A DNA stretch of 64,000 bases. It comes from an uncultured Bacteroidales bacterium. Its GTDB lineage: Bacteria; Bacteroidota; Bacteroidia; Bacteroidales; Bacteroidaceae. A model generated the notes under the pieces. That model ran no database searches, was not told the origin of the DNA, and was given only the letters and a program-made list of their open reading frames with translations. Below, piece by piece: positions 1-64,000 of this stretch; the stretch's first letter is position 1, and each line of letters starts with the position of its first letter. Both the position numbers and the translations under genes were made by a program. The DNA lies in NCBI GenBank assembly GCA_902786925.1, contig CADAEK010000009.1, forward strand, positions 1 to 64,000, in the 5' to 3' direction.

Positions 1-78
1 ACGCACCACCTTGGTCTGCGCCACATAAAACTCCTTGTAGTAGTTCTTGAAAAGCTTGATGAATCGAACTTTCTCCAT
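1..78 (-). CDS. Partial gene: N-terminus of probable RelE/HigB-type (Gp49-like) toxin
   Basis: The first 26 codons of a minus-strand gene run off the left edge. The protein starts MEKVRFIKLFKNYYKEFYVA. This resembles, from memory, the N-terminus of phage Gp49-like/HigB toxins, which cleave mRNA at the ribosome. In those modules the toxin usually comes first and an XRE-type antitoxin follows, which here would lie outside the window. A full promoter match sits just upstream (101-132). The identification rests on a short fragment, so the family is an inference. Confidence 0.45.
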   Translation of the reverse strand, partial: MEKVRFIKLFKNYYKEFYVAQTKVVR

Positions 79-100
79 CCTTTATAGCGTTTTACTGCTA

Positions 101-132
101 CAAAGTTAATCATTTAATGAACATTCACCAAA
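101..132 (-). promoter_or_regulatory. Bacteroidota-type promoter for the left-edge gene
   Basis: On the minus strand, TTTG (129-132) is followed after 20 nt by TAACTTTG (101-108), matching the TTTG / TAnnTTTG consensus. The start codon at 78 lies about 23 nt beyond the -7 box. Confidence 0.6.
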
Positions 133-732
133 TATTTTGCGAATTATTTCAAGAAAAAAAGCAAACCACAAGATAGTGGCCTGCTTCTTTAGTGGATCAG
201 CGGAACCGTCCCCGTGGTCTTGTGGACCGACCTAATTTTCGTTCCACTATTCTTTGCAAAAATCGTTAATCCCTTACAGAACTCGTCGAGCACATTTGTG
301 CCACCACGTTCTCATACATCTTCCTTCTTACATCTTCCTTCATACTTCTTCCATCCGCCCTCAGCCATCAGCCATCTTCAGCGAATCAAAGTTCCGTTTA
401 CAAAGTTAAGCATTTTCTATAAAACAGAATTAACAAACCCTGATTTTTTACTATATTTTCACCTTTTTTATCACAAAACCAAATCACGATGGACAGGTCA
501 ACTGATACAACTCCTTAGCGTGAATCAAAGTTTCCCCCCTAATTGTCCAATTTCCAAAGGAAAAAAGAATAAAAAATGCCGAAAATCTCAAAGACTTTCT
601 GCTAAAAAGTGCCGAAATCCTCAAAGAGACACGCTTTATATATGCTCAAAATCTCAATGCGTACCATTCGTCAAGGTCACCATAATCAGGAAAAAAATCA
701 TTTTATCATTTTCTCATTTTTAGAAAACCTTT
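133..732. other. 600-bp stretch without a convincing gene
   Basis: This is AT-rich, low-complexity DNA. It holds a short hairpin around 150-180, a purine/pyrimidine-skewed stretch near 300-370 and a loose direct repeat near 576-640 (GCCGAAAATCTCAAAGA, then GCCGAAATCCTCAAAGA). A second minus-strand TAACTTTG occurs at 401-408, but only a 25-codon reading frame follows it. A plus-strand open frame at 214-723 has no gene-like composition. I see no supported gene here. Confidence 0.5.
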
Positions 733-750
733 GACCAATAATCATTGGTC
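733..750. repeat. Inverted repeat upstream of the zeta module, possible operator
   Basis: GACCAAT (733-739) and ATTGGTC (744-750) form a perfect 7-bp inverted repeat with a 4-nt centre, about 63 bp upstream of the -7 box of the zeta operon. Toxin-antitoxin operons often bind their own regulator at such palindromes. The role here is a guess from position. Confidence 0.35.
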
Positions 751-812
751 GGAATTATGAGAATTATTGATAATTATCTGAGGAAAATTGTGAGAATATT
801 GACTAAATATTG

Positions 813-820
813 TAACTTTG
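813..820 (+). promoter_or_regulatory. -7 box of the zeta-module promoter
   Basis: TAACTTTG matches TAnnTTTG. A TTG at 788-790 is 22 nt upstream and could serve as a weak -33 element. Transcription would begin near 826, giving a leader of about 85 nt before the first gene at 912. Confidence 0.5.
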
Positions 821-911
821 CAACCAAAAGGCTGCGAGAACGGGACACGCCTAAGCAAACAAGTTTGATTGCATTCGGCTTGCACTGTCCTTGTAGCGTA
901 ACCACCAACTT

Positions 912-1091
912 ATGAAGATTATGAGCATCGATACGTACAAACTGACAAGCATGGAGGAGCCAACCGACGAGATGCTCTCGCAACTGATGCGCGAGGCTGC
1001 AGAGGAGGCGAAGCAGAAGAAAGCGGATGCAACGGCACGTTTCTTCGGACAACTGAAACGTGAATCTGAAAAGATTGCTTCAACATGCTAA
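912..1091 (+). CDS. 59-residue charged protein, putative partner of the zeta-like kinase
   Basis: This small gene begins ATG AAG ATT ATG and ends in TAA at 1089-1091, overlapping the next gene's ATG by 7 nt, so translation is probably coupled. The product starts MKIMSIDTYKLTSMEEPTDE and is rich in Glu, Lys and Gln, with a predicted helical middle (residues about 20-55). It has no signal peptide or membrane segment. Position, size and overlap with a zeta-toxin-like kinase make it a candidate antitoxin. I do not recognise it as epsilon or PezA, and it lacks an obvious helix-turn-helix. The fourth codon is also ATG and could be the start. Confidence 0.62.
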   Translation: MKIMSIDTYKLTSMEEPTDEMLSQLMREAAEEAKQKKADATARFFGQLKRESEKIASTC

Positions 1092-1684
1092 CGGAGAGGC
1101 ATCGCCCAGTACTCATCGTCATTGCTGGTCCAAACGGATCGGGCAAGACCACTATCACCTCGAAGATTCTTCGTCATGAATGGCTTGAAGATGCGCTCTA
1201 CATCAATCCTGACCAGGTGGCGCAAGATAAGTTCGGCGACTGGAACTCGCCTCAGGCTGTTCTCCAAGCAGCACAATACTGCGAAGAACTACGTGAAGCG
1301 TGTTTGAAAAACGGACAGAGCCTTATCTTCGAAACGGTTCTATCTTCTGAAGGAAAGGTAGACTTCATTAGGCGCGCTCATGAAGCAGGCTATTTTATTC
1401 GCCTGTTCTTTGTGTCCACCAGCCACCCCACTATCAATGCATTACGCATTGCTCAGCGAGTAATGGAGGGCGGTCACGACGTGCCGATTCCCAAGATTAT
1501 CTCACGCTACCAGAAATCGATACTTAACTGCAAGCGTGTGGCTACCATTGCTGACCGTGTGTATGTTTACGACAACTCAGTCGACGATGCCGAGGCTCGC
1601 CTGCTTTTCCGTATGACAGAGGGCAGGCTCTTCAAGCGCTACACAGACGATATTCCCCTTTGGGCACAGACCATCATCGACTAA
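1085..1684 (+). CDS. Zeta-toxin-like P-loop kinase (COG4185 type)
   Basis: This 199-residue protein has a Walker A motif, GPNGSGKT (residues 15-22), followed by NPDQVA (41-46) and FETVLSS (82-88). These correspond to the substrate-facing Asp and Glu segments of zeta/PezT proteins. A later RVMEGGHDVP...RY stretch (125-142) carries the arginines expected to hold phosphate. Zeta toxins phosphorylate UDP-N-acetylglucosamine and so block peptidoglycan synthesis; related COG4185 proteins are less studied. It overlaps the 59-residue gene by 7 nt and shares its promoter. The length is close to chromosomal zeta-like proteins and shorter than plasmid zeta (about 287). The family call is firm; toxicity is inferred. 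Confidence 0.88.
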   Translation: MLTERHRPVLIVIAGPNGSGKTTITSKILRHEWLEDALYINPDQVAQDKFGDWNSPQAVLQAAQYCEELREACLKNGQSLIFETVLSSEGKVDFIRRAHEAGYFIRLFFVSTSHPTINALRIAQRVMEGGHDVPIPKIISRYQKSILNCKRVATIADRVYVYDNSVDDAEARLLFRMTEGRLFKRYTDDIPLWAQTIID

Positions 1685-1884
1685 GCCCTCTCTAGCATAG
1701 AAATATAATAATATCCGCCGAGACATCTGTTGAGATGTTTCGGTGGATTGCTTTTTAAGCGAACACAAACTTTGATAATTGACAGTTGCCATGCGGGGTG
1801 TATGTTGAGGTGAGAGGTGGAATGTCTGAAGGCTGATGTCTAAGGTCTAAGGTCAAATGTCTAAGGGAGGAGAAAATTCTCAAA

Positions 1885-1992
1885 TTCTCTAATTCTTGAC
1901 CTTATGTTAGCCTATTTCCGGGCATCGCCCCCAGATTTAAACAAGATTTTATCTGATTTGACTTCGTCGAGCTAAAGGTTCTTGCGCAGCAA
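1885..1992 (-). repeat. Dispersed repeat R2, copy 1 (inverted)
   Basis: On the minus strand this reads GCTGCGCAAGAACCTTTAGC, then a GACGAAGTCAAAT segment, a TTTAAATCTGGGGGC segment and a LINE-like run of short AT-rich motifs ending in TCAAGAATTAGAGAAT. The same block recurs at 6945-7030, 7198-7285, 27871-27980 and, partially and inverted, near 30760-30820 and 30960-31045. Confidence 0.8.
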
Positions 1993-2028
1993 CAAAACAA
2001 ACACCGCGCCAGCCCAACTGTCAATTAT

Positions 2029-2108
2029 CAACGTTTGTAGCAGCGAGAGCAGAGTCAAGTGTACTTGAACTATGCCGAGTCGCGCCCAAACCTCAGCGAA
2101 GCTAATTG
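2029..2108 (+). repeat. Dispersed repeat R1, copy 1
   Basis: This 80-bp block begins CAACGTTTGTAGCAGCGAGA, contains the palindrome CAAGTGTACTTG and ends CAGCGAAGCTAATT. Near-identical copies in the same orientation lie at 56403-56481 and 62864-62942. All three are intergenic. Confidence 0.85.
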
Positions 2109-2405
2109 TCAATTGTCAATTAACAAAATCCGTGTCATCCACGTAATCTGTGTGACCTTAAAATAACATACCGCTTCGCGATGATTTAGCAGATGGAGCG
2201 GATTTGCCGCCTTCAGCGGAACAGAAGAAGGTCACACAGATTCCACTCTAATGCTTGCGAAAAGGTTTTACTTACCCCAAATGATTGAGCCGTAATCTCA
2301 TGGGGCATGAAACGCAGTACCTACATACGCCTTTGAGGTGTATCGCGAACTAAGAAGGACGCTGAAGGGCCTTGTAGGGGAAGGCTAAGAGTAAACAGGT
2401 CGTGC
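2109..2405. other. Intergenic DNA with short dispersed motifs
   Basis: The stretch holds TCAATTGTCAATT motifs and phrases such as GTGTGACCTTAAAATAAC and AGGTCACACAGATTCC that recur near 7070-7090 and 30940-31130. From about 2270 to 2400 there is unique sequence with no long frame on either strand. I see no gene. Confidence 0.5.
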
Positions 2406-2553
2406 GTTCCAGTTCCAGTTGTTCCAATTAAAATTTGAGGGACAAACACCCCTTTTATAATCTTTATAACTAACTAATATATAGATAGTTATATATAGAA
2501 TTAGGGTGTAATGGAACTGCCAAAAAACAAACTGGAACAACTGGAACTGGAAC
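2406..2553. repeat. 148-bp element bounded by perfect 21-bp inverted repeats
   Basis: GTTCCAGTTCCAGTTGTTCC plus A (2406-2426) is exactly complementary to the sequence at 2533-2553. The interior is AT-rich and holds an imperfect palindrome around TATATAGATAGTTATATATA. No reading frame of note lies inside. The architecture is like a miniature inverted-repeat element or a long regulatory hairpin. No clear target-site duplication flanks it. Confidence 0.8.
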
Positions 2554-2875
2554 ACGAGGCCATTTAATTTTCATCTAAAAAGCAAAATATCAATAAGATA
2601 CAATATTAGCAAAACGGCTGCACATAAGATGCAGGGGCTCGCAAAGGCTCAAAATGCACGACTTGCACCCCTGAAAATTGGGGTTATTCATGGTTTTTCT
2701 AAACTACTAACACAGATTTAAGCAGGCGCCCTCCCCCAATATGAGGTTTAAAGCATTCAACGTTCAGTAGTCAAAGCACAATATAAGCACTATGCATCGC
2801 TTAAAATCACACAATCACTATTGAATCTATGACCTACAACATATCGAAGCTTGCACAATACTTGTAAGAGTTTTT
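2554..2875. other. Intergenic DNA, nothing recognised
   Basis: AT-rich unique sequence without a sizeable reading frame on either strand and without a promoter match that leads into a gene. Confidence 0.5.
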
Positions 2876-2941
2876 TGCTGACTAACTGGGTAGCAAATGC
2901 TGACTAACTGGGTAGCAAATGCTGACTAACTGGGTAGCAAG
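2876..2941. repeat. Three tandem 22-bp repeats
   Basis: The unit TGCTGACTAACTGGGTAGCA plus two bases occurs three times in exact register, differing only at the last base. Each unit junction forms TTTGCT/AGCAAA-like arms, so each copy can fold on itself. Confidence 0.9.
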
Positions 2942-2947
2942 CATTCA

Positions 2948-3002
2948 GCAAGGGGGCAGCAAGGGGGCAGCAAGGGAGTAGCAAGGGAGTAGCAAGGGAG
3001 TA
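2948..3002. repeat. Five tandem 11-bp repeats
   Basis: GCAAGGGGGCA occurs twice (2948-2969) and GCAAGGGAGTA three times (2970-3002), without a gap. The 11-bp period is half that of the adjacent 22-bp array. Confidence 0.9.
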
Positions 3003-3011
3003 GCCTCAATT

Positions 3012-3088
3012 CTTGTCCGGTACTTGTTCAGTACTTGTTCAGTACTTGTCCGGTATATGTCCGGTGCATTACCGAACATATACCGGTC
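3012..3088. repeat. Seven-unit 11-bp array with a terminal hairpin
   Basis: Units in exact phase are CTTGTCCGGTA, CTTGTTCAGTA twice, CTTGTCCGGTA, TATGTCCGGTG, CATTACCGAAC and ATATACCGGTC. The last three form an imperfect stem (TATGTCCGGT against ACCGAACATA, 3056-3080). Confidence 0.88.
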
Positions 3089-3251
3089 ATATAGCGTAGA
3101 TATAGCGGACAAGGATAGGAGGTACTATAAGGCAAGACTATGGCTAAGGTATGGGAAGAGTGGAGATAAAGATGAGAGGTTCATGAGAAAGCAGTGAGAA
3201 GTGCTTTTGCAATTTTGCACTTGGGTATTTTCACACTTGGGCTTTTTTTTG

Positions 3252-3259
3252 TACCTTTG
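3252..3259 (+). promoter_or_regulatory. -7 box for the alanine symporter
   Basis: TACCTTTG matches the TAnnTTTG consensus 52 nt before the start codon. No -33 TTTG at standard spacing is visible. Confidence 0.5.
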
Positions 3260-3310
3260 TGGCCAACTTTCGACATCTAAACAACAGAAAGAGCGATCAT
3301 AGCATAACCA

Positions 3311-4675
3311 ATGGAGCAATTACTGAAACTTACTGAATATATCAGCGGCATCGTGTGGGGATGGCCCATGATTGTGATGCTGCTGGGCACGCACATCTTT
3401 CTTACGCTGAGACTGAAGTTTCCACAACGGAAAATCTGGACGGCAATCCGCCTGTCGGTCAGAAAGGACAAGGACGCCACAGGCGAAGTGAGCCAGTTTG
3501 GCGCTTTGGCCACGTCTCTGGCAGCAACGATTGGCACGGGCAACATTATCGGTGTGGCCACGGCTGTGAGCTTGGGCGGACCGGGGGCTGTCCTGTGGTG
3601 CTGGCTGACGGGCGTGTTTGGCATTGCCACGAAGTATGGCGAGGGACTGCTGGCCATCAAGTACAGAGTGAAGACAAAGAACGGGCGAATACTGGGCGGA
3701 CCGATGTATGCGCTGGAGAACGGACTGGGAATGCGATGGCTGGGCGTGCTGTTCTGTGTGTTTGCGGCGGTGGCCTCGTTTGGCATCGGCAACACGGTGC
3801 AGGCGAATGCCATCAGCGAGAACCTGGCGCTGGTGTTGGATGGATGGCTGTCGGCAGAGCGCACGAAGATGATAACGGGCTTTGTGCTGGCCACGCTGGT
3901 GGGGTTTGTGGTGATTGGCGGTTTGAAGAACATTGCCCGCTGGTGCACAGCGCTGGTGCCGATGATGGCGCTGCTGTATGTGCTGGGGTGCATCTACATA
4001 CTGTGCGTGAACCACGCTTATCTGGGCGAGGCTGTGGCGCTCATCTTCGAGAAGGCTTTCTCGCTGGAGGCAGTGGGAGGCGGCACCGCAGGAACGGTGG
4101 TGATGGTGGCGGCACGGTATGGCATTGCGCGCGGTCTGTTCTCGAACGAGTCGGGCATGGGCTCGGCTCCGATTGTGGCTGCTGCGGCACAGACGAAGAA
4201 TCCTGTGCGACAAGCGCTGGTGTCGTCGACGGGCACGTTCTGGGACACGGTGGTGATTTGCGCCATCACGGGTCTGGTGATTGTGTCGAGCATCATCGCT
4301 TATCCTGAAATCAGCCAAGAGGACGGCGGCATGCTGACGAAGAAGGCGTTTGGCATGATTCCGTATGTGGGCACTCCCATCCTGACGTTTGGCATCATCA
4401 CATTCTCGTTCTCCACCATCTTGGGCTGGAGCTACTACGGCGAGCGGGCCATAGAGTATCTGGCGGGCAGACGAAGCATCGTGTTCTACCGCATCATGTA
4501 CATCATGCTGGTGTATACTGGCGCCACAATGAGCCTGGCGCTGGTGTGGAACGTGGCCGACATCATGAACGCCCTGATGGCCGTGCCGAACCTGATTGCG
4601 CTGCTGCTGCTCTCGGGTGTGATAGCGAAAGACACACAGCACTATCTGTGGGAGAATCATCTGGACGAGGAATGA
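3311..4675 (+). CDS. Alanine/glycine:cation symporter (AGCS family)
   Basis: This 454-residue, multi-helix membrane protein belongs to the sodium:alanine symporter family, which imports alanine or glycine with Na+ or H+. Diagnostic segments are ATIGTGNIIGVATAVSLGGP (residues about 71-90) and the later ARYGIARGLFSNESGMGSAP region (about 267-286), a conserved part of the family. Its length is usual for the family. The ATG at 3311 follows a TAnnTTTG box by about 50 nt with no strong ribosome-binding site, typical of the phylum. The stop codon TGA (4673-4675) is also the first three bases of a 44-unit heptamer array. The exact amino acid carried cannot be read from sequence. Confidence 0.92.
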   Translation: MEQLLKLTEYISGIVWGWPMIVMLLGTHIFLTLRLKFPQRKIWTAIRLSVRKDKDATGEVSQFGALATSLAATIGTGNIIGVATAVSLGGPGAVLWCWLTGVFGIATKYGEGLLAIKYRVKTKNGRILGGPMYALENGLGMRWLGVLFCVFAAVASFGIGNTVQANAISENLALVLDGWLSAERTKMITGFVLATLVGFVVIGGLKNIARWCTALVPMMALLYVLGCIYILCVNHAYLGEAVALIFEKAFSLEAVGGGTAGTVVMVAARYGIARGLFSNESGMGSAPIVAAAAQTKNPVRQALVSSTGTFWDTVVICAITGLVIVSSIIAYPEISQEDGGMLTKKAFGMIPYVGTPILTFGIITFSFSTILGWSYYGERAIEYLAGRRSIVFYRIMYIMLVYTGATMSLALVWNVADIMNALMAVPNLIALLLLSGVIAKDTQHYLWENHLDEE

Positions 4676-4980
4676 GGAGTTAGGAGTGAGGAGTGAGGAG
4701 TTAGGAGTTAGGAGTTAGGAGTGAGGAATGAGGAGTGAGGAGTGAGGAATGAGGAATTAGGAATGAGGAGTGAGGAATGAGGAATGAGGAGTGAGGAGTG
4801 AGGAATGAGGAGTGAGGAGTTAGGAGTGAGGAGTTAGGAATGAGGAGTGAGGAATGAGGAGTGAGGAATGAGGAATGAGGAATGAGGAATGAGGAATGAG
4901 GAGTGAGGAATGAGGAATTAGGAATGAGGAGTGAGGAATGAGGAGTGAGGAATGAGGAGTTAGGAGTGAGGAGTTAAGAA
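4673..4980 (+). repeat. 44-unit heptamer array (TKAGGAR)
   Basis: The whole gap between the symporter and the next gene is a tandem array of 7-bp units TGAGGAG, TTAGGAG, TGAGGAA and TTAGGAA, starting at the symporter's TGA stop. From 4673 to 4980 it is 308 bp, an exact multiple of 7. The last unit, TTAAGAA, is degenerate. Confidence 0.93.
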
Positions 4981-4999
4981 TATATAAGATATATAGGAA

Positions 5000-6889
5000 A
5001 TGATAGAAGACCTTTGTATCATCATGCTGACGGCAGGCATCACGAGCCTGTTGTTCAAGCTGTTTAAGCAGCCTGTTGTCTTAGGATATATTGTTGCGGG
5101 CATGCTGGTGGGCCCTTATGTGATGGGGGAATCGTGGATTAACAACGCTGAGAATGCTGCCACATGGGGAGAGATTGGCGTACTGTTCCTGCTGTTCAGT
5201 CTGGGACTGGAGTTTTCTTTCAAGAAACTGCTGAAGGTGGGCAGCACGGCTATGATTGGCGCTGGCGTCATCGTAGTGGGCATGATGACGGCTGGCATGC
5301 TGACGGCTTACGCGCTGGGATGGGGAGGCATGAACGCGCTGTTCCTGGGCGGCATGTTGTGTATGTCGTCAACCACTATCGTATTTAAGGCTATTGAAGA
5401 GGCAGGACTGCGGAGCCATCGCTTTGCGGGGGTGTGCTTTGGCATTCTGATTGTGGAGGACCTCTTCGCGGTGGTGCTGATGGTGCTGCTGAGTTCTATC
5501 GCTGTGAAGAACAAGTTTGAGGGCGAGGAACTGCTATGGCAGGTGGCCAAGCTGGTAATGTACATCGCCCTCTGGTTTGTACTGGGCATCACGCTGATTC
5601 CTACGTTCCTGAAGAAGTTCAAGAAGTATCTGAACGACGAGACGCTGACTATCTTCTCTATCGGATTGTGTCTGGGCATGGTGCTGCTGGCGGTGCAGGC
5701 GGGCTTTAGCAGCGCTCTGGGCGCATTCGTGATGGGCTCTGTGCTTGCCGAGACCATCGACGCTGAGCGCATTGAGCACTTGGTACAGCCCATGAAGAAT
5801 ATCTTTGGCGCTATATTCTTTGTGTCTGTGGGCATGATGATTAACCCTGCCCTGCTCTTGCAGTATTGGTTGCCTATCACTATCATCACGCTGGTGGTGA
5901 TTGTGGGACAGATTCTGTTTGGCTCTATCGGCACGCTCCTGTCGGGACAACCGCTGAGAGTGGCGCTGCAGACGGGCTTTTCACTGGTGCAGATTGGTGA
6001 GTTCGCTTTCATCATCGCCAACCTGGGACAAAACCTGAAGGTGACGGACTCAAGCCTCTACCCTATTGTGGTGGCTGTGAGTGTGATTACCACCTTCCTC
6101 ACCCCGTACATCATGAAACTCGCCTACCCCACTCTGGCCTTCCTGGAGAGCCACATGAGCGAAGAGACGCACAAGATGCTGGACAGCTATACGGAAAAAC
6201 GGAAAACCAACAGCAGCAAAAAGCGCGCCACATGGGCAAGGCCTGCCGTGAGACTGTTCAAAATGCTGTTGCTGCACTTGGCTATGGCTCCTGGCATCAA
6301 CACGTTCCTGCGTCTCTTCAACGATAATCTTTATGCGCGTGAACGGTTGGCAGAATCGAAACGAGGACTGGAGCGCGAAATTGAGGACTCGCTGCTGACA
6401 CTGGACCTGCACATTGCGGAGGTGGAGGTTTCTGCCAATTCTGCTTTTGCGGGCAAGGCGCTCAAGGATTTAGGCATCAGAGGTAAGACGGGTGCCAATA
6501 TCGTACGCATCATACGCGGAGGCATCAACATCAATATCCCTGGAGGAAATCATCGCCTGTACCCTGGTGACCGGGTGATTCTGGCGGGTTCGGATACCGA
6601 TGTGGCTTCCTTCCAGAAGATGCTGGAAACAAGCCTTTCCAATACCGACACAGATAATATCAACACCAGCATCATCTTGGACAACTTCACCATCAAGGCG
6701 GACTCTCCTCTGTGCGGCAAGAGCATCATCAATTCGGGCATTCGGGAGAAGGGCAATTGCATCGTCATGGGACTCATCAGACCCCTGGATGACTTCTACA
6801 CCAATCCTGACCCCAACATCATCATACAGGAAGATGACATCATCATTGTGGCGGGCGAGAAGCAAAAGATGCAGGAGTTCTTTAGCTAA
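5000..6889 (+). CDS. Monovalent cation:proton antiporter (CPA2/KefB-like) with two TrkA-C domains
   Basis: This 629-residue inner-membrane protein has an N-terminal Na+/H+ exchanger domain of about 12 helices (residues 1-385), including FLLFSLGLEFSFKKLLKVG and GICFGILIVEDLF-like segments of the CPA2 family. A linker (385-460) follows, then two TrkA-C (RCK-C) regulatory domains at about 465-545 and 560-629, each with the GIRxKxG and PGDxV/EDDIIIVAG pattern. No nucleotide-binding TrkA-N domain is present, unlike KefB/KefC. Such proteins exchange K+ or Na+ for protons. The gene begins 19 nt after the heptamer array. Which ion it moves is not determined by sequence. Confidence 0.9.
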   Translation: MIEDLCIIMLTAGITSLLFKLFKQPVVLGYIVAGMLVGPYVMGESWINNAENAATWGEIGVLFLLFSLGLEFSFKKLLKVGSTAMIGAGVIVVGMMTAGMLTAYALGWGGMNALFLGGMLCMSSTTIVFKAIEEAGLRSHRFAGVCFGILIVEDLFAVVLMVLLSSIAVKNKFEGEELLWQVAKLVMYIALWFVLGITLIPTFLKKFKKYLNDETLTIFSIGLCLGMVLLAVQAGFSSALGAFVMGSVLAETIDAERIEHLVQPMKNIFGAIFFVSVGMMINPALLLQYWLPITIITLVVIVGQILFGSIGTLLSGQPLRVALQTGFSLVQIGEFAFIIANLGQNLKVTDSSLYPIVVAVSVITTFLTPYIMKLAYPTLAFLESHMSEETHKMLDSYTEKRKTNSSKKRATWARPAVRLFKMLLLHLAMAPGINTFLRLFNDNLYARERLAESKRGLEREIEDSLLTLDLHIAEVEVSANSAFAGKALKDLGIRGKTGANIVRIIRGGININIPGGNHRLYPGDRVILAGSDTDVASFQKMLETSLSNTDTDNINTSIILDNFTIKADSPLCGKSIINSGIREKGNCIVMGLIRPLDDFYTNPDPNIIIQEDDIIIVAGEKQKMQEFFS

Positions 6890-7572
6890 GAATTCCAGCC
6901 GGTTCAATTGATCAAGAATTGTTCAAGGCTCCTGGGGGGCTTTATTGCTGCGCAAGAACCTTTAGCTCGACGAAGTCAAATCATTCAAATCAATTTAAAT
7001 CTTAGGGCAAAGCCCTGAAATAAGAGAGCCATTCTTGGCTCAAAAAATCTGTGGAATCTGCGGAATCTGTGTGAGACTAAAATAACATCGCGTTAGCCCA
7101 GAGCCGTGCAAGGCTCTACCATTTCAGGGCTTTGCCCCAAGATTTTTTTAATAGATTTTTGATAGATTTCTATCCGAAGGATATAAAAGAGATAGCCGCA
7201 GCAGGCGGCTCTTGGGGTGTTTTATTGCTGCGCAAGAAATCATTCAAATCAATTTAAATCTTAGGGCAAAGCCTAGAAATAAGAGAGACATTCTTGGCTC
7301 TGGGGGTTATATCAAGAATTAGAGAATTAGAGAATTTGACTTAAAATCATCCGTGTTCGTATAGAGTAAATTCTATAATTCTTGATAAATAAAAGATTAA
7401 AGAGAAAAATTCTCCAATTCGCAAATTCTTGATTATAAAAGATTATCTTGTTACTGAACTAAGGTCACCAAAACGTTAGTTTAGAATTGCCAAAAGCATC
7501 CTTTCCCAACAAAAAGATGCTTCAATTTGAAAAAATATAGCGATTGTTGACTGCTAACCAGCAACTTTTCCA
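6890..7572. repeat. Repeat-filled intergenic region
   Basis: Two forward copies of R2 (6945-7030 and 7198-7285) flank an inverted relative around 7124-7195, which has CAGGGCTTTGCCCC and TTGATAGATTTCTATCCGAA also seen near 30745-30815. The rest is AT-rich repeats of the AATTAGAGAATTAGAGAATT kind (about 7310-7450). No gene is apparent. Confidence 0.75.
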
Positions 7573-7580
7573 TACCTTTG
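7573..7580 (+). promoter_or_regulatory. -7 box of the tmRNA promoter
   Basis: TACCTTTG lies 17 nt before the tmRNA 5' end. TTGTTG at 7544-7549 is 23 nt upstream, a slightly long spacing for a -33 element. Confidence 0.6.
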
Positions 7581-7597
7581 CATCCGCAAAACACGTC

Positions 7598-7998
7598 GGG
7601 GATGACTGGATTTGACAGCAAGCCGAGGTGATGCGTAAGCATGCAGAGAGTCGATGCCCCTCTCTTAAATCTCAGACATCAAAGAATTAATTGGCGAAAC
7701 TCGTTACGCTCTCGCTGCTTGATCGAAGTTTAGTAAATCGAGCCTAATTCTCTCGCAAGGTCGAGGGAACGAGACATCGCCCAGAAAGCCACTCGTCCTG
7801 AGGCGTTCTGACCAGCGGTGCTATAAATTCAGGAATAGTTGACAGTAGCCTCGTGCTGCCAATGAAGTTTTAGAGGATAAGGATGCAGTTGGTGGTCTTG
7901 GTCTTGCTGCATCACGAAAACCAAAGGCAAGAATAAGCATGTAGAAAGCGTATGGCTTCCTTGTTTGGACGAGGGTTCAATCCCCTCCATCTCCACAA
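7598..7998 (+). ncRNA. ssrA: tmRNA
   Basis: tmRNA frees stalled ribosomes and tags the unfinished protein for degradation. The 5' end GGGGATGACTGGATTTGACA and the 3' end GAGGGTTCAATCCCCTCC are typical. GGGGATG (7598-7604) pairs with CATCTCC (7988-7994), with one G-U, as the acceptor stem. The T-loop TTCAATC is present. The tag frame at 7693-7722 encodes GETRYALAA and then TGA, ending in YALAA as in other Bacteroidota. The CCA end is not encoded, because the discriminator A is followed by CAA. It has its own promoter and a terminator just downstream. Confidence 0.96.
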
Positions 7999-8002
7999 AA
8001 TG

Positions 8003-8032
8003 ACGGTGCCCTTCAATGGAGCACCGTTTTTT
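8003..8032 (+). terminator. Rho-independent terminator of tmRNA
   Basis: ACGGTGC (8003-8009) pairs with GCACCGT (8021-8027) across an 11-nt loop, followed by a T run. Confidence 0.85.
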
Positions 8033-8660
8033 ATTTGAGGGAGGAGTGAGGAGGGAAGAATGAGGAGTGAGGAGTTAGGAGTGAGGAGTTAGGAGTTAAA
8101 GGAGGGAGTTAAAGGAGGGAGTTAAAGGAGGGAGTTAAAGGAGAAGTTAACTCGCTTCGCTCGCGGAAGTTAAAAAAGACGATAGTCATGCTGGTGTTGC
8201 CCATTGGCTTCACATTCGTCTTGCGCGTAGCGCTTAACTTCCTTTTTAACTTCCATTTTAACTTCTAATTCCTAACTCCTAACTCCTCACTCCTAATTAT
8301 CAATTGGGTGAAAAGGTGAATTCGTGATAAATAAAAATACTCAACTTTCAATAGATGTAAAAAGATAATTCTTCAATTCTATCCATTCTTGATATATTAA
8401 GGTCAAGAATTAGAGAATGAGAGAATTTGACTTAAAATCATCCGTGTCCGCAAAAGATAATTCTATAATTCTATCCATTCTTGATATATTATGGTCAAGA
8501 ATTAGAGAATGAGAGAATTTGTCTTAAAAACATTCGTGTTCGTATAGAGTAAATTCTCCAATTCTCAAATTCTTGATAAATTAAAGATTAAAGAGGAAAA
8601 TTCTATAATTCGCAAATTCTTGATGAAGAAATAAGCAGCCGCGAAACTTTAGTCAAATAG
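8033..8660. repeat. Repeat-rich gap between tmRNA and mscS
   Basis: Heptamers of the GAGTGAG/GAGTTAG kind (about 8040-8100) run into a 12-bp repeat, GGAGGGAGTTAA, and recur in complement as CTAACTCCTCACTCCTAATT (about 8275-8300). From 8320 there are long repeats of AATTCT/AGAATTAGAGAAT motifs. No gene is apparent. Confidence 0.75.
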
Positions 8661-8663
8661 TCC

Positions 8664-8692
8664 TTGTAATTCAAGTTATTGTTGTACCTTTG
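8664..8692 (+). promoter_or_regulatory. Promoter of the mscS-HAD pair
   Basis: TTG (8664-8666), an 18-nt spacer and TACCTTTG (8685-8692) lie 32 nt before the start codon at 8725. Confidence 0.6.
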
Positions 8693-8724
8693 CAGGCAAA
8701 TAGGTAAAAAGACTCTTACGAAAA

Positions 8725-9600
8725 ATGGAAGAAAACAGCATTGGAACAGGACAGGACATCGTGTCGGAATTGGCCAACATGGACTTCAGCAAGATAGCCA
8801 TGAGCGACGTCATTGGATATATCGTACAGTTTGGCAAGAACGTGATTTTGGCTCTCGTTGTTTATTTCATCGGGCGCTTTATCATTAAATATGCCATCAA
8901 GCTATTGAGAAAGGTGACACAGAAGCGCCAAGTGGAGGCTTCACTGACGTCGTTCCTGAACAGCCTCATCTCTATCTCATTGAATCTGCTGCTGGCCATC
9001 ATCATCATCGGCATCTTAGGCATTGACACCAGCTCGTTCTTGGCGGTGTTTGCATCAGCAGGTATCGCTGTCGGCATGGCGTTGAGCGGCACGTTGCAGA
9101 ACTTTGCGGGAGGCGTTCTCATCCTCTTGCTGAAGCCCTACAAAGTGGGAGATTTCATTGAGGCGCAAGGATTTGCAGGAACGGTACGGGAGATACAGAT
9201 TTTCAATACCGTGCTGACCACGCCAGACAATCAAACTATCATCATCCCTAATGGTCCTTTGGCTACGGGCAGTTTGAAGAATTCGACCAAGGCAAGCACC
9301 AGACGTGTTGATATCGATGTGGAGGTGGCTTATGGAACGAACCCTGACGATGTGAGAAAGGTATTAGATGCCATCATCGAAGCAGATGGGCGCATCATGA
9401 AGGAACCTGCTGACAAGGCTCCATACATTCCTATGACAACAATGGGCAGCAGCAGCATCGTGTTCCAAATGCGTGTGTGGGCTGATGCAACAGACTATTG
9501 GACTGTGAAGTTTGAAACGACTGAGAAAATCTATCGAGAGTTAGGCAAGGCTGGCATTGAAATACCATTCCAGCAAATGGATGTACACATCAAATCGTAA
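8725..9600 (+). CDS. Small-conductance mechanosensitive channel (MscS family)
   Basis: This 291-residue protein has three membrane segments (about residues 30-55, 75-97 and 100-130). The third is the glycine/alanine-rich pore helix (AVFASAGIAVGMALSGTLQN), followed by the beta domain starting FAGGVLILLLKPYKVGDFIE. The C-terminal domain has the family's IIIPNG segment. It opens under membrane tension to release solutes during osmotic downshock. The length matches E. coli MscS (286). A HAD phosphatase gene begins 6 nt after its stop, so the two are probably one transcript ending at 10295-10330. Confidence 0.94.
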   Translation: MEENSIGTGQDIVSELANMDFSKIAMSDVIGYIVQFGKNVILALVVYFIGRFIIKYAIKLLRKVTQKRQVEASLTSFLNSLISISLNLLLAIIIIGILGIDTSSFLAVFASAGIAVGMALSGTLQNFAGGVLILLLKPYKVGDFIEAQGFAGTVREIQIFNTVLTTPDNQTIIIPNGPLATGSLKNSTKASTRRVDIDVEVAYGTNPDDVRKVLDAIIEADGRIMKEPADKAPYIPMTTMGSSSIVFQMRVWADATDYWTVKFETTEKIYRELGKAGIEIPFQQMDVHIKS

Positions 9601-9606
9601 GTCGCT

Positions 9607-10308
9607 GTGATAAAAACCATCATCTTTGACCTTGGAGGAGTGCTGCTCGACATTGACCTTGTCTATTGCATGCAACAGATGAGTGCTTTAGGCATCGACC
9701 TGAAAGCGTATGAACAGGCGGAGAAACAGGTCAACACAGGTAAAAAGGCTGCCGTATTGGGTGAAGGCATGGTGGCCAATGGAGCCATGCACCTCTACCA
9801 AACGGGAGACATCTCCACGCATGATTTTCTTTCGGGCATTCAGAAGTATTGCCGTCCTGGCACTACGGAGGCTCAGATACTGGAGGCATGGAACACTTGC
9901 TGCATCGACATTCCACAATATCGTTTGGAGAAGGTCAAGGAACTCAAAGAACGAGGCTACAGAATTTGCATGCTTTCCAACACGAACGAAGCACACTGGG
10001 TGAAGATTGTCGACCAATGTTTCGGTGGGCAAGAGGTGGTGGATAGCCTCTTCGACCATGTGTTCCTCTCTCAAGAAATGCATATGGCCAAACCGAATGA
10101 CGATATCTATCTGGAAGTGCTAAAACAGACGGGTGCCCATGCTGAAGAATGCCTCTTCATTGACGACTCCAAAACCAACCTTGAAGCGGCTGCGGCATTG
10201 GGATTCCACACCTTGCATGCTGCGACATCGAAAACGCAAGACGGGAGAGTCGTAGGGCGAGCAGAAAGAGAATGGATGGATGATATAGAAAAAGAATTGC
10301 AGCGTTGA
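9607..10308 (+). CDS. HAD-superfamily phosphatase (YihX-like)
   Basis: This 233-residue cytoplasmic protein has HAD motif I as IIFDLGGVLLDID (nucleophile Asp8), with Gly at the usual second-Asp position, as in YihX-like sugar phosphatases. Motif II is CMLSNTNE, motif III is around MAKPNDDIY, and motif IV is CLFIDDSKTNLEAA. The start is taken as GTG at 9607, which gives the conserved beta strand at the very N-terminus and a 6-nt gap after mscS. The substrate is probably a sugar phosphate but is not determined. Its TGA stop lies inside the stem of the terminator shared with the converging GH31 gene. Confidence 0.88.
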   Translation: MIKTIIFDLGGVLLDIDLVYCMQQMSALGIDLKAYEQAEKQVNTGKKAAVLGEGMVANGAMHLYQTGDISTHDFLSGIQKYCRPGTTEAQILEAWNTCCIDIPQYRLEKVKELKERGYRICMLSNTNEAHWVKIVDQCFGGQEVVDSLFDHVFLSQEMHMAKPNDDIYLEVLKQTGAHAEECLFIDDSKTNLEAAAALGFHTLHAATSKTQDGRVVGRAEREWMDDIEKELQR

Positions 10309-10330
10309 ACGTGATTTCAACGCTGCAATT
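10295..10330. terminator. Bidirectional terminator between HAD and GH31 genes
   Basis: AATTGCAGCGTTGAA (10295-10309) and its exact complement (10316-10330) form a 15-bp stem with a 6-nt loop. T runs on both sides suit termination of both converging transcripts. Confidence 0.85.
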
Positions 10331-10334
10331 TTCT

Positions 10335-12881
10335 TTAGAACTTCACGGAGACTTTCTTTCCTTGATAAGTCACCGTTTTTTGTGTGCCATCGGGACAGAC
10401 AACCACGAATGTGCGTCGGGTCAGCATACCCTCAAATGCGCCTTTGCGACGATCTATCGTCAGCGTGCGCTTGGCATCATTCCAAACCATTCGGATGGTG
10501 GTGTATTTCCCTTGTTCATAATGATAGTTCGTACCTTCGTCCTCGTAGAGGGTGAACTCGGCATCAGCGCCAGGATAGACACGAAGCGTCATTGTCTGGT
10601 CGGCCTGCTGTGCTGAAGATTGACGGTCTGCTCCGATAGGGAGAATGCTGCCAGCCTTCACGAATACAGGAATAGATGCGCGAGTGACGGGGGCATCAAT
10701 GTAGAGGCCACCCTGGTGATGAGCACCTGTAGCATAGTCATACCAACCGCCACGGTTCTTGGGCAGATAGGTCTTCCACCGAGTCACATTCTCCTTTGTG
10801 ACAGGATTGATGAGAAGAGCACGACCGAACATGTATTCATTCAATTGGATGAGAGCCGTCTCATCCTTGGCGAAGTCGAAAATAAGCGGACGCATGAGGG
10901 TACTGCCCTTCAGCGATACTTCGGCGGCATTAGAGTAGATGTAAGGCAGAAGACGATAACGCTCACGGATGCTGCGAGTGATGATGTCTTGCGCCTCTTT
11001 TCCATAGCGCCAAGGCTCTGTATCGCTCATGTAGCCGTGTACACGCATCAATGGCAGATACACACTGGTTTCTATCCAGCGGAGCATACGCTCGATGTAT
11101 GCAGGGTCATTGTACTGATTGCCTGGGCGGAAGAAGCCACCTGCATCATAGGTCCACCAAGGAAGACCTGCTGCCTGCATGCCAAGTCCTGAAGATATCT
11201 GAATGCGGAGCGTTTCGAAATCGTTGCCCACATCACCGCTCCACATGGCAGCACCATAACGCTGAATGCCTGGGAATCCGCATCGAGTGAGTATCATGGC
11301 ACGGTGTTCAGGAGCATCTTGACGAGAACCTTCGAAGACGGTCTTGTTGACCAAGAGAGGATATACATTGCGGAACTGCTCGCCGGCATACTTACCGCCC
11401 CACACTCTCCTACCCTTCAGGTCGTCATTCTCAGGCTCGGTAGCGTCTTGCCACCACGCATCAATGCCATAAGGCTGCAGAAGTTTTGTGGAGAAGTTGT
11501 GCCAATAAGCAGCAGCTGCATCGGGATTGAAGAAATCAATCCAGTCTGTGCCAGGAATGTAGTAGCCCTGTGCTTGCATAGAGCGTCCCACTTCTGAGTT
11601 CTTGTCTATCTTAGACCATACAGAGAGCATCAGGCGCACATCCATCTGGTGCAAATCGTCAACGAGCTTGCGTGGGTCTGGATAGTGGTCTTCATCGAAC
11701 TTCATGGCGTTCCAACCATACTTGCCCCACCACTGCCAGTCCTGCACGATGAGGTCGAGAGGAATCTGCTCGTCACGGAAACGCTGAGCAGTCTTCACAA
11801 TTTCGTCTGAACTATGGAAACGCTCGCGGCAATGAATGTAGCCAAGAGCCCATTTAGGCATCATGGGGGAAGGGCCTGTCGTCTTGCGATAATCAGCGAT
11901 AATCTCATCGGCAGAACCCACAAAGACTGTATAGTCCACCGCATTGGCTACAGGTGAACGAAGCACAGTGGAATTCTGCACGGGCTGGTAGTAGAGCACA
12001 GGCTTATCACCACGCTCCAGCTCAGCCTCAACGGTATGGGTGCCGGCTGTAAGATGGCAAAGGATGGACACTGTTGGGGGAAGCCAAACATTGCGATGGT
12101 CTATGAGGGTCTTTCCGTCTATGCAAAGATTGTGACGACGAGCCATTGTCTGTCCTACATCGAGCAGCAAGGAATAAGTGCCATTGGCAGGAACTGTAAA
12201 AGAGCCCTTAAAGATGTTGCGCACACGCACCTCGCTCTTGCCGCCTGTGGTTGAAGTGACATTCACCACTTCCTGCACGCCCTCTCCTTCTTGCTTGGTG
12301 AGAGCCACCTTCAGGTCAGAAGGATTAAACTCTGTCATGCCGTAGTTGTTCCACAGCACACCATAGCCCTTGTTGGACAAGAACATGGGGACGGATATCT
12401 GTGTATTCACCTGGGTGAGACGGCGCGAAAGGCCACGCACATCGGTGTAGCCATCTTGGAACTGTCCCAAACCAAAGAGGTGCTCATCGGCAGGAGAATT
12501 TACTTTCAGCGTTGCCACATAAGTAGGTTCGCCTGAAAGTGTGGAAGACTGAAGGGTATGCTCTGTGGCACGGAAAACTTCCTTGCCAGCCTTGTCTGCC
12601 ACACTGACTACCATCTGATTGGTATCAACACGAAGGGCAATTCCTGCTTTTGTCGTGAAGACTGTAACTCCGTTTGCCACTTTCTTCTGGAGTGGCACCT
12701 TTTCATCCGTCACATAAATCCACTCGGGCAATGCCTTCATCTCCTGCTCCTCATACTGGATGCGGAAAGAAGCAGGCGTGAGTGCCGTGACGGTCAGTTT
12801 TCCCTTGCCAAAGGGAAGACTCTCCGCGCTTGCCCATGCTAAGGCAAGCAATGCGGTCAATAATAAGAATGTTCGTTTCAT
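10335..12881 (-). CDS. GH31 glycosidase, probable alpha-xylosidase with PA14 insert
   Basis: This 848-residue secreted enzyme has a signal peptide (residues 1-19, ending AWASA). It has the GH31 N-terminal beta domain, a PA14-like insert (about 215-315) and the catalytic barrel. The nucleophile is Asp479 in WWQDATEPE and the probable acid/base is Asp550 in MWSGDVGND. GH31 enzymes release alpha-linked xylose or glucose. A PA14 insert is known from xyloglucan alpha-xylosidases of Bacteroides, which favours alpha-xylosidase, but alpha-glucosidase remains possible. It lies 59 nt downstream of the GH97 gene and is probably cotranscribed with it. Transcription ends at the shared 15-bp stem. Confidence 0.92.
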   Translation of the reverse strand: MKRTFLLLTALLALAWASAESLPFGKGKLTVTALTPASFRIQYEEQEMKALPEWIYVTDEKVPLQKKVANGVTVFTTKAGIALRVDTNQMVVSVADKAGKEVFRATEHTLQSSTLSGEPTYVATLKVNSPADEHLFGLGQFQDGYTDVRGLSRRLTQVNTQISVPMFLSNKGYGVLWNNYGMTEFNPSDLKVALTKQEGEGVQEVVNVTSTTGGKSEVRVRNIFKGSFTVPANGTYSLLLDVGQTMARRHNLCIDGKTLIDHRNVWLPPTVSILCHLTAGTHTVEAELERGDKPVLYYQPVQNSTVLRSPVANAVDYTVFVGSADEIIADYRKTTGPSPMMPKWALGYIHCRERFHSSDEIVKTAQRFRDEQIPLDLIVQDWQWWGKYGWNAMKFDEDHYPDPRKLVDDLHQMDVRLMLSVWSKIDKNSEVGRSMQAQGYYIPGTDWIDFFNPDAAAAYWHNFSTKLLQPYGIDAWWQDATEPENDDLKGRRVWGGKYAGEQFRNVYPLLVNKTVFEGSRQDAPEHRAMILTRCGFPGIQRYGAAMWSGDVGNDFETLRIQISSGLGMQAAGLPWWTYDAGGFFRPGNQYNDPAYIERMLRWIETSVYLPLMRVHGYMSDTEPWRYGKEAQDIITRSIRERYRLLPYIYSNAAEVSLKGSTLMRPLIFDFAKDETALIQLNEYMFGRALLINPVTKENVTRWKTYLPKNRGGWYDYATGAHHQGGLYIDAPVTRASIPVFVKAGSILPIGADRQSSAQQADQTMTLRVYPGADAEFTLYEDEGTNYHYEQGKYTTIRMVWNDAKRTLTIDRRKGAFEGMLTRRTFVVVCPDGTQKTVTYQGKKVSVKF

Positions 12882-12940
12882 CTTTATACAATAGATTATA
12901 ATGAGCGTTCAAAATACACGGTTAAGGTTTGATGGACAGC

Positions 12941-14932
12941 TTAGCGAAGAATCATGACGCACCCACCACGTGCTTTCAGGTCAACACGCTGAGGCAAGAT
13001 GGAAGTCTCATACACATTCCAAGGCTCAGCAGGGTTTCCGCTGTCAGCATATACCTTCACTTGCTTTGCCTTGCTCTTGAGGCGTGACCAGTCAATACTG
13101 ATTGTCTTGTCCGCATCTGTTCCGTTAATGATGGCCACATACCAAGCAGCACCTTTCCGACGTGCCATCACTACATACTCGCCAGGATAGCCGCCCAGCA
13201 GTTTCGTGTCGTCCCACGCGTTGGGCAGTTGCCCCAGGAAGTCCTGCACGGCCTGTGGCTGCGCGAGGAAACTCTCTGGACGGTCTGCCAGATGCTGCAA
13301 GCCCGACTCGAAGAGGACGGTGAGTGCCAATTCGTGGGCGTGCGTAGTGATGTGTGGATGTTGTGAGTCAGAAAAGGCACATGGGGTGTAATCCATTGGG
13401 CCAATGACGTTGCGCGTGAAGGGCAAAGTAGCGTTGTGGGCCGCAGCTCTGGTGGTGAAGGAGGGCACGTTGTTGTACCACTCGGCACCATAGACGCCCT
13501 CAGTAGAGAGGAGGTTGGGATAAGTGCGCTGCCAGCCTCGTGGGATGGGAGCACCGTGGAAGTTGACGAGCAGATGGTGACGGGCTGCACTTTCGAGCAA
13601 ATCCTGGCAGTAGTCCATGTTCATCTGGTTGTCGCCAGAGAAGAAGTCTATCTTCACACCTGCCACGCCTATCTTCTCACACCATGCAAACTCTTTCTCG
13701 CGGTCTTCGGGCTTGTTGAGACGGAACTTAGGACCGGGAGCCCCGTTGATCCATCCGACGGAGGAGTTGTACCAAATCATGGGCTTGATGCCTTTGGAAT
13801 TGGCGTAAGCTACTGCATCTTCGACGGTCTTGCCTTCGTTGGATGCCACCTTGTCCATCTCGTCCCATTCTGCGTCAATCAGCACATAAGGCAGATGAAG
13901 GGCGACAGCCATATCCACATATTTCTTGATGATGTTGAAGTCGTTGGAGCCGTGATTGTATGCCCAGTAAATCCAAGAGACAACACCAGGATGAATCCAT
14001 TGGGTATCGGCGAGTTGGCAGGGTTCGGAAACATCGGTGACGAGGGTGGATTCAACCACGTCGGCAAGGGAGCCAATGATGACCACACGCCAAGGGGTGT
14101 GCCAGTCGCCAGAGAGCAAGAGGTCGTTCTGGTCTTGCTTCACGCTGAAGAGTTCGCCTTTATTGAACAGGCTCGAAGCGCTCTGACGACGTTCGATGTT
14201 GGCCTCGGTGATGAGGGCAAACACGCCGTCAGCTGGTTCCATCAGCAAGGGATAGCCCCAATGGGTGTTGACGTTGGCTTGAGGCACAGAACCGCCAAAG
14301 CCACCCAGCGTCTTCACGTTAGCTGTGGTGGACATCGGATAGAAGCCTTCGTAGCCATCGCTCCACTGCAACATCCAGCGCCTGATTCCTTCTGGGATGC
14401 AGAAGGTGGTCTGCTCGTCTTTGATTTTCTCTTCTTTCAGGCCAGCCAATTCATAGCGGAATGCGATGCCATCATTGTAAAGGCGCATGACCAAACGCAG
14501 AGGAGAACCATCAGCATACTGATAGTTGAAGACATATTCATTGCCCTTGTTCGTGCAGTTCGTCCGCTTACCAGACAGCATCTGATAGTCGGCATTTACT
14601 TTTTTGCCCTTCAGTTTCTTCTGAATTAGTTGGGGTGTTAAGCCATCCTTAGCAGATGTAGTGACGCCTACGGCAGGGATACTCAGCACTTTCTTGTTCT
14701 GGTACATCACTTCGTACGCTCCACCTTTCTCCTGCACCCGTACAGAAATCTTTCCGTCGGGAGAAGAGACGATAGCATACTTTTCCATGTCTTGCCTACG
14801 TATTTGGTTCTCGGTGGGAGTGGGTCCGTAGGGCAATGCTTGCGCTTTTAGGGATACGGCCATCAATGTCGTGGCCAACAATAAGGTTTTACGGTTAAAT
14901 TGTATCATGGGTAGTTTCATATAATTCAACAT
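12941..14932 (-). CDS. GH97 alpha-glycosidase, probably retaining (alpha-galactosidase type)
   Basis: This 663-residue secreted enzyme has a hydrophobic signal segment (KTLLLATTLMAVSLKAQA, to about residue 32). The GH97 domains follow in the usual order: N-terminal beta sandwich, TIM barrel (about 300-560) and C-terminal beta domain. GVKIDFFSGD supplies Asp429 and STEGVYGAEW supplies Glu478. As I recall, retaining GH97 enzymes have an Asp nucleophile in the KxDF motif, whereas inverting SusB-type alpha-glucosidases lack it. That points to alpha-galactosidase or a similar retaining activity. Met5 or Met9 would give a more compact signal peptide. It heads a probable two-gene transcript with GH31. 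Confidence 0.92.
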   Translation of the reverse strand: MLNYMKLPMIQFNRKTLLLATTLMAVSLKAQALPYGPTPTENQIRRQDMEKYAIVSSPDGKISVRVQEKGGAYEVMYQNKKVLSIPAVGVTTSAKDGLTPQLIQKKLKGKKVNADYQMLSGKRTNCTNKGNEYVFNYQYADGSPLRLVMRLYNDGIAFRYELAGLKEEKIKDEQTTFCIPEGIRRWMLQWSDGYEGFYPMSTTANVKTLGGFGGSVPQANVNTHWGYPLLMEPADGVFALITEANIERRQSASSLFNKGELFSVKQDQNDLLLSGDWHTPWRVVIIGSLADVVESTLVTDVSEPCQLADTQWIHPGVVSWIYWAYNHGSNDFNIIKKYVDMAVALHLPYVLIDAEWDEMDKVASNEGKTVEDAVAYANSKGIKPMIWYNSSVGWINGAPGPKFRLNKPEDREKEFAWCEKIGVAGVKIDFFSGDNQMNMDYCQDLLESAARHHLLVNFHGAPIPRGWQRTYPNLLSTEGVYGAEWYNNVPSFTTRAAAHNATLPFTRNVIGPMDYTPCAFSDSQHPHITTHAHELALTVLFESGLQHLADRPESFLAQPQAVQDFLGQLPNAWDDTKLLGGYPGEYVVMARRKGAAWYVAIINGTDADKTISIDWSRLKSKAKQVKVYADSGNPAEPWNVYETSILPQRVDLKARGGCVMILR

Positions 14933-15002
14933 TCTGAAGTTATTTTAAGTTTCAAGTGAAATGTGGTTCGTTGCTCAAATACCACTCTTATCTCTTCGAC
15001 TG

Positions 15003-15010
15003 CAAAGATA
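15003..15010 (-). promoter_or_regulatory. -7 box upstream of GH97
   Basis: TATCTTTG on the minus strand lies about 70 nt before the GH97 start. No -33 match at standard spacing is seen, so an activator may be needed. Confidence 0.5.
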
Positions 15011-15183
15011 CAAATAAGTTGAGTTTATGAAGGTTCACAATATTAACTAATGATAGGACAATGTTGTGATTATTCAGGAATAAGCACAGAAAAAGGACGC
15101 TAAACTATTGTTAGAGCAAAGGCACAGCAACAAAGTGCTGTGCCTATTAACATAGAAAAGAATCTCTTATTCATTTATCACCC

Positions 15184-16527
15184 TTATTTTTTAGGAAATA
15201 TCACTTGATAATTACCGCTCAAATGCATGAAAGCAAATAAACGTAACAAGCCATCGTAGTAAGCATCGAAATAGCCATCCTCAAAAGGCACATGCTTGGC
15301 ATTCCAAAGGGCATCGACAAACTCTTTGCTCTTCGCATGGCTGCACATCATGGAAGCGGCAGCGGTAGTAGCAACGAGACCTATAGAGTGGCGAAGTTTG
15401 CGGAAACCTCCAGCACCCAATATTTCTCCTTCTTCAGGCAGTGTGCCATCCACTCGATACTGATCCATAAAGTCATTCACACCTTGAGAATAGAAGAAGT
15501 TCTGAATCTTCTCGCCATATTGCTGCTGCCACTCACGGTCGGCACAGCTCCACTCATAGTCAAGCGCGATGTTCATCGGCACACGCCATGAATCATAACG
15601 GAAGTTGTTTCCACCATTGCGACGACCGCCAAAACCTTGCATCAAACTACCGTCATACTGACACATGTCAGGATTCAGGCCCGTCTTCTCATGGCAAGCC
15701 TTATGCAGGAATGCGCGTGACTTTTCCGCACATTCTTTCCAATAGTCGGCACGTCCGTCATCCGCCCATTTTGCCCATACTTCATAGAAAGCTGGGATAT
15801 GATAGGAGGGGTCCGTATAACGCTGTCCGAAACCATCAGGTGTAAAGGTGATGAGCTTGGTTTCAGGGTCAATCAGGAACATCTTCTGCTTTTGAGGAGC
15901 GGCATTGGCCTGCTGTCCACCGCCAAAGCCTCCGAATGCAGGCATGGGACGTCCTTCCACTTCTTTCGGCATCGTGCAATTGAGGATACGTTGCGCTTCG
16001 GCTTTGTAGTTGATGCCCGTATCGTTGCCCCAACGGTTCGAAGCAAAGATGAGTGCAGTGATGAAGTACAGCTCACCATCGGAAGCGGCACCTGCAGAGT
16101 TCTGTGTACCATCCACTTTACAGCTCCAAGCAAAGTAGCCTTCACGCTCCCCTTCCTGATGCTGCATGTACTTCTTGCTCCAACGCCACAAGCGGTCAAA
16201 GATGTCTTTCTTGTCAAACTGCACCGCCAGCATCAAACCATACGACATGCCTTCTGTACGGGCATCATGGTTCTTGATGTCTGACACATAAGCCATTGAA
16301 TCGCCCACCTCAAAGTACACTTTGTTAGGGCCATAGAAAACATCGTTGAACACCTCCTGCAGTTTGGCATCTACAGCTTGTTTAGAATACCCCATCTCCA
16401 CAAAGAGGTTACGATATTTTTGAGTCTCAAATGCACCCTTATTCCAAGGCTTGTAAGACTGTGATGATGCACAAAGAGCCATGCACATCAGTCCTGCTGC
16501 TACTATTGCTTTTTTCATCATTATCAT
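15184..16527 (-). CDS. GH8 glycoside hydrolase, probable reducing-end exo-oligoxylanase or xylanase
   Basis: This 447-residue protein has a signal peptide (MKKAIVAAGLMCMALCASSQ) and a GH8 (alpha/alpha)6 barrel. The general acid region reads HDARTEGMSYGLMLAVQ (Glu92 from the first ATG), and VPMNIALDYEWS (around residues 325-336) fits the conserved late segment. GH8 members of gut Bacteroidota are mostly xylanases or enzymes that release xylose from the reducing end of xylo-oligosaccharides. A glycine-rich loop (AFGGFGGGQQANAAP, about 200-215) is unusual. It sits 24 nt after the tandem GH43 gene and should share its transcript. Met3 or Met4 is an equally possible start. Confidence 0.9.
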   Translation of the reverse strand: MIMMKKAIVAAGLMCMALCASSQSYKPWNKGAFETQKYRNLFVEMGYSKQAVDAKLQEVFNDVFYGPNKVYFEVGDSMAYVSDIKNHDARTEGMSYGLMLAVQFDKKDIFDRLWRWSKKYMQHQEGEREGYFAWSCKVDGTQNSAGAASDGELYFITALIFASNRWGNDTGINYKAEAQRILNCTMPKEVEGRPMPAFGGFGGGQQANAAPQKQKMFLIDPETKLITFTPDGFGQRYTDPSYHIPAFYEVWAKWADDGRADYWKECAEKSRAFLHKACHEKTGLNPDMCQYDGSLMQGFGGRRNGGNNFRYDSWRVPMNIALDYEWSCADREWQQQYGEKIQNFFYSQGVNDFMDQYRVDGTLPEEGEILGAGGFRKLRHSIGLVATTAAASMMCSHAKSKEFVDALWNAKHVPFEDGYFDAYYDGLLRLFAFMHLSGNYQVIFPKK

Positions 16528-16551
16528 CTGTGTTTTGTGTTGTTTGTATAT

Positions 16552-19392
16552 TTATTGGAACTGCCACCAGTCAAAGTTGAAGGTGCCATCCAACTGCTCG
16601 AAGTGCAGATAGAGGTCATGAACACCCTTCACATTCTCCACTTTCGTGCTGACAGTAGAGAACTTCTCGTCTGCACCTGTTGCCTTTACGGCTACACGGC
16701 CAATCTCCTTGCCGTCAATTCCGTCAATGGTCAGGACGATGTTGCCACGTCCCTTTGCTGAAGCCACACTGGCCATGAACTTCTTGGCGCCAGCGCTGCC
16801 AAAGTCCACACCTCTCAGACGGATGTACTCACCTTCATCAATATCGGTGACATACATATTGACACGTCCTGTTGAATAAGGCATATCTTTCACAACGCCC
16901 GTATTCTTGATGCCCATCTTGCAAGTCTTCAGATTCTTGCCCCAGGCCATCGTCTCTGCCTCCACGCGCTTGTAAGGATTGAGGAATTCTATCTGTTTCA
17001 TAGGCTCCTGATCCAGCCAGTAAGGAATCTCCTGAATGGTGCCATCGGCATTGTAAGTGATTTCCTGACCGCTCACAGAACGGCGCTCGTGGTGCTCCCA
17101 TGTGTCAATGTGCATGATGTCATAGTTCTGGCCAAACACATAGCTCTTGCCCTTATAATCGCAGATGCCAGGATGGTTGCCGCGGTCACGCTCTGTAGGA
17201 CGCATGATATAGCCCATTTCCGTCCACTTTCCTGTAGGGCTGTCACTCATCGCATAGCCCAGTGCCTCAGGACAGCAGGTTGAAGCGAATGCCATGTAAT
17301 AGTGACCATTGCGCTTGTAGAACCAAGGCCCCTCCTGATAATGCTGTATAGCCCAATTGGCTTTCTGGTTCCAAGACACACGGAGATTGATTTTTGAGCC
17401 TTCTTCCTTCACGGGACGCATCATGCCGTCCTCTTGATTGAGCACATAGATGTCACCATCTGTAGAAATCATGTCCTCATTGAGTTTTACGCAATAAGCG
17501 TGTGGGTTGCCCCAGAACATCCAAGCCTGACCATTGTCATCAATGAATACAGAAGGGTCAATATCATCCCAATGCTCCTTCTGCCATACGAGTGGCTCAC
17601 CGAGAGGGTCTTTGAAGGGACCATAAGGAGAGTCTGCCACCAGCACACCGATGCCATGTCCATGCAGAGGAGCATAGAGGTAGAACTTGCCATTACGCTC
17701 TACGGTCTGAATTGCCCAAGCACCGTTTTCACGACTGCGCCATTCGAAGTCACGCAATGATGCCACAGCACCATGTTCTGTCCAGTTCACCATATCCGTA
17801 GTGGACCAAAGCAACCAGTCGTACATAAAGAAGCCTGCCGAGTTCTTCTCTCGCTCATCGTGAATATCCTCTGGATGTGAGTCATGAGAAGTGTAGAGGA
17901 ACAGCGTGTCGCCCACCACCAATGGTGAGGGGTCTGCTGTGTATTTCGTTGTAAAGAGTGGCATATTGCACTCTTCGATGCCACGGAACTTCCACCAGTC
18001 GAAGTTCATAATCTTCACGCCCTTGCGACCACGGAACACGAAATAGAGGTCGTGAACACCTACCACAGGAGTGCGCAAGTCAACAACTTCTTCTTTCCAT
18101 TCCTCCCAGCCACCGGTGTGACCCACTTCCAAACGTGCAATCACCTTGCCGTCAAGGCTGTCAATACGTACTTCAATCGCACCGCCACGCAAAGCGCTTG
18201 CCACACTGGCTGTGAATGTGCGAGGTATTTTTCTGCCAAAGTTTACAGCTTGCAACTTGATATAGTCGCCATCATGTGTCTCTGAAATGTAAACACCTGT
18301 CTTGTCGTTCCACTCGCTCTTGATACCCTTTGAGAAAGCCATAGTTTCTGCTTCCACACGCTCGTAGGGGTTCAAAGTACCAATAGGAGCTACACCCTTA
18401 TCTGTTGGCAGAATCGTTGGGAACGTTCCGTCAGCATTGAATTTGAACTCTTCCACAGCCACGCTGCGACCGAAGCCGCCGCCACCAGGGAGTTTGCCTG
18501 TATGATAGAAGAAGTAATCATGTCCCTTGAAGCGCTCATAACCGCAGTGGTTAGTGAAGGAACCCGTGCCGCCTTCTGGCATGATCGTTCCCTTATAGGT
18601 CCAAGGACCTGCTGGTGAGGGAGCCTCCGAATATGCAATATGCTCTGGCACACCGCCTGCGGCATACAAAAGATAGTATCCCTTCGAGGTCTTAGCACCC
18701 TTCTTGGCTACTGCCATCTGAGGTTTCTTCATAATCCAAGGGCCTTCTGTGTAGGTGTCCTTATACTTCTTGCCTTTTTCACGCTTGGCCATGTCGGGAG
18801 CGCCGAAACCTTCTTCGGTCATGTCCAAGTTGAACACCTCACCATCAAAGCTAATCATGTCTTTGTTCAGCTTGCCGCAATACACTCGTGGATTGCCCCA
18901 GTAAATCCAAGCCTGATCATCATCATCGATGAACACCGTGGGGTCGATGTGGTCCCAAGAGCCATTCTCATAGAGAGGCTTGCCAATGGCATCGCGGAAT
19001 GGACCTGTAGGAGAATCAGCCACAGCCACACCAATAGCCATACCGCCAGAGAGACGTGAATGGGCACAGATGTACCAATAGAACTTGCCATTGCGTTCGA
19101 TGCACTGGCTTGCCCAAGCGCGGTCATCTGCCCAGCTGAAGCTTTCCAGCGCCAGCGGACTGCCATGATCGGTCCAGTTCACCATGTCGGCAGAACTGTA
19201 CACACGCCATTCTTGCATCCAAAAGAAATCGGCTTTATCTTCATCGTGACCTGTATAAACGTAAATTCTGTCACCATGCACCATCGGAGCAGGGTCACTC
19301 GTACACCAGGTTTGAACAAACGGATTCTGCGCAGCAGCAGAAAGCGGAAGCATTGCCCCCACTACACTTAACAAACGGAATAGTTTTCTCAT
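16552..19392 (-). CDS. GH43-CBM6-GH43-CBM6 two-catalytic-domain enzyme
   Basis: This 946-residue secreted protein (signal peptide 1-21, ending SAAAQ) has two five-bladed GH43 domains (about 22-340 and 478-805), each followed by a CBM6-like beta sandwich (about 342-470 and 808-946). Both catalytic triads look intact: Asp33, Asp150 and Glu216 in the first (TSDPAP, HIDPTVF, TEGPW), and Asp487, Asp612 and Glu687 in the second (TADPSP, DIDPSVF, QEGPW). GH43 enzymes act mainly as beta-xylosidases and alpha-arabinofuranosidases, so two activities on arabinoxylan in one chain are likely. The two halves resemble each other and may come from an internal duplication. It is first in a transcript with GH8. 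Confidence 0.92.
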   Translation of the reverse strand: MRKLFRLLSVVGAMLPLSAAAQNPFVQTWCTSDPAPMVHGDRIYVYTGHDEDKADFFWMQEWRVYSSADMVNWTDHGSPLALESFSWADDRAWASQCIERNGKFYWYICAHSRLSGGMAIGVAVADSPTGPFRDAIGKPLYENGSWDHIDPTVFIDDDDQAWIYWGNPRVYCGKLNKDMISFDGEVFNLDMTEEGFGAPDMAKREKGKKYKDTYTEGPWIMKKPQMAVAKKGAKTSKGYYLLYAAGGVPEHIAYSEAPSPAGPWTYKGTIMPEGGTGSFTNHCGYERFKGHDYFFYHTGKLPGGGGFGRSVAVEEFKFNADGTFPTILPTDKGVAPIGTLNPYERVEAETMAFSKGIKSEWNDKTGVYISETHDGDYIKLQAVNFGRKIPRTFTASVASALRGGAIEVRIDSLDGKVIARLEVGHTGGWEEWKEEVVDLRTPVVGVHDLYFVFRGRKGVKIMNFDWWKFRGIEECNMPLFTTKYTADPSPLVVGDTLFLYTSHDSHPEDIHDEREKNSAGFFMYDWLLWSTTDMVNWTEHGAVASLRDFEWRSRENGAWAIQTVERNGKFYLYAPLHGHGIGVLVADSPYGPFKDPLGEPLVWQKEHWDDIDPSVFIDDNGQAWMFWGNPHAYCVKLNEDMISTDGDIYVLNQEDGMMRPVKEEGSKINLRVSWNQKANWAIQHYQEGPWFYKRNGHYYMAFASTCCPEALGYAMSDSPTGKWTEMGYIMRPTERDRGNHPGICDYKGKSYVFGQNYDIMHIDTWEHHERRSVSGQEITYNADGTIQEIPYWLDQEPMKQIEFLNPYKRVEAETMAWGKNLKTCKMGIKNTGVVKDMPYSTGRVNMYVTDIDEGEYIRLRGVDFGSAGAKKFMASVASAKGRGNIVLTIDGIDGKEIGRVAVKATGADEKFSTVSTKVENVKGVHDLYLHFEQLDGTFNFDWWQFQ

Positions 19393-19420
19393 TGATTGAA
19401 TAGGTTTTAAATTCGTGTTG

Positions 19421-19428
19421 CAAAGATA
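19421..19428 (-). promoter_or_regulatory. -7 box upstream of the GH43 gene
   Basis: TATCTTTG lies 28 nt before the start codon on the minus strand. No standard -33 box is seen. Confidence 0.5.
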
Positions 19429-19545
19429 ACACGAATCTTCTTGATTTACTTCCGTCTATGAAACATCTTCTTTCACTTTTACTCACGAAAGAAGCCTTAA
19501 ACGCCTGACAATCGCTGTTTATGTGCCTCACGGCCAACGATAGCG

Positions 19546-20724
19546 CTACCTCAAGCGGTTTTGTATAAAGTGCCGCTTTGCATAAAGGAAATAAAACAAA
19601 ACACCTATCAGATTGATGATGAAAGCAAACCAAAAGGCTCCGGAATAATGCGTGTGCTCTATCACAACGCCACCCATCACAACACCGATGCCCATGCCAA
19701 TATCCCAACAGGTCAACTGCGAGGAGTTGGCCGTTCCGCGCTTGTTGTTGGGAGCCAAATTGATGAACATCGTCTGCATGCCTGGCCAGATATGCCCATT
19801 GCCCAAACCGATAATGATAGCGGCGCCATAATAGCCCACTTCATTCTTGACAGCAGCAAAAAGCAGATAGCCAAAGAGACTGATGAGGATGCCATGATTG
19901 ACATTCTCCACCACTCTCCCCTTGCGGAGCGAGCGCGCACCAATCAGACGAGAAAGGATAAGACCACCACTGAGCACCGCAAACCAAATGCCCGTGCCTG
20001 CCGTGATGCCCAAGTCCTCCTTGCCATAAATGGCGAGATAGGTAGCCAAGACACCATACGAAACACCCACGCATACCATCACGACGCCTTCGCTCCATCC
20101 TTTCACCAAGAAGAAGCGGTCAAAGGAAAGCGGGTCTTTATTGGGAACTATCATCTTGGGAGGGAAATGCACCGTAGCGTTGATGGCGCATCCTATGCCT
20201 GCAGCCAGCAAGGCAATGAGAAAGATGATATTATAATTGCCAATGGTGCTGTAGATGAACAAGCCCACCGTGGGAGCCATGCTTGTGGCAAGATTGTTCG
20301 ACATGCCATAATAGCCTATGCCTTCAGCACGACGCGAAGGATGCAGCACATCGATGGCGCAAGTGCTGTTCGCCACCGTGACAGCCCCCATGGGCGCACC
20401 GTGCATCGTGCGGATGAGAGTAAAGAGCACCATGGTGCCTGCTATCAGATAGCCAGCAAAGAAAGCAAAAAAGAGGAAATAGCTCGTCAGCAGCACCACC
20501 CTGCGCGGAAAGCTGTCCACCAGATAGCCTGCGATGGGACGGGCAAGCAGCGCCGTCAAGGTATAGCCCGACAGCACCAGCCCTATCGTGTCCTTATCCG
20601 CATGATAGGTCTCGCTCAGATACAGAGGCAAAAGCGGAGTGACAATCATGAACGAGAAGAAGATCATGAAGTTGGCACACCACACCTTCACATAGTTCGC
20701 ATTCCAAAGTTTTGCTTGTTCCAT
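19546..20724 (-). CDS. Major facilitator superfamily transporter
   Basis: This protein of about 392 residues has 12 predicted membrane helices. The loop after helix 2 reads GYLVDSFPRRVVLL, the typical MFS motif A region, and GNGHIWPGMQTMF lies in the C-terminal half. The start is placed at ATG 20724 (MEQAKLWNANYVK). A longer frame opens at 20769, but its first 15 codons would lie upstream of the -7 box at 20734-20741. It stands 153 nt upstream of the glycosidase block on the same strand and could import a sugar released there, though it has its own promoter and could equally be a drug or metabolite exporter. Confidence 0.87.
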   Translation of the reverse strand: MEQAKLWNANYVKVWCANFMIFFSFMIVTPLLPLYLSETYHADKDTIGLVLSGYTLTALLARPIAGYLVDSFPRRVVLLTSYFLFFAFFAGYLIAGTMVLFTLIRTMHGAPMGAVTVANSTCAIDVLHPSRRAEGIGYYGMSNNLATSMAPTVGLFIYSTIGNYNIIFLIALLAAGIGCAINATVHFPPKMIVPNKDPLSFDRFFLVKGWSEGVVMVCVGVSYGVLATYLAIYGKEDLGITAGTGIWFAVLSGGLILSRLIGARSLRKGRVVENVNHGILISLFGYLLFAAVKNEVGYYGAAIIIGLGNGHIWPGMQTMFINLAPNNKRGTANSSQLTCWDIGMGIGVVMGGVVIEHTHYSGAFWFAFIINLIGVLFYFLYAKRHFIQNRLR

Positions 20725-20733
20725 AATTCCATG

Positions 20734-20741
20734 CAAAGATA
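20734..20741 (-). promoter_or_regulatory. -7 box of the MFS gene
   Basis: TATCTTTG is only 9 nt from the chosen start codon, so the transcript would have a leader of a few nucleotides at most. Confidence 0.5.
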
Positions 20742-20866
20742 CAGCTTTTTTCTCACCCCGATGGCGCATCTTTCCCTAAAAAAGAGAAGTATTGATGAAG
20801 AACAACCTTTCTCACCCACCAAGGGAACGAACACATGGCGCACAAGGTCTTTCAGCACCTCAAAAG

Positions 20867-20931
20867 CGGTGTGACTCACACCGTATAGGTCGGTCTGAGT
20901 CACACCGGCACCCTCGGTCTGAGTCACACCG
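20867..20931. repeat. Palindrome array A: three 17-bp units every 24 bp
   Basis: CGGTGTGACTCACACCG (20867-20883) is near-palindromic. It is followed after exactly 7 nt by CGGTCTGAGTCACACCG (20891-20907), and after 7 nt again by the same sequence (20915-20931). The array lies between the MFS gene and aqpZ. An inverted counterpart is at 53354-53418. Confidence 0.92.
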
Positions 20932-21033
20932 TTTTTATAGTGCAGGAATAGGGACAAAAGAAAAGAGGGCATGCCCCATCATACGGCACACTCTCTTTCC
21001 TATTTCTATCATCGTTTCGAGTACGGTCAATCT

Positions 21034-21705
21034 TTATTCTTCGGAACCGATAATCTTCCAGATGCCAGCAGCAATGGCAGCGCCAGCGAATGGACCTACA
21101 ATAAACACCCAAAGCTCACTGAGGGCCTGTCCGCCTTGGAAGATAGCAGGACCGATGGAACGTGCAGGGTTCACAGAAGTGCCCGTATAGTGGATACCCA
21201 CCAGATGAATCAAAATCAGCGAAAGACCGATAGCCAGACCTGCAAAGTTGCCTGCACCCTTCTTCTCGTCTGTAGTGCCAAGCACCACCAGCACAAAGAT
21301 GCAAGTAAGCACAATCTCAGCAATGAGACCTGCCACCAGCCCGTGAGAGCCACAACTGTTAGCACCCGTCAAAGTGCCACCAGCCTGAGCTTGGTCATAA
21401 GAGGTCAGCGCAAACAGAATAGCAGAACCAATCACGGCGCCAATCACCTGAAATACCACATATATCACAGCATCCTTGCCGCTGATTCGCTTTGACAACA
21501 GACAGCCCAAAGTGATAGCGGGGTTGATGTGACAACCCGAAACACCGCCAATCGTATAGGCCATCGCCACTACCGCCAGACCAAAAGCCATAGCAGTGCC
21601 TACAACCGATGCGATATCAGAACCACAATTGAGTGACACGGCTGTGCCACATCCGAGAAGTGTAAGAACCATTGTTCCCACCATTTCTGCTAAATACTTC
21701 TTCAT
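21034..21705 (-). CDS. aqpZ: Aquaporin Z
   Basis: This 223-residue inner-membrane water channel has six helices and two NPA half-helices, HINPAIT (about residues 59-65) and VNPARS (about 177-182). GIHYTGTSVNPARS supplies the His, Thr and Arg of a water-selective filter rather than a glycerol one. Its length is usual for AqpZ (231 in E. coli). It is followed downstream by palindrome array A. A DUF4831 gene lies on the same strand 58 nt downstream of the start side, with no clear sign of shared transcription. Confidence 0.94.
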   Translation of the reverse strand: MKKYLAEMVGTMVLTLLGCGTAVSLNCGSDIASVVGTAMAFGLAVVAMAYTIGGVSGCHINPAITLGCLLSKRISGKDAVIYVVFQVIGAVIGSAILFALTSYDQAQAGGTLTGANSCGSHGLVAGLIAEIVLTCIFVLVVLGTTDEKKGAGNFAGLAIGLSLILIHLVGIHYTGTSVNPARSIGPAIFQGGQALSELWVFIVGPFAGAAIAAGIWKIIGSEE

Positions 21706-21763
21706 ACGTTTTTAATGTTTAAGAGTTGATAAAATAAGGTTGTGTCAAGTCGTGCCAAGGGGT

Positions 21764-22813
21764 TTATTGTGCCAGTTGCACAATTCCTCCCGTTGCGGGG
21801 TTCAGCGTCAGCTTCGTTGTCACCCCTTTATTAAATAATGTAGGGCTCAACGTATCAATGGTGCCAAACTGAGCGAAAGGAAGCTCACGCTCATACAGCG
21901 TGCCATTCATTGTGGACAGCTGCACCTTTGCCATGCTTGGCATATTATACACCAACCCAACAATCTTGCGCTTCACCAAGTCTTTCTCTTCTGGCAATAC
22001 CACCGTGTGCTGGTCCTTGAGCGAGAGGAAGTAAGGTTCGCCTGCAAGGTCATCTGCATCGACGAATCCCAACTTGCGAGAGAAGCGGAAAAGAACCTCT
22101 TTCTCTACATCAGCCAAAGGCTCATAACTATATGACTTTGAAACCCATGTGGTATCCTTATAACCCACAAACAATTGCGTCAATGCTTCTTCCTGTCGGT
22201 CCAATTCGCTCAGCACAATCTTGAGCGAAGCACCATCCTTAGGCATCGACTCCACTTGTCCGCGCTTGATGGCATTCTTGCTTTCACGGATATCCAGAAT
22301 TTCTTGAGCCGTTAACTCCGCCATCTTTGCCGTTGAAGTGGCAGAGAGGATATCCTCCGTCAAATACTGACGTGCATCCAACTGATGGTGAGTGGAACGA
22401 CTGGCCGGAAGAGAATGCTCCTCCAGTTCCGTCTGCGTGTTGACAGCCACCAGAATACCGCTTTCCGTCAGTTGCGCCATCGGAGCCACCGTCTTGTCCT
22501 TCATCTTCACTGTGTACACCTTTGCCGTATCGGGCACACCTGTCTGATAAACTTCCAGTTCTGTCAGCGTCCATGTCGTTGATGGCTCGGTGCCGACACC
22601 CTGAATGTGCAGATACCGCTCTGCATACTTGGCATATTCACCGGGCACATACACCACCTTCTGCGCAGATGCATCCACATTCAGCACCGTCTTGGGCAAG
22701 GCGTAATTCACGCCATTGGCAGCTACGCCCGGATTAAACTCTGTCACTTGTGTCTGAGCATTTGCGCCCCATGCCATCAGGGCTGCAAAAGCCATTATCA
22801 TTGTTTTCTTCAT
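21764..22813 (-). CDS. DUF4831 family secreted protein
   Basis: This protein of about 349 residues has a signal peptide (MKKTMIMAFAALMAWGANAQ). I recognise it as DUF4831, a family seen in Bacteroidota and of unknown function. Visible traits are a conserved N-terminal YVPGEYAKYAERYL segment, a helical middle and the C-terminal FNKGVTTKLTLNPATGGIVQ. The start is taken at 22813 because a longer frame lacks a clean signal sequence. It follows the nnr gene by 7 nt and is probably cotranscribed with it, which may reflect convenience rather than function. Confidence 0.85.
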   Translation of the reverse strand: MKKTMIMAFAALMAWGANAQTQVTEFNPGVAANGVNYALPKTVLNVDASAQKVVYVPGEYAKYAERYLHIQGVGTEPSTTWTLTELEVYQTGVPDTAKVYTVKMKDKTVAPMAQLTESGILVAVNTQTELEEHSLPASRSTHHQLDARQYLTEDILSATSTAKMAELTAQEILDIRESKNAIKRGQVESMPKDGASLKIVLSELDRQEEALTQLFVGYKDTTWVSKSYSYEPLADVEKEVLFRFSRKLGFVDADDLAGEPYFLSLKDQHTVVLPEEKDLVKRKIVGLVYNMPSMAKVQLSTMNGTLYERELPFAQFGTIDTLSPTLFNKGVTTKLTLNPATGGIVQLAQ

Positions 22814-22820
22814 GTTCCAA

Positions 22821-24371
22821 TCAATTTTGCTTGCCCCGCAATGCACGGAAGGCGCGAGGCAAATAATCAACAAGGTCACTGGCTATCAAGCTCTCCTCGC
22901 ACAGCTCCTCTGCCACGATATCGCCAGCCAGTCCATGTAGATACACACCCAAGCGGGCTGCCATCTCAGGCGGATACGACTGAGCCAAGAGCGCCAAGAT
23001 GATGCCCGTCAACACGTCACCCGAACCAGCTGTGGCCATTCCCGGATTGCCCGTCGAATTGAAATACACATTGCCCTCAGGCGTGCAGACAGCAGAATAT
23101 GCCCCCTTGATGATGATATACAGCTGCTGGCGCATCGCCAAATCGCGTGTACGCTCCAGTTCCTCGTAGGAGTTGCGCGTAGTGCCGATAAGGCCAAACA
23201 ACTCTTTCTTATGAGGGGTCAATATGCAATACTTAGGCAACTGGGCAATCCATCCACGGTGAGAGCCACAGATGTTGAGCGCATCCGCATCAATCACAGC
23301 AGGACATTTCGCCAGGCTGACCTGTTCAATAAACGCTTGTGTGGTATAGGAAGACGTGCCGATGCCAGGACCGATGCCCATCGCATCGTAGTCCGCAGTG
23401 TCAAACGACTGGCTGAAGCAGTTGTTATCTACATCCACATTCAGCACCGCTTCTGGCACAGCGCTCTGAAGCACTCTCACGTTGCATTCTGGCGTGCGCA
23501 CCGTCAACTTCCCCACTCCTCCGCGCAGACACGCTTTCGCGCTCAACACGGCAGCACCAGCCATGCCTTTCTTTCCGGCTATCAGCAGCGCCTTTCCGAC
23601 ACTACCCTTGTGGGCAAAGCGAGAACGCTTCTTCAGCGCCATCTTGAACTCGTCTTTCTCTGTCAGGAAATATGGCGTCTTGGTCTCCTCATTCTCAGGG
23701 TCCTGAATACCGATATCCAGCACCTCCCATTCGCCCACATAAGGCTCATTCTCTGGGAAGAAGAACGCCAGTTTCGGATTCTGTACAGTATAGGTGACAT
23801 CAGCCTTCACGATATGTGTCATCACATTGTAAGTGTTGTCCTCACACATCAGTCCTGAAGGCACATCAATCGCCACCACAGTGGCAGGCGATGCGTTGAT
23901 ATATTTCACCACCGACGCAAAACCTCCGTTCAAGGGGCGGGAGAGCCCGGTGCCAAACAAGCCGTCAATGACCAAATCGTCCTTTTCCAATACCGGTGGC
24001 TTAAACTCCGAAGTGACCTCCGTGAATATCACGCTATAAGGCCTCATCGCATTCAGTTCATCCATCTGATACTTCATCAATCGCTGCTTGTTCGTCTCGC
24101 AGTCGGGCGTCAAGTTGTCAGACGTGTTGAAAAGATAGACCGTCACCTTATATCGAGCCTCACACAGCATACGGGCAATCGCCAATGCGTCGCCGCCATT
24201 ATTGCCTGGACCAGCAAAAATCTTGATGGGAGTGTCAACAGTCCAGCGGGCACAAATCTTGTCAGCCATCGCACGCGATGCCCTCTCCATCAAATCGATG
24301 GAACTGACAGGTTCATGCTCTATCGTGTAATTATCAATAATCTTAAATTGAGCTGCAGTTAATATCTTCAT
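22821..24371 (-). CDS. nnr: Bifunctional NAD(P)H-hydrate epimerase / ADP-dependent dehydratase
   Basis: This protein of about 516 residues repairs damaged NAD(P)H. The N-terminal YjeF domain (about 1-215) epimerises NAD(P)HX and has GPGNNGGDALAIARML. The C-terminal ribokinase-like domain (about 230-510) dehydrates S-NAD(P)HX using ADP and has GNPGMATAGSGDVLTGIILA, with GIGPGIGT earlier. The fusion is the usual bacterial form. Start ATG 24371 (MKILTAAQFK) is preferred to an upstream ATG because family proteins start with this segment. Divergent from hpt. Confidence 0.95.
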   Translation of the reverse strand: MKILTAAQFKIIDNYTIEHEPVSSIDLMERASRAMADKICARWTVDTPIKIFAGPGNNGGDALAIARMLCEARYKVTVYLFNTSDNLTPDCETNKQRLMKYQMDELNAMRPYSVIFTEVTSEFKPPVLEKDDLVIDGLFGTGLSRPLNGGFASVVKYINASPATVVAIDVPSGLMCEDNTYNVMTHIVKADVTYTVQNPKLAFFFPENEPYVGEWEVLDIGIQDPENEETKTPYFLTEKDEFKMALKKRSRFAHKGSVGKALLIAGKKGMAGAAVLSAKACLRGGVGKLTVRTPECNVRVLQSAVPEAVLNVDVDNNCFSQSFDTADYDAMGIGPGIGTSSYTTQAFIEQVSLAKCPAVIDADALNICGSHRGWIAQLPKYCILTPHKKELFGLIGTTRNSYEELERTRDLAMRQQLYIIIKGAYSAVCTPEGNVYFNSTGNPGMATAGSGDVLTGIILALLAQSYPPEMAARLGVYLHGLAGDIVAEELCEESLIASDLVDYLPRAFRALRGKQN

Positions 24372-24525
24372 TGCACTGTATGAGTTGAAGGTACAGATAC
24401 TCTTTGATGTGCAAAAATAGTGAATCAACATTGAAAAAGAGACGAAAATTGACTAAAATCACACTTCATTCACGTTTTTTCGAGTTATTATCACCTTTTT
24501 TGCCTTACAATAGGGATTTTTTGTG

Positions 24526-24533
24526 TAGCTTTG
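24526..24533 (+). promoter_or_regulatory. -7 box of the hpt promoter
   Basis: TAGCTTTG lies 27 nt before the hpt start. TTTG at 24499-24502 is 23 nt upstream, slightly long for a -33 element. Confidence 0.5.
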
Positions 24534-24560
24534 CACTAAATAAGCTCTACACTCATCGGC

Positions 24561-25097
24561 ATGATTACCATAAAGGACAAGCAATTTGAGATATTTATCA
24601 GTCATCAGCAAATTGCAGACAAGGTCGCAGCATTGGCCACAAGACTCAACGCAGACTACCAGGACAAGAATCCTGTGCTCATTGTCATCCTGAATGGAGC
24701 ATTCATCTTTGCGGCTGATTTAGTGCGCCAGCTCACCTTCAACCACGAAATCCAATTTGCCAAGTTCTCCTCCTATCAGGGAATGGAGACAACTGGCGAA
24801 GTGAAGGAACTCATCGGACTCTCCATCGACCTCAAAGATCGGGACGTCATCATCGTGGAAGACATTGTGGACACGGGCATCACCATGGGAGAAGTGCTCC
24901 CCACCCTTCAGGCCAAAGGCGCCAAGACGGTGGAGATAGCAGTTCTGCTCATGAAGCCAGGGAAACTGAGAGTTCCGCTCAACGTGAAATACTGCGCCAT
25001 GGAGATTCCCAACGAGTTCATCGTGGGCTACGGCCTCGACTACGACGGCCTCGGCCGCAACTACAAAGACATCTACGTGGTGAAAAGCGAGGAGTGA
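24561..25097 (+). CDS. hpt: Hypoxanthine phosphoribosyltransferase
   Basis: This 178-residue cytoplasmic purine-salvage enzyme joins hypoxanthine or guanine to PRPP. The PRPP-binding motif is VIIVEDIVDTGITMG (about residues 94-108), and an LIVILNGAFIFAADL segment lies near residue 35. The length matches bacterial Hpt. It is followed 52 nt downstream by adk, another purine-nucleotide gene, then obg, in the same direction. Confidence 0.95.
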   Translation: MITIKDKQFEIFISHQQIADKVAALATRLNADYQDKNPVLIVILNGAFIFAADLVRQLTFNHEIQFAKFSSYQGMETTGEVKELIGLSIDLKDRDVIIVEDIVDTGITMGEVLPTLQAKGAKTVEIAVLLMKPGKLRVPLNVKYCAMEIPNEFIVGYGLDYDGLGRNYKDIYVVKSEE

Positions 25098-25149
25098 AGA
25101 GTGAGGATTTAACCGTTAAAACAACATTTAACTAACAATACAAACCCAA

Positions 25150-25722
25150 ATGAAGAATATCATCATTTTCGGTGCGCCAGGCTCTGGCAAAGGCACCTAC
25201 AGCGACGAAATCGTTGCACGTTACGGCATGGGTCACATCTCTACAGGCGATGTGCTCCGCAATGAAATCAAGAACGGTACAGAACTCGGCAATATCGCCA
25301 AAGGATACATCGACAATGGTCAGCTCATCCCCGACGAGTTGATGATTGACATCCTCGCAAAGACTTACGATGCGCTTCCAGCAGGCAAGGGCGTCATCTT
25401 CGACGGATTCCCACGCACCATCGCACAGGCAGAAGCACTCAAGAAGATGCTCGCTGAGCGCAAGCACGACATGGGCATCATGCTCGAGCTCATCGTGGAC
25501 GAAGAGACTCTTCTCGCTCGTCTGCTCAACCGTGCCAAGGAGCAGGGACGCGCTGACGACAACGAAGAGACCATCAAGAAGCGCTTCGAGGTATACCACA
25601 AGCAGACTGAACCTCTCTCTAAGTGGTTCGAGCAGGAAGGCATTCGCAACGCATTCACTTGGAAAGGCTCCAAGGATGTGATGCTGGGCGAAATCTTCGC
25701 ATTCCTCGACACTCAAAAGTAA
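25150..25722 (+). CDS. adk: Adenylate kinase
   Basis: This 190-residue enzyme converts AMP + ATP to 2 ADP. The P-loop is GAPGSGKGTYS (residues 7-17), followed by the AMP-binding HISTGDVLR and the VIFDGFPRT motif. The lid is the short form (RAKEQGRADDNEETI), without the zinc-finger insert of longer bacterial kinases, consistent with the 190-residue length. A hairpin at 25739-25809 lies between it and obg. Confidence 0.96.
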   Translation: MKNIIIFGAPGSGKGTYSDEIVARYGMGHISTGDVLRNEIKNGTELGNIAKGYIDNGQLIPDELMIDILAKTYDALPAGKGVIFDGFPRTIAQAEALKKMLAERKHDMGIMLELIVDEETLLARLLNRAKEQGRADDNEETIKKRFEVYHKQTEPLSKWFEQEGIRNAFTWKGSKDVMLGEIFAFLDTQK

Positions 25723-25738
25723 AAATAACAGAACTAAA

Positions 25739-25815
25739 GAATTGAAGAATTGAAGGGATACGCTCCTGCGGTGCAGACACATCGCGCAGCCACTTCAATC
25801 CTTCAATTCTTTTTT
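25739..25815 (+). terminator. Possible terminator between adk and obg
   Basis: GAATTGAAGAATTGAAG (25739-25755) pairs with CTTCAATCCTTCAATTC (25793-25809) with one mismatch across a 37-nt loop, followed by six T. Confidence 0.6.
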
Positions 25816-25836
25816 ATCAATATCCAATCACGACTC

Positions 25837-27024
25837 ATGGATTCCAACTTCATTGATTACGTAAAAATCTATTGCCGTTCAGGGCGCGGAGGACGTGGTT
25901 CCACCCACATGCACCGAGCCAAGTATTTGCCTAAAGGAGGTCCCGACGGAGGTAATGGAGGGCGCGGAGGTCACGTCATTTTGCGTGGCAACCGCAACTA
26001 CTGGACCTTGCTCCATCTCCGCTACGACCGTCACATCCAGGCAGAACATGGCGGCAACGGTTCCAAAAACAAATCAACAGGCAAGCAGGGCGCCAATGCC
26101 TACATCGAAGTGCCTTGCGGCACAGCGGTTTATGATGCCGAGACCGGCGAATACATCTGCGACGTGACAGAACACGGGCAGGAAGTCATTCTGCTGCAAG
26201 GAGGACGCGGAGGCTTAGGCAACTTCAACTTCGCCACCCCCACCAACAAGGCACCACGCTATGCACAGCCCGGCGAACCCATGCAGGAACGTTCCGTCAT
26301 TCTCGAGCTGAAGCTCCTGGCCGATGTAGGTCTGGTAGGCTTCCCCAATGCAGGCAAGTCCACCCTCGTCAACGCCATCTCTTCTGCAAAGCCCAAGATT
26401 GACAACTATCCCTTCACCACCCTCGAACCCTCACTCGGCATCGTCTCCTATCGCGACGAACGCTCATTCGTCATCGCTGACATTCCAGGCATCATCAAGG
26501 GAGCCAGCGAAGGGCGCGGCCTTGGTCTCCGTTTCCTGCGCCACATCGAGCGCAACTCCTTGTTGCTCTTCATGGTGCCAGCAGACACCGAGGACATTCG
26601 CCACGAATATGATGTGCTGCTCAACGAGCTGGCACAGTTCAATCCCGACCTGCTGTCCAAGGGACGCGTGCTCGCCATCACCAAGTGCGACCTTCTCGGA
26701 CAAGACGAGGAACTCAAGGAAATGCTCAAAGAAGGCCTTCCCGACGACATCCCCGTCGTCTTCATCAGTTCAGTGGCACACATAGGACTTCAAGAACTCA
26801 AGGACATCCTGTGGCGCGAGATGAACAGCGAGAGCAACAAAATCGCAGCCATCAACACACAGGAATCCCTCATCCATGCCACCAAGACCTTTGCCTACAT
26901 GGACGACATCGCCAACGACGATGACGAAGGCTGGGGCGACGAGGACATCCCCGAAGAGGAAGACATCGAATACCTCGACGAAGACGAGATTGAAGACCTC
27001 GAAGACTTTGAGTATGAGGAATAA
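25837..27024 (+). CDS. obg: GTPase Obg/CgtA
   Basis: This protein of about 395 residues is an essential ribosome-assembly and stress GTPase. The glycine-rich Obg fold (residues 1-158) includes [16 protein letters not shown]. The G domain has GFPNAGKST (G1), the DIPG switch (G3) and TKCDL (G4). The C-terminus is a strongly acidic tail (last 40 residues mostly Asp and Glu) that replaces the OCT domain, as usual in Bacteroidota. Start ATG 25837 ([10 protein letters not shown]) matches the family; the frame extends upstream to 25750 without support. Confidence 0.96.
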
Positions 27025-27067
27025 CCCAATGGCCAACTCTCAACTGTCAACTGTCACCGCAGCCTTC

Positions 27068-27128
27068 AGACATTAGACATTAGACATTAGACATTAGACT
27101 TTAGACTTTTGACATTAGACATTAGACC
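27068..27128 (+). repeat. Nonamer array GACATTAGA
   Basis: Tandem 9-bp units GACATTAGA and variants (ACTTTAGA, CTTTTGACA) lie between obg and pgeF. The same motif recurs at about 28020-28080. Confidence 0.8.
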
Positions 27129-27143
27129 TCTCAACTCTCAATC

Positions 27144-27833
27144 ATGCACATCCACCCTACCCCCTCACATATCACTGCCTTCTCCACCACGCGAGATGGC
27201 AGTGTTTCCATTTCCATGCCCCAGCTCTTCATGCCGCTGCATCAAGTGCATGAAACCAAGACCGTCATCATCGACGAAGACTTTCTCCGCATGAACCCGC
27301 TCCAGCAAGCGCTGGCCCTCGACGGCGTAGATGCCCTCTCCACGAGCCTCAACAACGTCTGCATCTGCGTGCGCACCGCTGACTGCATTCCCGTCCTCCT
27401 GTGGGACGACACCACCAATGTCGTCTCAGCTGTGCACGCTGGATGGAAAGGCACCTTGAAACGCATCGTCGAAAGCAACATCGACGTGCTCAGCACCACC
27501 TTCGGCACACAGCCATCCCATCTCCATGCCATCATCGGTCCCGGCATTGGCCCCGACAGCTTCGAAGTGGGCGACGAAGTATACGACCTCTTTGCCCAAG
27601 CCCGTTTCCCCATGGAGAAACTCGCCAGACGCTATCCCGACACACGCAATCCGCAAGCAGAGAAGTGGCACATCGACCTTTGGGAATGCAACCGTCTCCA
27701 ACTCATTCAAAAAGGTGTCAATCCCCAAAACATCCACGTTTCAGGCATCGACACCTACCAGCATTATGACCGCTTCTGCTCAGCTCGCCGCCACATCAAC
27801 AGCAGAATCATCAACGGCATCATGCGCCACTAA
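27144..27833 (+). CDS. pgeF: YfiH/PgeF-type laccase-domain protein
   Basis: This 229-residue protein belongs to the YfiH family, reported to act as a purine nucleoside phosphorylase or a peptidoglycan-editing oxidase. The family's metal-site residues are seen in CIPVLLWDD and AVHAGWKGTLKRIV (about residues 77-110), IGPGIGPDSFEVG (about 130-142), and the C-terminal CSARRHINSR. Length is usual. It follows obg across a 119-nt gap filled with nonamer repeats and may have a separate promoter. Confidence 0.9.
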   Translation: MHIHPTPSHITAFSTTRDGSVSISMPQLFMPLHQVHETKTVIIDEDFLRMNPLQQALALDGVDALSTSLNNVCICVRTADCIPVLLWDDTTNVVSAVHAGWKGTLKRIVESNIDVLSTTFGTQPSHLHAIIGPGIGPDSFEVGDEVYDLFAQARFPMEKLARRYPDTRNPQAEKWHIDLWECNRLQLIQKGVNPQNIHVSGIDTYQHYDRFCSARRHINSRIINGIMRH

Positions 27834-27870
27834 TCCAGCAAGAGCCATTCAAGGCTCTTAGGTGCTTTTA

Positions 27871-27980
27871 TTGCTGCGCAAGAACCTTTAGCTCGACGAA
27901 GTCAAATCATATAAAATCTTGTTTAAATCTGGGGGCAAAGCCCAGAAATAGGCTAACATAAGGTCAAGAATTAGAGAACT
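27871..27980 (+). repeat. Dispersed repeat R2, copy 4
   Basis: TTGCTGCGCAAGAACCTTTA through GGTCAAGAATTAGAGAA is almost the exact complement of the copy at 1885-1992. It fills the gap between the converging pgeF and HAD genes with the nonamer and heptamer arrays that follow (28020-28125). Confidence 0.85.
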
Positions 27981-28019
27981 TTTCTCAGCGTAGCTAATTA
28001 GAGAATTTTCCTCCTCCCT

Positions 28020-28125
28020 TAGACATTTGACTTTTGACATTGGACATTAGACTTTTGACATTAGACATTAGACATTAGACCTCTCAACTATCAACTGTCA
28101 ACTCTCAACTGTCAACTCTCAACTA
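28020..28125 (+). repeat. Nonamer array followed by TCAACTN heptamers
   Basis: GACATTAGA-type units (28020-28080) give way to TCAACTA, TCAACTG, TCAACTC, TCAACTG, TCAACTC, TCAACTA (28084-28125). The last units overlap the final codons of the HAD gene, so its C-terminal VES and stop are made of array sequence. Confidence 0.85.
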
Positions 28126-28915
28126 TCACCTCTCTCACCTTCTCCCACTCGTCACAAAACTCCTGCATCGAGTGGAACAGCAGATTCGCCCCTTGGCTCA
28201 GCAGCTCCTCGTCAGGCAGAGGCCCCGTGTTCACAGCAATCGTGAACACCCCCGCAGCCACACCAGCCGCCACGCCCAGCGGAGCATTCTCCACCACAAT
28301 AAAATGATTAGGAGCCAACTCACCGCATAGCCTCCCCTCGCCCTTCACGCGAGAAGAGTCAGAAGAGAGACACCTCTTATACTTCTCCATACCCATCAGA
28401 TACGGCTCCGGATTCGGCTTACCATACTTCACATCAAAAGCCGTCACCATCAGTTCCCGCTTGAAGACATCCGGGAAATTCCGGTTCAGGCGTTCCAGCA
28501 GCGTCCTCTGTCCGCTGCCCGTCACCACCATCGGCACCACCCCGCTCTCCTTCACCTTGCAGAGCAGTTCATACGCTCCCGGCATCCTCTCCGCCTTCGG
28601 ACACCGATTAAATAAGTCGCTCTTATACTGATAGATACGTTCGATTTCCTCCTCCGTCGCATCATATCCACGCTGACGTTGTGAGACGATATTGATAGTG
28701 CCAGCGCCCGTGCGTCCCTCATGCATATAAGCCTCCCATTCCGGCAAGTCCAGTCCGAAATGCGCCATCGTCTCGTGCCAGCACTTCGCATGATTCTTCA
28801 TCGAGTCAAACAGCACCCCATCCATATCAAACATAGCAGCCTTCAGCGCCATCCGTTCATATCCATGCGCTGTCAGATACTGCTTCACCGCCATCTCAAT
28901 ATCTTTTCTTTCCAT
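28112..28915 (-). CDS. HAD-superfamily phosphatase (beta-phosphoglucomutase-like)
   Basis: This 267-residue cytoplasmic protein has motif I MFDMDGVLFDS (Asp30 nucleophile, Asp32), a helical cap (about 45-115), motif II VTGSGQ, the lysine motif YGKPNPEPYLMGM and motif IV VVENAPLGVAAGVAAG. It fits the phosphoglycolate-phosphatase/beta-phosphoglucomutase branch. The substrate is unknown. An insert rich in Ser and Lys (about 193-210) interrupts the core before motif IV. Its C-terminal codons overlap a heptamer array, suggesting that the array extended into the gene end. Confidence 0.88.
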   Translation of the reverse strand: MERKDIEMAVKQYLTAHGYERMALKAAMFDMDGVLFDSMKNHAKCWHETMAHFGLDLPEWEAYMHEGRTGAGTINIVSQRQRGYDATEEEIERIYQYKSDLFNRCPKAERMPGAYELLCKVKESGVVPMVVTGSGQRTLLERLNRNFPDVFKRELMVTAFDVKYGKPNPEPYLMGMEKYKRCLSSDSSRVKGEGRLCGELAPNHFIVVENAPLGVAAGVAAGVFTIAVNTGPLPDEELLSQGANLLFHSMQEFCDEWEKVREVIVES

Positions 28916-28934
28916 CTTTTTACCTTTCCACCTG

Positions 28935-28942
28935 CAAAGGTA
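28935..28942 (-). promoter_or_regulatory. -7 box of the HAD gene
   Basis: TACCTTTG on the minus strand lies 19 nt before the start codon. A TTG at 28965-28967 is 22 nt upstream. Confidence 0.55.
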
Positions 28943-28998
28943 CGAATACTTTTTGACACCGTCGCAACAATATCCGAAAAGGAGTGATTAGGTAAGAA

Positions 28999-29062
28999 TT
29001 TCACAATTTCATAATTTCACGATTTCATAATTTCACGATTTCATAATTTCACAATTTCACAA
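28999..29062 (+). repeat. Octamer array TTTCAYRA, eight units
   Basis: TTTCACAA, TTTCATAA and TTTCACGA alternate in exact 8-bp phase. Related octamers occur at about 31155-31215 (complement), 56351-56395 and 62839-62856. Confidence 0.9.
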
Positions 29063-29070
29063 TTCAAAAA

Positions 29071-29093
29071 GAGGAAGGCTACACACCTTCCTC
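29071..29093 (-). terminator. Terminator, minus strand
   Basis: GAGGAAGG and CCTTCCTC form an 8-bp stem with a 7-nt loop. On the minus strand TTTTTG follows. It probably ends the transcript that begins near 29590. Confidence 0.7.
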
Positions 29094-29392
29094 CTTTAAC
29101 ATGACAAATCTTTCGAAAGCTTTTCCAAACAGCGCCAAGGCTTCAAAAGACTGGCACTGAAACACGAAACACAGCGGAAACACAATCAAGTCAACAAATG
29201 TCCTTGCATAATCCTTCAAAAAAGGTACGCGCTGCGTACACAAAGTTTTATCCACAATCTTAACACGACAAACCCAAGGAACAATAGAGGAACACCATGA
29301 TAGGTAAATGAGAATTGGACATGGGTGTTAACTGGTGAGCAGAAACTTTTGCAACTTTCATTTTTCCACACAGATAACACGGCTTCACTCTC
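29094..29392 (-). other. 300-nt stretch between a small gene and its terminator
   Basis: On the minus strand this lies downstream of the 56-residue gene and upstream of the hairpin at 29071-29093, so it should be transcribed. It contains a 33-codon frame (29260-29361, starting MKVAKVSAHQLTPMSNSHLP) that I cannot assign. It could be a long 3' untranslated region, a small RNA or a small gene. Confidence 0.4.
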
Positions 29393-29563
29393 CTACTCCC
29401 AGGAGGCAATGGGTGACTCGTTGATGTAGTTCTTGGTGGACATGTCGTAGTAGAGGGCTTCGAGTTCCTGGAGGGTGAGGCGCTCAACAGAGTGCTCGAT
29501 GATGCGGATGAGCTCGTCACGGCGCTGCTCTTCCGACTGATAGTTTGTGACGAAGTATGACAT
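29393..29563 (-). CDS. Small hypothetical protein, 56 residues
   Basis: A short, soluble, charged protein starting MSYFVTNYQSEEQRRDELIR, with a helical middle (LIRIIEHSVERLTLQELEALYY) and no membrane segment or motif I recognise. Start ATG 29563 is chosen because the -7 box lies at 29593-29600, downstream of the earlier ATG at 29620. It is divergent from the DUF4250 gene. Confidence 0.7.
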   Translation of the reverse strand: MSYFVTNYQSEEQRRDELIRIIEHSVERLTLQELEALYYDMSTKNYINESPIASWE

Positions 29564-29592
29564 GGGGGTGATGTTTATGATGTTTTGAGCCA

Positions 29593-29620
29593 CAAAGATA
29601 GGGGTTTTCGTTGATTTCAA
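29593..29620 (-). promoter_or_regulatory. Promoter of the 56-residue gene
   Basis: On the minus strand TTG (29618-29620), a 17-nt spacer and TATCTTTG (29593-29600) lead to the start at 29563. Confidence 0.6.
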
Positions 29621-29654
29621 GGGTTGTGATGGGGGAAACTTCTGAAAAAGGACG

Positions 29655-29662
29655 TAATTTTG
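29655..29662 (+). promoter_or_regulatory. -7 box of the DUF4250 gene
   Basis: TAATTTTG lies 21 nt before ATG 29684, which supports that start over the in-frame ATG at 29660. Confidence 0.5.
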
Positions 29663-29683
29663 CAGAAAATTACTGATAAGACT

Positions 29684-29872
29684 ATGGACAGATTACCGAA
29701 AGACCCTTTCATGCTGGTGTCGAGCATCAACATGCTGCTGAGAGATGGAGAATTTGACTCGCTGGAGGACTTGTGCGCCTATTTCGACCGAGAGGTGGAG
29801 GATGTGAAGGCTGAACTGCTGAGGAACGGCTACGCCTACAACGAGGAGCAGAAGCAGGTGCGACCCAACTGA
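29684..29872 (+). CDS. DUF4250 domain protein
   Basis: This protein of 62 residues begins MDRLPKDPFMLVSSINMLLR and matches the DUF4250 pattern (PxDPxxLxSxxNxxLRD, then LEDLCxxF and a closing NGYAYNEEQ). The function is unknown; the shape suggests a small helix-turn-helix-like fold. It has its own promoter and a terminator at 29892-29928, so it is a single-gene transcript. Confidence 0.85.
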   Translation: MDRLPKDPFMLVSSINMLLRDGEFDSLEDLCAYFDREVEDVKAELLRNGYAYNEEQKQVRPN

Positions 29873-29891
29873 GTGAACTGAACAAAAAGCT

Positions 29892-29928
29892 AAAGCCCAT
29901 CGCCTGACGGTTCAGCGCGATGGGCTTT
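29892..29928 (+). terminator. Terminator of the DUF4250 gene
   Basis: AAAGCCCATCGC pairs with GCGATGGGCTTT (12 bp, 13-nt loop), followed by a T-rich tract. Confidence 0.88.
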
Positions 29929-29953
29929 TGTTTTGTCTTGAGGGAGACAAAGG

Positions 29954-30691
29954 CTATCCGATGAGCTTCAGCAGCTGGCGCTCGGAGGCTTGGGGCAGCA
30001 GCTGGCGGAAGTGGGCATAGAGACGCTCAAAGGACTCTTGCGGCGTGCGCTCGCATTGGCACGCTTCCTTGCCGTAGAGCTGCTCTGGCGTGGTGAGCAA
30101 TGACCATCCCCAGCCATATTCGCGGTTGTGGCGGTCGCGCGGATAGACGAAGTCTTCTGTGACGATGTAGCACCCCATCTGCAGGCGTGTGACATAGGCA
30201 TCGAACTTGCCGCGCATGTTCTTGCCCGTGAAGTCGCACAGGCTGCGGAGCTGACGGGTGATCAGGCTCCCCTGCTCCCAGAGCGTGGAGAGGATGACGT
30301 CCTCGATGCTCCCTTCGGCAGGCAATGGGTGCTGGCTGCGGCGGTAGTTGATGAAGTCGGACCACCACTCTTTGCTGATGAATCCAGCCTTCTTGTCGAA
30401 GAACTTGCCATACACGCATCTGCCTTCGGTGATGACGGTGCCTTTCCACTTCCACAAGGGCCAGTCCCATCCGCCATCGGGAAACACTACATAGCGGCAG
30501 TCTTCATCTACCAGCTCCTCGGCCGAATAGCCTGCTATGCCGCTATTCAGCAAGGGCAGGAAGCCTATCTCGTGTATCAGCTCCATGAGCTGCACGTCTG
30601 TATGTATCTCTGCTTGTATCATGTCTGCCTTTTCTTTCATCTGCATTCTTTGTAACGCTTTTTGTCCTTGAATTATTGCTTTGGGGCACAC
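29954..30691 (-). CDS. Winged-helix-like protein, possibly AlkZ-related
   Basis: This 245-residue soluble protein has a conserved DGGWDWPLWKWKG segment (about residues 72-84), a middle with SIEDVILSTLWEQGSLITRQLRSL that fits a winged-helix unit (about 128-151), then a YVTRLQMGCYIVTEDF strand region (165-180). The pattern recalls proteins annotated as AlkZ-related, after the AlkZ DNA glycosylases that act on cross-links, but the catalytic QxQ-type motif of AlkZ is not visible. A nuclease or glycosylase role is not shown. Several starts are possible (Met17, Met19). Confidence 0.6.
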   Translation of the reverse strand: MCPKAIIQGQKALQRMQMKEKADMIQAEIHTDVQLMELIHEIGFLPLLNSGIAGYSAEELVDEDCRYVVFPDGGWDWPLWKWKGTVITEGRCVYGKFFDKKAGFISKEWWSDFINYRRSQHPLPAEGSIEDVILSTLWEQGSLITRQLRSLCDFTGKNMRGKFDAYVTRLQMGCYIVTEDFVYPRDRHNREYGWGWSLLTTPEQLYGKEACQCERTPQESFERLYAHFRQLLPQASERQLLKLIG

Positions 30692-31270
30692 GAACCTTTA
30701 TTGGGACGAAAGGATGAAGACGATTAATTGCTGCCTACTGCAGCTATCTCTTTTATATCCTACGGATAGAAATCTATCAAAATCTATTAAAAAAATCTTG
30801 GGGCAGAGCCCAGAAATGAGCCTCTCCCGACCTCCCCTGAAGGGAAGGAGATAAGCCTCTGCGCGGCCTAATTTAATTGATAATTGATAATTGACAATTG
30901 ATAATTATTGCCATGCGGGGTGTTGTTTAAGGTCACACAGATTCCATAGATTCCACAGAATTTTTGGAGCCAAGAGTGGCTCTCTTATTTCAGGGCATCG
31001 CCCCCAGATTTAAACAAGATTTTATATGATTTCTTGCGCAGCAATGAGAAACACCGCGCCAGCCCAATTGTCAATTATCAATTATCAATTGTCAATTATC
31101 AAAATCTTTGTCATCAGTGGAATCTGTGTGACCTTCTTCTGTTCCGCTGAAGGCAATCTAGTGAAATTGTGAAATCGTGAAATCGTGAAATTGTGAAATC
31201 GTGAAATTGTGAAATTCTGCGAAAGCGCAAGCGATAACGAACCCACGGCTTCTCATCCACTTCCCTCATA
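30692..31270. repeat. Repeat-rich intergenic region before the tRNA cluster
   Basis: Contains inverted R2 relatives (about 30760-30820 and 30960-31045), TTGATAATTGA-type short repeats (30880-30915, 31065-31100) and complement-strand octamers GTGAAATT/GTGAAATC (31155-31215). A phrase around GCCATGCGGGGTGT is shared with 1788-1801. No gene is seen. Confidence 0.7.
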
Positions 31271-31274
31271 ACGC

Positions 31275-31304
31275 AAGAAAGAGCCACTTGCGTGACTCTT
31301 TCTT
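31275..31304 (-). terminator. Terminator of the tRNA cluster
   Basis: AAGAAAGAG (31275-31283) pairs with CTCTTTCTT (31296-31304), directly after tRNA-Ser in the direction of transcription. Confidence 0.65.
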
Positions 31305-31306
31305 TG

Positions 31307-31391
31307 CGGAGGGAGAGGGATTCGAACCCCCGGTGCCTCTCAGCACGACGGTTTTCAAGACCGTTGTAATCGACCACTCTACCATCCCTCC
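31307..31391 (-). tRNA. tRNA-Ser (UGA)
   Basis: Acceptor GGAGGGA pairs with TCCCTCC, the anticodon loop reads CTTGAAA (UGA), a long variable arm is present and the T-loop is TTCGAAT. CCA is not encoded. It is last in the eight-tRNA cluster. Confidence 0.95.
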
Positions 31392-31435
31392 TAAAAGGAA
31401 AGGGATTTTGATGTTGTCTCAATCCCTTTTCTTTG

Positions 31436-31508
31436 TACGCCCTCAGGGGCTCGAACCCTGGACCCATTGATTAAGAGTCAATTGCTCTACCAACTGAGCT
31501 AAGGACGC
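31436..31508 (-). tRNA. tRNA-Lys (CUU)
   Basis: Anticodon loop CTCTTAA gives CUU, with ATTGA/TCAAT stem and acceptor GCGTCCT/AGGGCGT (two G-U pairs). T-loop TTCGAGC. Confidence 0.93.
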
Positions 31509-31522
31509 ATCTTATGTTTTTG

Positions 31523-31596
31523 CGCTTCAGGATGGGCTTGAACCAACGACCCCATGATTAACAGTCATGTGCTCTAACCAACTGAGCTACTGAAGC
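31523..31596 (-). tRNA. tRNA-Asn (GUU)
   Basis: Acceptor GCTTCAG/CTGAAGC and anticodon loop CTGTTAA (GUU) between CATGA and TCATG. Confidence 0.95.
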
Positions 31597-31610
31597 ATTG
31601 TTTCCTTGTG

Positions 31611-31692
31611 TGAAGAGGAGGAGACTCGAACTCCCACGGGCTGAGCCCACTACCCCCTCAAAGTAGCGCGTCTACCATTCCGCCACCTCTCC
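31611..31692 (-). tRNA. tRNA-Leu (GAG)
   Basis: Acceptor GGAGAGG/CCTCTTC, anticodon loop TTGAGGG (GAG), and a long variable arm typical of class II tRNAs. Confidence 0.93.
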
Positions 31693-31734
31693 ATGAAGGA
31701 TTTTATGTGTTGTCATCGGAAGTTCCGATTTTAG

Positions 31735-31807
31735 AGCGGAAGACGGGGCTCAAACCCGCGACCCCCAGCTTGGAAGGCTAGTGCTCTATCAACTGAGCTA
31801 CTTCCGC
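31735..31807 (-). tRNA. tRNA-Gly (UCC)
   Basis: Acceptor GCGGAAG/CTTCCGC with discriminator U and anticodon loop CTTCCAA (UCC). Confidence 0.95.
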
Positions 31808-31823
31808 GACATCTCCTCATTCG

Positions 31824-31906
31824 TGGGCAGGGACGGATTCGAACCGCCGAAGCCGTAAGGCAACAGATTTACAGTCTGCCCGTTTTAACCACTTACCTAC
31901 CTACCC
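31824..31906 (-). tRNA. tRNA-Tyr (GUA)
   Basis: Acceptor GGGTAGG/CCTGCCC, anticodon loop CTGTAAA (GUA) and a long variable arm, as in bacterial tRNA-Tyr. Confidence 0.95.
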
Positions 31907-31946
31907 AAGCTTTAGTATTGCTACTATCGCCATAATCCTTAAGAAT

Positions 31947-32057
31947 AAGGATTGGCTTTCGCCTATCATCCTTTTAAAGGATTGGCTTTCGCCTATCACC
32001 ATTTAAAGGATTGGCTTTCGCCTATCACCTTTTAAAGGATTGGCTTTCGCCTATCGA
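31947..32057. repeat. Four tandem 29-30-bp repeats inside the tRNA cluster
   Basis: AAGGATTGGCTTTCGCCTAT starts units at 31947, 31977, 32006 and 32035. Each holds GGCTTTCGCC, able to form a short hairpin. The array lies between tRNA-Tyr and tRNA-Arg in the transcribed spacer. Confidence 0.9.
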
Positions 32058-32058
32058 G

Positions 32059-32132
32059 TGACTCGCACAGGATTCAAACCTGTAACCTTTTGATCCGTAG
32101 TCAAATGCTCTATTCAGTTGAGCTAGCGAGCC
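32059..32132 (-). tRNA. tRNA-Arg (ACG)
   Basis: Acceptor GGCTCGC/GCGAGTC with one mispair tolerated, and anticodon loop CTACGGA (ACG). Confidence 0.93.
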
Positions 32133-32193
32133 ATTGTTTCCGATTTTCAAAGATATGAGCTTTCACCCTCTGTGTAGGTCAAACAGACTTCTT

Positions 32194-32279
32194 AACGAAC
32201 CGTCATCTCCACTATTTCGTGGGCGCTGACGGAGTGTTTTCAACGAACCGTCATCTCCACTTATGTGGGCGCTGACGGA
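32194..32279. repeat. Direct repeat duplicating the 3' end of tRNA-Val
   Basis: AACGAACCGTCATCTCCACT leads into GGGCGCTGACGGA twice (32194-32233 and 32242-32279). In the second copy the last 13 bases are the 3' end of tRNA-Val(UAC); the first copy is a stray tRNA tail plus its flank. Confidence 0.85.
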
Positions 32280-32340
32280 TTCGAACCGCCGACCCTCTGC
32301 TTGTAAGGCAGACGCTCTGAACCAGCTGAGCTAAGCGCCC
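32266..32340 (-). tRNA. tRNA-Val (UAC)
   Basis: Acceptor GGGCGCT/AGCGCCC and anticodon loop CTTACAA (UAC). It is first in the cluster, 80-90 nt after the promoter at 32429-32460. Confidence 0.95.
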
Positions 32341-32428
32341 TTATAGGGTGTGGGATTTCGCGTTAGAAAAACTCGGTCGCGCTTGACTTTGTTTTGTTGT
32401 TTCTTCCGTTCCTTCCCGAAAGCGAGTG

Positions 32429-32460
32429 CAAAGGTAGAGAGTTTTTTAGAAACCACCAAA
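32429..32460 (-). promoter_or_regulatory. Promoter of the eight-tRNA cluster
   Basis: On the minus strand TTTG (32457-32460), a 20-nt spacer and TACCTTTG (32429-32436) are a full match to the Bacteroidota consensus. Confidence 0.8.
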
Positions 32461-32691
32461 TGTTTTCGGTACTTTTTTCAAAGTTTTTTTTGCTTGATTC
32501 GTTAAACGGCTGATTATCAGTAATCCGTTTTTTGGCGTCTCGACCGACGTTTGATGAATCTTTTGTTTTTATGCCAGTTTGTGGTATTTTATTGTTTCTC
32601 TCCACTCCTGCGTTGTAGAGCCTCGAATTGAGGTCTCTACATGTCCTTTTTGGACTTTTTTTTCTTTCCCTGCGTGCTTGCGAGCCTCAAC

Positions 32692-32769
32692 TTATCTCAT
32701 CAGAGTCACGTTGCTTACGAAGGCTGCCATTGCTACGAGCACCGCCAGGGCTACTGTCATTGTTTCCAT
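32692..32769 (-). CDS. 25-residue hydrophobic membrane peptide
   Basis: The frame ATG 32769 to TAA 32692-32694 encodes METMTVALAVLVAMAAFVSN and five more residues (VTLMR), a single predicted membrane helix with a basic end. The start follows AAAGGAG by a spacing good for a Shine-Dalgarno sequence, which is rare in this phylum. Two promoter matches lie upstream on the same strand (32836-32863 and 32967-32997). I do not recognise the peptide. It could be a small regulatory membrane protein or a type I toxin-like peptide. No antisense RNA gene is evident. Confidence 0.6.
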   Translation of the reverse strand: METMTVALAVLVAMAAFVSNVTLMR

Positions 32770-32835
32770 AATAGCAATCTCCTTTACCTTAATTAAATTA
32801 ATACTTAACCTGTTTACAATCTTGTTTACCTTTTC

Positions 32836-32863
32836 CAAAGTTAATACTTCGTTGAGATAACAA
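32836..32863 (-). promoter_or_regulatory. Proximal promoter of the 25-residue peptide gene
   Basis: TTG (32861-32863), a 17-nt spacer and TAACTTTG (32836-32843) lie 67 nt upstream of the start. Confidence 0.6.
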
Positions 32864-32966
32864 TCTTTTTACCTATATATCCTAATCAATCTTTTACCTG
32901 TCGCAAGGTTGAAAGACTTATTCATTATATATATAATGTTATTACCGTCCTTTCCTTTTGCCACTG

Positions 32967-32997
32967 CAAAGGTACGGCGACTTCGGCTCCTGGCAAA
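32967..32997 (-). promoter_or_regulatory. Distal promoter upstream of the peptide gene
   Basis: TTTG (32994-32997), a 19-nt spacer and TACCTTTG (32967-32974) form a textbook match. An 18-codon frame (32869-32925, starting MNKSFNLATGKRLIRIYR) lies between the two promoters and might be a leader peptide. Confidence 0.7.
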
Positions 32998-33054
32998 GGA
33001 AACGCCCTTATTTCTTGCGCTTTTGTGTTGATATATTGATGTGAATCAATAATT

Positions 33055-33097
33055 GTGTGGGCACACAGCTGCATTACACACAACTATGCGCCCACAC
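33055..33097. repeat. Inverted repeat downstream of the macroglobulin gene
   Basis: GTGTGGGC (33055-33062) is complementary to GCCCACAC (33090-33097). It may act as a 3' hairpin for the long minus-strand transcript, but no T run follows. Confidence 0.4.
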
Positions 33098-33178
33098 GAC
33101 ATACCAGTATCAAGGGAGCTAAAACGCCCTATAATTGGAGGAAAGCGCCCTACTCTGTCCTCAAAAATGAGGTGATGG

Positions 33179-36100
33179 CTACTCAGACACCATTCTTGCC
33201 CCCTCGGTGTGTCCGCCAAACTGCTTGGCATACGCACACTCTACGGTGGAGATGCCCACCTCGTAGGTGCCGGCACGAACGACGGAATAATCCATATCGA
33301 CGGTGGAAGTGCCTCGTGTGAACCAATCGAAGTAGAGGTCGAAGCTGGCATCATGAATAGAGAGATAGCCTCCTCGTCCACCCAACCATTGGTAGCCTGA
33401 GAGCTGGCGCAGCGGTTCGAGGCTGGCAGGATGCTGTGCTGATACACGCACGAAGTCCATATCACGGTCTGCCGTGATGATATGCCGGATTCTCAGTTTA
33501 TCGCCTACACGCAACGCTTGCCCGGCTTTGTAGTCAGCCCAGTCTGTGCTGCCTGCGCGCTGCACATAGAACTTGCGCTGAATCTTCAGTTCGTCGGTGG
33601 CATAGCTCTTCGCTTGTCCCACATCTTCCAGGAAGGTGGCATATGCGGCTCCCCACGAGATGCCGGGGGTATGCTTCTTCACTTCCAGCTGCTTCACCCC
33701 ACCCTTGATGTCTTCTGCTGGCACTTGCGCCAACACATTGCCCTGCAGAGCAAGGTCGGTCTCTCGCCCTTCCAGCTGGTTGCGCTCGGTGTTGATGGTT
33801 CCATATTCCATCTGCTGAAGCTCATGCCCGTCCACTTTCAGCACAGGCTTTTGTGCTGCGTGGAAGGTTTCCATAGGCGACACTTGCAAAAGGAAGTCAG
33901 CCACATCAATGGTGTTCATGGGGTTGTCCCACTTCTGCACCTGCTTCTGCGCGATGAGCCACAACTGCATATCGTTCAGGATAGCGTCTTTCTGGTCGCG
34001 CTGGCGAATAGCTTTCATGGCCGCCACTTGTGTGGGAATGCGATAATCTCTCCAAGCGTAATAGGCGGCATCGGTGGCAAAGAAGCGACCTTGCCCAGGC
34101 TTCTCCACGGTGTAGTCCTTCAAGAAGGCCACAAACTGGTCGGCCGACTTGACGTGTCCGAAGGCTCTGAGCGCATAGGCTGCATTCGCCACGCCATATA
34201 TGGTCAAATCCTTGGGGCGCTGCTCCACCTTCGACAGATATGTCTCGCGCATCTGACGGATATCCTTGCTGACGGCTCTGTCAGGCATCTGGGCAGAGAG
34301 GTAGAGATAGCGGAGTGCTGAATGAGGAGGCCACGCCACTCGCTTCTGCGCTTTCTGCTCGTTATACACTTTCCACTCGTGAGCATCGAGATACTGCATG
34401 CCTTTCTCCAGCATCTCCTTGATGCGAGCATTCGCACGAGGCAGCTTCGCCAGCTGCTCGCACACGGCCATGGTGGTGTAGTAGCTGCTCTTCATGCCCT
34501 TGAACCAGCTCCAGCCGCCATCTGCCAACTGCAATGCTGAGAGTTTCTGCTCGGCTTGCAGCACTCTTTGCTGCAATTCGTCTGCACTTTCATACTTTTC
34601 CAGCAAGGGGAAGGTCTTCATCAGTTCCAGCAAGCGGGTATTGGCATAGACAGAAGCGGCATAATCGATAGCATCATCTTCGGCAGGATTCTTCACACCA
34701 CGCAACGCCTCAATGCACATCCATGCGGGATTGTCGGCGTATTCCACTTTCAGTTCGCGGTTGGCAGCGGTCTTTGAGTTCTGATTGAACAGGCTGCTCA
34801 AATCCACCACCTTCGTTGCTTCCGTTCCATCCGCATGGCCCATGATATAGTAAGGCACCGACTCCACCATCTCCTTCTTGGTGGAGAGGATGGGGAGAGG
34901 ATTCTTCTCGCCATCGCTCACATTACCCGACACTGCGACAAGTTCGCAGTCAAGATTGTTCCACTCTGCCAGCACGTCGAAGCTGAAGTTGACACTCACC
35001 GTCTTGCCGGCCTCTGCAGCGAAAGGCTTCTCCATGCTCAGCACCACTTCATTGGTAGCAGGGTTGATAAGGCGCATACGCACCCCACCCTTCAGCGCTT
35101 CCTCGCTCTGATTGACAACAGAGGCGGCAATCACCGCTTTGTCGCCCCAACGGAGGAAACGAGGCATGTTGGGACGCAACATGAACGCCTTGCGTGCTAC
35201 AGCAGTAGCTTTGATGAGTCCGTAATCCACATCTTTCGTATGCGCAAAGCCCATGAACTTCCACTCCGTCAGCGACTCTGGCAGCGTGAACTGGATATTC
35301 ACATTGCCCAGCTTGTCCGACACAAGATGCGGCAGGAAGAAAGCGGTCTCGGCAAAGTTCTCGCGAAGAGTGGCATTGTCGAAGTCCTCCTCCACTATTT
35401 CCTCTGCACGGGCATCTGCAATCGCAAAGTCCGCCGCATCCGTCACGGCAGCAGTCTCTTCCACTTCAGCCATCAGCGCTCCTGCAGCACCTTTTCTCAT
35501 CGCAGCGCGACTCGACATCAGCATGGGGCCATTCATTCTCTGACGGAAGCGATCATGCTCAAAGCCATTCAACTGGTCGAAAGTGCGTGAATAACCTCTA
35601 TATGACGAGACCTTTCCATTCAAGTAGAAAGAGGGCAACGAGGCAAAGGACTCATCAGAGGTTCTCACATAAGGGATGAACCGGCTGAACGAAAGACCGA
35701 AGTTCCAGGCGTGCGGATAGATGCGGTCAAGCGCTGCATCATAGAGCACGGCCATCATTTCTGCGCCCTTCACTCTGTGTCCATTCTTATCAGTCACGAT
35801 GAGTGTCCATTGCTCTTGCTGTCCGGGCTGCAGCTTATCACGGAATGTGGACCACTCCAGTTTCAGTTTCTTTTCGGGACGTGCCAAAGTGAACGACTGG
35901 CCCATCATGGCAACATGCCCATTGCGCACATACATCACCTTCACATGGATGCCTTCGCCCCACTCTTTCCGGTAGGGCAGACGCAGATGCTTCATGGTGC
36001 CATCGGTTACTGCGCTTTGGTTTTCCAGCAATCCGTCTTTCCCATATACATTATATATAATATAGGCATCGGTCTCGGAAGTGGAAAGGTAGAGATTCAC

Positions 36101-38644
36101 GTGTCCGCCCACCTCGTATTCCGAGCAGTCTGTGTAGAAGATATCTTGTTCAACAGGCTGTCCTTCGGGACGACGCTTCTCGTCTGTTCCCATCGCCTTG
36201 AAGGACGTGACCGGCAAAGCGGAATTGTAAGGCGTCATATACGCCATCTCCTTGACTTCTTTCCCATTCTTCGGATTGACGATGGTGGCTTCTATGCCGT
36301 ACTTCACACCTGGCACCAACGCAGCGGGCAACTGTAAGGTATCGCCCGACATGAAAGTGCCTTGAGCAACTGCTTCTGCGCCATACAGCACACGATACGC
36401 TCCTTCCATAGGCACCTTCACACGGTCGGTGTCGAGCACATCAATCACGAAGGAAGGCTTTTGGAACAAATCAGGCATTTCTTTCACCTTCACATCGAGG
36501 GAATATCCGAAGTCGCTCACGTTCACATTCCATTCAGCCTCATGACTCTCACCATTCTGGTCGGTCACTTGAGCTGTCACGCGGAAACGAATCAGCGGGT
36601 ATTCTTCAGAAAGGAATTCGTCTGTCAGATAGACAGGAACATGGAATTTGCCTTCATCATCCGTCGTGAGTTCGCCTTCGTCGAGCGTTTCCCAAGAGCG
36701 AGCGTTTCCATACCACCACCAGCGGAGCCTGTTGGGCTGGCATTGCACGGTGTAGTGCACTTGTGCTGCCTGCACAGGCGCTCCTGCCAGCATCGTTGCG
36801 GTGCCTGCCACTTCAATCGTTTCGCCAAACTTGCCCCCTTTACGAGGGTCGAACGTGACATCGAAAGTGGGACGCTTATATTCCTCCACACGCAATGACT
36901 CGTAGGTTTCACCTCCCGACGCACCCTTTGCGCGGACACTCCATGTGCCCACAGCGGCATCGATGGGCAATGCGAGTTCGAAGTCCGCTGTACCAAACTC
37001 ATTCGTCAGGAGCTTCAGCTGCGCGACTTCCTTCCATTGGGAGTCTGTCACACGAAGGGTCACAGAGTCATTGGGCACCACCTTCACTTCGTCTCCATGC
37101 TGCCGATAGACCAGCACAGAGCCCATTACCTTCTGGCCTGGACGGTAGATGCTGCGGTCTGTCATCAGTTGAAGATTCACACGCTCGTCTTTCTCTCGTT
37201 GGTCATTCCAATAGGAATAGAGCTGCATATATTCGGTACAGTCGTCCTTGCTTCTCACGGCACGAACCCACAGATGAGAGTCCACATCGACCATGCCATC
37301 AGGACCTGTCGTGTACTCGTATGTCAAGTTACGGTTCTCCCACCCTTCTGTCTTTTCCTTATCTCCTGGAATCTGTTTCCGGCACTGCACCTTCACACCA
37401 GCCAGAGGACGTCCGGTTTCATTGTCCACCACATAACAGCGGAACTTCTCATCATTCATGCTTGTAATCATCAGATGCATCGTGCTGATGCGAAACTCCT
37501 GCACATCGCTGTTTCCCAGCCCTTCGCCCACCAGCACATAGTGTCCTGCAGGGAGTTGGAAGCTGGTGGTAGCCCATCCCTTCACCGGCAAACCCTTTTG
37601 TTGGCGAGCCACGTTATCAGCATCCATGGAGAGTACCACCTCCTTGCGGTCCACGACTTCTCCGGTGCGCAACAAAGTTCCCAACCGGCCATTCTTCGTT
37701 CTTTCCCGACCGGCATACTTGCGCACCGTCACTTGAGCACGCTCGCAGTTCCAGAAGTGCAGCTTGGTCATGCTGCTATGGCCGGCCAAAAGACCTTCCA
37801 CATTGTCCATGCGGACAGATGGTCTCAGCAGCCCATTCAGTTCGCTCTGCAATTCGACCTTACACTTCGAATGGCCGACATTCTCCAAAGCCCAGCGCAA
37901 GAAAGCAATCTGGTCATCGGAGGTGTTCAACACACGCATATAGTCAAGTGCCACATCGGCACCGACTTCCTCGCCCTTCACTTCCATCAAGAGCACATGA
38001 AGGCTATCCTTGTACTGTTGTTCTGTGAGAGCGCCATATTTACGCGGAACCCGGCGCATCCGCTCCAGCCATTCCTGCTTCATCTTGCCATATGCATTCA
38101 GGTTTCCACGCTGCTGATACACACGGCATGCCCGTTGATAGGCTGCAGCCTCCTCCCAATCCTCCATGCTGCTGTTCTGCACAAGGAAGTCCAGCATCAC
38201 CGACAACATATCGTTGCCAAAGAGGTCGCTATCCTTCCCTTTCGACAAGAGCGGAGCATAAGTGCTGCTACGGGCATTCGCCAGCGCCTCCATATTGTCG
38301 AGCACATGAGTATAGTGTCCATTCATCCGCTTGGTATAGTCGCTGCGTGTCTCTTCATCAAAGTCGCTGATGGAGGTCCAGCGCATTTCCCTGTATGCCG
38401 AAGCCAGCACAGCATGCGCCACACTTTGCTCCACGGGGTCTTTCCGCTTGCCCCACTCTTCTTCCATCTTCACCATATTGCCTTTGAAGGTGTCAGGGTC
38501 TTTTTCTGCCGCCTTCTGCAACGAATCGATAGATGCTTTCAGCTTCGTGGCAAATGGTGTCTTCTGTGCTGAAGCCATGTGCGGCATCAGCATTCCCATA
38601 CAGGCAAGAAGGCCTGTTATGAAAAGAAATCTGTTCAGTTTCAT
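33179..38644 (-). CDS. Alpha-2-macroglobulin-like protein lacking the thioester motif
   Basis: This exported protein of about 1,821 residues has signal peptide MKLNRFLFITGLLACMGMLM and an alpha-helical N-terminal part. Macroglobulin domains follow, with the MG2-like DRSIYRPGQKVMGSVLVYRQ and bait-like low-complexity region (EVEETAAVTDAADFAIADAR). The alpha-2-macroglobulin signature TEWKFMGFAHT and a TED-like helical toroid (about 1,290-1,600) come next. Where thioester proteins have CxEQ, this has NPAEDDAIDYAAS (about residue 1,310), so no covalent trapping is expected. Family members guard the periplasm against proteases or take part in envelope biogenesis. A single gene with its own promoter. 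Confidence 0.88.
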   Translation of the reverse strand: MKLNRFLFITGLLACMGMLMPHMASAQKTPFATKLKASIDSLQKAAEKDPDTFKGNMVKMEEEWGKRKDPVEQSVAHAVLASAYREMRWTSISDFDEETRSDYTKRMNGHYTHVLDNMEALANARSSTYAPLLSKGKDSDLFGNDMLSVMLDFLVQNSSMEDWEEAAAYQRACRVYQQRGNLNAYGKMKQEWLERMRRVPRKYGALTEQQYKDSLHVLLMEVKGEEVGADVALDYMRVLNTSDDQIAFLRWALENVGHSKCKVELQSELNGLLRPSVRMDNVEGLLAGHSSMTKLHFWNCERAQVTVRKYAGRERTKNGRLGTLLRTGEVVDRKEVVLSMDADNVARQQKGLPVKGWATTSFQLPAGHYVLVGEGLGNSDVQEFRISTMHLMITSMNDEKFRCYVVDNETGRPLAGVKVQCRKQIPGDKEKTEGWENRNLTYEYTTGPDGMVDVDSHLWVRAVRSKDDCTEYMQLYSYWNDQREKDERVNLQLMTDRSIYRPGQKVMGSVLVYRQHGDEVKVVPNDSVTLRVTDSQWKEVAQLKLLTNEFGTADFELALPIDAAVGTWSVRAKGASGGETYESLRVEEYKRPTFDVTFDPRKGGKFGETIEVAGTATMLAGAPVQAAQVHYTVQCQPNRLRWWWYGNARSWETLDEGELTTDDEGKFHVPVYLTDEFLSEEYPLIRFRVTAQVTDQNGESHEAEWNVNVSDFGYSLDVKVKEMPDLFQKPSFVIDVLDTDRVKVPMEGAYRVLYGAEAVAQGTFMSGDTLQLPAALVPGVKYGIEATIVNPKNGKEVKEMAYMTPYNSALPVTSFKAMGTDEKRRPEGQPVEQDIFYTDCSEYEVGGHVNLYLSTSETDAYIIYNVYGKDGLLENQSAVTDGTMKHLRLPYRKEWGEGIHVKVMYVRNGHVAMMGQSFTLARPEKKLKLEWSTFRDKLQPGQQEQWTLIVTDKNGHRVKGAEMMAVLYDAALDRIYPHAWNFGLSFSRFIPYVRTSDESFASLPSFYLNGKVSSYRGYSRTFDQLNGFEHDRFRQRMNGPMLMSSRAAMRKGAAGALMAEVEETAAVTDAADFAIADARAEEIVEEDFDNATLRENFAETAFFLPHLVSDKLGNVNIQFTLPESLTEWKFMGFAHTKDVDYGLIKATAVARKAFMLRPNMPRFLRWGDKAVIAASVVNQSEEALKGGVRMRLINPATNEVVLSMEKPFAAEAGKTVSVNFSFDVLAEWNNLDCELVAVSGNVSDGEKNPLPILSTKKEMVESVPYYIMGHADGTEATKVVDLSSLFNQNSKTAANRELKVEYADNPAWMCIEALRGVKNPAEDDAIDYAASVYANTRLLELMKTFPLLEKYESADELQQRVLQAEQKLSALQLADGGWSWFKGMKSSYYTTMAVCEQLAKLPRANARIKEMLEKGMQYLDAHEWKVYNEQKAQKRVAWPPHSALRYLYLSAQMPDRAVSKDIRQMRETYLSKVEQRPKDLTIYGVANAAYALRAFGHVKSADQFVAFLKDYTVEKPGQGRFFATDAAYYAWRDYRIPTQVAAMKAIRQRDQKDAILNDMQLWLIAQKQVQKWDNPMNTIDVADFLLQVSPMETFHAAQKPVLKVDGHELQQMEYGTINTERNQLEGRETDLALQGNVLAQVPAEDIKGGVKQLEVKKHTPGISWGAAYATFLEDVGQAKSYATDELKIQRKFYVQRAGSTDWADYKAGQALRVGDKLRIRHIITADRDMDFVRVSAQHPASLEPLRQLSGYQWLGGRGGYLSIHDASFDLYFDWFTRGTSTVDMDYSVVRAGTYEVGISTVECAYAKQFGGHTEGARMVSE

Positions 38645-38670
38645 CTCTATAAAGTACATAAGTTATGCTG

Positions 38671-38703
38671 CAAAGATAGACCACTATTTCCTTCCCCGCC
38701 AAA
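38671..38703 (-). promoter_or_regulatory. Promoter of the macroglobulin gene
   Basis: TTTG (38700-38703), a 21-nt spacer and TATCTTTG (38671-38678) end 27 nt before the start at 38644, which supports that start. Confidence 0.7.
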
Positions 38704-38737
38704 ACTTTGATATTAAAAAAACAAAAACGCTCTAAAC

Positions 38738-38820
38738 GCTCACCGTGCACGACGTTTAACGCGCACCCTGCGCATTTGATGTCGCACACGGTGCACGATT
38801 ATATATGCGCACGGTGCGCA
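38738..38820. repeat. Palindrome array C: four 14-bp units every 23 bp
   Basis: GCTCACCGTGCACG, GCGCACCCTGCGCA, GCACACGGTGCACG and GCGCACGGTGCGCA begin at 38738, 38761, 38784 and 38807, exactly 23 bp apart. Each is a near palindrome of GCxCACSSTGCxCx form. The array sits between the divergent promoters of the macroglobulin gene and malQ. Confidence 0.92.
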
Positions 38821-38933
38821 CGTAGGGGCAAATGCGGCATGGGAAAAGAGGGGCACGGCAAGGCTTAAAGAGGAGCACGACGAGCAAGGAAATACAAAAG
38901 CCACATTGCCAAGAAGTTTTTTCATTTGATTGC

Positions 38934-38964
38934 TTTGAAACTTAGAAAAAAGTGCCTATCTTTG
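38934..38964 (+). promoter_or_regulatory. Promoter of malQ
   Basis: TTTG (38934-38937), a 19-nt spacer and TATCTTTG (38957-38964) lie 26 nt before ATG 38991. Confidence 0.75.
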
Positions 38965-38990
38965 TCCTCAGAAAAACAAAACCTGTCATC

Positions 38991-41678
38991 ATGAAAATCC
39001 GATTCAATATAGAGTACCACACGCAATGGGGTGAAGACCTTCGTGTGCAATTGTGCAAGATTGAAAAAAGCGGTCAGCACAAAGCAGTGAAGGAATGCCA
39101 GTTGGAGACTTACGACGGCAAGATGTGGGAAGGCGAAGTGACACTCCAAAGCCAAGGTATCGAGGGCATCGAATACAAGTATGCCATGTATCGCAACAAT
39201 GCCCTGGTGTGGACTGAATGGGAAGTGGCACCGCACATTGTCAAGTTTGACAGCATGACAAGCCACTACATCCTGACAGACAAGTGGCGACCCATACCTG
39301 ATGACCTGCCACTTTTTTCATCCGCCTATACGGAATGCGTGGGTGCATACTCCGACGGAACGACTCCTATCGACACTTTCTATTCTTCCACCCTGCAGCT
39401 ACGCGTCGTGGAACCACGTTTGCGCAAAGGCGAATTTCTGGCTATCTGCGGCAGCACGCCCCAACTGGGCGAATGGCAACGCGCCAAGCGAATGGCTCTT
39501 ATCAACCTGCAGGAATGGGCGGTGAACATCGATGCAGACTTGCTGTTTGATGAAGCAGAATACAAATATGTGGTGGTGGATGCCAATAACAACATCCTGC
39601 GCTGGGAAGAGGGCGGAAACCGCCGTCTCCGCTGTCCCAAGCTGCAATCGAAGCAAATGTGGATTAAGACGGAAGACCGTCCTACGCTGAGCAGAGACAG
39701 CTGGAAAGTGGCAGGTGTGGTGATACCTGTCTTTTCATTGCGCTCGGCACGCAGTTACGGAATCGGTGACTTCGGCGACTTGAAAACGCTCATCCAATGG
39801 GTGGTGAAAACCAAGATGCACGCCATTCAGATTCTGCCTATCAACGATACCACCATGACTGGAACATGGAAGGATTCATACCCCTACAACTCCATTTCCA
39901 TCTATGCATTCAACCCGATTTATTGCGACTTGAACGCGCTGCCCGAATTGGAGAACCGCCTTGCAATGGAGAAGTTCTTCATGAGACAGCAGAAAGTGAA
40001 TTCCCTTCCTCAAATAGACTATGAGAAGGTCTTCCAGATAAAGATGGAGTATCTCCGCATGGTCTATGCGCAAGAAGGAGAGAAAGTGCTGGAAAGCGAC
40101 GACTTCATCCAGTTCTTCAACAGCAACAAGGACTGGCTGGTACCCTACGCTGCATTCTCGCATCTGCGCGACACATACGGCACTCCAGACTTCCACAAGT
40201 GGACTCAACATAGCACGTACAACCAGCGCGAGATTGAGAAGCTCACCCGGAAAGACAGTCCTGTGTATCAAAAGGTGGCACTCTATTACTATATCCAATA
40301 TCAGCTGCACCTCCAACTGCTTGACGTGCGCAACACCGCACGCGAGGCTGGAGTCATCATCAAGGGTGACATCCCTATCGGCATCTCGCGCAACAGTGTG
40401 GAGGCATGGTCGCAACCACACTTGTTCAATATGAATGGACAAGCTGGAGCACCGCCAGATGACTTCTCCGTGAACGGACAGAATTGGGGCTTCCCCACTT
40501 ATAACTGGGACGCGATGGCTGCTGAAGGCTATCATTGGTGGATTCGACGCTTCCAAAAGATGGCTGAATATTTTGATGCCTACCGCATTGACCATGTGCT
40601 GGGTTTCTTCCGCATATGGGAAATACCACAACATTCGGTACACGGACTGCTGGGACAATTCTCGCCCGCACTCCCCATGAGCGTGAACGAGATAGAGAGT
40701 TACGGCTTGCGCTTCAACGCGGAGTATATGACTCGCCCGTTCATTACCGACTGGACACTGGAATGCGTATTCGGATATCGTTCTGGCCTGGTGAAGGCAC
40801 TCTACTTACAGCCTCGAACAGATGGGCGCTACGACCTGAAAGAAGAGTATTCGAGCCAACGCAAGATTGAGGCGGCATTTGCCAACAAGACAGACGAAAA
40901 CAGCATCTTCATACGCGACGGGCTCTATACGCTGGCATCTTGTGTGCTCTTCGTTCCCGACCACAAATATCCAGAGGTATATCATCCACGCATCTCTGCA
41001 CAACGCGACTTTGTCTATGAGTCGCTGCCGCCACATGAGCAGGAGGCTTTCAATCGCCTCTACAACGACTATTTCTTCCGACGCCACAACAAGTTCTGGT
41101 ATCGGGAGGCCATGAAGAAGCTGCCTATCCTGACACAATCCACTCGCATGCTGGTGTGTGCAGAAGACTTGGGAATGGTGCCTGACTGCGTGCCATGGGT
41201 CATGGAGAACCTGAAAATGCTGTCGCTGGAAATCCAGACCATGCCGAAACGTCCCGGATTGCAGTTCGGACATCTATGGGAGAACCCATACCGTTCGGTG
41301 GCCACCATCTCCACTCACGACATGTCACCACTCCGAATGTGGTGGGATGAAGATACAGAACGTGCACAACAATTCTACAACTTGGCACTCTACAAAGATG
41401 GAACGGCACCTCATCCTGCTCCAGGATGGCTGTGCGAGGACATCGTAGCAGCGCATTTGTTCTGCCCGTCGGTATTTACCCTGCTTTCACTGCAGGACTG
41501 GCTGTCTATTGATGAAAGCCTGCGTCTCGCAGATCCTATGGCGGAACGCATCAATATCCCTGCCAACCCACGCCACTACTGGCGCTATCGCATGCACTTG
41601 ACCATCGAGCAACTGATGAATGCTCACAAATATAACGCTAAAGTTAAATCGCTGATTGAAAACTCCGGACGCGCATGA
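38991..41678 (+). CDS. malQ: 4-alpha-glucanotransferase (GH77) with two N-terminal CBM20 domains
   Basis: This protein of about 895 residues moves maltosyl or longer alpha-1,4-glucan segments between acceptors, in glycogen and maltodextrin metabolism. Two starch-binding CBM20-like domains (about 1-115 and 130-240) precede the GH77 barrel. The barrel shows SYGIGDFGDL, the nucleophile region FDAYRIDHVLGFFRIWEIP and ICAEDLGMVPDCV-like CAEDLGMVPD. This long form is usual in Bacteroidota and plants (DPE2 type). Start ATG 38991 is preferred because the -7 box at 38957-38964 lies downstream of the earlier ATG at 38952. The stop overlaps the next gene by 4 nt (ATGA). Confidence 0.95.
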   Translation: MKIRFNIEYHTQWGEDLRVQLCKIEKSGQHKAVKECQLETYDGKMWEGEVTLQSQGIEGIEYKYAMYRNNALVWTEWEVAPHIVKFDSMTSHYILTDKWRPIPDDLPLFSSAYTECVGAYSDGTTPIDTFYSSTLQLRVVEPRLRKGEFLAICGSTPQLGEWQRAKRMALINLQEWAVNIDADLLFDEAEYKYVVVDANNNILRWEEGGNRRLRCPKLQSKQMWIKTEDRPTLSRDSWKVAGVVIPVFSLRSARSYGIGDFGDLKTLIQWVVKTKMHAIQILPINDTTMTGTWKDSYPYNSISIYAFNPIYCDLNALPELENRLAMEKFFMRQQKVNSLPQIDYEKVFQIKMEYLRMVYAQEGEKVLESDDFIQFFNSNKDWLVPYAAFSHLRDTYGTPDFHKWTQHSTYNQREIEKLTRKDSPVYQKVALYYYIQYQLHLQLLDVRNTAREAGVIIKGDIPIGISRNSVEAWSQPHLFNMNGQAGAPPDDFSVNGQNWGFPTYNWDAMAAEGYHWWIRRFQKMAEYFDAYRIDHVLGFFRIWEIPQHSVHGLLGQFSPALPMSVNEIESYGLRFNAEYMTRPFITDWTLECVFGYRSGLVKALYLQPRTDGRYDLKEEYSSQRKIEAAFANKTDENSIFIRDGLYTLASCVLFVPDHKYPEVYHPRISAQRDFVYESLPPHEQEAFNRLYNDYFFRRHNKFWYREAMKKLPILTQSTRMLVCAEDLGMVPDCVPWVMENLKMLSLEIQTMPKRPGLQFGHLWENPYRSVATISTHDMSPLRMWWDEDTERAQQFYNLALYKDGTAPHPAPGWLCEDIVAAHLFCPSVFTLLSLQDWLSIDESLRLADPMAERINIPANPRHYWRYRMHLTIEQLMNAHKYNAKVKSLIENSGRA

Positions 41679-42628
41679 GCACTGAGAATAAGAAGAAAAA
41701 GAATAAGCGCAAGCAGGCGAACTTTTACATCGTCTTCATCGTCACAATGGGTTTGTTTGCAGCCATCCGCCATGGCTTCGCATTAGAGATTCCCATGAAC
41801 CAACCCCGTCATGAAACTGTCATGACACTTTCGCTGAAGGCTCCCGATATGGAATCGTCGGCCATGGCAATCAACGCTGCCGAGAACAACACGGAGGATG
41901 AGGAACTCTATAACGACATCCCCGACTCCCTCATGGAAGGAACGGAGAACCACGAGACAACAGTGAACTCACCTGAGGATAATCTTGTCATCGGAGACAC
42001 CATACCTCAAAAGGCAGTCGCAACAAATGAGACTCCCAAGCCCAAGAACGCACACCGTATCCGAGGAGTGTGGAGTTATGTGGAATGCTTCCCCGACATT
42101 CAAGACGTGCAGATTATCGCTGCTACAAAGAATGGCATCAAGCCAGTCAGGAACAGAGATGAGGCAGAGAAGCTGGTCAAGCGACGCCAACTGGTGAACA
42201 TCTGCCATTCACCATTCTATAAAGTGGATGACCTTACACACTCCATTCCCTATTTGGTGCCTCAAGCTCAGCATCTGCTGAACACCATTTGCCTGAACTT
42301 TATCGACTCATGTGTGGTGAAAGGACTGCCTGTACATCTGCCGATTATCACGTCGGTGCTACGTACCACTGACGATGTATCGAACCTGCAAAAGGGCAAC
42401 AAGAACGCTACGACCAACTCGTGCCACTGTTATGGCACAACGGTTGACATCGCTTATAACCGCTTTTACCCATTGACTGGTTCCTATTCGCCTAGCACTC
42501 CTCAACTGAGATGGGACGAACCCATGAAACAGGTATTGTCGGAGGTGCTTTTCGACTTGCGCAAACAGAATCTCTGCTATGTGAAGTATGAGAAGAAGCA
42601 AGGGTGCTTCCATCTCACATGCAGATAA
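41675..42628 (+). CDS. DUF5715 family protein with M15-peptidase-like metal motif
   Basis: This 317-residue protein has a basic N-terminus, one membrane helix (about 16-36), an acidic low-complexity linker (to about 125) and a C-terminal domain. The domain carries SCHCYGTTVDIAY (Ser249, His251, Asp258) and ends in GCFHLTCR (His313). That is the SxHxxGxxxD ... H layout of M15 D-Ala-D-Ala and LD-carboxypeptidases, which bind zinc through His, Asp and His. A periplasmic murein hydrolase anchored in the inner membrane is therefore likely. It overlaps malQ by 4 nt, implying coupled translation with a cytoplasmic glucan enzyme, which is odd. A terminator follows. Confidence 0.8.
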   Translation: MSTENKKKKNKRKQANFYIVFIVTMGLFAAIRHGFALEIPMNQPRHETVMTLSLKAPDMESSAMAINAAENNTEDEELYNDIPDSLMEGTENHETTVNSPEDNLVIGDTIPQKAVATNETPKPKNAHRIRGVWSYVECFPDIQDVQIIAATKNGIKPVRNRDEAEKLVKRRQLVNICHSPFYKVDDLTHSIPYLVPQAQHLLNTICLNFIDSCVVKGLPVHLPIITSVLRTTDDVSNLQKGNKNATTNSCHCYGTTVDIAYNRFYPLTGSYSPSTPQLRWDEPMKQVLSEVLFDLRKQNLCYVKYEKKQGCFHLTCR

Positions 42629-42654
42629 GACAAGGTAAGGACACCATGCAACAT

Positions 42655-42690
42655 AAAGAGGACCACTTCCGGATGAAAGTGGTCCTCTTT
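42655..42690. terminator. Terminator between converging DUF5715 and methyltransferase genes
   Basis: AAAGAGGACCACTT (42655-42668) and AAGTGGTCCTCTTT (42677-42690) form a perfect 14-bp stem with an 8-nt loop, usable in both directions. Confidence 0.85.
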
Positions 42691-42712
42691 TCTTTATACT
42701 TCTATTACTTAT

Positions 42713-44074
42713 TTATGCTTCACGTATCAGCCTTCTTGCTATCAACTCTACTACATCTACATTGACAGCATTGCCTAAAGCCTTCATCTTCTGGCCACGT
42801 GACAAGCCGTTGTAGTTCAGCTCCTGCATGGATTGGATACGAGCCGCTTCATTGTGAGAGATGTAGCGTCCCCACCGGAAGTCCTCCTCCACGTATGGCT
42901 TCCCTTTCTTGTCAAGCGCACCACCTGGAGGGTATGATACCCAAGGAAGAATCGGTGTGGCTGTGGAGCAGAGCGTGATGGTGGGCACATAATTCAACGA
43001 GCGGATACGAATGCCTGAGGGCCGCAACTGAATGACATGGTGACGGAAATCCCAATCTTGGTTGGTGCTCCACTCTAGCATACGCTGCGTGCGGGGATAC
43101 TTCAGGATTTTAGGCAACCAACCATCAATCCAATCTTTGTGCCGCTGATAGAGCTCACGGTTCTGGCGAATCAGCACCTTCTTGAACTCAGGATAAGTGT
43201 CTTCATACTTTGTCTTCCTCATGTAGAAAGGAAGCCCTGCAATGAGCTCTTCTCGTGTATCGCCTTCAATTACTCTACCGTAATTTCCTCGACGTCCTCG
43301 CAAGCGCTCAAGAGGCTGAAAGGCTGGAGGGGTATCTTCAAACTCGTAGTCTGCACCAAATTCCATCGTGAAGATGCAATGAGAAGGCATATAGCCATCA
43401 CGTTTCGTCACATTATAAACAAACTCTTGCCAAGCATCGAAGACGGGATGAAGGGCACGACGAACGGGCTGCAGGCCATCATTATCATAGGGATCCACAA
43501 TCGTGCGCACATCACTAATGACACGCTCATCAGGTTGCGGGAAGTGAAACTTACGCATACCGCTCATCCCTTCGGAATCACGCAACATACCAACAATGTA
43601 GAAGCGAGGACGATGCTGCGGTATACCAAACTCATGAGGCGAGAATACACGCCCGTCAATGTCATATCCCAACGCATCCAGCTTTTGCTGAATAACAGCC
43701 CAAGTGCGTCCTCCATCATGTCCTGGCAATGCCGACACGTTCTCTAAGAAGATGTAGGGCGGATGGTGGTATTTCAACACTCGACAAATCTCATCAAACA
43801 GGTTTCCACGTCCTAATTCGTCATCAAAGCCCTGTTTCTTGCCTGAGAAAGAAAAAGGCTGACAAGGGAAACCGCCACACAGAATATCATGAGCAGGAAT
43901 GTCCTTTACGTCTATCTGAGTAATGTCCCCATGAATAGGCACATCCGGAAAGTTCACCTGATATAGTTTGCGCAACTTAGGCTTAATCTCTGAAGCGAAG
44001 ACACATTCATGCCCTAAACGTGATAGGGCAAGATGAAAACCTCCAAGACCTGCAAACAAATCAACAAATTTCAT
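42713..44074 (-). CDS. DNA (cytosine-5) methyltransferase, solitary
   Basis: This 453-residue enzyme has m5C motifs in order: I DLFAGLGGFHLAL (residues 5-17), IV GGFPCQPFS with catalytic Cys71, VI ENV (111-113), VIII near QHRPRFYIVG, IX/X ending in KALGNAVNVDVVELIA. The target-recognition region between VIII and IX is long (about 190-395). No restriction endonuclease or Vsr repair gene lies in the neighbourhood, so it is an orphan methyltransferase for regulation or phage defence. The specificity cannot be read off. Its ATG overlaps the last 4 nt of the symporter gene upstream. Confidence 0.93.
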   Translation of the reverse strand: MKFVDLFAGLGGFHLALSRLGHECVFASEIKPKLRKLYQVNFPDVPIHGDITQIDVKDIPAHDILCGGFPCQPFSFSGKKQGFDDELGRGNLFDEICRVLKYHHPPYIFLENVSALPGHDGGRTWAVIQQKLDALGYDIDGRVFSPHEFGIPQHRPRFYIVGMLRDSEGMSGMRKFHFPQPDERVISDVRTIVDPYDNDGLQPVRRALHPVFDAWQEFVYNVTKRDGYMPSHCIFTMEFGADYEFEDTPPAFQPLERLRGRRGNYGRVIEGDTREELIAGLPFYMRKTKYEDTYPEFKKVLIRQNRELYQRHKDWIDGWLPKILKYPRTQRMLEWSTNQDWDFRHHVIQLRPSGIRIRSLNYVPTITLCSTATPILPWVSYPPGGALDKKGKPYVEEDFRWGRYISHNEAARIQSMQELNYNGLSRGQKMKALGNAVNVDVVELIARRLIREA

Positions 44075-45561
44075 TTCTTATCAATGTCTATAATCGGTGC
44101 CGCATCTGCGCTCTTTGCGATCCAACATAATCCGACAAACGTGAGCAGACCATTCAACATCAGCATCTCATACCCGAACTGATAACCAGTCGCTGCATGC
44201 ACCGCCGCATCTATCACATAGCAGATTACAGGTGATGCTATGACTACATACGGAACCAACCGCTCACGCAAGTGACGCTTGGTGAACATGCCAAAGGCAA
44301 AAAGGCCTAACAGAGGACCATACGTGTACGACACTAAAGTGTATATCAAATCCATCACACTTCCAGAACCTAACCAATGGAAAACGAGTGTGACAATGAC
44401 AAAAGCTACGAGCAAACCCAAATGCACTTGCTTTCGTATGTGCTCATCCTTCTCTCTGTGCAAGAGGTCTATACAGAAACTGGTAGTCAATGCTGTGAGT
44501 GCGGAATCGGCTGAAGAGAATGCGCTGGCAACGACTCCCAATGTGAAGAACACAAGACAAGCCTGCCCTAATGTGCCATCTAACACGATTTGAGCCAAAA
44601 GTGCATCCCCTTTCGCAGGCAAATCCAAACCTAACTGCTGATAAAGGAGAAGGAGAAGAATACCTAATGCAAGAAAAAGGAAGTTGACGGGTACAAAGAG
44701 CACACCATAGGAGCACATATCCTTCTGTGCACTACGGAGGTCTTTACACGTCAAGTTCTTTTGCATCATGTCCTGGTCCAATCCTGTCATCACAATCACC
44801 ACAAAGATGCCTGACAAGAATTGCTTCCAGAAATTTTGCTTAGAGGAGAAGTCATCCCACTCAAAGATACGTGCATGAGGATCATTCCATACTGCTGAGA
44901 ATGCTTCCGCGAAACTAAAATCCAACAACTCTGCCACACGCATCAATATCAACAAAAGCGCCAATAACAAACATGCCGTTTGCAACACATCTGTCCACAC
45001 CAACGTACGAATACCACCTCTACGTGTGTAGAGCCAGATAAGCAGCAACGCCACTATCACAATCAGCGCGTAAGGAAGTTTAATGGTGTCTGACAAGCAG
45101 TTCTGAAGAATCTCACAGACAACATAGAATTTCGCAGCAGCACCCAAGAGTTTACTCAAGATAAAGAAAGAAGCTCCCGTCTTATAACTGACGCGACCCA
45201 AACGGTGATGAAGATACGTGTAAATAGATGTGAGCCGGTGCCGATAATACAAAGGCAGCAATACAAAAGCCACCACAACATAACCAACCACAAAGCCAAG
45301 GCACATCTGCAAGTAAGTCATATCAGTGCCCATCACCCATCCTGGCACACCAATAAAGGTTAAACCAGAAATGCTGGCACCAATCATGCCAAAAGCAACC
45401 AATGGCCACGGAGACTGACGATTGCCACTAAAAAACATCGCATTACCATCGCCCTTCTCTTCATCACCTTTTATGCCTTTCAGTCTTCCACGTCGCTCTA
45501 CCCAACGAGACAGCAACAGCAGAACGCCAAAGTATAATATGATGGTACCTATAACAATCAT
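44071..45561 (-). CDS. Sodium:solute symporter (SSS family)
   Basis: This 496-residue protein has about 13 membrane helices and SSS-type segments: FGMIGASISGLTFIGVPGWV (about 57-76), where the family's Na+-site residues fall, and FTLGVVASAFSSADSALTAL (about 333-352). It imports a sugar, organic acid or amino acid with sodium; substrate unknown. It overlaps the methyltransferase gene by 4 nt downstream, and lies 42 nt after the double histidine kinase, so all three could form one transcript starting near 50240. Confidence 0.9.
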   Translation of the reverse strand: MIVIGTIILYFGVLLLLSRWVERRGRLKGIKGDEEKGDGNAMFFSGNRQSPWPLVAFGMIGASISGLTFIGVPGWVMGTDMTYLQMCLGFVVGYVVVAFVLLPLYYRHRLTSIYTYLHHRLGRVSYKTGASFFILSKLLGAAAKFYVVCEILQNCLSDTIKLPYALIVIVALLLIWLYTRRGGIRTLVWTDVLQTACLLLALLLILMRVAELLDFSFAEAFSAVWNDPHARIFEWDDFSSKQNFWKQFLSGIFVVIVMTGLDQDMMQKNLTCKDLRSAQKDMCSYGVLFVPVNFLFLALGILLLLLYQQLGLDLPAKGDALLAQIVLDGTLGQACLVFFTLGVVASAFSSADSALTALTTSFCIDLLHREKDEHIRKQVHLGLLVAFVIVTLVFHWLGSGSVMDLIYTLVSYTYGPLLGLFAFGMFTKRHLRERLVPYVVIASPVICYVIDAAVHAATGYQFGYEMLMLNGLLTFVGLCWIAKSADAAPIIDIDKK

Positions 45562-45603
45562 TCTTTTACCTCAACATCTTCTCAAGACTCACCCTGCTCT
45601 GCA

Positions 45604-48600
45604 TCAAGAGGAAGCCTCGTTTTCCAACTCCTCCAAAGTCTTCAATATACCGTTTCCATAAAGTGAGAACTTCGAACCAAAGCCAGGCTTACTCTCCACA
45701 TCCAACTTCAAGTCCATACCTTCAGCCAGCTTTCGAGCCACGTGCAAGCCTAAGCCAAGTCCAGGGATGAAACCATTATCTTTCCAGAAGAGTCCAAATG
45801 CCAACTGCTGCTTTTCACGTGGAATACCACAACCGGTATCAGACACGAAGAGTTCCACTTCGTCACTGTTCAGATGGTAAGTCAAACCCACAATGATGTG
45901 CCCTCGTTTTGTAAACTTAATGGCATTATTGACCAACTGGCTCAAGATGTACTTCACGCGCATTCTGTCGTTATTCATCCGCACACCCTTTTGAACAGCC
46001 TGCATATAGAGAGTGACTCCATTAGGAACCAAATCAGTCCAATCAGCCACCACCTCTTGAATCAAAGCAGCAGGGTCAAACTCTTCCTTCACATACTGAA
46101 TACGTCCACTCTCAATACGAGAGAACATCAAGATATCTTCAATCATGGCAGACAAACTTGTGTTGTTTGCCTTGATAATCTTAGCATATTCTGCCAGTTC
46201 TTCAGGCGTGAACGAGTCAACAGGCATGCCCACAATCACATCGCTGAAGCCCACTACCGCATTCAAAGGGGTACGGATCTCATGACTAATCGTTGTCAAG
46301 AAGTCCTCCTTCTGCCTTGCCTCTTCTGCAAGGTTCATCGCCAGACGCAAATCCTTCTCATATTGCTTAGCCTCATCAATATTGATAAGAATACCATCCA
46401 CATGCTTAGTGTGCTCCTTGTTCTCGAATATAACCACAAAACGCAATTGCCACCAACGATATTCGCCATCCACATTCGCGTAAATCTCATAGTCATGTGT
46501 ACCTACAATCTCTATGGCCTGCAGAATAAGCGGTATATCATTTGAATAGTCAGGATGGATGTGAGAGATAATATCCTTCAAGTTATCCTCAGTACGCACA
46601 GAGCGGCTATCAGCACCGTGCAAAGCCATCTGGCGGATTTCAGCCCTCCGTTTCACATCGGCAATCAATTCATGCACATGGCGGTCTTTCCAAGCCTGCA
46701 ACACCAGGATGATAGCGCCACAACCCAAAATAAAGACGCCAACAATCAGAATCCACGTCACATAATTATAAAGAGGAGAAATCTTCTCTATTGGAGCACC
46801 CACAATGGTAAAGCGGCCACTATAATCACTATACTTCAAGCCCAGCTGCTGCATGGCCTGATAATCCATGTAATAATTCTTTTGGTGAGCGAGACCGACA
46901 AATGAAGATAGGTCGGCTCCCATCAACACCTCAGAAGCCACACGTGCCAAATCTGTCGCTATGGTCGCATAGTCAGCGAAGTAGCCACACAAATATTTCC
47001 CTCGTCCATCAGCAAAACCGGCTTTCACTGCTGTAAACTGCGGTCGTCCAGTCTTGTCTGCAATCATCGAGCTGTACAAGTCATGCTTCACCACCAAAGA
47101 AGGATACTTCCATGAGTGGATATAAATCTTACGCAGATTCTCATAACCCTCATCACGAGCATACAAGTTCTGCTTTGTGTTTCGTTCAGGGTCAGCAGCA
47201 GAAAACGTCAGCACCATCACACTATCCTTCCATATTGTCTGGAATCTCTCCGTTGAAAGATCATCAATATGGAAATCTGTATTGTCCATATAAGGCGGAC
47301 GGTTAATTGCTTGTCGGAGCTCATTGCGGATAAGAGAGTCCTGGTAGAAATAATCCAACTCTATTTCCACACAATTCTTGCCCGTCATCTCCACTGCCAA
47401 GTTGATGTTCGTGCAATAGTCAATGGGGTCGTTTATGACCACGATGTTCTTATGCCTTCTGATTTTGTCCCATTCGGGATGGTGCAAACCACCAAAAATA
47501 ACAGGCACAGAATCCATATCATCTAACATCCCTAAATCTTGCCAAGCAATAAAGTCGTGAGCTGCACGGTCTCCTTCTGTCATCATCACGTCAGGAATCC
47601 ATCCCTCCTTCATCAGTGAATCCCTCAGTTCCAAGTGCTTTTTATAGGTTTCACCTGCAGGGTCCTCTAAGGCAAGATACAGATGGCGCACATCCACATC
47701 GATTCCATTATTACGGAAACCCTTCAGCAAATTCTCATTGAAGCCACGATATGCAGGCAATTCTTTCTCATAACTATGGAACACCAGCACGCGCGCTTTT
47801 CTATCCAAAACCTGTTTCGGTGCTTTTGAACAAGAGGTAGATGCCAAAGCGCCCCAACCCAACGTGAGTACCAACAGCAGACATTGCACAACGCGCATAA
47901 GACGGAAATAGAACTTGCTGCCTTTGCCTACTTCACTTTCCACGCCGATTGTACCACCTTGCTTTTCGATGATGGTCTTACTGATGTTCAATCCCAGTCC
48001 CGTTCCACGGTCCGTCTCGTTCACCTTCACATAGCGTTCAAACAACTGAGCCTGCTTCTCTGGTGCCACACCAATACCCGTGTCTTTCACATACACTTCT
48101 ATCTCATCAGAATTCTCTGCCATGTGCTTCCATCCCAATGTGATGCTGCCTTCAGTAGTAAACTTAAACGCATTGCTCAAGAAGTTGTTCACCACCTGCT
48201 TCGTACGAGTCATATCTATGTTCACCGTCTCATCAGGCTCATCCATCTCCAACAAGAACTGCAAGTGAGTAGGCGCAATAATGTAGTTGGTCTTGTAACA
48301 GTCGTTCACCAACTTCTGTACCGACACTGGCTTCTGGATAATCTCCAAGTCGCCTGTCTCTATCTGAGCTTTCTCCATCACACTGTCAATCATATTCAAA
48401 ATCATGTCGGTGTTCTGATGGATAATCTCGGCATATTGCTCACGCTCTCCTTCCTCGAATGTCATGCCCGGCGTGGTGAGCATCGTAGAGAAACCTGTCA
48501 CAGCGCCCAGTGGCGTACGCAAGTCGTGACTGATATTGGCCAAGAAGTTTTCCTTCAGTGCCACTTGACTCGCCAATATTTGTGCCTGTTCCAACTGCTC

Positions 48601-50214
48601 CTCCGTCTGCTTTTTCTGGTCGATATTCATCAGCAAGCCATACAGTTCTCCCGTACGAGCCGACTCGGCTGTAGCTGTATAAGTAGCTTCTGTCCAAAAC
48701 CACCGCTTGCCACCATCAGGTGTAAGACGCAGACGAACAGTCTTCTTGCCGCGCTGGTTGCGGAAGTTCTTGAGAAAATTAAATGACGCTTTACTGTCTT
48801 CATGCACACACTTTTCCATCTGCTCCAGCGTGAACGTATTGGATGGCAACTCGAAGTAGTTTGCAAATTGAGGACTGAACGAAAACTCATCACCGCTCAG
48901 CACCCAAAGAGTGTCCTTGGCGTTCGAGAACATCAAGTCATGCACCTTCTCCTCATACTGCAACTCCTCCACCAATGCCATCTGCCCACGCCATTTCCAA
49001 TGCTGCATAAAGCGGAACACAGCATAAATCAACGCACCAATCAATATCAGCAGCAATGCCACCTCAAGGGTGAACTGTCCCGGATATTCCAAATAATAAG
49101 GCACGTTCACCAATTTGCAGTATTTGCTAATTACACTATAAGGAAGCGTCGGGAACACCTTCTGCAAGGCACGCCAGTCGATATAGTAGTCACATGAATG
49201 CTGGCTAATTGGCAAGGCACGCGGACGTTCACCTCTAAGAATACGAACCGCATAGCCCACCTGATCCTGCACCTGAGTTTCGGTACCAGTAAAGTAACCA
49301 CCCACAAACTGCGGATTTTGTGGATTGTTGAATGATTCACGAATACAAGTGAACTGCGGGTGCACCGTCAAATCGATGAGACTATTGCTGTAAATGTCTT
49401 TCTTCACTTGCATGTGCCACATACGGCGGGCATTCTGATAGAAGAAAGCAGTCCTCTTCCGGCTTGCACTCTCATCTTCTTCTAAGCCATGGTTCATATA
49501 GGGACTGCCACATGAAACAAAGTGCACAGCGGCCACACCTGGGTGGTTCTTGCGCATATACTCATCTGATATTTCAGGAAGATGGAAATCTGAATTGTTC
49601 ACAAATCGAGTTGAATCAGCCAGTTCTTCCGCAAACTGTGCTCTCAAGCGATTATCCATATCACTATAATCCAACTCAACAGTAATATTCTGCGTCTGAG
49701 CCACACGCATGATACCACTGATATTGCGTCCCAAATCAATGCGGGACTCATATCCTGTCATCAGTGGGAAGTTAGGCAGCGAGTCGCGCAACAAGGAGTT
49801 CACACCGGCAAACACCACAGGTGTTTTCTGGAAGATAGAATCATGACGCATATGTTTCAGAACCCACTCCACAATGGGGTCGTCATTCAGCAGAATCACT
49901 TCTGGCTTCCATGCCTTGATAGCCTCGGCGTACCCCGGCCAATCATTCATGGAGAACACCTCATCCGGACGGGACACCATACGAGCGTAAATATGGCGCA
50001 CTTCCACATTCAGTCCGCTTTCCTTAAAAGCTTTGTTCATACAATTGGTAAAGAGTTCATTCTCCTCACCAATACTGTCCCACGAGTGAATGACCATCAC
50101 TCGATGCGGTGGTTCAACACGCCTAATAGAAGGAACCTGGTTGCATGCACCCAGAACAACAAGCATTAAAATAAAAGACAAAAAGGTCAGTAAAAGAATA
50201 TGATGCTTTTTCAT
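45604..50214 (-). CDS. Tandem fusion of two complete sensor histidine kinases
   Basis: One continuous frame of about 1,536 residues. Half 1 (1-772): lipoprotein-like signal (LGAC, Cys24), periplasmic ABC-substrate-binding-like domain (about 35-375), helix (383-402), PAS-like domain (about 420-540), HisKA with His563 in NISHDLRTP, HATPase with NAFKFT and GTGLGLNI. Half 2 (773-1,536) repeats the order: signal-like segment with LASTSC (Cys795), periplasmic domain (about 805-1,140), helix (about 1,152-1,172), PAS-like domain, His1311 in TISHEIRTP, HATPase with NNAIKFT and GLGLGLHV. Neither half has a receiver or DNA-binding domain. An in-frame ATG (47896-47898) begins half 2 and could start a separate product. 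A sequencing error that lost a stop cannot be excluded. Start ATG 50214 is chosen over 50226 for the signal peptide. Confidence 0.85.
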   Translation of the reverse strand: MKKHHILLLTFLSFILMLVVLGACNQVPSIRRVEPPHRVMVIHSWDSIGEENELFTNCMNKAFKESGLNVEVRHIYARMVSRPDEVFSMNDWPGYAEAIKAWKPEVILLNDDPIVEWVLKHMRHDSIFQKTPVVFAGVNSLLRDSLPNFPLMTGYESRIDLGRNISGIMRVAQTQNITVELDYSDMDNRLRAQFAEELADSTRFVNNSDFHLPEISDEYMRKNHPGVAAVHFVSCGSPYMNHGLEEDESASRKRTAFFYQNARRMWHMQVKKDIYSNSLIDLTVHPQFTCIRESFNNPQNPQFVGGYFTGTETQVQDQVGYAVRILRGERPRALPISQHSCDYYIDWRALQKVFPTLPYSVISKYCKLVNVPYYLEYPGQFTLEVALLLILIGALIYAVFRFMQHWKWRGQMALVEELQYEEKVHDLMFSNAKDTLWVLSGDEFSFSPQFANYFELPSNTFTLEQMEKCVHEDSKASFNFLKNFRNQRGKKTVRLRLTPDGGKRWFWTEATYTATAESARTGELYGLLMNIDQKKQTEEQLEQAQILASQVALKENFLANISHDLRTPLGAVTGFSTMLTTPGMTFEEGEREQYAEIIHQNTDMILNMIDSVMEKAQIETGDLEIIQKPVSVQKLVNDCYKTNYIIAPTHLQFLLEMDEPDETVNIDMTRTKQVVNNFLSNAFKFTTEGSITLGWKHMAENSDEIEVYVKDTGIGVAPEKQAQLFERYVKVNETDRGTGLGLNISKTIIEKQGGTIGVESEVGKGSKFYFRLMRVVQCLLLVLTLGWGALASTSCSKAPKQVLDRKARVLVFHSYEKELPAYRGFNENLLKGFRNNGIDVDVRHLYLALEDPAGETYKKHLELRDSLMKEGWIPDVMMTEGDRAAHDFIAWQDLGMLDDMDSVPVIFGGLHHPEWDKIRRHKNIVVINDPIDYCTNINLAVEMTGKNCVEIELDYFYQDSLIRNELRQAINRPPYMDNTDFHIDDLSTERFQTIWKDSVMVLTFSAADPERNTKQNLYARDEGYENLRKIYIHSWKYPSLVVKHDLYSSMIADKTGRPQFTAVKAGFADGRGKYLCGYFADYATIATDLARVASEVLMGADLSSFVGLAHQKNYYMDYQAMQQLGLKYSDYSGRFTIVGAPIEKISPLYNYVTWILIVGVFILGCGAIILVLQAWKDRHVHELIADVKRRAEIRQMALHGADSRSVRTEDNLKDIISHIHPDYSNDIPLILQAIEIVGTHDYEIYANVDGEYRWWQLRFVVIFENKEHTKHVDGILINIDEAKQYEKDLRLAMNLAEEARQKEDFLTTISHEIRTPLNAVVGFSDVIVGMPVDSFTPEELAEYAKIIKANNTSLSAMIEDILMFSRIESGRIQYVKEEFDPAALIQEVVADWTDLVPNGVTLYMQAVQKGVRMNNDRMRVKYILSQLVNNAIKFTKRGHIIVGLTYHLNSDEVELFVSDTGCGIPREKQQLAFGLFWKDNGFIPGLGLGLHVARKLAEGMDLKLDVESKPGFGSKFSLYGNGILKTLEELENEASS

Positions 50215-50244
50215 GCTTACGCTCATTTACGAATGATAATGTTG

Positions 50245-50252
50245 CAAAGATA
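50245..50252 (-). promoter_or_regulatory. -7 box of the double-kinase gene
   Basis: TATCTTTG on the minus strand lies 31 nt before ATG 50214. No -33 box at standard spacing. Confidence 0.5.
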
Positions 50253-50299
50253 TAATAAATAATCTTAAGCGCCACACGTTTTACTGAGTTTTTTACACA

Positions 50300-51595
50300 T
50301 TATTCCCAAATTCGTTTTCGGAGCATCCATTGCACCGCCCCCCTAGTCGCAAGATACAGGACAAAAGCGAGCCACAAACCGTGATTTCCCCACACGGGAA
50401 CCAAGGCCACATAAAGAACAAAGAACACCATTCCTCCTATAGCCATAGCAAACAGCATTCCCTTTGTAGCAGTTGCACCAACATAAATGCCGTCCCAGAT
50501 AAAAGTAGCCATTCCGCACACAGGAATTAGAAGCGTCCAAGGCTGATATGCTCGTGCAGCCTCCACGATGTTCGCATCATCTGTAAGGAGCGAGAGAAAC
50601 GCAGGTCCACCCAGCCAATACATCAATGTGAATGCTGCCACAAGCCCCCATCCCCAGCGGAACAGATGCTGCACCGTGTCTTCATAAACGCTACGCCTAT
50701 TGGCACCTATTGCCTTGCCCACCAGTGCCTCGCCGGCAAAGGCAAAGCCATCCATAATGTAGCTGTACAATGTGAAGAGCTGCATCAGCATCGTGTTCAC
50801 AGCCAGTTCCGTATCACCCTGACGGGCTCCCGCTGCAATAAAGAGAAAGTGCACCACAATCAGGCAGCAAGTACGCAAAAAGAGGTCCTTATTCAAGAAG
50901 AAGAAACGGAACAAAGAATCCTTCGAAAAAATCAACACACGAGAAACGTACTTCCTCAATCTTAGATAGTTAAGCAGTATTAATGAAAGCGCAACTGCAA
51001 GTCCTATATATTGTGCTATAACTGTACCAAGAGCCACACCCTCCAACTTCATCTTCAATCCATACACCAGCGCAAAACTCACAACAATGTTAGCCACATT
51101 CTGCACCACGGCCACCACCATCGGAATCTTGGAATTCTGCATACCCACAGACCAGCCTGTCAGAACAAAGAGACTCAAAGCCGCCGGTGCGCCCCATACA
51201 CAAATATTAAAATAGGCACGAGCAAATACCGCCACTTCGTCAGAAGGCTGAATGATACCCAGTGCCACCTCCCTGATAGGCACTTGCAGACACAGCAGCA
51301 ACGCCGCCATCATCAGTGCCACCAGCAACGCACGCAGTAACAAGCTCACAACCTCCGTCAAGTCTCTCGCCCCCAAAGCCTGTGCGGTCATGCCACTCGT
51401 GCCCATACGCAAGAACGAAAAGAGCCAATAGATGATATTGAACAGCATGCCGCCCACAGCAATAGCGCCCACATACGCAGCATCGCCCAAATGTCCTGTG
51501 ATAGCCACATCCACCAAGCCCAGCAGTGGCACCGTGATATTCGACACGATGCTGGGCATGGCTATATTTAAGATTTGTCTATCCCTGATGTTCAT
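50300..51595 (-). CDS. MATE family efflux transporter
   Basis: This 431-residue protein has 12 predicted helices in two related halves (DinF-like branch). Typical segments include MPSIVSNITVPLLGLVDVAI (about 14-33) and FAGEALVGKAIGANRRSVYE (about 272-291). MATE proteins export cationic compounds against Na+ or H+. Its start overlaps the last 17 nt of the flavoprotein gene, so the two are cotranscribed. Confidence 0.92.
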   Translation of the reverse strand: MNIRDRQILNIAMPSIVSNITVPLLGLVDVAITGHLGDAAYVGAIAVGGMLFNIIYWLFSFLRMGTSGMTAQALGARDLTEVVSLLLRALLVALMMAALLLCLQVPIREVALGIIQPSDEVAVFARAYFNICVWGAPAALSLFVLTGWSVGMQNSKIPMVVAVVQNVANIVVSFALVYGLKMKLEGVALGTVIAQYIGLAVALSLILLNYLRLRKYVSRVLIFSKDSLFRFFFLNKDLFLRTCCLIVVHFLFIAAGARQGDTELAVNTMLMQLFTLYSYIMDGFAFAGEALVGKAIGANRRSVYEDTVQHLFRWGWGLVAAFTLMYWLGGPAFLSLLTDDANIVEAARAYQPWTLLIPVCGMATFIWDGIYVGATATKGMLFAMAIGGMVFFVLYVALVPVWGNHGLWLAFVLYLATRGAVQWMLRKRIWE

Positions 51596-53213
51596 GGTTC
51601 AGATACTCAGCCAACATTTCCGCGCAACGCTCTCCATCAACACCAGCGCTCACGATGCCTCCTGCATATCCGGCGCCTTCGCCACATGGGAAGAGTCCTT
51701 GCAGACGCACATGCTGCAATGTCTCTCTGTCGCGCAGAACACGCACCGGAGCAGACGTGCGGGTCTCCACACCTATCATCACCGCCTCGTTGGTCAGGAA
51801 ACCATGACAGGCCTTTCCAAAGTTGCGGAAGCCCTGCTGCAAGCGTTTCGACACGAAGTCTGGTATCCAGAAATGCATCGGTGTACTGATTAAGCCTGGG
51901 GTGTATGATGATTTCGGCAAGTCATAGCTGCCCTTTCCATTCACGAAATGCGCCATTCGCTGTGCAGGCGCTGTCTGCTGCCGGTTTCCTTGCATCCACG
52001 CCGTATATTCCAGGCGCTCTTGCAGTTCCATCATTGCCAACGCTCCTCCGCGAACATCAATGCCGGGAACAGGTGGCAACTCCATCAGGGAGCGGTCCTT
52101 CAGGTCCTCCACATGCAGCTCCACTACCATGCCCGAATTGCTCCACGGGCTATTGCGCTGCGAGTTGCTCATGCCATTCACCACCAGTTGTTGAGGTCCA
52201 CTGGCTGCTGGCACCACCGTACCGCCCGGACACATGCAGAAGGAATACACACCTCTGCCTTCCACTTGCGTGACAAATGAATACTCCGCTGCTGGAAGAT
52301 ACTCACCTCTACCCTCTCTGCGATGGTACTGAATCTGGTCTATCAATTGAGAAGGGTGCTCCAGACGCACACCCACAGCAATGTCCTTTGCCTCAATCTC
52401 TATGCCCTCGGCATACAGATAGCGATATACATCCCGGGCACTGTGCCCTGTAGCCAAAATCACAGGCCCTTCGAAAGTCAGCTCATCACCATTAGCACGC
52501 ACACACTTCACGCCCACAACCTTCGATGCCACGCTTTCCGATGTAGACATCATCAGCCCCACCATCTTGGTCTCGAAGTGCACTTCGCCACCACAGCGAA
52601 TAATCGTCTCACGCATCTGTTCAATGATGTTCGGCAAACGGTCCGTACCCAAGTGCGGATGGGCATCAGCCAAGATGCTTGTGCTGGCACCATGCTGGCA
52701 AAACACATTCAGAATCTTCTCCACATTGCCGCGTTTCTTGCTGCGTGTATATAGTTTGCCGTCTGAGAACGCTCCCGCGCCACCTTCGCCGAAAGAATAG
52801 TTCGACTCGGGGTCAACCGTCTGTGTACGAGATATCTGCGCGATGTCCTTCCGGCGCTCATGCACACTCTTTCCGCGCTCCACCACCACAGGACGCACAC
52901 CCAGCTCTATCAGTCGCAAGGCAGCAAACAGTCCACCCGGACCTGCACCCACAACGACTGCCTGAGGGCGTCCTTCCACGTTCGGATAGTCCGTCTTCAC
53001 ATATTCATCGTCCTCGGGCAATTCATTTACATACACCCTCACTTTCAGGTTCACATAGATGGTGCGCTGACGGGCATCAATGCTCCGTTTCAGCACACGA
53101 ACCGCCTTTATCGTTCCTGCCGCCAGTCCCTTCTCTTCCTGCAAGAAATGCTTAATAGCCTTTTCACTGGCAGCCACTTCGGGCAGCACCCTTATCTGAA
53201 ATTCCTGTGTCAT
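51579..53213 (-). CDS. FAD-dependent oxidoreductase (COG2509 type)
   Basis: This 544-residue flavoprotein has an N-terminal ferredoxin-like segment (about 1-80), then the FAD-binding GAGPGGLFAALRLIELG (about 87-104), GEGGAGAFSDGKLYTRSKK (about 144-162) and a C-terminal FPCGEGAGYAGGIVSAGVDG (about 508-527). This is the NAD(FAD)-utilising dehydrogenase group, common in Bacteroidota. The physiological substrate is unknown. It is the first gene of the MATE pair. No exact TAnnTTTG box was found upstream. Confidence 0.9.
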   Translation of the reverse strand: MTQEFQIRVLPEVAASEKAIKHFLQEEKGLAAGTIKAVRVLKRSIDARQRTIYVNLKVRVYVNELPEDDEYVKTDYPNVEGRPQAVVVGAGPGGLFAALRLIELGVRPVVVERGKSVHERRKDIAQISRTQTVDPESNYSFGEGGAGAFSDGKLYTRSKKRGNVEKILNVFCQHGASTSILADAHPHLGTDRLPNIIEQMRETIIRCGGEVHFETKMVGLMMSTSESVASKVVGVKCVRANGDELTFEGPVILATGHSARDVYRYLYAEGIEIEAKDIAVGVRLEHPSQLIDQIQYHRREGRGEYLPAAEYSFVTQVEGRGVYSFCMCPGGTVVPAASGPQQLVVNGMSNSQRNSPWSNSGMVVELHVEDLKDRSLMELPPVPGIDVRGGALAMMELQERLEYTAWMQGNRQQTAPAQRMAHFVNGKGSYDLPKSSYTPGLISTPMHFWIPDFVSKRLQQGFRNFGKACHGFLTNEAVMIGVETRTSAPVRVLRDRETLQHVRLQGLFPCGEGAGYAGGIVSAGVDGERCAEMLAEYLNHEHQG

Positions 53214-53353
53214 AAGCTCAATGTCAATATTTTACGCGAGACGTTTACAGCTCGCACATTCTCTTTGCAAAGTAACGACTTTTTCATTGCTTGGACAAAT
53301 TTGCCCCTCACTATTTTTGTATCACAACCTCCTGTCGCCTGTAGCCTCAAAAT

Positions 53354-53418
53354 CGGTGTGACTCAGACCGCCACCCTCGGTGTGACTCAGACCGACCATA
53401 CCGGTGTGACTCACACCG
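53354..53418. repeat. Palindrome array B: three 17-bp units every 24 bp
   Basis: CGGTGTGACTCAGACCG at 53354-53370 and 53378-53394, then CGGTGTGACTCACACCG at 53402-53418, with 7-nt spacers. In order and sequence of units it is the reverse complement of array A (20867-20931), though the spacers differ. Confidence 0.92.
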
Positions 53419-53497
53419 CCAAAGTGGTGCAACAGAGGCATGAAAAAAGACAAGGGACCGAGTCTTGTGACTCAGCCCCTTGTTCGTTTGCATTTAG

Positions 53498-53572
53498 TAG
53501 GGACGATCGGGTTCGAACCGATGACCTCTGCAATGTGACTGCAGCGCTCTAAACCAGCTGGGCTACGCCCCT
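53498..53572 (-). tRNA. tRNA-Val (CAC)
   Basis: Acceptor AGGGGCG/CGTCCCT (one G-U), anticodon loop GTCACAT (CAC), T-loop TTCGAAC. A single gene with its own promoter. Confidence 0.9.
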
Positions 53573-53591
53573 ATCCTGCTATTTTCGGCTG

Positions 53592-53622
53592 CAAAGGTAC
53601 GACATTCTTCCGACCTCGCCAA
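53592..53622 (-). promoter_or_regulatory. Promoter of tRNA-Val (CAC)
   Basis: On the minus strand TTG (53620-53622), a 20-nt spacer and TACCTTTG (53592-53599) lie 20 nt before the tRNA. Confidence 0.65.
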
Positions 53623-53664
53623 CTTTTTGCATCCTTTTTTATTCGTTCTTTCTCCTTTTTTCCT

Positions 53665-53672
53665 TACCTTTG
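53665..53672 (+). promoter_or_regulatory. -7 box of the dnaX promoter
   Basis: TACCTTTG lies 31 nt before ATG 53703, which excludes the earlier in-frame ATG at 53670 as start. Confidence 0.55.
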
Positions 53673-53702
53673 CATCTTAGAAAATCAAAAACACAGACGA
53701 TT

Positions 53703-55520
53703 ATGGAGAACTATATCGTTTCGGCACGCAAGTACCGCCCTATGACGTTCGACACGGTGGTGGGACAAGGCGCGCTGACAGTGACGCTGAAGAACGCCAT
53801 TCAGAGTGGCCGCTTGGCACATGCCTACCTCTTCTGCGGTCCTCGCGGCGTGGGAAAAACCACCTGTGCGCGCATCTTTGCCAAGACCATCAACTGCCTC
53901 ACTCCACAACCCAACGGTGAGGCCTGCGGCGAGTGCGAGTCGTGCAAGGCATTCAATGAAGGACGCTCGTACAACATCCACGAACTGGATGCTGCATCGA
54001 ACAACTCGGTGGAAGACATTCGCCAGTTAATTGAGCAGGTGCGCATACCGCCTCAGATTGGCAAATACAAGGTGTTCATCATCGACGAGGTGCACATGCT
54101 CTCACAGGCCGCCTTCAATGCCTTCCTGAAGACATTGGAAGAACCGCCCCAGCACGCCATCTTCATTCTCGCCACCACCGAGAAGCACAAGATTCTGCCC
54201 ACCATCATGAGCCGATGCCAGATTTACGACTTCAAGCGCATGGGTGTGGACGACATCATGGGACACTTGAAGAATGTGGCAGAGAAAGAAGGCATCACGG
54301 CAGAAGACTCTGCACTGAACATCATTGCGCAGAAAGCCGACGGAGGCATGCGCGACGCACTCAGCATCTTCGACCAGGTAGCTTCGTTCTGTGGTGGCAA
54401 CATCACCTATCAGCGCACCATCGAGAACCTGAACGTGCTCGACTACGACTATTACTTCCGTCTCACTGACTACTGTGTGGAAGGCAAGATAACGGAGTGC
54501 ATGCTCACGCTCAACGAGATTCTCTCCAAGGGCTTCGAAGGACAGTACTTCATCACCGGTCTGTCCAGTCACCTGCGCAACCTGCTGGTGGCACAAGACC
54601 CGCAAACCACAGCCTTGATTGACGCAAGCGAAGAGGTGCGCACAAAATATCAGGAGCAAGCCAAGAAATGCACACCTAAGTTCCTCTTCCGCGCTATGAA
54701 ACTGGCCAACACTTGCGACCTCAACTACAAGCAGAGCCAGAACAAGCGGCTGCTGGTGGAACTCACCCTCATCGAGATGGCACAACTCTCCTCCGATGAC
54801 GGGGACGCATCCGGGCTTTGCCCTACGAAGATTCTTAAACCCATCTTTCAGGCTCTGCGTGCCAAGCAAGCAGGAGCCGCACCTGTTCAGCAAAGCAACA
54901 CAACGGATAACGCTGCCACACAGCCACAATCTGTGCGTGCAACAGCTCAGCCCTCACCGACGGCGGCTCAGCCCACCTTGACAACAGCACAGCCTACAAC
55001 GGCGGCAGCACAGCCTGCACGTCCTGTCGTTCAGACCGCTCCACGTCCACAGACACCCACATTACGCTCTTTCTCTCTGCGCCGCTCGGCACAGCAGACT
55101 CAGCAACAGCAGGTGGAGGAACAGCAAGAGGCTGCCGTTGTGGTCACTGAAGAACGTCCTTTCGACAACGTAGAACTGACCATTGCCTGGCGAGAGTTTG
55201 CAGCGGCATTGCCACACGAAGAAATCGCCATGTCGCATCGCATGGACAACATGGAACCCGCCTTGCAAGAGGATGGCACCACCTTCCTTGTGATAGCAGA
55301 CAACCCCTCCATTCTCAACGAATTGGAGCACATGACTCCACGCATCGAGAACTTCCTGCGCCAACGCTTGCGCAACGGCAAGGTGCACATGACCCTTCGT
55401 CTGCGCAAAATCTCAGACAAGCGAAGAGTGTACAGCCGCAAGGAAACCTATCAGATGCTGCTGGAGCAGAGTCAAGCACTAAGAAAACTAAGAGAAGCAT
55501 TCCAGTTGGAACTGGCATAA
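53703..55520 (+). CDS. dnaX: DNA polymerase III subunit gamma/tau
   Basis: This protein of about 605 residues is the clamp-loader ATPase. Walker A is GPRGVGKTT (about 45-53), the zinc site is CLTPQPNGEACGECESC, Walker B is IIDEVHML and sensor 1 is ATTEKHKILPT. A Pro/Ala/Thr/Gln-rich linker (about 385-480) leads to a C-terminal tau-like domain. Whether a shorter gamma form is made cannot be judged. It is followed 6 nt downstream by trmB. Confidence 0.96.
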   Translation: MENYIVSARKYRPMTFDTVVGQGALTVTLKNAIQSGRLAHAYLFCGPRGVGKTTCARIFAKTINCLTPQPNGEACGECESCKAFNEGRSYNIHELDAASNNSVEDIRQLIEQVRIPPQIGKYKVFIIDEVHMLSQAAFNAFLKTLEEPPQHAIFILATTEKHKILPTIMSRCQIYDFKRMGVDDIMGHLKNVAEKEGITAEDSALNIIAQKADGGMRDALSIFDQVASFCGGNITYQRTIENLNVLDYDYYFRLTDYCVEGKITECMLTLNEILSKGFEGQYFITGLSSHLRNLLVAQDPQTTALIDASEEVRTKYQEQAKKCTPKFLFRAMKLANTCDLNYKQSQNKRLLVELTLIEMAQLSSDDGDASGLCPTKILKPIFQALRAKQAGAAPVQQSNTTDNAATQPQSVRATAQPSPTAAQPTLTTAQPTTAAAQPARPVVQTAPRPQTPTLRSFSLRRSAQQTQQQQVEEQQEAAVVVTEERPFDNVELTIAWREFAAALPHEEIAMSHRMDNMEPALQEDGTTFLVIADNPSILNELEHMTPRIENFLRQRLRNGKVHMTLRLRKISDKRRVYSRKETYQMLLEQSQALRKLREAFQLELA

Positions 55521-55526
55521 TCATAT

Positions 55527-56288
55527 ATGGGAAAAGGAAAGTTAGCAAAATTTGCAGAGATGGCGGAAAACCCGCTGGTAGTAGAATGCCCTTTCTGGCA
55601 ACTGGAACAAGAAGGATTTCCGCTCAAAGGGAAATGGCACGAGGAATTTTTCAAGAACCCCAACCCCATCGTGCTCGAATTGGGCTGCGGACGCGGTGAA
55701 TACACCATCGGACTGGCACGCCGATTCCCCAACAAAAACTTCATTGGCATCGACATCAAGGGCGCACGCATGTGGCACGGTGCAAAAACAGCACTGGAGG
55801 AAGGCATGAAGAACGTTGCTTTCCTACGCACCAACATTGAGTGCATTGCAGGCTTTTTCGCCCCTGGCGAGGTGGCAGAAATCTGGCTCACCTTCTCCGA
55901 CCCACAGATGAAGAAAGCGACAAAGCGCCTCACATCCACCTACTTCATGGAGCGCTATCGCCACTTCCTCATCGACGGAGGACTCATCAACGTGAAGACC
56001 GACTCCAACTTCCTTGCCACCTATACTAAATATATGGTGGAGAAGAACGGTCTGCCCATGAAGCAATGCACCTTTGACCTCTATGCCGAGAAGGAAGCAG
56101 ATTCATCGCTCACCGATATCCGCACCTACTACGAAGGCATGTGGCTTGAGCGCGGCATCCCCATCAAGTACCTGCAATTCGAACTGCCCCAACAAGGCAC
56201 CCTCGAAGAGCCCGACATCGAAATACCCGTTGACGGCTACCGCTCTTACGACCATGAAGTTGTGAGCACCAAGAAGACTGGCAAGTAA
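55527..56288 (+). CDS. trmB: tRNA (guanine-46-N7)-methyltransferase
   Basis: This 253-residue enzyme uses S-adenosylmethionine, binding it through [16 protein letters not shown] (about 49-64) and [24 protein letters not shown] matches the family's PDPxxKxxH catalytic region, although here the motif reads SDPQMKK. Length is a little above the family norm because of a C-terminal extension (about 210-253). It is cotranscribed with dnaX. Confidence 0.92.
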
Positions 56289-56350
56289 AAAAGACCAATG
56301 ACAAGAACTTGACATTCGGAAGTTGACTACGGAGTGAAAGAAGACAATAG

Positions 56351-56560
56351 TGAAAATCCACAATTTCACAATTTCACAATTTCACGATTTCAAACCGCTA
56401 GCCAACGTTTGTAGCAGCGAGAGCAGAGTCAAGTGTACTTGAACTATGCCGAGTCGCGCCCAAACTTCAGCGAAGCTAATTATCAACGTTTGTAGCAGCG
56501 AGAGCAGAGTCAAGCAAACTCTCAACTGTCAACTGTCAACTATCAACTATCAATTATCAA
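56351..56560 (+). repeat. Composite repeat block, copy 2 (octamers, R1, truncated R1, heptamers)
   Basis: Order: TTTCACAA octamers (56355-56395), R1 (56403-56481), a truncated R1 (56484-56517), then TCAACTN heptamers (56519-56560). The same order occurs at 62838-63050. It fills the 284-bp gap between trmB and mrp, which holds no gene. Confidence 0.88.
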
Positions 56561-56572
56561 TTAAATAAAAAC

Positions 56573-57673
56573 ATGACCATATACCCCAAACTCATACACG
56601 ATGCCCTCAACACCGTACGCTATCCTGGCAACGGAAAGAGCATCATGGAAAACGAGATGCTGGAGGATGACCTCCGCATCGATGGCATGAAAGTGTCTTT
56701 CTCCCTGATTTTCGAGAAAGAGACAGACCCTTTCATGAAATCTGTAGTGAAAGCCGCTGAAGCAGCTATCAAGACCTTCGTGCATCCCGACGTGGAAGTC
56801 ACCATTGGCACAAAGGCCAAGACTGCCCTTCCTCCAGAGCCCGACAAACTGTTGCCTGGCGTCAAGAACATCATCGCTGTCAGCTCAGGCAAAGGCGGTG
56901 TAGGCAAATCTACCGTCACGGCTAACCTTGCCATTGGTTTGGCAAAACTCGGTTACCGAGTGGGGCTGCTTGACACCGACATCTTCGGTCCATCCATGCC
57001 CAAGATGTTTGGTGTGGAAGAAGAGCGCCCATACGCAGAGCAAGTAGATGGTCGCGACCTCATCGTGCCCATCGAGAAATACGGCGTGAAACTGCTCTCC
57101 ATCGGTTTTTTTGTCAATCCCGACCAAGCCACTCTTTGGCGTGGCGGTATGGCTTGCAATGCATTGAAGCAGCTCATCACCGAAGCCAAGTGGGGAGAAC
57201 TCGACTACTTCATCCTTGACACCCCTCCTGGCACCAGCGACATTCATCTGACACTCATCCAGACCCTGGGCATCACAGGAGCCATCATCGTGTCCACTCC
57301 TCAGCAGGTAGCTTTGGCAGATGCACGCAAAGGCATCAACATGTACATGAACGAGAAGGTGAATGTGCCTATCCTCGGACTCGTGGAGAACATGGCATGG
57401 TTCACTCCTGCTGAACTGCCTGAGAACAAATACTACATCTTTGGCAAAGACGGCTGCAAGAACCTTGCAGAAGAGCTGAACGTTCCCCTTTTGGCGCAAG
57501 TGCCTCTTATCCAGTCAGTCTGTGAGACAGGCGACAAAGGTGAGCCCGCAGTACTCAATCCTGCTTCGCCAGAAGGCATCGCATTCATGAGCCTGGCAGC
57601 GAAGGTTGTCACCCAAGTGGACAAGCGCAACATGGAGATGGAACCCACCCATCGCGTGGAAGTGAAACGTTGA
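56573..57673 (+). CDS. Mrp/ApbC family iron-sulfur carrier ATPase
   Basis: This 366-residue protein has an N-terminal MIP18-like domain (about 1-90) and a ParA-like ATPase with the deviant Walker A SSGKGGVGKST (about 103-113). Mrp proteins bind and transfer Fe-S clusters. The cluster-binding CxxC found in many Mrp proteins is replaced here: ENMAWFTPAELPENKYYIFG (about 271-290) has no cysteine. The cluster role is therefore less certain. It is separated from trmB by a repeat block and has no clear promoter of its own. Confidence 0.9.
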   Translation: MTIYPKLIHDALNTVRYPGNGKSIMENEMLEDDLRIDGMKVSFSLIFEKETDPFMKSVVKAAEAAIKTFVHPDVEVTIGTKAKTALPPEPDKLLPGVKNIIAVSSGKGGVGKSTVTANLAIGLAKLGYRVGLLDTDIFGPSMPKMFGVEEERPYAEQVDGRDLIVPIEKYGVKLLSIGFFVNPDQATLWRGGMACNALKQLITEAKWGELDYFILDTPPGTSDIHLTLIQTLGITGAIIVSTPQQVALADARKGINMYMNEKVNVPILGLVENMAWFTPAELPENKYYIFGKDGCKNLAEELNVPLLAQVPLIQSVCETGDKGEPAVLNPASPEGIAFMSLAAKVVTQVDKRNMEMEPTHRVEVKR

Positions 57674-57737
57674 GAATTGACAATCTTATCTAATTGTCAA
57701 CTCTCAACTGTCAACTCTCAACTAAACAAGGTTGCCC

Positions 57738-59159
57738 ATGCTTCATCCCTTTCCGCCCGAACTGGCAAGTATTCCTTCGCCAGAACAATTCACCTACCCT
57801 TTCTGCTACCGCCCACACCCATTGTGCCAGTGGGCAGCAAAGGAAGTGATAGCCGACTGCTACCACACGCCTGAGATGTACCCCAAGGAGGGCAAGATGT
57901 TTGGTGTGTTAGTGGTGGAGCATGAGGGGCAGCGATACTATCTGCGTGCCTTTTCGGGCATCTACAATGGCACCTACCACCACGAAGGATATGTGCCTCC
58001 CATTTATGACCTGCAGAACCCTGATGGCTATTTCCAACAAGAAGAACGGCGCATCGGAGACCTCTCACGACAACTCAACGAGACTACTGATGACGCTCAG
58101 CGCACCCAACTGAAAGCTCTGCGCAAGGATGCCTCACACGCCCTGCAGATGTGGACCTTTCGTCAATATCGTATGCGCAACGCATTGGGCGGAACGGCAG
58201 ACCTTATCGACATCTTCAAGGACCACAAGACACCCTTCACCGAAGAAGACTATATCGACTATAAAGAAGGGCGCCTCAACGAGAAACCAAAGGCACGATT
58301 GGGCATTCCTCCCGGCGGTGCAGGCGAATGTTGTGCTCCCAAACTGCTGCAATACGCCTACTTGCATGGGCTGAAACCCTTGTGCATGGAAGAGTTTTGG
58401 GTTGGTCCTTCACAAGGCAACGACATGCGCATTGAAGGACACTTCTACCCTGCTTGCCAGCACAAGTGCGTTCCCATTCTCACCTATATGATGCAAGGGC
58501 TCAACGTAGAGGAGAACCCCTTGTTTGCTCGCGGAAAGGCACTCCTTGAGCAAGTGCACACCCTCTACGAAGACGATGACATCATGGTGGTGGTGAAGCC
58601 ATCAGGCCTCCTTTCCGTACCCAGCCGCAATCATGGCGAAGTATCCCTTCAAGAACATCTCAGCGCCCTCAATCTCGACACACATTTAGTGCATCGATTA
58701 GACCAAGACACATCAGGTATTCTTTTGGCCGCCAAGAACTTAAACTCATTCAAAAAGTTGCAGCAACAGTTCTATCAGCACGATGTAAAGAAGACGTATG
58801 TGGCTATTCTTGATGCGCCTCTTGCAGATACCTCCAAACCCACATCGGGCACCATTTCCCTACCCTTGTCGCGCAATCCCTTCGACTCTCCGCGCCAAGT
58901 GGTAAGCCAACGCTACGGCAAGCCAGCCATTACCCGCTATCAGTTCGTTGATGAGAATCGAGTGGAACTCTTTCCACAAACAGGACGCACCCATCAGTTG
59001 CGCATCCATTGTGCCCATCCCGATGGTTTAGGCCGTCCCATCAAAGGCGATATCCTCTATGGTACCGCTTCCGACCGCCTCTATCTTCATGCCGAAAGCA
59101 TCACCTTCCAGCATCCCACTACGGGAGAATGGATGACCTTCACGGAAAAGGCCTTTTAA
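57738..59159 (+). CDS. RluA-family pseudouridine synthase with long N-terminal extension
   Basis: This protein of about 473 residues has an RluA/RsuA-type catalytic domain in its C-terminal 210 residues: HRLDQDTSGILLAAK with catalytic Asp322, then a TGRTHQLRIHCAHP segment. It isomerises uridine to pseudouridine in rRNA or tRNA. The first 270 residues form a domain I do not recognise, with cysteines in CYRPHPLCQWA and PACQHKCVP and a helical middle (about 90-130). It resembles the extension of RluA-like proteins of Bacteroidota and some proteobacteria. Target not known. A terminator follows at 59185-59214. Confidence 0.9.
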   Translation: MLHPFPPELASIPSPEQFTYPFCYRPHPLCQWAAKEVIADCYHTPEMYPKEGKMFGVLVVEHEGQRYYLRAFSGIYNGTYHHEGYVPPIYDLQNPDGYFQQEERRIGDLSRQLNETTDDAQRTQLKALRKDASHALQMWTFRQYRMRNALGGTADLIDIFKDHKTPFTEEDYIDYKEGRLNEKPKARLGIPPGGAGECCAPKLLQYAYLHGLKPLCMEEFWVGPSQGNDMRIEGHFYPACQHKCVPILTYMMQGLNVEENPLFARGKALLEQVHTLYEDDDIMVVVKPSGLLSVPSRNHGEVSLQEHLSALNLDTHLVHRLDQDTSGILLAAKNLNSFKKLQQQFYQHDVKKTYVAILDAPLADTSKPTSGTISLPLSRNPFDSPRQVVSQRYGKPAITRYQFVDENRVELFPQTGRTHQLRIHCAHPDGLGRPIKGDILYGTASDRLYLHAESITFQHPTTGEWMTFTEKAF

Positions 59160-59184
59160 GCAAGCAGCCATTCCTACACACAAA

Positions 59185-59214
59185 AAGGAGGACAGGAATC
59201 ATCCTGTCCTCCTT
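59185..59214. terminator. Terminator between RluA-like and phospho-sugar mutase genes
   Basis: AAGGAGGACAGGA and TCCTGTCCTCCTT form a perfect 13-bp stem with a 4-nt loop, flanked by A and T runs for use in both directions. Confidence 0.9.
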
Positions 59215-59261
59215 CTTATTCTATAATACTCAACTTCAATTGTTAAGTAGAAGTCAATCCA

Positions 59262-60998
59262 TTACAGACCCAAGTCCTTCTTGATGGCATCCACTTTAGC
59301 CTGAGCCTCAGCAGTAGCAGAAGGATAGCATTTTGGACATCCCATTTCGCCCTTCACCTCCACATAGAACTTAATCTTAGGCTCGGTGCCAGAAGGACGA
59401 ACAGAAATCTTCGTGCCGTCAGCAGTGAACCACTGGAGCACGTTGCTTGTAGCGGGCATATCGATAGCAGATTCCTTGCCGTCGCACACCTGCTTCAGCG
59501 TCTTGTAGTCCTTCACGCATACTACAGGACTGCCACCCAGCGATGTTGGAGGAGTCTTGCGGAAGTCTTCCATCATCTGCTTAATTTCGTCAGCGCCGCT
59601 CTTGCCAGGCTTCGTCACAGAAATAGCATTCTGATAAGCAAAGCCATAATCGAGGTAAATCTTCATGAGCAGGTCATACAGCGTCATGCCGTTATCCTTT
59701 GCCCAAGCAGCAATCTCGCAGAGCAAGCAGATAGAAGCAGGGCTATCCTTATCGCGCACCTTGTCAAATGGCAGGTAACCAAATGATTCCTCACCGCCGC
59801 CAATATACTTCTTCACGCCCTCAGAGAGCTTGATTTCACGTGCAATCCACTTAAAGCCAGTATATACATCGCGAATCTCCACATTGTTGCGCTTAGCGAT
59901 TTCAGCGATCGTCTCCGTTGTCACGATAGTCTTCACCATGAACTCGTTGCCCTTCAACTGGCCCAGCTTTTTCTTGTTCTCAATGATATAGTAAGAGAGC
60001 ATCAAGGCAGTCTGGTTACCGTTCAAGATGCACCATTCGCCCTTAGGATCGCGGCAAACAACAGCCAAGCGGTCTGCATCAGGGTCAGAAGCCAACACGA
60101 GGTCAGCATTCAGTTTGTCGCCCAACTTCATGCCCAGCGTCATGGCCTCAGAGTTCTCAGGATTAGGAGAAACCACCGTTGGGAAGTTGCCGTCAATCAC
60201 CATCTGCTCCTTCACCACGTTGATGTTCTGGAAGCCCCAAGTGCGCAGAGCTGCAGGGATAATCACACGGCCCGTTCCGTGCAGTGGAGAGTAAACGATG
60301 CAGAGGTCCTTCTGACGGTTAATCACGTCTTGGTCAACCAGCGCCTCATGCACAGCGTTCAGGTAGTCGATATCCATCTCGCCACCGATAATCTGGATAA
60401 GGTCGTTATTAGGCGTGAACTTCACCTGGTCAATCGTCACTTTGTTCACCTCGTCGATGATGCCTGTATCATGCGGAGCCAACACCTGTGCGCCATCATC
60501 CCAGTAAGCCTTGTAGCCGTTATACTCGCGTGGGTTATGGCTGGCTGTGATGTTCACACCTGCCTGAGCGCCCAACTGACGGATAGCGAATGAAATCTCA
60601 GGAGTAGGACGAAGGCTCTCGAAGAGATAAGCCTTGATGCCGTTCGCCGAGAAGATGTCAGCCACCGTTTCAGCAAACAGACGAGAGTTGTTGCGGCAGT
60701 CATGACCTACCACCACGCTGATATCCTTCTTGCCAGCGAATGCTTTCAGGATGTAGTTGGCAAAGCCCTGAGTGGCCATACCCACGATATACTTGTTCAT
60801 GCGGTTAGTACCCGCACCCATGATACCGCGCAAACCGCCAGTACCAAACTCCAGATTCTGGTAGAATGCATCGATGAGAGCTGTCTTGTCCTCAGCATCG
60901 AGCATAGCATTCACTTCTGCCTGTGTCTCGGCATCAAATGCTGGTGAGAGCCACTTCTGAGCCTCAGCCGTACATTGCTTAATCAATTCGTTGTCCAT
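59262..60998 (-). CDS. Phospho-sugar mutase (phosphoglucomutase/phosphomannomutase)
   Basis: This 578-residue cytoplasmic enzyme of the alpha-D-phosphohexomutase family interconverts hexose 1- and 6-phosphates. Motifs: active-site loop TASHNPREYNG with phosphoserine Ser153, metal loop DPDADRLAV (about 303-311), sugar-binding GGEESFGY (about 397-404) and phosphate-binding RPSGTEPKIKFY (about 531-542). The length matches the PgcA-like group. Whether glucose or mannose is the main substrate is not settled by motif. Confidence 0.94.
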   Translation of the reverse strand: MDNELIKQCTAEAQKWLSPAFDAETQAEVNAMLDAEDKTALIDAFYQNLEFGTGGLRGIMGAGTNRMNKYIVGMATQGFANYILKAFAGKKDISVVVGHDCRNNSRLFAETVADIFSANGIKAYLFESLRPTPEISFAIRQLGAQAGVNITASHNPREYNGYKAYWDDGAQVLAPHDTGIIDEVNKVTIDQVKFTPNNDLIQIIGGEMDIDYLNAVHEALVDQDVINRQKDLCIVYSPLHGTGRVIIPAALRTWGFQNINVVKEQMVIDGNFPTVVSPNPENSEAMTLGMKLGDKLNADLVLASDPDADRLAVVCRDPKGEWCILNGNQTALMLSYYIIENKKKLGQLKGNEFMVKTIVTTETIAEIAKRNNVEIRDVYTGFKWIAREIKLSEGVKKYIGGGEESFGYLPFDKVRDKDSPASICLLCEIAAWAKDNGMTLYDLLMKIYLDYGFAYQNAISVTKPGKSGADEIKQMMEDFRKTPPTSLGGSPVVCVKDYKTLKQVCDGKESAIDMPATSNVLQWFTADGTKISVRPSGTEPKIKFYVEVKGEMGCPKCYPSATAEAQAKVDAIKKDLGL

Positions 60999-61075
60999 AC
61001 TATTTGTTTTTTAGTTGTTCTGTGCGTTAGTTGTTTAGCCATTCAGGGTAAAAATGCCCTATATCGGACTGGTTG

Positions 61076-61083
61076 CAAAGATA
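61076..61083 (-). promoter_or_regulatory. -7 box of the phospho-sugar mutase gene
   Basis: TATCTTTG on the minus strand lies about 78 nt before the start. It is adjacent to the esterase terminator. Confidence 0.5.
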
Positions 61084-61090
61084 AAACAAA

Positions 61091-61120
61091 AATCCGAGAA
61101 CAGCATCGTGTTCTCGGATT
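61091..61120 (-). terminator. Terminator of the esterase gene
   Basis: AATCCGAGAACA and TGTTCTCGGATT form a 12-bp stem with a 6-nt loop; on the minus strand it runs into TTTTTGTTTTA. Confidence 0.88.
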
Positions 61121-61124
61121 ATTT

Positions 61125-62612
61125 TCATTTTCCATTCATTTCAAGTTTCGGAGCAATCTTTTCGGCAATGATTTCTGCCATACGGTGGGCACCCTTCTCG
61201 TTGGGATGGATGCCATCAGAGAGCACTTTGTCGCCATCGTTGGCAAAGAGTGTGTGTAGGTCAATGAGTTGAGCCCCATATTTCTTGGCCACCTTCTGCT
61301 GCACGGGAATGATGCCGTTCACAATCACCGAGTCATTGATGCCCCAAGTAGATTTGAACGCAGGGATGGGCGTGCAGACAAAGATGCGAGGCTTTGCGTC
61401 AGCAGATACCTTGCCGCCCTTTTTGCCTTTCTTGGCCGATGGAGCACCCTTCGGATTAAGCGTATTGAGCATTTGCTCCAAGTCTTGCTGAAACTCCTCC
61501 CCATGCTGCCAGTTCCCCGGTTTTGAGTCGTTGGTGCCCAACTTGATAATCACCACATCGGGGTTGAAAGCCAGCGCATCGCGCCATGCCAACTCATTCA
61601 TGTAGGGATGATCACCCTTGTTCAGCATCGTGCGAGCGCCCACACCGAAGTTCTTCACCCAGTAGTCTTGTCCCAACAGCTTCTGCAACTCTGCCGGATA
61701 ACCATACTGCTCAGCCATGTCAATGCCCGAACCATCCGTAATGCTGTTGCCGATGCAAGCCACGCGGATAGCGCCAGGCTTGGGAGTTTGCCGAGCATCA
61801 AGCCATGCTCCAAGGTCGGCAAGCATCCTGTCATGATACTTAAACCAAGGGCCAAAACCAAAGCCGTGGTCACCCGTTGGGTAGATATACATGGCACACT
61901 CGTTGCCCGCATTGCGCATGGCAGAATAGTACTGCACACCATTCGTCACAGGCGGCACAAGCCTATCGTCATTCGCCATGATGATGCAAGCAGGAGGAGT
62001 CAAATGGCGGCGCACCGCCTTATCTGTAGAGAACTCGCGCACCAGCTCAGGGTCTTTCTGCCCCTCCTCACCCAAGAAATTGCGGCACGACCACTTGTGC
62101 GACACACGCTCATCCATCGAGATGACAGGATAAAACAGAATGGTGAAGTCAGGGCGAACTTCAAACGCCGAATGCGTGGAGATGACCGACGAGAGATGAC
62201 CACCGGCAGAGAAGCCCATGATGCCCACATCGTGCGGATTAATGCCCCACACAGCCGCAGAGTCGCGCACCGTGCGGATACCCTTCTCCACATCGCCAAT
62301 AGGCTTAGTTCTGTCTCCGTTGGGCAGACGATAATTCACCACAAAATAAGCAATGCCTCGCTGATTCATCCACTCGGCTGCCAATGTGCCCTCATGCGTG
62401 TTTGACAGCACCGAATAGCCGCCGCCAGGCACACCCACAATGGCCTTGCCAGAAGGGTTTTGAGGCAAGAAGCAGCGCATCTGAGCCGCTCCGTCATCCG
62501 TAAGATTCAGCGTAAATTCCTTTGCAGTCTGAGCAAAAGCCCCCGCTGCAAGCCACAGCAGCGCCATCGTTCCAGCTATTCGCCGCCAGCTCCTTGTTTT
62601 TGTTTGTGTCAT
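61125..62612 (-). CDS. Two-domain secreted esterase (alpha/beta hydrolase + SGNH)
   Basis: This 495-residue protein has a signal peptide (about 1-28). Domain 1 (about 30-275) is an alpha/beta hydrolase with an oxyanion GGGY, nucleophile Ser135 in GFSAGGH, acid near Asp215-216 (NDDRLVPP) and His249. Domain 2 (280-490) is an SGNH esterase with Ser290 in CIGNSITDG, GVGAR, Asn361 in KLGTND and Asp466/His469 in DGIHP. Such pairs are typical carbohydrate esterases, for example acetyl-xylan esterases. A Lys/Gly/Ala-rich insert (PSAKKGKKGGKVSADAK, 391-407) lies within domain 2. It may support the GH43/GH8 enzymes of this region. Confidence 0.88.
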   Translation of the reverse strand: MTQTKTRSWRRIAGTMALLWLAAGAFAQTAKEFTLNLTDDGAAQMRCFLPQNPSGKAIVGVPGGGYSVLSNTHEGTLAAEWMNQRGIAYFVVNYRLPNGDRTKPIGDVEKGIRTVRDSAAVWGINPHDVGIMGFSAGGHLSSVISTHSAFEVRPDFTILFYPVISMDERVSHKWSCRNFLGEEGQKDPELVREFSTDKAVRRHLTPPACIIMANDDRLVPPVTNGVQYYSAMRNAGNECAMYIYPTGDHGFGFGPWFKYHDRMLADLGAWLDARQTPKPGAIRVACIGNSITDGSGIDMAEQYGYPAELQKLLGQDYWVKNFGVGARTMLNKGDHPYMNELAWRDALAFNPDVVIIKLGTNDSKPGNWQHGEEFQQDLEQMLNTLNPKGAPSAKKGKKGGKVSADAKPRIFVCTPIPAFKSTWGINDSVIVNGIIPVQQKVAKKYGAQLIDLHTLFANDGDKVLSDGIHPNEKGAHRMAEIIAEKIAPKLEMNGK

Positions 62613-62702
62613 GGTTTTTCCCTTTCATTGGTTGATGCGGCAAAATTAAGAAGAATAAACCGCACAGCCAAGGAAATCCCGAAAAACATGAAAAGAGGAA
62701 TC

Positions 62703-62828
62703 CTATACAGCAATGTTCTTGGTGTTGAGACGATAAAGGATAAATACAGACATCACCAATAGCGCAACAATGCCAAGCGTTGTCAGTGGGTAGCTAAAGA
62801 GTCCCCAGAAGAACAGGATGAGCACCAT
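62703..62828 (-). CDS. 41-residue membrane-peptide frame, possible gene remnant
   Basis: ATG 62828 to TAG 62703 encodes MVLILFFWGLFSYPLTTLGI followed by a second hydrophobic stretch and the basic end RLNTKNIAV: two short membrane segments. The frame continues upstream without a stop only into the octamer repeats. It looks like the C-terminal piece of a membrane protein truncated by arrival of the repeat block, or a small gene. No promoter match was found. Confidence 0.4.
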   Translation of the reverse strand: MVLILFFWGLFSYPLTTLGIVALLVMSVFILYRLNTKNIAV

Positions 62829-62837
62829 GAGGACAAC

Positions 62838-63050
62838 ACAATTTCACAATTTCACACCGCTAGCCAACGTTTGTAGCAGCGAGAGCAGAGTCAAGTGTAC
62901 TTGAACTATGCCGAGTCGCGCCCAAACTTCAGCGAAGCTAATTACCAACGTTTGTAGCAGCAAGAGCAGAGTCAAGCAAACTCTCAACTGTCAACTCTCA
63001 ACTGTCAACTATCAACTGTCAACTGTCAACTATCAACTCTCAACTCAATA
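62838..63050 (+). repeat. Composite repeat block, copy 3
   Basis: CACAATTTCAC octamers, ACCGCTAGC, R1 (62864-62942), a truncated R1 (62945-62978), then TCAACTN heptamers to about 63050. Same order and orientation as 56351-56560. Confidence 0.88.
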
Positions 63051-63062
63051 AGCCTTTCAGCG

Positions 63063-64000
63063 TTAAAACGACACTGCTTTCAGCGTTCCATCCACAGGCT
63101 TCCAGTAGCCATCATATTCAGTGCCATAGGAGAAGATGTCTGTCTTGCAGATTAAGCTCATCCGGAACTCCTTCTGCTGCTTGTAGCCCTTCACTTCCAC
63201 CCCCTCTGGCAACATCGACGCGATGTCGTCGTCCAGTCGTTTCACCAGCTCGTAGTCCATCTTCGCATCCTCCTTCAGCACAAGGTGAGCGACCACTTGG
63301 GGATTATTTTTAGTATCGTTATTGATAGCCACCACAAGACTCTCCTTGACATCCCTATCTTGACGCAGACGGTTGGCAATGTCGAAGAGGTAAACACGGG
63401 TGCCGTCGGGAGCTACTACATGCTTTCCCATGCGCCCATAGAAATAGACCACTCCGTCCTCATCCATCTCACAGAGGTCTCCTGTATGCACCCAACCGTC
63501 ATCGGTAGAATAGCGCATCAAGTGTCCATCATCCAGATATCCAGCCATATGAGTAGGCGTTTTCACCCACAACTCGCCACGCTGTCCATATCCCAACTCT
63601 TGACCATTCTCGTCGAAGATGCCCACTGTGAGGCCAGGATAAGGGATGCCCACACTATTGACCAGCTTATCTTTTTTCTTCTCATCCATTCCCGGACGAT
63701 AGTCAACGGTGATGACAGAGAACACCTCGCTCTGCCCATAGCCCGACACGATGCCCGTTGGCGATTTGCAGTAGCGCAAGAGCTTGTTCATCCATGCCAG
63801 CTTCTCCGGCGTGCATCCTTCGCCACCCATGAAAGGCAGCACGAAATGGCTAAGGTCCACCTCCTCACCTGCTTCAATGCGCTGTTCCACATCGCGGAAG
63901 AATCCGGTCCACATCGGCCCACCCGTCAGCACCGCGCTGGGGCGTATCTTCTTGACATAACTGTTGAACAGCTTCTGGCTCAGACGTGGTTCCAGATAGA
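63063..64000 (-). CDS. AMP-dependent synthetase/ligase, C-terminal part (cut by window edge)
   Basis: At least 312 residues of an adenylate-forming (ANL) enzyme remain; the frame is open to the right edge, so the start lies outside. Visible core motifs are VLTGGPMW, SGYGQSE (A5-like), RGELWVKTPTHMAGYLDD and WVHTGDLCEMDEDGVVYFYG (A7). The A8 position reads GRMGKHV instead of the common GRxKD, and the usual late catalytic lysine segment near KGYKQQKEFRM is only partly conserved. It activates a carboxylic acid, probably to a CoA ester. Substrate unknown. Confidence 0.85.
   Translation of the reverse strand, partial: YLEPRLSQKLFNSYVKKIRPSAVLTGGPMWTGFFRDVEQRIEAGEEVDLSHFVLPFMGGEGCTPEKLAWMNKLLRYCKSPTGIVSGYGQSEVFSVITVDYRPGMDEKKKDKLVNSVGIPYPGLTVGIFDENGQELGYGQRGELWVKTPTHMAGYLDDGHLMRYSTDDGWVHTGDLCEMDEDGVVYFYGRMGKHVVAPDGTRVYLFDIANRLRQDRDVKESLVVAINNDTKNNPQVVAHLVLKEDAKMDYELVKRLDDDIASMLPEGVEVKGYKQQKEFRMSLICKTDIFSYGTEYDGYWKPVDGTLKAVSF

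Follow-up and report, generated by a model that had tools for sequence, protein, structure and literature searches.

A double sensor kinase gene of Bacteroidaceae with a conserved inner lipobox, a probable polyprotein of two lipid-anchored histidine kinases

Two membrane proteins can be made from one bacterial reading frame: the Bradyrhizobium FbcH polyprotein carries cytochrome b and cytochrome c1 in a single frame and has an inner signal sequence at which signal peptidase separates the two. Among sensor kinases, pairs of different partners are represented by GacS and RetS, which are separate proteins with no fusion between them. Of this pair, one kinase is reported to act on the autophosphorylation of the other (PMC4866733). 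Here we describe a gene of an uncultured member of the Bacteroidales in which two different sensor kinases follow each other in one open frame. It lies on the reverse strand of the 64,000-nucleotide stretch of contig CADAEK010000009.1 that was analyzed (hereafter the window), and its parts are listed in the table.

The 1536-residue product contains two HisKA and two HATPase_c stretches detected with Pfam, and is thus a HisKA-type sensor histidine kinase twice over; a receiver domain (Response_reg) is absent from it by the same search, so it is not a hybrid histidine kinase. Both phospho-accepting histidines, His563 and His1311, are invariant in a 14-row alignment (columns 544 and 1292, an offset of 19) and present in 29/29 rows of a larger alignment of fused proteins, in which the window gene is counted among the rows. 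The earlier note had described two complete kinases in tandem, each with a sensor and a PAS-like domain. The tandem arrangement of two sensor/HisKA/HATPase units in one open frame is as described; the PAS-like domains fare unevenly, as PAS_3 in the second half falls just under its cut-off, and the first half gives no Pfam PAS match. The membrane segments and the PAS-like region of the first half were assigned by inspection. With NCBIfam, the best 25 of 88 families were general kinase models, all under their cut-offs, and PADLOC returned no match for the protein.

Table 1. Positions of the fused gene, its parts and two neighboring genes in the window
Feature	Residues	Positions	Strand	Basis or remark
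Fused gene HK-A/HK-B	1536 aa	45604..50214	(-)	open frame
HK-A N-terminal lipoprotein signal peptide	1-23	50146..50214	(-)	hydrophobic segment preceding Cys24
HK-A lipobox cysteine	Cys24	50143..50145	(-)	one of two invariant Cys columns, 29 rows
Periplasmic sensor A, substrate-binding-protein fold	~25-378	49081..50142	(-)	AlphaFold2 and Foldseek
HK-A transmembrane segment	~383-403	49006..49068	(-)	hydrophobic block, by eye
HK-A membrane-to-HisKA region	~425-545	48580..48942	(-)	PAS-like by position
HK-A HisKA	with His563	48352..48555	(-)	PF00512, 56.9 bits; His invariant
HK-A HATPase_c	668-772	47899..48213	(-)	PF02518
Putative inner lipoprotein-type signal peptide	773-794, last is Ser794	47833..47898	(-)	Ser-Cys in 36/36 named fused loci
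Proposed Lgt/LspA site and mature HK-B N-terminus	Cys795	47830..47832	(-)	invariant 29/29; 36/36 named loci
Periplasmic sensor B, substrate-binding-protein fold	~796-1145	46780..47829	(-)	AlphaFold2 and Foldseek
HK-B transmembrane segment	~1150-1172	46699..46767	(-)	hydrophobic block, by eye
HK-B PAS_3	1211-1275	46390..46584	(-)	PF08447, 24.8 bits, below the 25.6 cut-off
HK-B HisKA	with His1311	46105..46314	(-)	PF00512, 64.4 bits
HK-B HATPase_c	~1413-1518	45661..45978	(-)	second PF02518 stretch; limits from alignment
Sodium:solute symporter (SSF)		44071..45561	(-)	PF00474; 42 bases downstream
C5 cytosine DNA methylase		42713..44074	(-)	PF00145; overlaps SSF gene

The two sensors had been called ABC-substrate-binding-like, which turns out to be right by fold and to have no counterpart at the level of sequence matches. 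Pfam gives none for the sensors in the full protein at E 0.1 and, at a limit of E 10, stray matches only for a set of 14 sensor B sequences; ABC_sub_bind (PF04392) appears in neither search, and a sequence comparison of sensor B with solved structures returned nothing at E 10. AlphaFold2 models of sensor A (residues 32–385) and sensor B (residues 809–1150) have mean pLDDT values of 92.2 and 92.3, respectively. The best Foldseek match of sensor A is 6hnj, and those of sensor B are 3lkv and 3lft, each at TM 0.60; these three, 3lft with bound L-Trp, are the top matches of both sensors (TM 0.55–0.61), and we take them to be members of PF04392. Since both models resemble CD0873/3lft-type substrate-binding proteins (TM ~0.60), the sensors are ABC-substrate-binding-like by fold. 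Sensors A and B are unlike in sequence, and two ligands, one per sensor, are therefore likely.

The search for relatives covered 61 genomes, i.e., the source genome, 36 others of its genus and 24 others of the order, and a full-length fused frame free of stop codons was found in 29 of them, the source genome included. Sensor B occurs in 35 of 45 genomes of the genus and lies within fused frames of 1530–1802 residues in all 35, so that no split form is present among these genomes. A set of named loci, many of which come from uncultured bacteria in rumen or other gut samples according to their record titles, comprises 36 fused and 6 split cases (42 in total), and as it overlaps partly with the 61-genome set (L069 begins like L010), the counts of the two sets are not additive. 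The nearest of these loci is L069 (isolate RUG418), whose sensors B and A are 99% and 95% identical, respectively, to those of the window gene, and identity between fused orthologues falls to 46–47%. A stop codon or frameshift at the junction had been an initial concern; because the stop-free full-length frame recurs in many independent genomes, an assembly or frameshift error is ruled out, and the fusion is real.

The segment between the two halves has a strictly conserved outer end. In the 29-row alignment, cysteine is invariant at no more than two columns, 24 and 795, which occupy corresponding positions in the halves, and each cysteine closes a signal-peptide-like hydrophobic stretch. In the 14-row alignment, no column within residues 768–825 is invariant except Ser794 and Cys795, and Ser-Cys is found at the inner site in all 36 named fused loci. 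It is encoded there by four serine codons (used 13, 10, 8 and 5 times) and two cysteine codons (20 and 16 times), and the constraint therefore acts on the protein. The second half of every one of these proteins has the features of a lipoprotein, with lysine or arginine ahead of the inner hydrophobic stretch, glycine, alanine or serine at position -1, and the cysteine. The junction helix likewise ends in G/S-Cys in both of the fusions that lie outside the main fused clade (FCGC in L104 and LVSC in L115).

For comparison, 35 N-terminal lipoprotein-like sites and 47 inner controls consisting of a hydrophobic stretch plus a cysteine were examined. Glycine, alanine or serine directly precedes the cysteine in 27/35 of the former vs 12/47 of the latter, and a four-position lipobox score has medians of 2.53 and -1.15, respectively, with values of -0.69 to 7.09 at the inner sites. 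All 31 inner sites scored pass the threshold, yet so do 35/47 controls, and because of this poor separation the case rests on conservation instead. The PROSITE lipobox pattern disallows proline at -3; this residue was seen by eye in 17 of the 29 aligned inner sites vs 0/35 N-terminal lipoprotein-like sites, an atypical trait from which the site of the window gene, LASTSC, is free. The source genome encodes one frame each for LspA, Lgt and an S2P protease. The earlier note had the segment at 773–795 re-enter the membrane behind a cytoplasmic kinase domain, which is supported by the present data; residues 773–794 moreover look like a lipoprotein signal peptide and not just a re-entry helix.

The conservation of the inner lipobox speaks for a mature product that is cut and against a single chain. 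The reading that we favor, with a probability of about 0.6, is that the gene encodes a polyprotein, which Lgt and LspA would split into two lipid-anchored kinases that work as a heteromer. HK-A would be inserted and its kinase part made, after which residues 773–794 would re-insert from the cytoplasm to the periplasm behind HATPase-A. Lgt would then lipidate Cys795 and LspA would cut between Ser794 and Cys795, giving HK-A (24–794) and HK-B (795–1536), each lipid-anchored at its N terminus and crossing the membrane ahead of its kinase domain. Only a short linker separates HATPase-A from the inner helix, and cleavage by itself would therefore leave HATPase-A held at the membrane. An RseP-like S2P protease may free it by removing the signal-peptide remnant; E. 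coli RseP is reported to clear signal peptides (PMC8144685). HK-A and HK-B would assemble as a hetero-oligomer in a 1:1 ratio, in which the substrate-binding-protein-like domains would each sense a ligand of their own, and the phosphate would be passed to a response regulator encoded elsewhere. Cutting would both fix the strict 1:1 ratio and set the partners side by side for assembly of the heteromer. Several points weigh against this reading: the proline at -3 in many inner sites, the poor separation by the lipobox score, the membrane tether that HATPase-A would keep, and, in the comparisons below, two split HK-B proteins with no clear lipobox (L116 and L124) and the looseness of the SPase I-like class in the DUF5113 family, whose member L137 has no HisKA match.

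Alternatively, the 1536-residue protein may remain uncut, with the inner helix as a permanent span, the kinases as a covalent heterodimer, and Cys795 lipidated without cleavage or engaged in a disulfide or contact. The frame is open and conserved, the inner helix fits a span from cytoplasm to periplasm, and the proline at -3 in 17/29 sites may hinder cleavage; however, an invariant Ser-Cys at the outer end is not something that a mere membrane span requires, and it sits exactly where the split homologues have their lipobox, so that we regard an uncut protein as unlikely. Two products with separate starts, an alternative raised in the earlier note, would have the inner start close to 47898 and the continuous frame as a coincidence. 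They would fit the ATG that the window has at 47898 and the overlapping or adjacent starts of the split relatives. Among the 36 fused loci, however, only 18 have an in-frame ATG within the 20 codons concerned; 35 have ATG, GTG or TTG, and L098 has none of the three. With the genus lacking a split form (35/35 fused), a separate start as a general rule is rejected, and this explanation is highly improbable for the gene.

A second family of double-ATPase proteins bears on the choice between a cut and an uncut product. One member is encoded in the source genome at L137:29-3661 (C21:19028-22657). DUF5113 and HATPase_c each match it twice and HisKA does not; it has an inner signal peptide and adjoins a DUF5932 response regulator. 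DUF5113 was found in 123/151 genomes of the family searched, representing 18 of 22 genera and mostly with two matches, and the frames among the matches listed are 994–1525 residues long. Junctions were read in 53 genomes: 24 of the source genus (L182–L204, L205/L208), 12 of two other genera (L212–L223) and 17 in the series L227–L243; L224–L226 repeat earlier genomes and were left out. Of the 53 inner segments, 17 end in a lipobox, 32 in an SPase I-like site and 4 in neither clearly, the types being assigned partly by eye. The SPase I-like sites have Ala at -1 and often L, M or V at -3, a loosely defined class without a control set. By group, the counts of lipobox, SPase I-like and unclear ends are 1/22/1 in the source genus, 12/0/0 in L212–L223 and 4/10/3 in L227–L243, the single lipobox of the source genus being that of L198, against the rest. 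Glutamine directly follows the SPase I-like site in only 7/32; the Bacteroidetes Q-rule places it after the site in most SPase I substrates (PMC5837995).

Since one and the same place holds either a lipobox or an SPase I-like site, even within a genus, selection for cleavage explains the pattern best. This swap (L198 vs the rest) is easily explained by cleavage and counts against an uncut protein; among the indirect arguments that the product of the window gene is cut too, it would be the strongest. That paired kinases of Bacteroidaceae are in general made as cut polyproteins, by LspA in the HK-A/HK-B family and by LspA or SPase I, depending on lineage, in the DUF5113 family, has in our estimate slightly better than even odds.

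In other genera, the HK-A gene is immediately followed by the HK-B gene in the same order, and nearly all split halves begin with a lipoprotein signal peptide; among the split HK-B proteins, those of L116 and L124 are the exceptions, with no clear lipobox. Read by eye, the second gene of L104, L107, L109 and L110 is in the same frame with one stop codon between the genes; the stop of the first gene and the start of the second share an ATGA in L105, L108, L117, L119–L122, L124 and L129; and L116, L118 and L123 have a short gap or a start that is not clearly placed. A tree of 78 halves, built with a quick method and midpoint-rooted, included 15 hand-picked named fused loci and L106, left out the other 20 and the L110 pairs, and contains L101 split two residues late. 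The A rows and B rows form separate, well-supported clades whose inner order is largely mirrored. Strongly supported branches force three changes of the fused label among the A rows and three among the B rows, with fused proteins placed in the source genus, in the first pair of L104 and in L115. We infer that the split state is older and that fusion took place in the source genus and twice more, in the first L104 pair and in L115; three gains are our reading of three changes that can also be one gain and two losses.

The single in-frame stop between the genes in L104, L107, L109 and L110 makes fusion an easy mutation, which would suit an ordinary gene fusion with no functional meaning. Against this, the fusion persists in orthologues with as little as 46% identity, and 29/29 aligned rows retain both histidines and both lipobox cysteines; we consider this explanation improbable.

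The polyprotein reading includes a partnership of the two kinases, on which the split pairs are informative. Twenty complete pairs outside the genus were read by eye (L108 is cut and L110 was left out), and in 13 of them at least one partner lacks the histidine or the ATP-binding domain. Only one partner is affected in 11 of the 13, whereas both partners of the second pairs of L107 and L109 lack the histidine; losses are common to related loci, so there are fewer events than these counts. Within the genus, both halves keep the histidine in 29/29. The complementary loss of the histidine or the ATP-binding domain and the largely mirrored order of the two clades are indirect hints that A and B may function jointly as partners. 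The earlier note had proposed a fused, heterodimer-like sensor pair: the partnership of two different sensors is in line with adjacency, constant order and the losses in 13/20 pairs, but the single mature chain is at odds with the conserved inner lipobox.

Two A/B pairs lie in tandem in several loci (L104, L105, L107, L109 and L118, also L110); the ATPase domain is missing from the first A of these arrays, and the histidine is often lost in later members. In L115 and L117 (genus g26), the kinase motifs of HK-B are worn, with the histidine lost and the boxes of the ATP site altered, and these proteins are likely pseudokinase partners.

As had been remarked of the surroundings of the gene, there is no response regulator nearby: none of the six found in the 2.59-Mb source genome (92% complete, in 48 contigs) is on the contig of the window. 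One of the six, a lone 142-residue receiver (L134:3282-3710, C14 of the same genome), adjoins a gene with a TackOD1 domain, and no kinase was seen near it within a 7-kb stretch. This receiver is a candidate partner for orphan kinases; as partners of HK-A and HK-B, it and a 516-residue regulator frame on C19 are only candidates.

Upstream of the fused gene, on the same strand, is a gene of the MATE family, and the SSF gene on the other side possibly shares an operon with it. The SSF cluster is present in 26/42 named loci, on the same strand in 26/26 and directly downstream in 25/26, and the cluster of the C5 methylase in 26/42, in L092 on the opposite strand. Because the fused loci L094 and L096–L103 have neither, SSF and methylase are no essential part of the arrangement.

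If the polyprotein reading is true, bacteria process polyproteins of signaling enzymes with the lipoprotein signal peptidase, and perhaps with the ordinary one too. Fixed pairs of different kinases would then be common in a major gut family, and the existence of 'double kinases' of great length, in which a membrane helix comes behind an ATPase domain, would find an explanation. With DUF5113 in 123/151 family genomes, and present also in the control Bacteroides ihuae, the question should be testable in a tractable gut commensal. Among the matches listed in a literature search that lay largely outside subscription journals, none concerned an inner lipobox or the maturation of a kinase polyprotein. 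The domains themselves are known, and the proposed maturation is unusual.

The closest relatives of the window gene are the split HK-A/HK-B pairs of other Bacteroidaceae genera, which have the same sensor types, order and kinase domains and, nearly throughout, the lipoprotein signal peptide, but consist of two genes that overlap or lie close together; HK-B lacks the phospho-accepting histidine in 8 of the 20 pairs read (by eye). The DUF5113 (PF17140) double-ATPase proteins of Bacteroidaceae share with it the single frame and a signal-peptide-like inner segment right behind the first ATPase domain; they differ in their unrelated N-terminal parts and in an inner site that may be a lipobox or SPase I-like, and the representative in the source genome differs further by its missing HisKA match and its adjoining DUF5932 response regulator. 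GacS and RetS resemble the present pair as two different interacting sensor kinases, but are not fused. The FbcH polyprotein differs in that SPase I makes the cut and that the proteins released are respiratory proteins instead of kinases.
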